NCBI GenBank assembly: GCA_020152595.1
Contig: JAIGNY010000316.1
Span: 615,001 to 679,000 of the forward strand
Direction: 5' to 3'
Length of the DNA: 64,000 nucleotides
DNA from: Chiridota heheva
Lineage: Eukaryota > Echinodermata > Holothuroidea > Apodida > Chiridotidae
The notes beneath the pieces were generated by a model. The model saw only the letters and a program-made list of their open reading frames with translations, searched no databases and was not told the origin of the DNA. Positions 1 through 64,000 of this stretch are shown in pieces. The position numbers were made by a program, and so were the translations under genes. Within the stretch, counting starts at the first letter, position 1, and every line of letters begins with the position of its first letter.

Positions 1-438
1 ATTAGTTCATTATGAACTTGGATGTCAAAAGAAACAAAGTGGTGAGGAAAAAATTTAAGCATCTTTCCGTTATTGGAGATATCTAACTTAAAGTTTTAAA
101 GTTACTAAAATCCAGATTAATTGTGACATCACATAAGCAGGTTAGGGTAATTATAATTTTCATCTGAAGAAAGCTTGAGGGAAAATAATTCCAATGATAG
201 TAAAAAATAGTTTAAACAATTTTCTTTAAATGCATGAACAATTGTTGAGAAATTAAAGATAAAGGCGCCAACCGATATACTTCTACTAATCTACCACTCA
301 TGTCATTTATACACAAATAAGGCAGAACTCTAACCTTTAATAAACGGAATAAGATATTGGGGTAATTTCTTCGCCATTTTGTTTCTATTCAAGTCCCCTT
401 TCATATAAAATGCATTTGCTTGACTGAACTAATCTTTT
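1..438. repeat. Foldback-type long inverted-repeat element, family F1, copy 0 (left end cut by window)
   Basis: The left part (1-75, with AAACAAAGTGGTGAGGAAA) is an imperfect reverse complement of the right part (about 345-438, with CCATTTTGTTT and GAACTAATCTTTT). The arms match those of the elements at 10785-11540 and 37698-38499: all share an end like AAAGGATTAGTTCA, then ATGAAAGAGGACTT, then AACAAAATGGTGA. No transposase is visible, so it is non-autonomous or foldback-like. The outer left end lies outside the window, so no target duplication can be judged. Confidence 0.55.
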
Positions 439-827
439 ACCATTTTGAGAAATAGCAAACAACATAAAGTTAAAGAATGCGCTGAAAATCCTATTCTGTC
501 AGTTTGTTATAAAAGCATTGGAATTTAAATTCCTATCAAATTTGAATATTGTCAAGAAGGTAGGAAAACAGGGTCTAGCAAAGAAACTGTTATTTACAAC
601 CAGGAGAAAGAAGGTCTGCACTTAACAAAAAAGAAGAAGTTAAGTTTAAAGCTTGAAGTATTTACTTGTTCAGAAAGGAGGGTGTAACATCATTTTATAA
701 GGAACCAAGCCGGAGCCAGACCCGGCAGGAACTAACCAGCTGGAACCGGAACAATTGTCAATTTTTAGCTCGACCATTCAAAGAATAGTAGAGTTATTCT
801 ACTACCCACGGCGTCGGCGTCGGCGTC
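439..827. other. Unassigned sequence
   Basis: No coding potential, RNA gene or repeat was recognised apart from a short GCGTCG-type run near 811-828. Confidence 0.4.
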
Positions 828-2335
828 CGGTTAAAGTTTTTATAACTTCAGTTATGAATGGTGCACGTTCATGTGACTTGGCACAAGGGTAGAGGACATG
901 GGTACTAATTAAATGAGCATGATTGGAGGTTGTTTGTACATACTAATTAGCTTATTTGCATAACAATGAAAATATTTGTCAGGTTAAAGTTTTGGTTAAG
1001 GATTTTGGTTACAGTTTTCATAACTTATGGATGGTGTACAGTCATGTGACTTGGCATGGGGATAGAGGACATGGGTACTGTTCAAATGAGCATGATTGGG
1101 AAGGGGCGGATTGTGTGTGCATACTAATGAACTTAATTGCATAACAATGAAAATATTTGTCAAGTTAAAGTTTTGGTTCAAGTTTTTGGTTAGATTTTTC
1201 ATAACTAAAGTTTTGAATGGAACTTGGCATAGGGGTACTGTTTAAGTAGCATGATAGGGGTTGTGTGCATACTAATTAGCTTATTTGCATAACAATGAAA
1301 ACCTTTGTCAGGTTAAAGTTTTGGTTAAAGCTTTTGGTTAAAGTTTTTATAACTTATGAATGGTGTACATTCATGTGACTTGGCATATAAGGGTGGAGGA
1401 CATGGGTACTGTTCAAATGAGCATAATTGGGAGGGGGGGGTGTGCATACTAAATAACTTATTTGCATAACAATGAAAACAATTTTAGGTTAAAGTTTTGG
1501 TTAAAGTTTTGATAATTGAAGTTATGAATGGACGGCACATTAATGTAACTTGGCATAGAGGTACTGTTCAAGTACAGCATGATAGGGGGTGTGTGTGCAT
1601 ACTTATTAGATTATTTGCATAGCAATGAAAATATTTGTATCTATGAGATCTCTTAAATTAAAGTGGATGTGGAAATTTTGTTTGCACTAATGATCATATA
1701 CGTGAAGAGCATTGTCTACACTTAACGGTGAGGTGTACTATGCACATTACTTAGGTTAATCTCATAACAATAGACTTTCGCACAAAATGTTTAATATGAA
1801 TGGTGTACATTCATGTAACTTGGCATAGGGGTAATGGACATGGGTACTGTTCAAATAAGCATGATTGGGGGATTGTGTGTGCATAATAATTAGCTTTTTG
1901 GCATAACAATGATAATATTTGTATCCATGATATCTTTTAAATTAGAGTAGGTGTGAGGATTTTGTTTACACAAATGATCATATATGTGAAGAGCATTGTC
2001 TACACGCAATGTTGAGGTGTAGCGTGTATATTTATGAGGTTATTTGCATAACAATAGACTCGTTCAATATAATTAACTTAAATAATAATTTGCTTCAGTG
2101 GTAGAGGACATTGGTACTGTTCAGTTGAATATGATTGGGGGGTTGTATAGGCATACTAATTAGCTTATTTGCATAGCAATGAAAATATTATAATATCTCT
2201 TCAGTTAAAGTAGGTGTGGTGATTTTGCTTACACAAATGATCACACAGTATATGTGAAGAGCATTGTTCACACTTAATGGTGAGGTATAGTGTGCATATT
2301 AATGAGGTTATTTGCATAAAATAGACTTTGCTGCA
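828..2335 (+). repeat. Diverged tandem array, units about 150-180 bp, later about 270-285 bp
   Basis: The phrase TTGCATAACAATGAAAAT recurs near 956, 1136, 1286, 1462, 1616 (variant), 1902 (variant) and 2169 (variant). Each time it is preceded by an ATGGTGTACATTCATGTGAC-like segment and a GGACATGGGTACTGTTCAA-like segment. The later units carry an extra block with ATGATCATATATGTGAAGAG, which lengthens them. Copies are diverged and contain indels. No conserved reading frame is seen. Confidence 0.8.
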
Positions 2336-2586
2336 AAATGTTCGACCTGACATCAAAAATATATGGCAGGCGAGACTTTACATTTTAGTTTTGTTATGAT
2401 AATGACATTTCTGACATGAATAGGAATCAAATTGTTTGTCTTGCCATGAATAAAGTTATAAGCACATACAAGTTTTTCGCTTCTAATGAATTTTAAATTA
2501 GGGGTTAATGGAATATAAACAATTTAAGTGGAAAGTGGGGTAGAAGATGACATGATGATAAAGTAGCTGAAGGAATTAGGATGAAG

Positions 2587-2950
2587 GTGTGATTTCATGT
2601 GGGACAGAGTGGAATTGTATGTAGGGCAGGGTGGGATGGGATGTTGGTCAGGATGCGTTGGGATGTTGGACAGGGTGGGTTGGCATGTAGAACAAGGTAG
2701 GTTGGCATGTGGAACAGGGTGGGTTGGCATGTTGGACAGGGTGGGTTGGCATGTAAAACAAGGTGGGTCGACACGTGGGACAGGATGGAACGGAATGTGG
2801 TGGGGTGTCATCTGGATTTCACTTGTGATGGCATGAGGGTCATGCAAGTGGTGGAATGACATACAGTAACTGGTTTTCATGTGCAATTGCATGGAATTTA
2901 GGCGTGGGACGATATTTGGGACAGGTTGGGATGGACTGTGGGACATTCTG
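2587..2950 (+). repeat. G-rich minisatellite, about 20-22 bp unit (GGGACAGGGTGGGTTGGCAT)
   Basis: The unit is reiterated with variation from about 2600 to 2790 and decays on both sides. Long open frames on both strands here are low-complexity read-through, not genes. The motif resembles the reverse complement of the minisatellite at 59880-61240. Confidence 0.8.
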
Positions 2951-4488
2951 GAATATGCATTATTAGCGACGAGAAGATTTGTTTCGTTTCAATCATGTCT
3001 AAGTTTTTCATACGTTAAGCAATATTTGTTCGCATAATTTTGCTTTAATGTTATAGTACATTTTTCATGTTGCTTGACTTTGCTTGACATATATTTACAT
3101 ATTTTCTTAAATTGGAAGTTGTATTACAATCCAGGATGTAGTTCTGGGAATGTGTAGGGGTTGGGGGGAGGGTAAAGGATGGAAAGGGGGCTTAGTGACA
3201 TTCATTCATTGGCATTGGCAAGTTAGGGCCTCTCCTTTCTTTGTTGTTCAATTGATAGAACTAAAAGAAGTGGTATGGTTATAAAGACTGCTAGTTTTTA
3301 CATGTTTTCTGAGTTACTGCATGAATGAGGTAACCTTGATATTTTTTGTCTTAAAATATATTTATGAAAACTCAAAGATATTTTTAAGCTTGTAGTAAAA
3401 TGGTGTGAAAATTAAAAAAGCAAATGATAATGTAAGTACATCTTTTAAAGCTCAAGTAATTTGAAATCATCTGCCCCTGCTACCTTATTTTTGTATATAC
3501 TGCCCTCAATAGGCCCATTCTCTATACTAGCCTTGAATAATTGGGCATACTGTGGATTATTTTCTGCACCGTGCGCAGATGACGTCTGTGCACATACTCT
3601 ATATTTTAGTGAGAGGTAATAAATGTTAAAGAAAATACATGATAATTGGCATGCAGTGAAAGTGTCAGGCTTTATGGCATCACACTATTAAATTAGACCT
3701 ACTGCACCAGTAATTTTTAATTATTGTTTTTTAATTCCTCTAAATTCGATATTTACTAAACAGAATATGATTCCATCATGTTTCTTTAATTGTCCTCTAT
3801 CATATAAAATGAACAAGTTTGACCACACTGCAAAAACACTTGGGTCGAAAACAACCCAGGGCTGGGTCAGCTATCTTCCAAACCATTTTTGGGACAAATT
3901 GACCCAGGTAATGGGTTTTTAGTAGCCCAATATCGGGTTGTGAGTAACCCAATAATGATTGTCAATAACCCATGCCTCCCACCAACTCTTATATCTACAA
4001 TATTTCATATTTTCCCTATTTTTTCCAAAAAACATTTCCTCCTGTATTTTTCATGAATTTGGGCCATAATTCTATATTCTTGTATATTCTCTTATTTTAC
4101 TTAAATAAACAAAAATAATAGAACTCACTAAAAATTAATGGAAATGTTAAAAAGTCAGATGTAAATTGAGATATTACAGGTATTCTTTAAGTTTTAAAAT
4201 CTTGATTAAGGCACTACCAATAATGCTGCTTATACAGTAGCTACTGTATCTGGGTTTCATTCTTAAGAAAAGTTGTTGACAGCTATCAGTCCGATATTCT
4301 GATGTCACAAGGAATTTGGAAGGGTTGTTTTAGCACTATTTTAGCACTTGTTACTTTAGTATAAGCTGAATGAAATGGGAAGGAATATGATAAACCAAAG
4401 AAATTCAGAACTACGAACTGGCAAATGAAAGTTTTGAATTGAAATAGAGCACTTAGCATGTTTTGTATATAATGGGTATGCCATTAGT
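2951..4488. other. Unassigned AT-rich sequence with a GGGTT-rich patch
   Basis: No gene was recognised. A patch at about 3840-3980 is rich in AACCC and GGGTT words in both orientations (CTTGGGTCGAAAACAACCC, GGGCTGGGTCA), possibly the remnant of a short inverted-repeat element. Confidence 0.4.
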
Positions 4489-4794
4489 CAGTCCGGGAGC
4501 AATCCTAAAAGCTGGGTACTTTGAAATACCAAACAAATTGCTCATAATCTGTTTTATTGATTTTCTTAAAAAGACGACGATAAATTTCAAAAAGCAGCCG
4601 CGAAAAGTTTTGAATATCTAATTACTATCCGTCTCCAAAATGTCAGGATATCGAGTGAAACTTAGGACAATCCGAAGCGGAAATTGAGAAACCCCATACG
4701 TTTACTATGGGCTAGTCAAATGTATAGGCTCATGCAATGACGTAATGCATAATAGGACCCTTTTTTCTTTCTTTTTCGGATTGCTCCCGGACTG
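4489..4794. mobile_element. MITE-like element with 17-bp terminal inverted repeats
   Basis: The left end CAGTCCGGGAGCAATCC (from 4489) and the right end GGATTGCTCCCGGACTG (to 4794) are perfect inverted repeats enclosing about 270 bp with no coding capacity. No clear target duplication is visible, so the superfamily is open; the CAG start would fit several DNA-transposon groups. Confidence 0.8.
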
Positions 4795-5470
4795 TCATAT
4801 ATCAAAAGACAGTAGTGAAGTTTTTAAAGGAGATTACAAAGGCAAAAATAGCTTGCTTGGAGCAGTTGGGTTCCTCAGAGCAAAAGTGTCAGATTGTCTT
4901 CAAATCTTTCAAATAAATTTTTAGAATTGCAATATGAAGAAAAATTGGGAATTTGGACAGTTATATACACTGAAACATCAAATCAATGAGAACTGTATAG
5001 AACTCGTGAGGTAGAAGCAGTTTTTAAAAGCAACATGATGGACCACTTTACTTTTGAAATTGTTAAGATTTTTATAAGAAAGTCTGTTTTGGAAATTTCC
5101 TTTAAAAAATAATAAAATGTTCATAGTAGAAGAAACATAAACATTTTCTTACTTAAGGCTTGTTTAAATACAATTATCTGTAGATGAATCAATTATGTGA
5201 AGGGATTTACTGTATATCATATGAAGAGTTTTTAATGTATACACAATTTGTAATTAAAAAAAGAGACAACAGCTCAAACTTTTTAACGTAATTCTTTATA
5301 TTTTGTCCTAAATTTCAGTCAATTAAAATTACTGCTTTCTCAAAAATATTTATTGATTTAAAACCTCGTGGTCATAAAAAACAATAAGCTAACAATTAAG
5401 GAAACTATTTTAAGCTACTGTTGTTGGTACCTGTCTATACGATCTTTAAATCATAGTTCATCCTTGTTAG
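4795..5470. other. Unassigned AT-rich sequence
   Basis: No coding region, RNA gene or clear repeat was recognised. Confidence 0.4.
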
Positions 5471-5692
5471 ATGAAATACCAACAATATTTGAGGGTTAAT
5501 TGTCTATGTGTGAAATATTTTGGATCTATATTCAGATATTCAAAAAAAATGTTGATGGATGCAGACAATTCTTGTAGAAATGAGTTACTAACAAAAACTG
5601 GGTGGAATTACAATATTTGAGGGGTTCCACATCCTATAGGCTCTATATGTGTGAAATATTTTGGATCTATATTCAGATATTTAAAAAATAAG
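5471..5692 (+). repeat. Direct repeat pair, about 80 bp
   Basis: The segment with CAATATTTGAGGG and then TGTGTGAAATATTTTGGATC and TATATTCAGATATT occurs at about 5480-5547 and again at about 5610-5683. It lies just before the AT microsatellite. Confidence 0.75.
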
Positions 5693-5725
5693 ACTTTTGT
5701 TTTTCAGTAAGTTTCAGTAGGATGC

Positions 5726-6196
<471 letters not shown>

Positions 6197-7796
6197 CAAA
6201 CTGCTTAGTGTTTTGAAGTGCTTATGCCCTGCTTGACAAAAGCCCTGGCTATGGGCCTGACACAGAGAGATGTCATTAAAGAAGTGGAATATGTGCGGTT
6301 TTCGATAAGTTTGAAGAAAAGTTGTGACTTCGTGTTATGTGTTACCATTAGGCAGTCGCGTTTTAACATTTTATGAAAAAAAAACATTTTAAAGTTTGTT
6401 CGGGAATTATTTTTGACTAACATGGTAACGTAATGCGAAACTGTTCTCCCGATAGGGGGTACGAACCGGACTGCCTCTGGTCTTTTTTTCTTTTTTTAAC
6501 TCCACCATTTAACTTTTGTTTAATTTAAACCTAAATGCATTTCTTTTTAGATATGCAATTTTTCAAACATGGAATATAAACATATTACAAAAACATTTAC
6601 AGAAACATTCATTGAGAGCAACTCAATCTTAATGATCAAATACATTTGCATTCGTGAAATTCATAAACGAGTATCATAACATTCAAATTATACAAAATAA
6701 CCACCATAACAAAGTATACTGAAATATCGAGAACATAATGTGTATCATTTGAAATATTCAAAGAATAATTTAGCATTAGCTTTATTCCCAAGGTGAAATT
6801 TTTCCACCTTAAGTATAAAAGAAACGAACGGTGAAAATGGTTCACCTGATCCTACAAGAATAAATTAATTTTTGTCATGAAGGATACAAAAAAGTGAAGG
6901 GAAAAACAATGTTATTAAGATCACCAAAAAACATTAAGTTTACTGAGGACGATGTCACAACTAAAGATTAAAGAAACGGCATCACTCCAAAATTCAACAA
7001 CAATGGACTGATGGAGCAGTCCCAGAAGCAAATGGGATAAGGTCTCATCACATGTCTTACAGAAAGTACATAGTGGAGAGTCAATCAAACTATAATCTTA
7101 TAATAATTTTGTTATCTCCGTTGAGAACGCGATGAACAAAGCTGTATTGAAAGTATTGAAGCTTAGATTCCTTGGTAAACTTGAATGGATAGAACAAATC
7201 TTGTTCCAATGAAGTTCAAAATTAAATTCATTTTGCCATTAACGCACGCACGAGGGAGTGGTTTCGTGACTGTAAACCAGTAAAGAATAAACAGCTCTAT
7301 TTGAAGTTGAATGTGAGATATATAAAAGACAATTAACATCATTCTAATTTGCATTAATTTAACAAGTTCGCCAGAACAACAATATAATTTCCAAGTGGAG
7401 GGTAGCGCATTAATGGTACAAAAAAAAAAAAAAAAAGGGAAATCTTTTCAACGAAATTCATTAATACAGGTCAAAACATCTTTTGGTAAACCATCATTAT
7501 TTAAAAAAAAGAACGTACATGACAGGCACCTGCTTCATAAAGGTTCCTGTCAAAGGAATTGTTAAAAACTATTTGATTATCGAAATCATTATCAGGAATA
7601 TAAAAACTGTACGAAAACCACGATTCACACACTTGTTTAAGTGTTACGAACATCAGCAAAACCATTAGGATGCATGTTGCATCTAAAAAAATAAGTATCG
7701 CCGTATTTACATAAAGTAATATCAAAGAACTTTCCAACTTGTTGTTTGACGTATACAACCTGGCGAACCCAAGAACATTTTAAAGATTGAATAAAA

Positions 7797-7936
7797 GAGT
7801 CAATATGGACCATACGTAGACCGCCGTCATTGAGTTAATATGGACCATACGTAGACCGCCGTCATTGAGTCAATATGGACCATACGTAGACCGCCGTCAT
7901 TGAGTCAATATGGATCATACGTAGACCGCCGTCAGT
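7797..7936. repeat. 35-bp minisatellite, 4 units, inside the LINE
   Basis: Units begin GAGTCAATATGGACCATACG at 7797, 7832, 7867 and 7902 with only a few substitutions. On the minus strand the unit encodes the LINE segment GGLRMVHID, so the array is an amplification of LINE coding sequence. Because 35 is not a multiple of 3, it breaks the LINE frame. Confidence 0.92.
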
Positions 7937-8112
7937 AAAATCGTTGAAAAGGGCAGAATATTCTATCTTATGACGTTTTTTATTCCAAATAAAATCGAAT
8001 AAAAGCTTATTATGTTCTTTGATAAAATCACGAGGAGGGTTTGGTAAAACGGTAAAAAGATACACTAATTGTGATAAGGCAGAAGATTTAATGATAGTTA
8101 TTTTACCAAGTG

Positions 8113-8237
8113 GAGTAAGGTCACGGCCAGACCACACGAGTAAGGGTATGGCCAGACCACACGAGGAAGGTCACAGCCAGACCACACGAGTAAGGTCACG
8201 GCCAGACCACACGAGTAAGGTCACGGCCAGACCACAC
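8113..8237. repeat. 25-bp minisatellite, 5 units, inside the LINE
   Basis: Five adjacent 25-bp units start at 8113, 8138, 8163, 8188 and 8213 (core GGTCACGGCCAGACCACAC). On the minus strand the unit reads VWSGRDL, the LINE segment expected between NILHV and TPLGKIT. The repeat therefore grew out of the element's own coding sequence and frameshifts it. Confidence 0.92.
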
Positions 8238-9839
8238 ATTCAGACATGAAGGATGTTTTTGAGACGAGAAAGTTTTGGGAGATAATTTAAAGGAAACAAG
8301 TCCTCATCATGGTTGGTGAAAGAGATACCTAAATATTGTACTGTACCGTGTGGAATTTTAAAAATACAGTTTGTAATATGGGGTGGGGGAGATGAAATAA
8401 AAACACCAACAGGGAACAGCAGGGGTTTATCAAAATTAATAACGAGGCCTGAATTCTTACGGAAATCATTGAGTACGGAAACAATTGACTTAATAAAATG
8501 TTCAGAGCCATCAGTAAACAGTACTGTGTCGTCAGAGTATTGTATAATTTTGATTTTAATATTATCAATATTAATAATGTTGATATAATGATTTTGTTTA
8601 ATACGCATGCATAAAATTTAAGAGCAGAGAATATAAATGTAAGGGCTTAAAAGGCATCCTTGTCGCACACCTCGAAGAACAGAAAAATAATTACTACAAT
8701 AACCATTACTGATCACACAGGTCTCAGCTTTATAATAAAGAGTATGAATCCATTTTCTAAAGGCACGGTCTATGTTAAAATAAGAAAAGACATCATCAAT
8801 AAAATGATGATTCAACGAGTCAAAGGCCTTTTCAAAGTCTAAAAACAATAATAAGCCTGGAATGGAATGTTTATTACAATAAGAGATATTATCTAGAACC
8901 ATGCGTACATTTGCCCCAATATATCTTCCTTTCAGAAAACCGGTTTGCTCCGGACTTATAATCTTATGTACAGCATGTTTGAAGTGATTGGCTAAAGCTT
9001 TAGCTGCGATCTTACAAGCAATATTAAACAAAGTAATTGGTCTCCAATTTTTAATAAAAGTAAGATCTTTATCAGGTTTGGGGATTAAAGAAATAATAGC
9101 CTGTTTTCGAAAGGGGGAGAGCTCACCATTAAAATAAGCATAAATAAGAGAATTGACTACAACAAACCTATATCATCTCAATTTTTTTGTTGATAGAACT
9201 CCGATGGAAAACCGTCATTCTCTAGTGATCTGTTAGAAGGCATGGACAACAACTTTGAAAGCTTGTTTGCAATCAACCAGTGAGAGGGGCCATCACTTAT
9301 GAAACTATTATCACCACACGTTAGATTAATGATATTTAAATTATTTAAAAGAAGTACATGGATCATACACAAGATGTTAAGAGTACAGATTACTATACAA
9401 ATTCTTAATTTCCTCCAGTATACGATTGTAATCAATAAATGTAGCACCTTCATTATTTATAAGTTTTTTAATAGCACTCTTAGACTTATTTCTACGCTCT
9501 TAATACAAAATAATAATAACGGGTGTTCTTCTCTCCTCCTTCAATCCATCTAGCCCTTAAACGAATAAAAATACCTTGTAGTTTATAATCATAGAGTAAA
9601 TTTAACTCATCTTTACAATTCTTAAGGGTAGAAGCAATATCGTTATTATGACATGAAGCTATAAGTTGTTCTATATGTGAAATATCTCTTATGAGTACTC
9701 GTTCATTAGCTGCAGCTTTCACGGGACTTCTGTATAGAGTAATCTATAGTAAACAACCTGATTTGCATCTTAATAGTTTCCCATAACAACGAATCATTAA
9801 AGTTGGGGAAAAGGGTAACAAACGTAGGCTTCTATGGTC

Positions 9840-9990
9840 GTTCGGCGGGCGGATGTGTGATTGATAACATCGCATATTTCTCGCAATCAATAGGAAAAAT
9901 TGAAAACCGGGAGTGACGTTGCTAGCACAGCGGTGTTCACTTCTGAACTTATTTATGGGACCATACCTGTCCTTTAATTATCCTCTACTT
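9840..9990 (+). repeat. Dispersed repeat, copy 1 (partner at 25075-25210)
   Basis: It shares GATAACATCGCATATTTCTC, AAAATTGAAAACCGGGAGTG and CTGAACTTATTTATGGGACC-like segments, in the same order and orientation, with 25075-25210. The identity of the element is unknown. Confidence 0.7.
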
Positions 9991-10214
9991 TTGAAGTGAA
10001 CAAGTTAAGACCGTATAAATATTCATTAATTCCTGTCCAATACCTATTTTGTCTGATTGTTGATGCTGCCACCAAAAACATAAGGGATAATCTGCACTAA
10101 CTACCGATAGTATCTTTCCACAATGTATGACATTAAACGAGAGAGGCAGTTAATGAGATTTATCGCATATTATTATATACAACCTCATGGTCTCACACTT
10201 ACAGCCATATATAC

Positions 10215-10720
10215 TGTACACGCACGCTAACATCGCTGCATAAATTATATAAGGTACAGGATATGGACATGTAACAATTCCTATAATGGTTGTGTATTAC
10301 AACTGAGCAGATTAGTATTTAATTTGGACTTTTTTATTTTTAAAGAGTTATGGCTGATCATAGTTTGATTAATAATGTGTACTTCATGATGCGAAATTTG
10401 TGGTGCATTTACTGTAAGAACAGGCCAAATATTTATGTTATTCTTTCGATTTAGTTTTCCAAGTCTTAGTCACTGAAAACAATGGAAAAGTCTTCAAGCT
10501 CCGGTATAATTTGAAGTGGAGATAGCAAAGACTGACAAATTTGTGAAGAGAATTTACTGCGCAACTACAATGTATATTACAGACATTTAAAAGAAGGATT
10601 TACATAAGAAAATACCAAGGTCGCCGTGAGACACATCACAAAATTTGCACAAAATGCTCAAATTTATGCCTGAGATTTAAAAACGCTGTAAAATGGTCAA
10701 CATTTAACCGATTTTATGAC
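10215..10720 (+). repeat. Dispersed repeat, inverted partner at about 27205-27620
   Basis: ATGGCTGATCATAGTTTGAT (10350), CCAAGTCTTAGTCACTGAAA (10460), CATCACAAAATTTGCACAAA (10633) and TGCCTGAGATTTAAAAACGC (10667) all reappear as reverse complements, in reversed order, at 27205-27620. Neither copy has coding capacity. Confidence 0.7.
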
Positions 10721-10784
10721 ATATATTGTTACTATCCTGACTATGATGGTTTTTAGAACAGTGAAAGCAATTAAGCTATTTTGC

Positions 10785-11540
10785 AAGGATTAATTCAATG
10801 GTGAAGCACTTCCATCTTATATGAAAGAAGGCTTTAAATGAAACAAAATGGTGAGGAAAGCATTCAAAAATCTTATTCCGGTTATAGGTTAAGGAGATAT
10901 TCAATTTTAAAGCTCGGTCTTACCTGTGTAGAAATGACTGGTGTAGTAAGTCTACTATAAAAGGTTGGCGTCTTCATTCTCACATTCTTAACAATTGTTA
11001 CTGCATTTTTCAAATAGTTTTTTTCTCTCACTATTTAAATTATATTTCCTCAAACTTTCTTCACGTGGTATATTAAAAATACCCTTCCTAGCATAGACGA
11101 AAATTGAGGGGGCTACTTGACCCCCACACTTTTTAAAAATGTTATCTTTTGTATGGTATTCCCCCGCCCTCACTTTTGACTTTGCTCCCCCCCCCCTCCC
11201 CTTCCCACACACTTTTGACATTTCCCTCACACTTTCGGTAGACAAATCCCGCCCATGCTTTTAGATTCAGTTTCACTACTAATTTTACATGATGGTTTTT
11301 AAGCCACAAAATTGCAGGATAAAATATGATAGAATACATAAAGGCTTTAGGAATCTGAGCCGATGACATAACACCTAGTCTGATTTCAGTCGTTTCTACA
11401 CAAATAATGGCAAGCTTTACTTCAAACTTAGATATCTCCTTAACATGATGAGATTTGTGAATGCTTTCTTCACTACTTTGGTGCTTTTGAAGTCCTCTTT
11501 AATATTAGATAGACTTGCTTGGGCCCTGAACTAATACTTT
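10785..11540. mobile_element. Foldback-type long inverted-repeat element, family F1, copy 1
   Basis: The left arm starts AAGGATTAATTCAATGGTGA (10785) and the right arm, reversed, starts AAAGTATTAGTTCAGGGCCC (11540). The arms run over 150 bp each, ending at AGGAGATAT. The interior matches the interior of 37698-38499 in inverted orientation, so both are whole copies of one element. No transposase is visible. Confidence 0.75.
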
Positions 11541-11619
11541 GACACTACCTGTCCATTTACTTTTAATCATTCAGTTTCGAGACCAAACTAGATACCAGGA
11601 AAAATAGTGCGTTTGTATC

Positions 11620-12160
11620 TTTTATTGATTAACTTTGTTTGATTCTCAATTCAATTCGGATAAAAGACTTAGATTACTCTAAATCATTTTTTCATACCAT
11701 TTATCTCGTGCACAATTATTAACTTTAGTGAAAAAGCTATCCGAATAATCAACTGGGATCAACTTATTCCACTAAATTCTTCCAGTCAGTTGTTAGCTTA
11801 TTAAACTGATTACAAACGCTTTACACGAGTATGAGGTAAACTAAAGGTGCAATCAATTGCAAACACAATTGCTGATCATTACATAGAAGATGTAGAATTC
11901 AAAACTCGCACAGTACATCAATCCCCATTAACCAGTTAAGAGACACATTAATGAGACATGCAGTGGTAAGTAATTTGGGGGCATACGTTGGTAAAAATTT
12001 AATTGCGATATTATGTTCCAAGCAATTTTACAAATGTTGTTGTCGAGTCAACCCTAATTTTGTCCAAATTTTGAGTGCTCTAAAGTCCGAGTCCTGCAAA
12101 AATGGTATATATTAGAGTCCCACAACACCATCATTTTAGGGTTAACCCTCAACCTAATTT
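11620..12160 (+). repeat. Segmental duplication, upstream block, copy 1
   Basis: Blocks such as CTCAATTCAATTCG, ACGAGTATGAGGTA, ACTCGCACAGTACA, GAGTCAACCCTAATTTT, GTCCTGCAAAAA and GGGTTAACCCTC recur in the same order at 19620-20870, ahead of the intact LRR gene. This places the start of the duplicated unit well upstream of the LRR coding part. Here the block holds no THAP element, unlike copy 2. Confidence 0.75.
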
Positions 12161-12165
12161 ACTTC

Positions 12166-15100
12166 GAATCCCGAAGTGGGCATATGATGTTTCTCTCACC
12201 ATCTCACATTTATTATTCAAAGGTTCCAGTGGAGCACTGCACTCCACCCATCTCTATATTTAATTACGTAGCTGTACTTGAGCAACCCAGAGAGAAATTG
12301 ATGTCTTAGGGAACAATTCGAGTAAGAAATACCACTTGGTCTCATACCTTAGTGGTAGATCAATCGAACGGTATTCGTGGGGTCTCGGGTTCGAATCCCG
12401 ATGAGGACATATGATTTTTCTCTCACCATCTCACATTCATTATTCAAACGTTCCAGTGAAGAACTGCATTCCACCCATTTTAAACCGTTTATATATTTAA
12501 ATTACGTAGTTGCACTCGAGTAACCCAAAGAGAAATTGATGCCGTAGGGAACATTTTGAGGAGGTAATAACATTTGGCCTCATAGCTCAGTGGTTGAGCG
12601 ACCAAACGGTAGTCTGAGATCTCGGGTTTGAATCCCGATGAGGGCATATGATTTTTCTCTCACCATCTCACATTCATTATTCAAAGGTTCCAGTGGAGAA
12701 CGGCAATCCACCCATTTCACGTCCATCTCTATCTGTCTATATTTAATTACGCAGCTGTTCTCGAGCATTTCCAGAGAGAAATGGATGCCTTAGGGAATAA
12801 TTCGAGGGGGTAATACCACTTGGTCTCATAGCTCAGTGGTCGAGCAACCGAACGGTAGTCGGGGATTTCGGGTTCGAATCCCGATGAGGGCATATGATTT
12901 TTCTCTCACCATCTCACATTCATTATTCAAAGGTTCCAGTGTAGAACTGCATTCCACCCATTTCACACCGTCTCTGTATTTAAATTACGTAGCTGTCCTC
13001 GAGCAACCCAGAGAAAAATTGATACCTTAGGGAACAATTTGAGTGGTAATACCACTTGGCCTCATAGCTAAGTGGTAGAGCAGCCGAACGGTAGTCGGTG
13101 GTCTCGGGTTCGAATCCAGATAAGGGCATATGATTTTTCTCTCCTCATCTCACATTCTTTATTCAAACGTTCTAGTGGAGAACTGCATTCCACCCATTTC
13201 AAGCCATCTCTATATTTAATAACGTAGCTCTACTCGAGCAACCCAGAAAGAAATTGATGCCTTAGGGAATAATTCGAGGGGGTTATAATACAACTTGGCT
13301 TTATAGGTCAGTGGTAGAGCAACCGAACGGTAGTCGGGTGACTGGTTTAAATCCTGATAAGGGCATATGGTTTTTCACCTCTCACCATTCATTATTCAAA
13401 CTTTCCAGTGGAGAACTGCATTCCACCAATTTTACACCATCTTTATATTTAATTATGTAGCTGTCCTCGAGCAACCCAGAGAGAAATTGATGCCACAGGG
13501 AACAATTCGAGGGGATAACACAACTTCGGTTCATCGCTCAGTAGTAGACCAATCGAACGGTAGTCTGGGGTCTCGGGTTGGAATACAGATGAGGGCATAT
13601 GATTTTGCTCTCACCATCTCACATTCATTATCTAAAGGTTCCAGTGAAGAACTGCATTCCACACATTTCACGCCATCTCTATTTTTATTTACGTGGCTGT
13701 TCCCGAGCATTTCCAGAGAGAAATTGATGCGTTAGGGAACAATTGGAGGGGGAAATACCACTTGGCGTAATAGCTCAGTGGTAGATCAACCGAATGGTAT
13801 TCGGGGGTCTCGGGTGCGAATCCCGATAATGGCATATGAATTTTCTCTCACCATCTCACATTCATAATTCAAACGTTCCAGTGGAGAACTGCATTCCACC
13901 AATTTCACACCATCTTTATATTTAATTATGTAGCTGTCCTCGAGCATTTCAGAGAGAAATTGATGCCTCAGGGAACAATTCGAGAGGATAACACAACTTC
14001 GGTTGATCGCTCAGTAGTAGAGCAATCGAACGGTAGTCGGGGGTCTCGGGTTGAAATACAGATGAGGGCATATGATTTTGCTCTCACCATTTCACATTCA
14101 TTATTTAATGGTTCCAGTGAAGAATTGCATTCCGCACATTTAATGCCATCTCTATATTTAATTACGTGGCTGTTCCAGAGCATTTCCAGAAAGAAATTAA
14201 TGCCTTAGGGAACAATTGAAGAAGAAAATACCACTTGGCCTCATCGTTCAGTGGAAGAGTAACCGAACGGTTCCAGTGGAGAATTGCATTCCACCCATTT
14301 TACACCGTCTCTGTATTTAAATTACGTAGCTGTATTTGAGCAATCCAGAGAGTAATTGATGCCTTAGGGAACAATTCGAGTGGGGTAATACCACTTGGCC
14401 TCATAGCTCAGTGGTGGAGCAATTGAACGGTAGTCGGGGGTCACGGGCTCGAATCTCGATGAGGGCATATGATTTTTCTCTCACCATCTAACATTAAATA
14501 TTCAAACGTTCCAGAGTAGAACTGCGTTCCCCCCATTTCACACCGTCTCCATATTTAAATTCCGTAGCTATCCTCGAGCAATCCAGAAATAAATTGCTGC
14601 CTTAGGGAACAATAAAAGGGGGTAATACAACGTGGCCTCATAGCTAAGTGGTAGAGCAACCGAACGGTAGTTGGGGTGTCGGGTTGGAATCCCAAAGAGG
14701 ACATATAATTTTTCTCTCATCATCTCACATTCATTATTCAAAGGTTCCAGTGGAGAACGGCAATCCACCCATTTCACGTCCATCTCTATATTTAATTACG
14801 CAGCTGTTCTCGAGCATTTCCAGAGAGAAATGGATGCCTTAGGGAATAATTCGAGGGGGTAATACAACTTCCCCTATAGCTCAGTGCTGGAGCAACCAAA
14901 CGGTAGTCGGCGATTTCGGGTTCGAATCCCGATGAGGGCATATGATTTTCCTCTCACCATCTCATGTTCATTATTCAAACGTTTCAGTGTAGAATTGGAA
15001 TCTATATTCAAATTCCGTAGCTATCCTCGAGCAATCCAGAGAGCAATTGATGCCTTAGGGAACAATAAAAGGGATAATACCACTTGGCCTCATAGCTCAG

Positions 15101-16545
15101 TGGTAGAGCAGCCGAACGGTATTTGGGGGTCACGGGCTCGAATTCCGATGAGGGCATATGATTTTCCTCTCACCATCTTATGTTTATTATTCAAACGTTC
15201 CAGTGTAGAATTGGAATCTATATTTAAATTCCGTAGCTATCCTCGAGCAGCCCAGAGAGAAATTGATGCCTTAGGGAACAATTGGAAGAAGAAATACCAC
15301 TTGGCCTCATAGTTCAGTGGTAGATCAACCGAACAGTATTCGGGGGTCTGGGATCGAATTCCGATGACGGCATATAATTTTTCTCTCACCATCTCACATT
15401 CATTATTCAAAGCTTCCAGTGAAGAACTGCATTCCACACATTTCATACCGTCTCTATATTTAATTACGTGGCTCTTCCCGAGCCTTTTCAGAGAGAAATT
15501 GATGCTTTAGGGAACTATTGGAGGAGGAAATACCACTTGGTCTCATAGCTCAGTGGTAGAGCAGCCGAACGGTAGTCGCGGGTCACGGGTTCGAATCCCG
15601 ATGGGGGCACATGATTTTCCTCTCACCATCTCTCCTTCATTATTCAAAGGTTTCAGTGGAGAACTGCATTCCACCCATCTCTATATTTAATTACGTAGCT
15701 GTATTCGAGCAAACCAGAGAACAATTGATGCCTTAGAGAACAATTCGATGGGGTAATACCACTTGGCCTCATCGCTCAGTGGTAGAGCAACCGAGCAGTA
15801 GTCGGGGGTCACAGGTCCAAATCCCGACGAGGGCACATGATTGTCCTCTCACTATCTCTCATTCATTATTCAAACGTTTCAATAGAGAACTGCATTCCAC
15901 ACATTTCCCACCATCTCTATATATAATTACGTAGCTGTACTCGAGCAACCCAGAGAGAAATTGATGCCTTTGGAACAATTCGAGGGGTAAAACCACTAAG
16001 CCTCAGAGCTCAGTGCTAAAGCAACCGAACGGTAATCGGAAGTCTCGGTTCGAATCCCAATGAGGGCATATGCTTTTTCTCTCAAAATCTCATGTTGATT
16101 ATTCAAACGTTCAAGTGGAGAACTGCATTCCACCCATTTCACACCGTCTCTGTATTTAAATTACGTAGCTGTACTCGAGCAAACCAGAGAGAAATTTATA
16201 CCTTGGGGAACAATTCGAGGGGGTAACACCACTTCGCCTCGTCGCTCAGTGGTAGAGCAACCGAACAGTAGTCGTAAAATCACGGGTTTGAATCCCAATG
16301 AGGGCACATAATTTTACCTCTCACCATCTCACATTTATTATTCAAACGTTCCAGTGGACAACTGCATTCCACACATCTCTTTATTTAATTACGTAGCTGT
16401 ACTCGAGCAACCTACCCTGAGAGCAATTGATACCTTAGGGAACAATTCGATGGAGTAATACCACTTGGCCTCATAGCTCATAGCTTAGTGGTAGAGTAAC
16501 CGAACGGTGGTCTGAGGTCTCGGGTTCGATTTCCGATAAGTGCAT
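12166..16545 (+). repeat. Tandem array of about 20 tRNA-like units, period about 235-245 bp
   Basis: Each unit has a tRNA-like head of about 71 nt followed by about 165 nt of shared spacer. The head carries an A box (TAGCTCAGTGGTAGAGC), then CCGAACGGTAGTCGG, then a B box (GGTTCGAATCCC) and a TGAGGGCA end. The spacer contains CTCTCACCATCTCACATTCA, GGAGAACTGCATTCCACCCA, TATATTTAATTACGTAGCTG and GAGAGAAATTGATGCCTTAG. A-box starts lie near 12346, 12586, 12831, 13067, 13306, 13536, 13773, 14009, 14247, 14406, 14643, 14878, 15096, 15309, 15549, 15777, 16009, 16242 and 16480; a partial unit opens the array. The unit near 14247 is deleted internally. Most heads are followed by a T4-T5 run (ATGATTTTTCTC), a possible RNA polymerase III terminator. 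The array sits between the duplicated upstream block and the LRR pseudogene and is absent from the other copy of the duplication. Confidence 0.93.
12822..12892 (+). tRNA. tRNA-like gene or pseudogene, best-preserved example of the array
   Basis: It folds as a cloverleaf. The acceptor stem GGTCTCA pairs with TGAGGGC with one mismatch at 2:71. The D arm is GCTC-AGTGGTC-GAGC. The anticodon stem CCGA pairs with TCGG around the loop ACGGTAG. The T arm is TCGGG-TTCGAAT-CCCGA with five perfect pairs, and the discriminator is A. A T5 run follows at 12898-12902. The formal anticodon would be GGT, but position 33 is C rather than the near-universal U, and GGT is not a normal eukaryotic threonine anticodon. 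A functional translational tRNA is therefore unlikely; a tRNA-derived repeat or pseudo-tRNA is preferred. Confidence 0.4.
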
Positions 16546-16659
16546 TTTTCTGTATGTGAAGGGCAGGGGTGGATGAATCCTTCGCAACTTGTCCGTGACA
16601 GTGTTTTTCAGTGCAATGTCAAAAGCAGATTCTCAAAATGCTTCTATTTTCATCCGTAG

Positions 16660-17775
16660 GTGTCCGAACTGGCTATTAAGTGTTTTCTTATATTCCTCTT
16701 CTGGCCAACGTTTTCTGCGTAGGATGTGTACCCATCAGGTTGCAGATGCAAGTACAAATCTTACCTATATTGTGAAAAGCTGGACTCTTTCCCGTACTCT
16801 TCATTTGAAGAACAATTCAAAATTATTCTGTGGAACACGTCACTTTCTTCAACGAGGTACCCAGCTGTATACAACAAAGAAACTTCACATAGCTCCAATA
16901 TCAACTGGACCTGTTTGGGCTAACGTTTGATGATAATGGCATCTCTCACACTTGGGACAGCTACAGCTTCAGCCTGATCAATCTTGAAAAGTTTACTCTC
17001 CGTAACAACTACATCAGAACATTTTCAACAGAACTTCTCAAAATAATGCCAAACATTAGTTATCTGAATTTACAGAAAAATCTGATTGATGGAATTCCAC
17101 CATTGGCCTTTACTTCAACTTTCCATATAAAAATAGTAATACTTGCTGGAAATAACATTCTAAATGTTGAAGAGAATTCCATGAACATGCTTGCAAACTT
17201 GTCTATTTTTCAGATTGCAGGTAATGAATTGAATTTAATACCTGAGGGGCTGTTTCGGGAAAACAAAAACCTGATATCTCTTGATAATAGTTCTAATAAG
17301 ATTACATTTATACCACCAGCTCTTACCTTCAGCTCAAATAAGTATATTTAACATGTAGGCCTATATTTTTTAAAACATCTAATACATAATTTTGGTCGAA
17401 GCTGCTTTCATAACTTATTGTTTCTCAAAATCGTAGATCTCGGGCATTGTAGTCTTGTTCATCTACCTGATGATCTCACTGGTAACACAACCCTGTTTAG
17501 ATTACTAAGTTTGAGATTACAAAATAATAGTTTATCTTTAATCCCAACACAACTCTTACGCCATATGCCAAATCTTCAATTCCTAGATATGAATAACAAC
17601 GTGATAAAAAGCATACATAAAGATACTTTTAAACACAATCAACAACTTCAGTTTTTGTATCTAATGAAGAATGAAATTAACGTTGTGCACCCTGGAGCAT
17701 TCACGGGAATCGGGTCAAAATTCCCTTGGATTAACTAAATCACAACAATTTGTCAACACTGGAATACGGTTCTTT
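16660..17775 (+). pseudogene. Leucine-rich-repeat membrane protein pseudogene (copy 1)
   Basis: This is a paralogue of the intact gene at 20976-22487. The exon begins after a matching splice acceptor (TTCATCCGTAG at 16649-16659) and encodes the same signal-peptide region (VSELAIKCFLIFLFWPTFSA), but a TAG stop follows at 16720-16722 where the intact copy has Gln. The first Cys of the LRR N-cap is changed to Tyr (YPSGCRC). Frameshifts lie in the 16800s, and the frame is lost again at about 17350 (a stop in place of the DYVQYLNF segment) and about 17737. LRR blocks remain readable at 17046-17340 and 17418-17730. Homology ends near 17775, so the last LRR, the C-terminal cap and the membrane segment are missing. 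The tRNA-like array ends only about 115 bp upstream. Confidence 0.9.
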
Positions 17776-19600
17776 GTACTTCAAATCCGCCCTGCATGCT
17801 GGGCAATATATCACTTTCCAATACGAATAGACCTAACGTACCTACTCTGTCTGTGTCACTCGTCGCTGCATTCTTACATCGTTACATCAACCTCCAGAGC
17901 AAGTTATTCTTCTCTAATTTTTCAAAACCAGTCTCCCAATATATATATATACAGAATATGGTCTTTCTTCTCTAATTTTTTTAAAACCAGTCTCCCAATA
18001 TATGTACAGAATGTAGACTTTTCATTCTATTTCCCTGTCCACTGGTTGGCAGAGTGGATGGCGTGGGAAAAAGTATGATAAAAATAGAACATATGTTATC
18101 AAAATGGAACATTTTGGACCTACAAAATGCCCCAAATCGTTGAGCTCCCGGTGGCTTTGCGGTACTACAACCAATGAGAAGAGTACAGCCAGTAAGATAT
18201 ATTCTTATACTACCAATGCCGCAATTCGCAGAGCTTCCGGGGTTTCGCCCCTGGATCCCAATCTGGTATGACCATTTTGGTTCCCGAAAAATCACCCTGA
18301 TCCGCCCTTGATCATATCGCCATGTTGATAGGTGCCGTAACTGCAAGCACGGTAAATTACGCGCAATACAAATCACTGTGTGTATGTTACTGTATCGAAC
18401 ATAAAACATATTGCTCTCTTTTGAAAGCAAAGTGCATGGAAACTCTATACAGCTCACTGTATATCAGCTCTCTCAACTTAAGCGCAGATTCGCATTCCCA
18501 AACTAAGTGCATGTCAGCTTTCTCATATTAAGTTCTCATATTAGGTTATGACTGCTTTTTCATGCAAAGAGCATGTTACAGTAGCTTTCTAACTAAGTTC
18601 ATATCGACTTTCAAGTTTGAGGACGTACATACTTATATTTTGTCATATGTGAAAGAAAGAGACTCAACGAGTAAAATTTGAGATGACAATTTTTGTTTTG
18701 AACACTAAATTTGAGATTACATTTTTGGTTTTTGCATAACATTTGAGAAACATTCCTCCCAAAAAGTGTTTTTTAAAGCAAAAAGCTCGGACAATTCTCA
18801 GCCCGTCTCCTTTGGGGCCTACAATATTGGACTAAACTATTTGAGACACCCCGGGCCCCTTCCCGCGTTCAATGTTTGTGAATTTGTGGAAAATGTTTAT
18901 AATTGCTTTGCATGTCTCTGTATTTGTAAGTGAAGAATTTCGACAACATTGGAAGGAAAAGCAGTGAGAGGAGAAGAAAAGGGAGGGGGTAGGGGTAGGG
19001 GTAGGGGAGGAAAGGAGGGGGGCTGACAAAATAGATTTAGCTTTTTATAAAGCTTTTTAAATATTATTTTACATTCCAAGTATTACATATATTCATGTAG
19101 GACCCAGGTAATTGTTCCAGATAAGAATCTCTTTTTTGTAAGTTCTTTTCCATTAAGGCTTCATTTAAGATACATATTATTAATTACCTCCGCCAACGAA
19201 TTTGGATGAAGGTTTTGTTTACGCCTGTGTTTGTTTGTCTGTTTGTCTGTCATCAAGATATCTGAAGACCTGATAATTAAATTTTGATTAAATTTGGTAT
19301 GTGGTTCAAGTTTGTTTGAAGGGCATAAATAGATGGGTGAGGATGTTTTCATAATCATACAAAAAAGTCCCCTTGCCATCACGTTTCTTTAATTGTCTTT
19401 TCTTTTAAGAAAAGTATAGTGGGTTTTTATTTTTTATTATCAAAAGCCAGTTATCGTCTCTATAACGCGGTGGAATTAACTAATTTTCAATTCCTGTGTT
19501 TTGATTGGTCGAAACACAATGGTTCAATGTGCACCTAAATTGATAAGCCAATCATAATCGTTTTGTAATAAAATGTACGCTACCACATTTTAATCACGAT
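17776..19600. other. Unassigned intergenic DNA
   Basis: No gene was recognised. A short direct repeat (CTTCTCTAATTTTT, then AAACCAGTCTCCCAATATAT) occurs at about 17910-17950 and 17966-18004. A GTAGGGGTAGGGG-type run lies near 18980-19020. Short open frames here show no recognisable domain. Confidence 0.5.
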
Positions 19601-20120
19601 AGATCGCCTTAAATCTGTTTCAATCTCAATTCAATTCGAATTCATACCTTAAATTACTTTAAATCATTTCCAAATTGCAATTTCATTCTAATGTAAAAGT
19701 TATTAAAAATGATGAATTGGGATAAATTTATTCCCCCAACTTCGCCAACGTCGTTATAGTTGTTAAAATATTGAAACACAATAGAATCACATTAAACGAG
19801 TATGAAGTACACTAAAGGTGTAGACCAATTGCACACACAATTATTGATCATTGCAAACAAGATTGGTAGAATTTCAAACTCGCACAGTACACCAATACTT
19901 ATAAAGAGACACTTATTCGGAACTGTAAATTTCAAATATTGGTTATAGAAATGACCCTTAACCTTATTTTGCAAACTTTTCCATATTTTGCAGTTAGGGG
20001 ATGTACAGTCATCATGAGGCCTGCAGTTGTAACTGGAATTTTGGGGAATGTGTTGGAAGACGATTTTATTGCCATATTATTTTCCAACCAATTGTACAAT
20101 TGTCGTCGGCGAATCAACCC
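19600..20120 (+). repeat. Segmental duplication, upstream block, copy 2
   Basis: It matches 11620-12070 in order and orientation. The match resumes after the THAP element at about 20744-20870 (GTGTGCAAATTTGGAGTTCC, CAGTCCTACAAAAACGGG, GGTTAACCCTC). It then runs into the region just upstream of the LRR exon, which also matches copy 1 (about 16550-16660). Confidence 0.75.
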
Positions 20121-20124
20121 TATA

Positions 20125-20739
20125 GGGTGTTTCAGCTGACGTCATGAGGTCACTTGACTTTGTTTACATCGCCATTTTGTCGAGCGAGAACGATAGTCTA
20201 CTGTACTGCTGTACATTTATTTAGACTTACAAACGCTTGCATATTGTTATATAAGATACTTTTTGTAAGATAATTATGCCGGAATCTTGCTGTGCCATGG
20301 TTGCACTAATAGACGTGTGCCGGGAATAAAAAGACGTTTTCTCGATTTCCATCTGATCATAAACGACGTTCACATTGGGTTTCTGCTGTACGAAGGCAAC
20401 GTCTTCCAACCTTCGGTTCACACTAGGATTTGCAGTGAGCACTTTATGCCAGGTATGTAGGCTTTGTCTGCGTATAACGAACAATCAGATGGCGTTCACG
20501 TAAAAGTTACTCTTCGTATACCCGGTGAATATATAAAACGTTAGGAAAATATGAAGTAAAATCGTCGCCGCGAACAAAAACAATAAATTTCGGTGAACTG
20601 GTACTGGTAGGCAGGTTAGCAGGCAGTGTGTTTATTGTACGTGTGGTGTGACTGTACTGTGTGAAGATGCGTGAAACACAATGACGCTTTCCCGGCAAAA
20701 TGGCTCCCAGATAATTAGAGTCACGTGATGATATCCCTC
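20125..20739 (+). mobile_element. THAP-carrying short DNA element, copy A
   Basis: Boundaries come from comparison. Copy 1 of the segmental duplication reads straight through (GTCAACCCTAATTTTGTCC) where this copy is interrupted. The sequence is flanked by TATA (20121-20124) and TATT (20740-20743), which suggests a 4-bp target duplication with one change. The left end is GGGTGTTTCAGCTGACGTCA and the right end is GTGATGATATCCCTC. A shorter relative lies inverted at 54110-54590 with the same ends and TATA on both sides. The element contains a broken THAP zinc-finger exon (20277-20452) and no recognisable catalytic domain, so it is a deletion derivative or a captured exon. Confidence 0.75.
20277..20452 (+). 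pseudogene. THAP-type zinc finger exon, frameshifted
   Basis: It starts with MPESCCA, and further on, across frame changes, it reads as a THAP domain. Fragments CTNRRVPGIKRR, RFPSDHKRRSHWVSAVRR and ICSEHFMPG are recoverable in different frames. The Cys pair near the start and the C-x-x-H at ICSEHF match the C2CH pattern of THAP DNA-binding domains. A donor-like GTATGT follows MPG at 20453. At least two single-base frame breaks and a TAG are visible, so it is not translatable as it stands. THAP domains occur in P-like and Kolobok transposases as well as in host genes; the location inside a bounded element points to the former. Confidence 0.7.
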
Positions 20740-20975
20740 TATTTGTGTGCAAATTTGGAGTTCCCTTGTCCCAGTCCTACAAAAACGGGAGAAGAGTCCT
20801 ACAACACTGTTATTTTAAGGTTAACCCTCTACCCAATACAATAATTTATATACATAAGTCGTTTGTTGTGCGTGAAGAGAGGTGGGTAGATAAATCCTCG
20901 GCAACGTGCATGTGATTATTTTTTCATCGCCACATGAAACTCTGACTCATTCAAATTTTATATTCATCCGTATAG

Positions 20976-22487
20976 GTATCTGAACTGGCTGTCAAATGTT
21001 TTCTTCTATTCCTCTTTTGGCCGGTATTTTCTGCTCAAGATGTGTGCCCGTCAGGATGCAAGTGCGGTAGTAACATATATGACATGGACATGTTTTGTAA
21101 CAAGCTGAACGCTTCATCTGAAGAACAATTCAAACAATTCAAAAATTATTCTGTGAAGTACATCAGTATCATAAACGAGGTACCCAGCCATATGCAACAA
21201 GGAAACTTCACATGGCTCCAATATCAACTGGGTCTGCTTCAGCTGTATTTTCTTGATAATGGCATATCTCACACTTGGGACAACTACAGCTTCAGCCTAA
21301 TCAATCTGGAACAGTTTTCTCTCAGTGGCAACCACATCAGAAAATTTCCGACAGGCCTTCTCAAAACCATGCCAAACATTATTTATCTGGATTTACAGAA
21401 CAATCTGATTAATAAAATTCCATCATTGGCCTTTTCTTCAAATTTCCATTTGGAAATATTGCTACTTAGAAATAATAACATTGTTAATGTTGAAGAGAAT
21501 TCCATGAACATGCTTGCAAACCTATCTACTTTTCGGATTGCACGTAATAAATGGAATTTAATACCTGAAAGGCTGTTTCGGGAAAACAAAAACCTAAAAT
21601 CTCTTGATTTTAGTTCTAATAACATTACATTTATACCACCTCTTACCTTCAGCTCAAATGATTATGTTCAATACTTAAATTTTCGAAGAAATCCAATACA
21701 TACTTTTGGGCGAAGCTGCTTCCAGTACTTATGGTCTCTCAAAGGCCTATTTCTTGAGCATTGCAGTCTTGTTTATCTACCTGATGATCTCACTGGTAAC
21801 ACAACCCTGTTTAGATTACTAAGTTTGAGATTACAAAATAATAGTTTATCTTTAATCCCAACACAACTCTTACGCCATATGCCAAATCTTCAAATCCTAG
21901 ATATGAATAACAACTTGATCAAAAGCATACCTAAAGATGCTTTTAAACACAATCAACAACTGGTATCTTTGTTTCTTATAAAGAATAGAATAAACGTTGT
22001 GCACCCTGAGTTATTCACAGGAATCGGGTCACCATCCCTTTTTATTAATCTGAATGACAACAATTTGTCAACACTGGAATATGATTTTTTTAATATTTCC
22101 GAAGGGACTACCATGAGAATGCAACTCGGAGGAAATCCATGGCTCTGTTCATGTTCGTTTGTCTCAATGCTCATCATGGTGCAAGATTTTGTTAGGATTC
22201 TGGATGAACCCATATGTGTTGGACCAAGCAATGTTGTAAATAAGACATTTTCTGAAGTAAGATATATGGTTCTGGTAGACCTCCTGTGTAAACCCACAAC
22301 CACTTCTTCAATGTCAATCATGGTAACAACCGAAATAGATCTGGATCACATACCTGTAATTCATTACATCATTATTTGCTGCATACTTTCATTGGTCGTG
22401 TTTTCCTGCGTCTTCATATCAGTCAAAAGTATCAAAATAATATGCTTACTGCAGTCTGACTTTGGAACCGACACCACAACGTTATAG
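20976..22487 (+). CDS. LRR transmembrane protein, signal-peptide to stop in one exon
   Basis: The frame opens after an acceptor-like TTCATCCGTATAG (20963-20975) and runs 503 codons to TAG at 22485-22487. It encodes a hydrophobic signal sequence (KCFLLFLFWPVFSAQD) and a cysteine-rich LRR N-cap (CPSGCKC). About twelve LRRs of 23-27 residues follow (pattern LxxLxLxxNxI), then an LRR C-cap (NPWLCSCSF with later CVGP and LLCKP) and one membrane segment (VIHYIIICCILSLVVFSCVF). The cytoplasmic tail is about 20 residues. This is a type I cell-surface receptor-like layout. There is no TIR, kinase or Ig domain, so it is not a complete Toll-like receptor; a decoy, adhesion or co-receptor role is only inference. 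No in-frame ATG lies near the signal sequence, so the start codon is probably in an upstream exon that I could not locate. A pseudogene paralogue lies 4.3 kb upstream. Confidence 0.85.
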   Translation, partial: VSELAVKCFLLFLFWPVFSAQDVCPSGCKCGSNIYDMDMFCNKLNASSEEQFKQFKNYSVKYISIINEVPSHMQQGNFTWLQYQLGLLQLYFLDNGISHTWDNYSFSLINLEQFSLSGNHIRKFPTGLLKTMPNIIYLDLQNNLINKIPSLAFSSNFHLEILLLRNNNIVNVEENSMNMLANLSTFRIARNKWNLIPERLFRENKNLKSLDFSSNNITFIPPLTFSSNDYVQYLNFRRNPIHTFGRSCFQYLWSLKGLFLEHCSLVYLPDDLTGNTTLFRLLSLRLQNNSLSLIPTQLLRHMPNLQILDMNNNLIKSIPKDAFKHNQQLVSLFLIKNRINVVHPELFTGIGSPSLFINLNDNNLSTLEYDFFNISEGTTMRMQLGGNPWLCSCSFVSMLIMVQDFVRILDEPICVGPSNVVNKTFSEVRYMVLVDLLCKPTTTSSMSIMVTTEIDLDHIPVIHYIIICCILSLVVFSCVFISVKSIKIICLLQSDFGTDTTTL

Positions 22488-23033
22488 GTTGGCACAAGTC
22501 TTCATGCCCAAATCACATTGATCAAATCTTCTGAATTTGGGCCTCAAAAATACAAATATACTACACATTACTATGCTGAAAAAATATGAACAGGCCTCTA
22601 CATGTGTCTCTGAGACTCCTCTGAACATTGACTGGAGCAAAATTCGGTCGCCATATTCTGACATTGTGTTATCAAAACCATGTTCCTCTAAAATAACATA
22701 ATGCATAATACACCAATTAGACAGAAAGATAAAGTTGAAAAGATTGAATTTATCACTTTCAACGCGTAAGCCATCTTCTCTGCAGATATTCAGAATAAAA
22801 CTATATAACACGAGATGCATATTTCAAAAATATTTGTAGCTTTTTGTTATAGGCCCTATGATTATTCTTAATAATTGTAAGTTTTAAAATTTGTCTCATT
22901 TTCAGCCTTTTATTATAGTGATTTAATGTTTCCGTGTTTCAATTGTTAAAAAACACTATTGTTATGACTTCTTGCAAGTTGAACACCACACATTTGCACT
23001 GGAAGATTTCGGTCCAAAATTAGGAATAAACAT
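22488..23033. other. LRR gene 3' flank, nothing else recognised
   Basis: No TIR or other cytoplasmic domain is readable in any frame within 500 bp after the LRR stop. No clear polyadenylation assignment can be made. Confidence 0.4.
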
Positions 23034-23280
23034 ACCAATATTGTGCCCCAACATCTATGGCATTGCTACTCGCAGCGCCCTAACTCAATATTTCTTAAAT
23101 AATGTATAAACTGTGTCCGCTTAAACCATTCCCGAAATAAACTCCATACGTACAGTGTATGTATAATTGTATGAAATGAGGGTAACGATGCGTACATTTT
23201 TGGTGGCTTTGAGATGTTCGATCTTATAATATGTGCAAAACCGAACATTGCTGATGTAATGGCGCGAATCTTTCATGAAA
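23034..23280 (+). repeat. Dispersed repeat R3, copy 1 (direct)
   Basis: It contains CCAATATTGTGCCCCAACAT, ACTCGCAGCGCCCTAACTCA and CGAATCTTTCATG. It matches 24228-24482 directly and 23745-23960 in inverted orientation. Confidence 0.85.
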
Positions 23281-23744
23281 ATGCCAACATCTTTGTTTCT
23301 ATGATTCGTTTCATATTTCAGTTAATTTTATATTTGCCTTTAACAAAAATGGAGGAAGGGGGTAAGCCCTCATTACCCCCTTAGAAGCTTAGACACGCTA
23401 CTGGAACCAACTTAATGCATTCTGCACAAAATATGCAAAACTAAACTTTAGAATTGTTCAGTTGATGGATGTTGTGTAGCACAGGTACAATTGCACGATA
23501 GGGAACAATCCTCTTGATATAAAAGTAATTTTAAGGGGAGGTTTGAATCAGAACCATTTTGTAATATCTTCCGGTTTCCATATTCATCTTGGTATACAAA
23601 ATCAAACTGAATTCATGGAAGTAAACTGATGGAGGATTTAAAAGTATTTTTTTTATAGCCAGTAGCATAAAAAAAGCCGAAATTTGGCTGGGCAGCCGGG
23701 AGGCCTATTGTAAGCAAAAAGGCACGCGTGTATGTACGTGCGTT
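23281..23744. other. Unassigned sequence
   Basis: Nothing was recognised apart from a poorly matching A/G-rich stretch near 23345-23385. Confidence 0.4.
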
Positions 23745-23960
23745 ACATGAAAGATTCGCGCCCTTACATCAGCGATGTTCGTTTTTCACATGTAAGAAAA
23801 TCAAACATCTCAAGGCCACCGAAAATGTACACATCACTGCCCCCACTCTCCATACATAGAGTGTACAATTACACACAGACTGTATACGTACGGAGTTTAT
23901 TTTAGGAATGGTTTCAGCGGACACAGCGTGCACATTATCTATTAAGGACACGTACATTTG
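23745..23960 (-). repeat. Dispersed repeat R3, copy 2 (inverted)
   Basis: It begins CATGAAAGATTCGCGCCCTT, the reverse complement of the end of copies 1 and 3, and runs to about GCACATTATCT. It lacks the GTGCCCCAACATC end, so it is truncated relative to the others. Confidence 0.8.
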
Positions 23961-24225
23961 GGAAAATTAAACATTACTTTCCCGGAAATTGTTGATTTGA
24001 AAAGGTATGCAGAATTCTTTAAGGTGGAATGAATAAGGTCTATAAAATGTTTGTCATAGGCAAACGAAATAAATAATTCGTTTAAAGGTCCATGGATATG
24101 TTATTACCATTCACATTCTTAAATTATATCAAAAACTAGGATTAAACTGCAATGAAAATATTATATACAAATAAAATAATAAAATAACTATGAACTCGAC
24201 ACAATAAAGCATTCTTTACAATGCA

Positions 24226-24482
24226 TGCCAATATTGTGCCCCAACATCTACGACATTGCTACTCGCAGCGCCCTCACTCAATATTTCTTTTAAAATGTAC
24301 ACGCTGTGTCCGCTTATTCCATTCCCGAAATGAACTCTGTACTTACAGTGTATGCATAATTTTACACTGTATGTATAAAGTGTGGAGCAGTGATGCGTAA
24401 TGTTTCGGTGTCCTTGAGATGTTCGATTTTCTAACATGTGGAAAACCCGATCATCACTGATGTATGTGCGCAAATCTTTCAT
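24226..24482 (+). repeat. Dispersed repeat R3, copy 3 (direct)
   Basis: GCCAATATTGTGCCCCAACA at the start and GCGCAAATCTTTCATG at the end match copy 1 with scattered substitutions. Confidence 0.85.
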
Positions 24483-25074
24483 GGGCCCTTTTAGACACGC
24501 CAGGGACCAACTTATTGCAAAGCATTCTTTGTTGTAAAGCATTCTTTACTGTCCAAAAACTCCTTCATGAAACATGTCGAATCTCCATTTTTATCTTGCT
24601 ACTCTTAATCTGTAAATTGTGCTATATTAAATAGTCTCCTTTTTTGTCCTGTATGTATTATAAGTTCATTTTCGTGTAGTAGTAGTTTATTGTTATCTTT
24701 GTCAAGGGTGAGTTCACGTTAACCTGACGTTTTGTGAATTCGCCCTAGCTTTTACATCATCGGTAACTAAAACACAAAAGACTATATATTGTATATTATC
24801 TCATTATTCTGTATATTTTGAATGGATTGAATTGTACTGCTTTTCATATTGTCAGCTAATTTGAGCTAATTATGCGAACCTTCATTCAAATTTGTAAGCC
24901 GTATCTTTATCATATTAACTAAATTCTTCTTCTTATTTCTTAAGGACTTATGGACAGTTACGAAAGTAGGTGTTTAATTTACAATAACATCACTTCTGGG
25001 TTTCATTTTTCCTTACTGTTTGCGACAAATTTGTGATCTGATTGATAACACACGTAAGCTCTTATGTTGTGTCC
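24483..25074. other. Unassigned AT-rich sequence
   Basis: No feature was recognised. Confidence 0.4.
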
Positions 25075-25210
25075 GGCGATACGGTGATCAATAACATTGC
25101 AGATATCTCGCAATCCATAGGGAAAATTGAAAACCGGAAGTGACGTTGATCGCTCGGCGGCGCTCACCTCTGAATTTATTTATGATGAGACGATACCTTT
25201 CCTTTCAAAA
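25075..25210 (+). repeat. Dispersed repeat, copy 2 (partner at 9840-9990)
   Basis: It shares GATATCTCGCAATCCATAGG-like, GAAAACCGGAAGTGACGTTG-like and CTGAATTTATTTATG segments with the first copy, in the same order. Confidence 0.7.
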
Positions 25211-25834
25211 GTATTTGAAGGAAAGAACATTTAACTCTAGAAAAATATCATTGAAATTTCTAGGTTTCTGACTTGATTTTGTTTTCCGAGTAAAGCTTGA
25301 TGTATGTAATAAAATTAATAAAAGAAACGTCTTCTTCATTTGTTGGTATTTATGCATTAGTAGCTTTTTTAATTGAAAACATTGAAAATATCTTCATCGA
25401 TTACATAATGATTGAAAGTGTGCCTAGATCTAATAAACCCCTTGTCGTCCAGTACACGTTCTCGTCTGGGAGATAATTCCGATCTCCCGATCGGGAGATA
25501 TTTCGCAACCATTACCCATAATTCAGCCTTTCAGTTTTGAATATGTTTATATCAACAAAAAAGGAAGCACTGGTTTTGACTAAAATAAGAAATACAAGCC
25601 TGAGCAAGTGTTTCAAATGGTATTGCTTTTAATTTGCGAGTAAAGATATTTTCTTCAGTTTTACCAGCGCAAAACGTTCACCAAGGTTTTTAAATATTCT
25701 TACGAAAATATATATGTTAGTCTCCGCTCAGAAGCCTCAACAAGGTCTCAACACGTAAAATACTTGTTATATAATTTGTGTGATATGCTTTTAAAAGCTC
25801 TTTCTTTAGCGTCATCTATACAGACCTTCTTTTG

Positions 25835-25995
25835 GCTCTTGTAGTGGTTAGTGCTTTGTCCTCTCACTCGCACGTCCTAGGTTTGTATCCGGTGGGTCTG
25901 CAAACAGTGACTTCACAACTGGTTATCAAAAGCCGTGGCCGTCTTGATGTAATATCCAGCACTGGATGCTTTCGGGACGTTAAACCTTGCTATGT
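25835..25995 (+). mobile_element. tRNA-derived SINE-like element
   Basis: The head has an A-box-like TAGTGGTTAGTGCTTTG and a B-box-like AGGTTTGTATCCGG about 45 nt apart, as in tRNA-derived SINEs. A body with CTTTCGGGACGTTAAACC follows. Boundaries are approximate and no flanking duplication was found. Confidence 0.55.
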
Positions 25996-26179
25996 TATGC
26001 TATACATTCAACACTTCAAAAGAAAATACAAAAAAAACACATTGCGCAATTACTTAACGACTGTATGTTTTTCCGTTACCTGCGCATGCAGTCGGAATCT
26101 TCTAATCGTAAAATCTCTAGATCGGAAGCGTGGACCGGAATCGTTGTTTGTCATTGTCAGAAACAGATCTCCTTATCCT

Positions 26180-26440
26180 TACCCCATAGAGTGGTTAAAG
26201 AGTCTTGCTCGTATGCGAAAGGTATTGGGTTGGATTGTGTCCTTGAGGAATGACACTTTATTGTTCTTGCTCCAGTCCACTCAGCTGTAAAATAAGTACG
26301 GTACTAGCATTGTGGGGAGTTAACCTGTCATTGCGTCCCGTCCGTGCCTCATCCTCTTGCACTACGACAACCAGGAATAAGCACTGTCTCTATGGTCCCA
26401 ATGGCTCAGATGCATTTAGCTTAAACTTATACATACATTT
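26180..26440 (+). mobile_element. tRNA-derived SINE, family S1, copy 1
   Basis: The 5' part is AGTGGTTAAAGAGTCTTGCT and the body is TTGCTCCAGTCCACTCAGCT, then GTAAAATAAGTA, GGGGAGTTAACCTG and GGAATAAGCAC. The end, CCAATGGCTCAGATGCATTT, is the same as in the minus-strand copy at 41914-42177. Confidence 0.75.
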
Positions 26441-27204
26441 TTATACAAAGTTGTTAAAACATGCTTAAGAAAGTGAAACGCACTTTGAAAAAAACCTATC
26501 TCCTTTGATGTAAAATAAGTAGCCAATATTGTTGTCTCCTGACTGTCCAAGAAAAACAAAAAGGTGGAATATAAATTTTTATGTAACAACTTTGCACATT
26601 TGTTATTCAATTTTATGGCTTGTAATTTTTAAATCATTCTTAGTATTTTTAATACCTTTGACATTTTTGGACTTTTCTTTATTTTTTTGTGGTATGTTGT
26701 TGAGCTTGGTATTTCTGTTTTTAAAATTTTGTTTTTGGTATTTTAGTATTTCTTGTTTTTGTTTTACCTATACTTTCACCTAAATTATATTATTTTAAAC
26801 GAAATTTTAGCTTAACAATAAAGTTTTGGTTTATGTTTTCGTTCCCCAGTGTGACATATTTTATCAAGTATTATAATTTGACTTTTCTAATTATATAGGC
26901 GTATTTTCATTTTGTAAGACATTTAAAGAAAGGGAAAATGTTACTTAATATTTTTGGTATTTTTTCAACGATGATTGGGTATTTTCCTTCTCCAAAATAA
27001 TGGTCATACTCGTTACGATTTTATGAATAGATTTCTGTTACAATACTAAGAAATTTCAGTTTTTTATCTGAATTTGATTGTGATTGAAACAAAGTTCATA
27101 ATAAAAAGATATAATCGCACTGTCTTTTCCAGGTCTCTATGATGGTCTCGAAACCGAATTATAGATAGGGTCAACACTACAAGCTAAATTGCTAAAATAT
27201 CAAA
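26441..27204. other. Unassigned T-rich sequence
   Basis: Long T-rich stretches (26600-26790) give a hydrophobic open frame with no recognisable family; it is judged non-coding. Confidence 0.4.
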
Positions 27205-27620
27205 GTATCAAAACAAAGCAAAACAGTTTTGACCACTTTACAGCCTTTTTAAATCTCAGGCATCAATTTGCATATTTTATACAAATTTTGTGATGTATTA
27301 CACGGCGACGTTAAAGTAATGCAGCAAATTTTGAACAAACATTTTTCAATCTTTGTCATCCGCCCATCAAATTCTAACTGGATCATGCAGAGTTTCCCAT
27401 CATTTTCTGTGACTAAGACTTGGGGAAGAAATTTAAAGAATAATATATTTTGAGATTACAAATTTTGCATGAATTAAACATTGATCAAACTATGATCTGC
27501 CATAACTCAACAATTAAAAGACAAAATTCAATAATCTTCTCAGGTTGTAATACTCTTTAGACCAATATAGAAATTGCTACATGTGAATAAACCTTTAAAA
27601 ACTTATGCAGCAACGTTAGC
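27205..27620 (-). repeat. Dispersed repeat, inverted partner of 10215-10720
   Basis: TTTTTAAATCTCAGGCATCA (27246), TCTGTGACTAAGACTTGG (27405) and ATCAAACTATGATCTGCCAT (27484) are reverse-complement matches to the first copy, in reversed order. Confidence 0.7.
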
Positions 27621-28139
27621 AGTCCAGGAGAAATCGTACATTAATTAACCAAAACGCTCCTCAAAGTATGAGCTATTTATGACATAAACGTCGTTTTTTG
27701 TGATATTTCCCCATGATGTTTTGCTATTGCTAACATTAAAGTCTTATGCAGTTATGCAGTGTTATAGATTTCAAATTTTAAATACCTCTGCGAAAAATTT
27801 CTTTGCCAGGCGGAACATAAAACTCAGTGATAAACCTCCATTGCTTTCATGGCTAAATACTATAAAAATCAGGGAAAAAGCTAGGCTCTTGGCACGAAAC
27901 ATTCATTTTAAAAATTCTAATATTTGTAACAATATAACTTTGTCGATGAGATTGAAGATTTCAAGGAATACAATTACACATCGCAAAATCTTACATTCTA
28001 TATGATCATGGACATGCTCTAACTTAATAGGTCTGTACAGTTTTATTGCAGAATGTGAACAAAACGGCTGCAAGACGCCTATTACCTTAGGTATTTAACA
28101 AAATCCCTAAAAAAATGAACAAATTTCTTAGGCCGTAAA
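27621..28139. other. Unassigned sequence
   Basis: No domain is recognisable in the open frame near 27700-28005. Confidence 0.4.
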
Positions 28140-28930
28140 TGTTTAATTCACATGCTGCATAACAAAATCTGGTTGAGAGGTTTTGCACTAAAATGGTTTG
28201 AATCATATGTTAACAACCTCAGTCAAGTTGTGGGTATAAATGGTAAATTCTCCAGTTCCAGAATTATCAATAAAGGTGTACCATCAGGTTCGGTTCTGGG
28301 GCCTGTGTTTTTTTTTCATTTACACAATGCCCATCAAGCAAATAATTGAAAAGAACAATGTGAAATATCACAAATATGCTGATGATCTTCAATTGTGTTT
28401 GTTGCAATCCTGCTGATCCTGAAGATACCACTCTTGCTGTCAACTGATTACAATCATGTACTTTTGAGATCAGACAAAGGATGTCACTCAGTTACTTACA
28501 GATTAATAAAGAAAAAAACTGAACTTCTTAACTAAATGTTACCTTCTCAACATTGCACTTTCGGCACTCAGGCCATAGTTATTGACTACACATTAATCCT
28601 TATAAAATCTTGGGTAAGGAGTCTTGGCGTCGTTTTGATCAACACCTCACAATGGAGCATCAAGTATGAAGTGTAATCAGAACCTACCATTTCCATCTTC
28701 AAAACATCAGCAAAGCTCGCCATTTTGTATCCCGTAGGCTTGCAAAACAGCCACCTAATGCCTTGTTACATCATGACTTGATTACTGCTGTTCTCTTTTT
28801 ACAGGAATCTCTCAAACAAATTAAACGTCTGCTGCTAATTTTTACCTTAATTTTGGATTATTTGTGTTTGGAGTTTTTTTCTTTTCTGTAAAGTGCAGAG
28901 AACCTTGAAAATCTGCGCTACATAAGCATC
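28140..28930 (+). pseudogene. Non-LTR reverse transcriptase remnant (CR1/Jockey-like)
   Basis: The plus strand reads IWLRGFALKWFESYVNN, then GVPSGSVLGPVFF, then after frame changes KYHKYADDLQLC with the YADD catalytic motif near 28370. LGVVLINTSQW follows near 28625 and a segment resembling HLQNISKARHFVSR near 28690. These are palm and thumb motifs of CR1/Jockey-type elements in the right order. Stops and indels break it. A 3' tail with CTTGAAAATCTGCGCTACAT near 28905 suggests the 3' end near 28950. No endonuclease part is present. Confidence 0.8.
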
Positions 28931-28950
28931 GAGGAAGTAAGTAAAATAGG

Positions 28951-29929
28951 AACTCTCCTGGACTGGCATCTATTTGTCAATGGGAAAATGTGCTTCCATG
29001 CTATAGCATAGTGCAATTAATGGATTCAATCATATTTTCATGCAAATTTGCTAATTTCTTGGTTATTAGCTATATTCCCATGAGTACGCTTCAAAGTAAA
29101 CCATCATAACATACTTAAATGTTTGAAGGAACCACCCCCTATAAAGATATTTCCAAGGGATACTATATTCCTACTGTTTTTGTTGGTTCTAATAATTAAC
29201 CATTATTAGCAAATAATACTTGTGTTTTTTTCATATGTTACACATTGCACCTGTCAGTCAAATGCTAGCTGTTTTTCTGGGACTAAAAATGGTCCAGTGG
29301 AATTTGTGGGTCATACAAGGTAGGTGGAAATTTAGTACCGGATGCAGTGATATAAGTCTTGAAGAGATGGAAGAAGTTTGCGGTACTATAGGTAGCACAG
29401 AACTAATAATATATCAATCCGCCATAAACAAATGAAAATCCTCAGTGAAAAGGCTAATACAAATATTTTCGAGAGGTCCCTTTTCATATTTGTTTGTTTA
29501 TTGGAGGGGGAGGGGGCAAGCACCTAATAGGTCCCTTTTCATGTTTGTTGGGGGGGAGCAAGCACCCAATAGCGGCACCATGGGGGACTAGGGGATAAGA
29601 TCCCACACTTCTCGGCAAGATCGAATTTTTAATTCGTCCTAATCCGAGGAGAAACTGTTTGTAATAATAATCGTAATAATATAATAGTATAATAATAATA
29701 ATAATTGTAGGGGAGGGGGGGGGGGTACACAATCCATGAAAGCTTATTGCAGAATCACTTGTACTGTTTATGGGTATTGGGACATGGACACAATTCAATC
29801 ATTTTACTTTTGTATGACAAGGGCGTGATCCCACAAACCTTTTTGGGCCAAATCTCCCCCCTCCCCTTCCCCAGCTAGTTGTGCCTGTCGCCGATCTAAG
29901 GGCACAACTAGCTAAAGATTTAGATCTAC
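28951..29929. other. Low-complexity and unassigned sequence
   Basis: A G-rich direct repeat (AGGTCCCTTTTCATATTTGT, then GCAAGCACC) occurs at 29475-29525 and 29530-29570. A TAA microsatellite lies at about 29660-29706 and a G run at 29709-29725. No gene was recognised. Confidence 0.5.
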
Positions 29930-30295
29930 ACCACTATTCAGCCATCTCTCTTATTAGTGATCTTTCTTTCTGTAAAGGCATAGCGCCATCTCAGTTCAAA
30001 AGTTTTACATTCTTAAAGCAGTCTTAAATCACAAAACCAATTTGGTTCACTACCTGGTCAATCAGCAGCTCACGTTTTCTGAGCTTTACCTCTTAGCAGT
30101 CCGTTCGTTACTTATCTTTCCAAAATTCCAATCGTCTACTATGCGTTTCAATTGCAGGGGTGTGTTCTAATTTCCTTCCTATTCGTACTGGTGTTCAGGT
30201 GTTCCTCAAAGCATGTCAAGGTTTAATATTCGGCCATTTGCTATTTATAATTCATGTGAATGATCTATCTCGATGTACACCGGCTAAATTTTAAA
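29930..30295 (+). pseudogene. Second reverse-transcriptase remnant
   Basis: A stretch near 30165-30285 reads, with frame changes, SNFLPIRTGVPQ, then a RPFAIY-like segment and HVNDLSRCTP. This is the palm region around GVPQGS...NDL of a CR1/Jockey-type element. Upstream bases (LHHYSAISLISDLSF-like near 29930-29975) fit a reverse-transcriptase N-terminal part. It is heavily decayed. Confidence 0.55.
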
Positions 30296-30452
30296 CGTAA
30301 CTTATCCCGTAGCTTATATGAAAATTATTTATTTATTTATTTCCATTTCTTTAGCTGTTTAGATCAATACAACAAAAGCAATGGATATTTAATGTGATGG
30401 AGACCATAACAAGGATATACAAGCTTTTACAAAGATGATATATGAAAATTAA

Positions 30453-31022
30453 TTTAAAGGAATATTCCTATGGATTTTCTTTTTTTTCATACATGATACA
30501 GAATTTTTTTAGAAACAAAGTGGTGAGAAACTATGTTAATATCTTACTTACTTTAGAACTTACAAAATTTTAAATTATTTTTGAATTTGGACAAAAGTGA
30601 CTTATTGGCAACACCTGTGATGTCATAGAGACAATTTCAACAAAACGTCTTTTGTATTTCTTTAAAAATGATTTGAATTTTTTTCTTTTAATGTGACGAA
30701 CACCAAGAAAAACACATGTTTTCTTGTAAATTATATATTCCACCCTATCTCTATAATGAATCAAAAATGCTGTTCAATATTGTAAAAAAAGTGTGATTAA
30801 TATAAGAAATATATAAGAACTGTGCTAGAATTGCCTTGATAACATCACCAAGCTGAAGGACATTACTGTACGAGGTGTTTTAAAAAGCATTTTCATACTC
30901 TTTAATTGTTATAACGTCTGAACGAAATAAGATATTAACATAGTTTTTGCATCACTTTGTTTCTATAAATGTTCTCTATCAGATAAAAAAAAATGAAAAT
31001 CCATGGGAATATTTCTTCAAGA
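30453..31022. mobile_element. Long inverted-repeat MITE, AAAGGAATATTCC-type ends
   Basis: The left arm from TTAAAGGAATATTCCTATGG (30454) and the right arm ending CCATGGGAATATTTCTTCAA (31020) are imperfect inverted repeats over more than 100 bp, including AACAAAGTGGTGAGAAA against CATCACTTTGTTTC. The inner words resemble family F1, so this may be a distant relative. No coding capacity. Confidence 0.75.
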
Positions 31023-34000
31023 GACATATGGATTCAAATGGGCATATGGTAATAGCACAAAAAATATACAAGCGATATAAAAAAAAAAATTTTAAGATTA
31101 CAAAAAGATAATAGATCCCATCCCACCCCACCCAAACCGACCTCCATCACACCCCAACCCCAGAAGAAAAAAAACAGTGGATTTTCCTTTCACAGAGACA
31201 TTCAAGTTAAACATATAAGGATAATAAATCGGTTTTGAGCTTCTTTTTTTAAAACATGGATAAAGTGGTAGAAGTTTTAATTTTACTATCTAAAGAATTC
31301 CACATTCTTGTTCCAGCACACCTCACCTGGGAACATGCAATAATGCAAGACAGGTGCCCGGCGCTACGTCGGTGTATACGATGTAATGCTACATTTTACG
31401 ACCAAGTGCATGTGGAAAATTCAAATGATTATAATTGGGGAAACTAAAATCGGATCCGGGATCGGACCGAGGTCTTATAAATTATAATCGAATAAGTCAG
31501 AAGAACAAGCGCCGAAAAGGTTTATATATTTCACAGAGGGTACAAATAAGCCCAAGAAGGGGTTTTCTTCCCTGAAAAGTGGGGGTGGTAGCATACTTCG
31601 CCCCTCACATATTTGACTGGGGACTGAAACGTCCCCTGCTTTCTACGCCCTTGTTTTGATACCTGCTCTACGAAAAAAAAAAAAAGGAACCTGCTCGGGC
31701 CGCACATATATACATATACCTTATTATAAAACTGGGCCCCCAACCCCGTGGACAAGTACGCGTTTAAGGCTGGGCTGTGTTCGTACATCCTTGCATGGGC
31801 TGGGTGAGATTATCTATTGAACGTGTTGAATACTTATGCGAACTGCAAACTATTACTTAGCGCGAAAAATGTTTGAAAATAGGTTGGTAAAAGATTGTGA
31901 TAGTGCTGGTAAACAAAGATGGAAAGATTGTAATTGTACATCATTGATTTATTTGTTATTCTTAATGCTGAAATAAAGGTTCTACAAAAGGTAATGAAGG
32001 ATCCTTTCCCCATTGATGTCACACATTATTGCACAATAACAGCTAAAAATAAAAAATGCTGTAAATTAGTCAATTTTTAACAAATTTTAGTGGAATATTT
32101 TGCTGTTTTAGATCATATTTCAAACCAATTAAGTAAGCCCATGTTGCCTCTAGATATCCATAGTCCTTTAATGAATGATACAAGCAAACAAATGGATGAA
32201 AGGTTAGAGAATCGATACCTTTGTGAGCATGCATGTTGAACACACAATTACAATGTTGTGTCGCCTGCGTATTCTGACAGTACAAATGCTTTATATCCGG
32301 ACGAGAACACAACGACGCGGACAGATTTTGCATTTGATGTTTGGCCGAGTTTTAGTAGAAACTCTTGACCTTTATTGTCGCTCATGCACGGATATATATA
32401 TAGTGGATAAATTGTTCACAGAACCAATTATTCTCTGAACAATAAGTGTAGCTGGTATGTAAAATGTGTTCTCATAGTAAGGAAAAAAGTGATGGGGATA
32501 TCTGCATCATTTTAAGTATATGTGCACAATATACAAGTATACCTACACTATTGCACAATCATATGGAACAAGTTCAGGGTTTTACGAGGTATTTAGTGTA
32601 TGTATAGCTCTTAATTATTTCCTTCCTAATTTCTAACTTCTAACCTCCCCCTTTCCAATGTTTTTGTTTTGTATTTTAACCTAATATTGGAAACCCAAAT
32701 GTTAAAAATAGTCAATCTTGAATGGGGTAGGGAGGTGGGGTAGGAGGTACGGTAGGGGTGAGATAGTTACAGGGTGAAGGAAACTGGGTGGTCAATAAAT
32801 GTCCCATTGATGCATATTCATCAGTCCTTACCATTCTCAGCTGAGCAACAAGATGCTGACAAACTAATATTTTTGCAACAGTTTGTATGTCGTATAAGCA
32901 GTGGCGGAATAAAATGGGGAAAACATTCCATCCAGATTCAAATGGCTTACATATTCAACTCATGGCTCCCTTTGGCATATTTGAAGCTTTCAATGCATAA
33001 AATATGCTATTTTCAGGTGTGTGTAGTTATATCAAAGCACCACATTTGTTTATCAATTGTGCCGATTACCTTTTTTGTTTTGCATATCGATTAATGTTTG
33101 TAAAGTGACAAAAATATCAAATGCAATGATTTCCCCCTCTAACCTAACTTCGTGACTGCTTGCAGCATATTTTTGTACTGCCTCTTCCCTCCACACACAC
33201 ATACATTTGATCTGTAAGTTCAAGAACAGTGTCTATGCTGTACCTGGCAGGTCAATTGTGTAAAATTTTATGAGGGATACATTTATGAATTTGTATCCTT
33301 TGCATGGTGTTTTTTTGCATCTTTGCATGATTTTGTGGTCCCCCTCCACTTTTGACATTGCTCCTCCACTAAATTCACCCATGCACATATGACACACATG
33401 TGGTGTAAGCAGCTGGATACAGAGCTGTCGGCTGTATACTTTCTACCATTGCAAAGAAGCATTGTATAAGGAGTTAGCACTATACCAAATGAAGATGGCA
33501 TATGGCTGTCCAATTACCTGCTGCAGCGGTAACAGTGTGTCTTTTTGGCCTCTGGTATATCTAGCCATGGACGTGTTTTATTAACATGTATACATTTAGG
33601 GCGGTCGGTAATAATCTGCAATGGTATGGTGGGTCATATTTCACTGGGCGGAAGGGGGGAGGGGAAGGGCATTTTGGCACCCCTCACCAAAAATTGCTCC
33701 TTTTAGATGGCAGATAAATTCATCAAATGATTAGTTGATGAAGACAGTGGCACAGGCAAAACATTTCTGGCATGTTTAATGATACAACTCAATCACGGGT
33801 GGCAGAAGAGAAGACCTGTTTATAGGGGCCCCGGCCAAAGCCCTGCATTTCTAGTCATTTTTAGCAGAAAAATTACTTTAAATCATTTCAATTCCAGTGG
33901 AGAAGCCATGCAAGTCTTTTGATTTTGGTAGCGGAACATTACTTAATATTGTGTCAAATCTAAGGGCGAGGCTCCCAGAAGCTCTGGAGTTTCTCCGCTT

Positions 34001-34405
34001 GGATTTGTTAGCAGAAATGTGTTTAAAATCGCATCAAATCTTCAGGTGTTTGTTTTCCTGTTCATACATCACATTTTTTTTCAATATCTTAAAAACATTT
34101 AAAACTTTGATTACTAATAACTTGAAAACTACACATGCTATTTTCAAAAAAAAAAATTTGAACCTTTTGATAGAACTTTAACACCAAGCTTTGATAGCAA
34201 TGGTCTTGGAATATTGACAAGAAAATACAGAAAGAAAGCAAAAATAGTTTGATAGAGATTTCCTTCTTGTGCCACTTATATCATACAATATTTACATTCA
34301 CAAAAATGGAATAAAACCTTATAATACACTTCTAAACCATGTCACAATGAGACTGTTTTGAACACATGTACTTTAAGTTTATGGCATATGGAGTCTTGGA
34401 CTTGT
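31023..34405. other. Gene-poor unassigned region
   Basis: No gene was recognised. A segment at 34040-34150 (CTTTGATTACTAATAACTTG and ACTACACATGCTATTTTC) matches 58767-58875 directly. A 45-bp segment (GATACAACTCAATCACGGGT, then GGCAGAAGAGAAG) at 33779-33822 recurs at 34765-34805. Short open frames (for example 32774-33094) show no family. Confidence 0.45.
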
Positions 34406-34409
34406 TCGC

Positions 34410-34675
34410 AAGAAATGAAGTGTAGTGGCTCAATGATTAGGTGTTGTGCTTGTGTGTGAAAGGTTTGGCTCCGGCCGTGAGCACTTGCTTGTGTCTATGA
34501 GCAGGACACTTCACTCTGCTCTCTCCACTTCACTCAGCTGTAAATTAGTACCCGCTGCTGGGGAGTTGACCTGTGATAGTGTCCTGTCTAGGAGAGCCAT
34601 GTGCTTTCATCCACTTACTTCAAGAAACCGGAAATAAGCACCTTCAGGGCCTTCATAACTTAACTTATTATTTTT
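34410..34675 (+). mobile_element. tRNA-derived SINE, family S1-like, copy 2
   Basis: The head is GTAGTGGCTCAATGATTAGG and the body is CACTTCACTCAGCTGTAAAT, then TAGTACCCGCTGCTGGGGAG and ACCGGAAATAAGCACCTTC. The order and wording match the other S1 copies (GGCTCAGTGGTTAAGG head, CCACTCAGCTGTAAAAT body, GATAAGCACC tail). Confidence 0.75.
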
Positions 34676-36461
34676 CCTTCCTTCTTCCCTTTTCATCCAA
34701 AATATCTAACTACCTTGTATTAACCACTAAGCGATTGTTGCAAACTAATATCTTTACCCAAAACATGATACAACTCAATCAGGGGTGGCAGAAGAGAAGC
34801 CCTGTTAGGGGCCAAGGCAAACTTCACCATGTTAAGCTAAAAAGAGTTTTTGTGATCACTTCCATTCACATAATTTTTCTCTAAACTTTGCATGTATTTA
34901 TGCCTTAATTATTTTATATTTATTTTTCTGCTTCATTTTTGTTTGTTATATAAATGTTAATCAAATCAACAATAACTTGTTCTTCTATCATATGTGCTGA
35001 ATTTTTCCTGTCTAACGAGCTAACATTCCAATTAATTTCATACAGACTCTTCTTAACCTATTTGACATGCATGACACACACTCCAAGGTAGTGATAGGTG
35101 GCTCGCCATAGGTGCAAGGGTATGGCGAGAGGGTGCACTCCCCTTCCTACCACAGATTTGCTAATCATTGTTTTTTGTATTGAAATATCATAATTATACA
35201 TATAATTATCATCTGTATATTTAAAAAGATGTTCTTAGCCTGCCCCACCCCAAATCATGCTTTGCCCCTCCAACTAAAATCTCTTAGAGCCGTCTGTGAT
35301 GGAATTGAATATAAAGCTAGTCAGCTAAACCTGAAATGTAATCAATGCACAACAACCGGGCTCCGATGTCCCAAATATGGATGAAAATCCTCATTCTATA
35401 GAACCAGTTGGGGGACAAAGATCATATTTAAAATAACACACTAAAAAGAAGAGGTATTGCATTGTCAGCATCTGTTCGAATGAAGAGCAACATAAGATAT
35501 AGCAGTATAGTGTCATTGGTTTTCTTGATGAGAGACTATTTTCATCACAATATGTAAATGTCGATTATATAGCTTCGAATGATGTTTATTCAAATTGTAG
35601 CTGAATTAGAAGCATTAGTGGCTGGACTAATGTCACCATTACTACCAAGTATTTAGGAATATGGTTGGTTGTCTCAAGAATATCACTGTCACTGTCCATA
35701 ATATCCAGGTACCCCCTCCCTTTATACTGAATGGCAACTTACAATATCAAAATTTGAAAGAAATCAAACTAATTGAAGAGCTTGAGGGCAAATCTAACTG
35801 ACTCATTAAGGGGACATGACTCATGCGGGTGTATTATTCTTGTGAGAGTGAATGTTCAAATATACTTCTATTGCACGTTATGGTACCGATGACCATTGTG
35901 ACATAATGCTCAAAGCAACAGTAATCATTTCTAATGAAACTCAAATTAATTTTCCAATGACACAAGTATTAGTTTGAGTTTAGTTAACACTTTTAGGCAC
36001 ATGCCAGAAAAAGCACACGTAAGTCACATTGGCCTTGTATTCAGTGTGAGCCCAAAATAAATCTTCTAGAATCAAAGCTGCAGCCAACACATGGAGCACA
36101 AGCATGGGTGTATCCCCACAAAATGGCTATAAATATATAATGCTAATGTCTCTTAAAATTCTCACAATAAAAAGAATTGTAATCAAAACAATTCTTCCTT
36201 TGCAGATATCCATTTTCAATCTATTAGTTTCAAAATGTATCGTTTTCGATCAAGTGCCCATGACTCTAGCAAGAACGTAATCCACATAAAAGATAAACAT
36301 GGTCACCAGGTCAAAGTAAGGTGTCTCCCATGCAAACTCTTTATGGTAGATTTGACAAACTTCAAACAAATCTTACAAAGAATTACTGAAATCACCTCCA
36401 AACCAAACTTCTGACACTTAAATTTGAGGGATGACCTGACGGAAGTTGCACCACACAAAGA
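34676..36461. other. DHX8 downstream flank
   Basis: This region includes the presumed 3' UTR. No second gene was recognised. The 3' end of the transcript cannot be fixed from sequence alone. Confidence 0.4.
35585..35590 (-). promoter_or_regulatory. Candidate polyadenylation signal for DHX8
   Basis: AATAAA on the minus strand about 870 nt after the DHX8 stop is the first canonical hexamer I found downstream. It is a weak assignment; variant hexamers nearer the stop are possible. Confidence 0.2.

Positions 36462-64000
<27,539 letters not shown>

Follow-up and report, generated by a model that had tools for sequence, protein, structure and literature searches.

Two insertions within a 64-kb stretch of DNA (the window, by which we mean the whole stretch analysed) carried the same ends, interrupted sequences that were continuous elsewhere in the window, and in one case retained a broken THAP-coding exon. 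We read these copies, A and B, as two old relics of a single family of DNA transposons that carried a THAP domain. We give a probability of roughly 0.5 to the reading that they are MITE-like deletion derivatives of a PHIS/ISL2EU-like cut-and-paste animal transposon. The features on which this rests are collected in Table 1.

Table 1. Coordinates in the window of the two element copies, their target sites and the parts recognised in copy A.
Feature	Position	Strand	Remarks
Element copy A	20124..20739	+	Ends common to B; interrupts sequence continuous at 11951-12158
Element copy B	54110..54591	-	Shares ends with A; 482 bp under a TAT duplication
Left target copy of A	20121..20123		TAT
Right target copy of A	20740..20742		TAT
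Left target copy of B	54592..54594		TAT; TATA if 4 bp
Right target copy of B	54107..54109		TAT; TATA if 4 bp
Empty site of A	12055..12057		Other segmental-duplication copy; now reads TAA
Empty site of B	53710..53713		TATA; opposite inverted-repeat arm
5' terminal and subterminal block of A	20123..20181	+	AGGG, TGACGTCA, TCACTTGAC, GCCATTTTG
3' terminal and subterminal block of A, inverted	20690..20739	-	GAGGG, TCACGTGAC, GCCATTTTG
THAP-coding remnant in A	20276..20452	+	ATG to GT at 20453; frameshift-broken

The left flank of A (20014-20122) matched 11951-12056 and its right flank (20739-20837) matched 12054-12158, so the partner sequence is continuous where A sits. The flanks of B matched 53150-53713 and 53710-54109, which lie in the other arm of the long inverted repeat that holds B. 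We searched with the joined flanks of each insertion (40+40 bp, A joined at TA and B at TATA, with the element's own two halves set aside). The top match of A lay at 12017 (54/80) and that of B at 53674 (66/80), and the runner-up scored 43/80 in both cases. Each insertion has an uninterrupted partner elsewhere in the window and both empty sites are real, as an earlier sequence-only reading of this DNA had claimed. The inverted repeat that hosts copy B extends over 53150-55171, with arms that are 81% identical in their outer parts and 74% near the centre, and is perhaps itself a foldback element.

An array of tandem units, each about 237 bp long, occupies 12163-16545 (about 18 units by length); seven of its units passed the Rfam tRNA threshold and two were called tRNA-Thr GGT by ARAGORN. 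In the other copy of the duplication, the sequences that flank this array (ending at 12158 and resuming at 16536) are separated by just 16 bp (20837, 20854). Two leucine-rich-repeat gene copies, at 16536-17775 and 21042-22487, are about 80% identical; the latter holds an open 481-aa ORF and the former has stops in all three forward frames. Elsewhere in the window are a self-complementary stretch of about 700 bp (36785-37484, 73%) and 467 bp of (AT)n repeat (5726-6192, 98% matches).

Copies A and B lie in opposite orientations and align in two blocks, a 5' block with 75% identity across 199 alignment columns and a 3' block with 74% identity across 131. The local alignment scores of these blocks were 176 and 98, against maxima of 32 and 24 for random segments of the window (2000 drawn for each block, of which 1933 and 1941 were kept after those near A or B had been dropped). 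This agreed with the coordinates, inverted orientation and shared ends previously proposed for the pair. Copy A measures 616 bp with a TAT duplication and 615 bp under the 4-bp reading. Both copies are internally deleted, and A is taken to be non-autonomous. A profile built from the ends of A and B detected no further copy in the 64-kb window; its next matches had E values of 0.75 and 1.5.

A THAP domain had been proposed for copy A, and this was upheld, but the domain is split over frames. With the frame changes read through, the A exon matched Pfam THAP with 48.9 bits (E 1.2e-12; cut-off 23.9). Left untouched, its frame-0 piece scored 20.9 bits (E 6.2e-4) and its frame-1 piece 13 bits (E 0.18). 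Neither reached the cut-off of 23.9, but the two pieces were colinear in the profile (positions 18-43 and 45-58). In a comparison with solved protein chains, the best of eight matches were to THAP2 (E 6.4e-10) and THAP1 (E 3.9e-06), and three weak matches were to Toll-like receptor 2 (E 0.34 and above). NCBIfam returned no match, as expected of a library that covers bacterial and archaeal proteins. A possible splice donor is the GT at 20453, and the THAP sequence in A was presumably once part of a transposase. The THAP start proposed for copy B was not confirmed: as DNA, B aligns with A over the start codon and roughly a dozen codons, but neither of two B pieces gave a Pfam match at E values up to 10.

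The ends of A also carry inverted subterminal sequences. When the 5' 60 bp of A was aligned with the inverted 3' 60 bp, the score was 29, compared with 95th and 99th percentiles of 20 and 24 among 1000 mononucleotide shuffles; the ends of B, aligned likewise but scored without a shuffle control, gave 31. The alignment in A spans TCAC(T/G)TGAC and GCCATTTTG, and the tips lie outside the aligned part; AGGG was noted by eye at each tip of A. How the tips read depends on the duplication. They hold GGG one to three bases in and, set beside the 5'-RR ... YY-3' ends of Kolobok, read AG...CT only under the 4-bp reading and AG...TC under the 3-bp reading; with an AT duplication A starts AGGG and its inverted 3' end reads AGAGGG, which makes the ends asymmetric. 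The 5' end of B is without a G run. We take TGACGTCA, CACGTG and AAAATGGC in these ends to resemble CREB, E-box and YY1 sites, and by this analogy the element ends may double as promoters.

The length of the target duplication was estimated by parsimony. Changes at the two sites were added up over 21 gapless positions, with the start placed anywhere from -6 to +8 and only lengths of 1-10 bp scored. At site A the left flank reads CTAT followed by A, the right flank CTAT followed by T, and the empty site CTAAT; at site B the corresponding sequences are GTATA, CTATA and GTATA. Lengths of 1, 2 and 3 bp each cost 6 changes (TA, AT or TAT), 4 bp cost 7 (CTAT, or TATA/TATT) and 8 bp cost 12. A duplication of 1-3 bp is thus preferred, with 4 bp possible at one change worse, and TA, AT and TAT are inseparable from two copies. 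The 4-bp TATA/TATT duplication favoured by the sequence-only reading was not confirmed: B has TATA on both sides and once in its empty site, but at A the TAT on both sides is followed by A on the left and T on the right, and the empty site reads TAAT.

No transposase domain was found among 124 window ORFs (stop-to-stop, at least 75 aa, low complexity removed), a scan that missed A's own THAP remnant and would miss other decayed pieces too. The ORFs matched 17 families at E values up to 0.01, including leucine-rich repeats, reverse transcriptase and DEAH-type helicase-associated domains. With these matches, and with THAP domains reported from animals alone (PMC7776569), the window is eukaryotic and most likely of animal origin. 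Reverse-transcriptase pieces on the minus strand at 8240-9172 are probably a decayed LINE-like element. A catalytic part of either P-type or Harbinger/ISL2-type DDE was absent from A and B, and a YqaJ ORF was absent both from A and B and from the 124 ORFs. Among viral contigs, seven stretches fitted the THAP read-through pattern and none was confirmed, while two DNA patterns gave 0 matches each. One prokaryote-contig match (L001) to a 21-base pattern, an exact 21-mer with 23/24 agreement to B, was taken as chance. It sits inside a 271-aa ORF on a contig of 57% GC titled as an alphaproteobacterial MAG; the 5' end profile gave 13.3 bits on the same 21-mer bases and the 3' end profile gave no match.

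The sequence-only reading had counted only P elements and Kolobok as THAP-bearing transposons. That list was incomplete, since ISL2EU also carries THAP (PMC4482050, PMC9179366). For ISL2EU, 25 families are described in 14 species, all of them animals, with AT duplications in an A|AT|T target and ends that are usually GG; a DDE-HTH-THAP transposase together with a YqaJ ORF is encoded by most of the candidates for autonomy (PMC4482050). ISL2EU transposases carry HTH or THAP (PMC9179366). PHIS elements are reported to have no duplication or one of 1-4 bp (PMC10045372). Copies A and B may share with ISL2EU a THAP domain (a remnant in A, undetected in B), a very short AT-rich duplication, G-rich tips as seen in A, and a likely animal host, and an AT duplication is one of the equally best readings over both sites. 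They differ in that the A|AT|T target is not seen at B (T|AT|A) and is ambiguous at A, that the tips of A are AGGG and not GG, and that the catalytic domain and YqaJ gene are unseen in either copy. We favour PHIS/ISL2EU over P or Kolobok because it unites a short AT-rich duplication, G-rich tips and THAP, although the placement is indirect because no catalytic domain was seen.

Under the PHIS/ISL2EU-like reading, the parent element would have encoded, near its 5' end, a transposase starting with a THAP zinc finger. Copy A would have lost whatever separated the THAP exon from the 3' end, and copy B nearly all of the THAP exon as well, its interior differing from that of A; both retained ends with the inverted subterminal motifs (TCAC-TGAC and GCCATTTTG). 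We infer that a transposase from an intact relative, acting in trans, could have bound these motifs through its THAP domain. The copies would then have been excised and pasted into T/A-rich sites, probably with a staggered cut of 2-3 bp and a core of TAT.

One alternative, which we regard as doubtful, is a Kolobok-superfamily derivative with a relaxed target and AGGG...CCCT ends that would duplicate 4 bp (CTAT at A; GTAT on the left and CTAT on the right at B) in place of TTAA. Canonical Kolobok elements are described as combining THAP, a TTAA target and AG ends; their transposases usually carry THAP, and all ten full-length Xenopus Koloboks had AG ends, with AGG at six of the ten left ends (PMC6004289), features that A may share through its THAP remnant and AGGG tips. 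The 4-bp reading also makes the tips of A symmetric and gives a perfect CTAT repeat there, and KolobokP duplications are given as 3-4 or 4-5 bp (PMC9587614). However, TTAA is present at neither site (CTAT at A, with CTAA in its empty site, and GTAT at B), which disfavours canonical Kolobok by its target, and the 4-bp duplication costs 7 changes rather than 6 because the left flank of B has G where the right one has C. KolobokP differs further, as neither A nor B showed anything like its long terminal direct repeats, and the word THAP has 0 occurrences in the main text of the report describing it (PMC9587614). An internally deleted or MITE-like copy of a P-superfamily element is far less probable still. 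P transposases carry THAP, both P-derived MITEs and copies with internal deletions have been described (PMC7776569, PMC1562414), and an N-terminal THAP and internal deletion are shared with P elements, Pdre2/THAP9-like elements and P-derived MITEs alike. These all make 8-bp duplications, as reported for P elements and P-MITEs (PMC7776569, PMC1562414), whereas A and B favour 1-3 bp, and the P superfamily is disfavoured by this length at 12 changes against 6. The misfit that had been suggested from the letters alone was confirmed for P and for canonical Kolobok.

Another candidate is a cut-and-paste lineage that bears THAP but belongs to none of P, Kolobok and ISL2EU; it would have AGGG tips and either a 3-bp TAT or a 4-bp CTAT/TATA-like duplication. 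Each of the three misses some end or target feature tested. Published accounts of Crypton, pogo, THAP9 and crab DDE_Tnp_4 genes did not discriminate between the readings. However, two decayed copies cannot fix ends or duplication length, no transposase was seen in the window, and the misfit to PHIS is mild given its reported range of duplications (PMC10045372); we hold such a lineage to be unlikely, about as much so as a Kolobok derivative. By the rule described for Repbase, non-autonomous elements are assigned to one superfamily when they have the same duplication length and no more than one mismatch across their first 11 terminal bases (PMC4455052). Least credible of all is that no insertion took place, and that a host THAP-gene exon was copied with its flanks or both partner copies suffered deletions. 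THAP domains are common in host genes, and THAP genes are described that combine with DDE_Tnp_4 in Hydra or with a Harbinger-associated sequence in oyster (PMC10027918). Here, two unrelated sites have the same ends and a partner with one target copy, and host-exon copying is disfavoured because the same ends are found at two sites.

The idea of an undescribed family, raised before ISL2EU and PHIS had been considered, survives in altered form: ISL2EU/PHIS, with its THAP-DDE transposase, AT duplication and usual GG ends, fits A and B better than an undescribed kind would, and an undescribed family within a known kind is plausible. Among the titles and abstracts listed in literature searches, none named this exact combination of features. 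For now, the family of A and B does not stand out among decayed DNA transposons. The paralogous empty sites of both copies would let the duplication length be read off directly, given more copies. If the family does have its own target rule, this would bear on the sharing of THAP domains among several transposase superfamilies, and on the small changes in staggered cutting that define PHIS groups.
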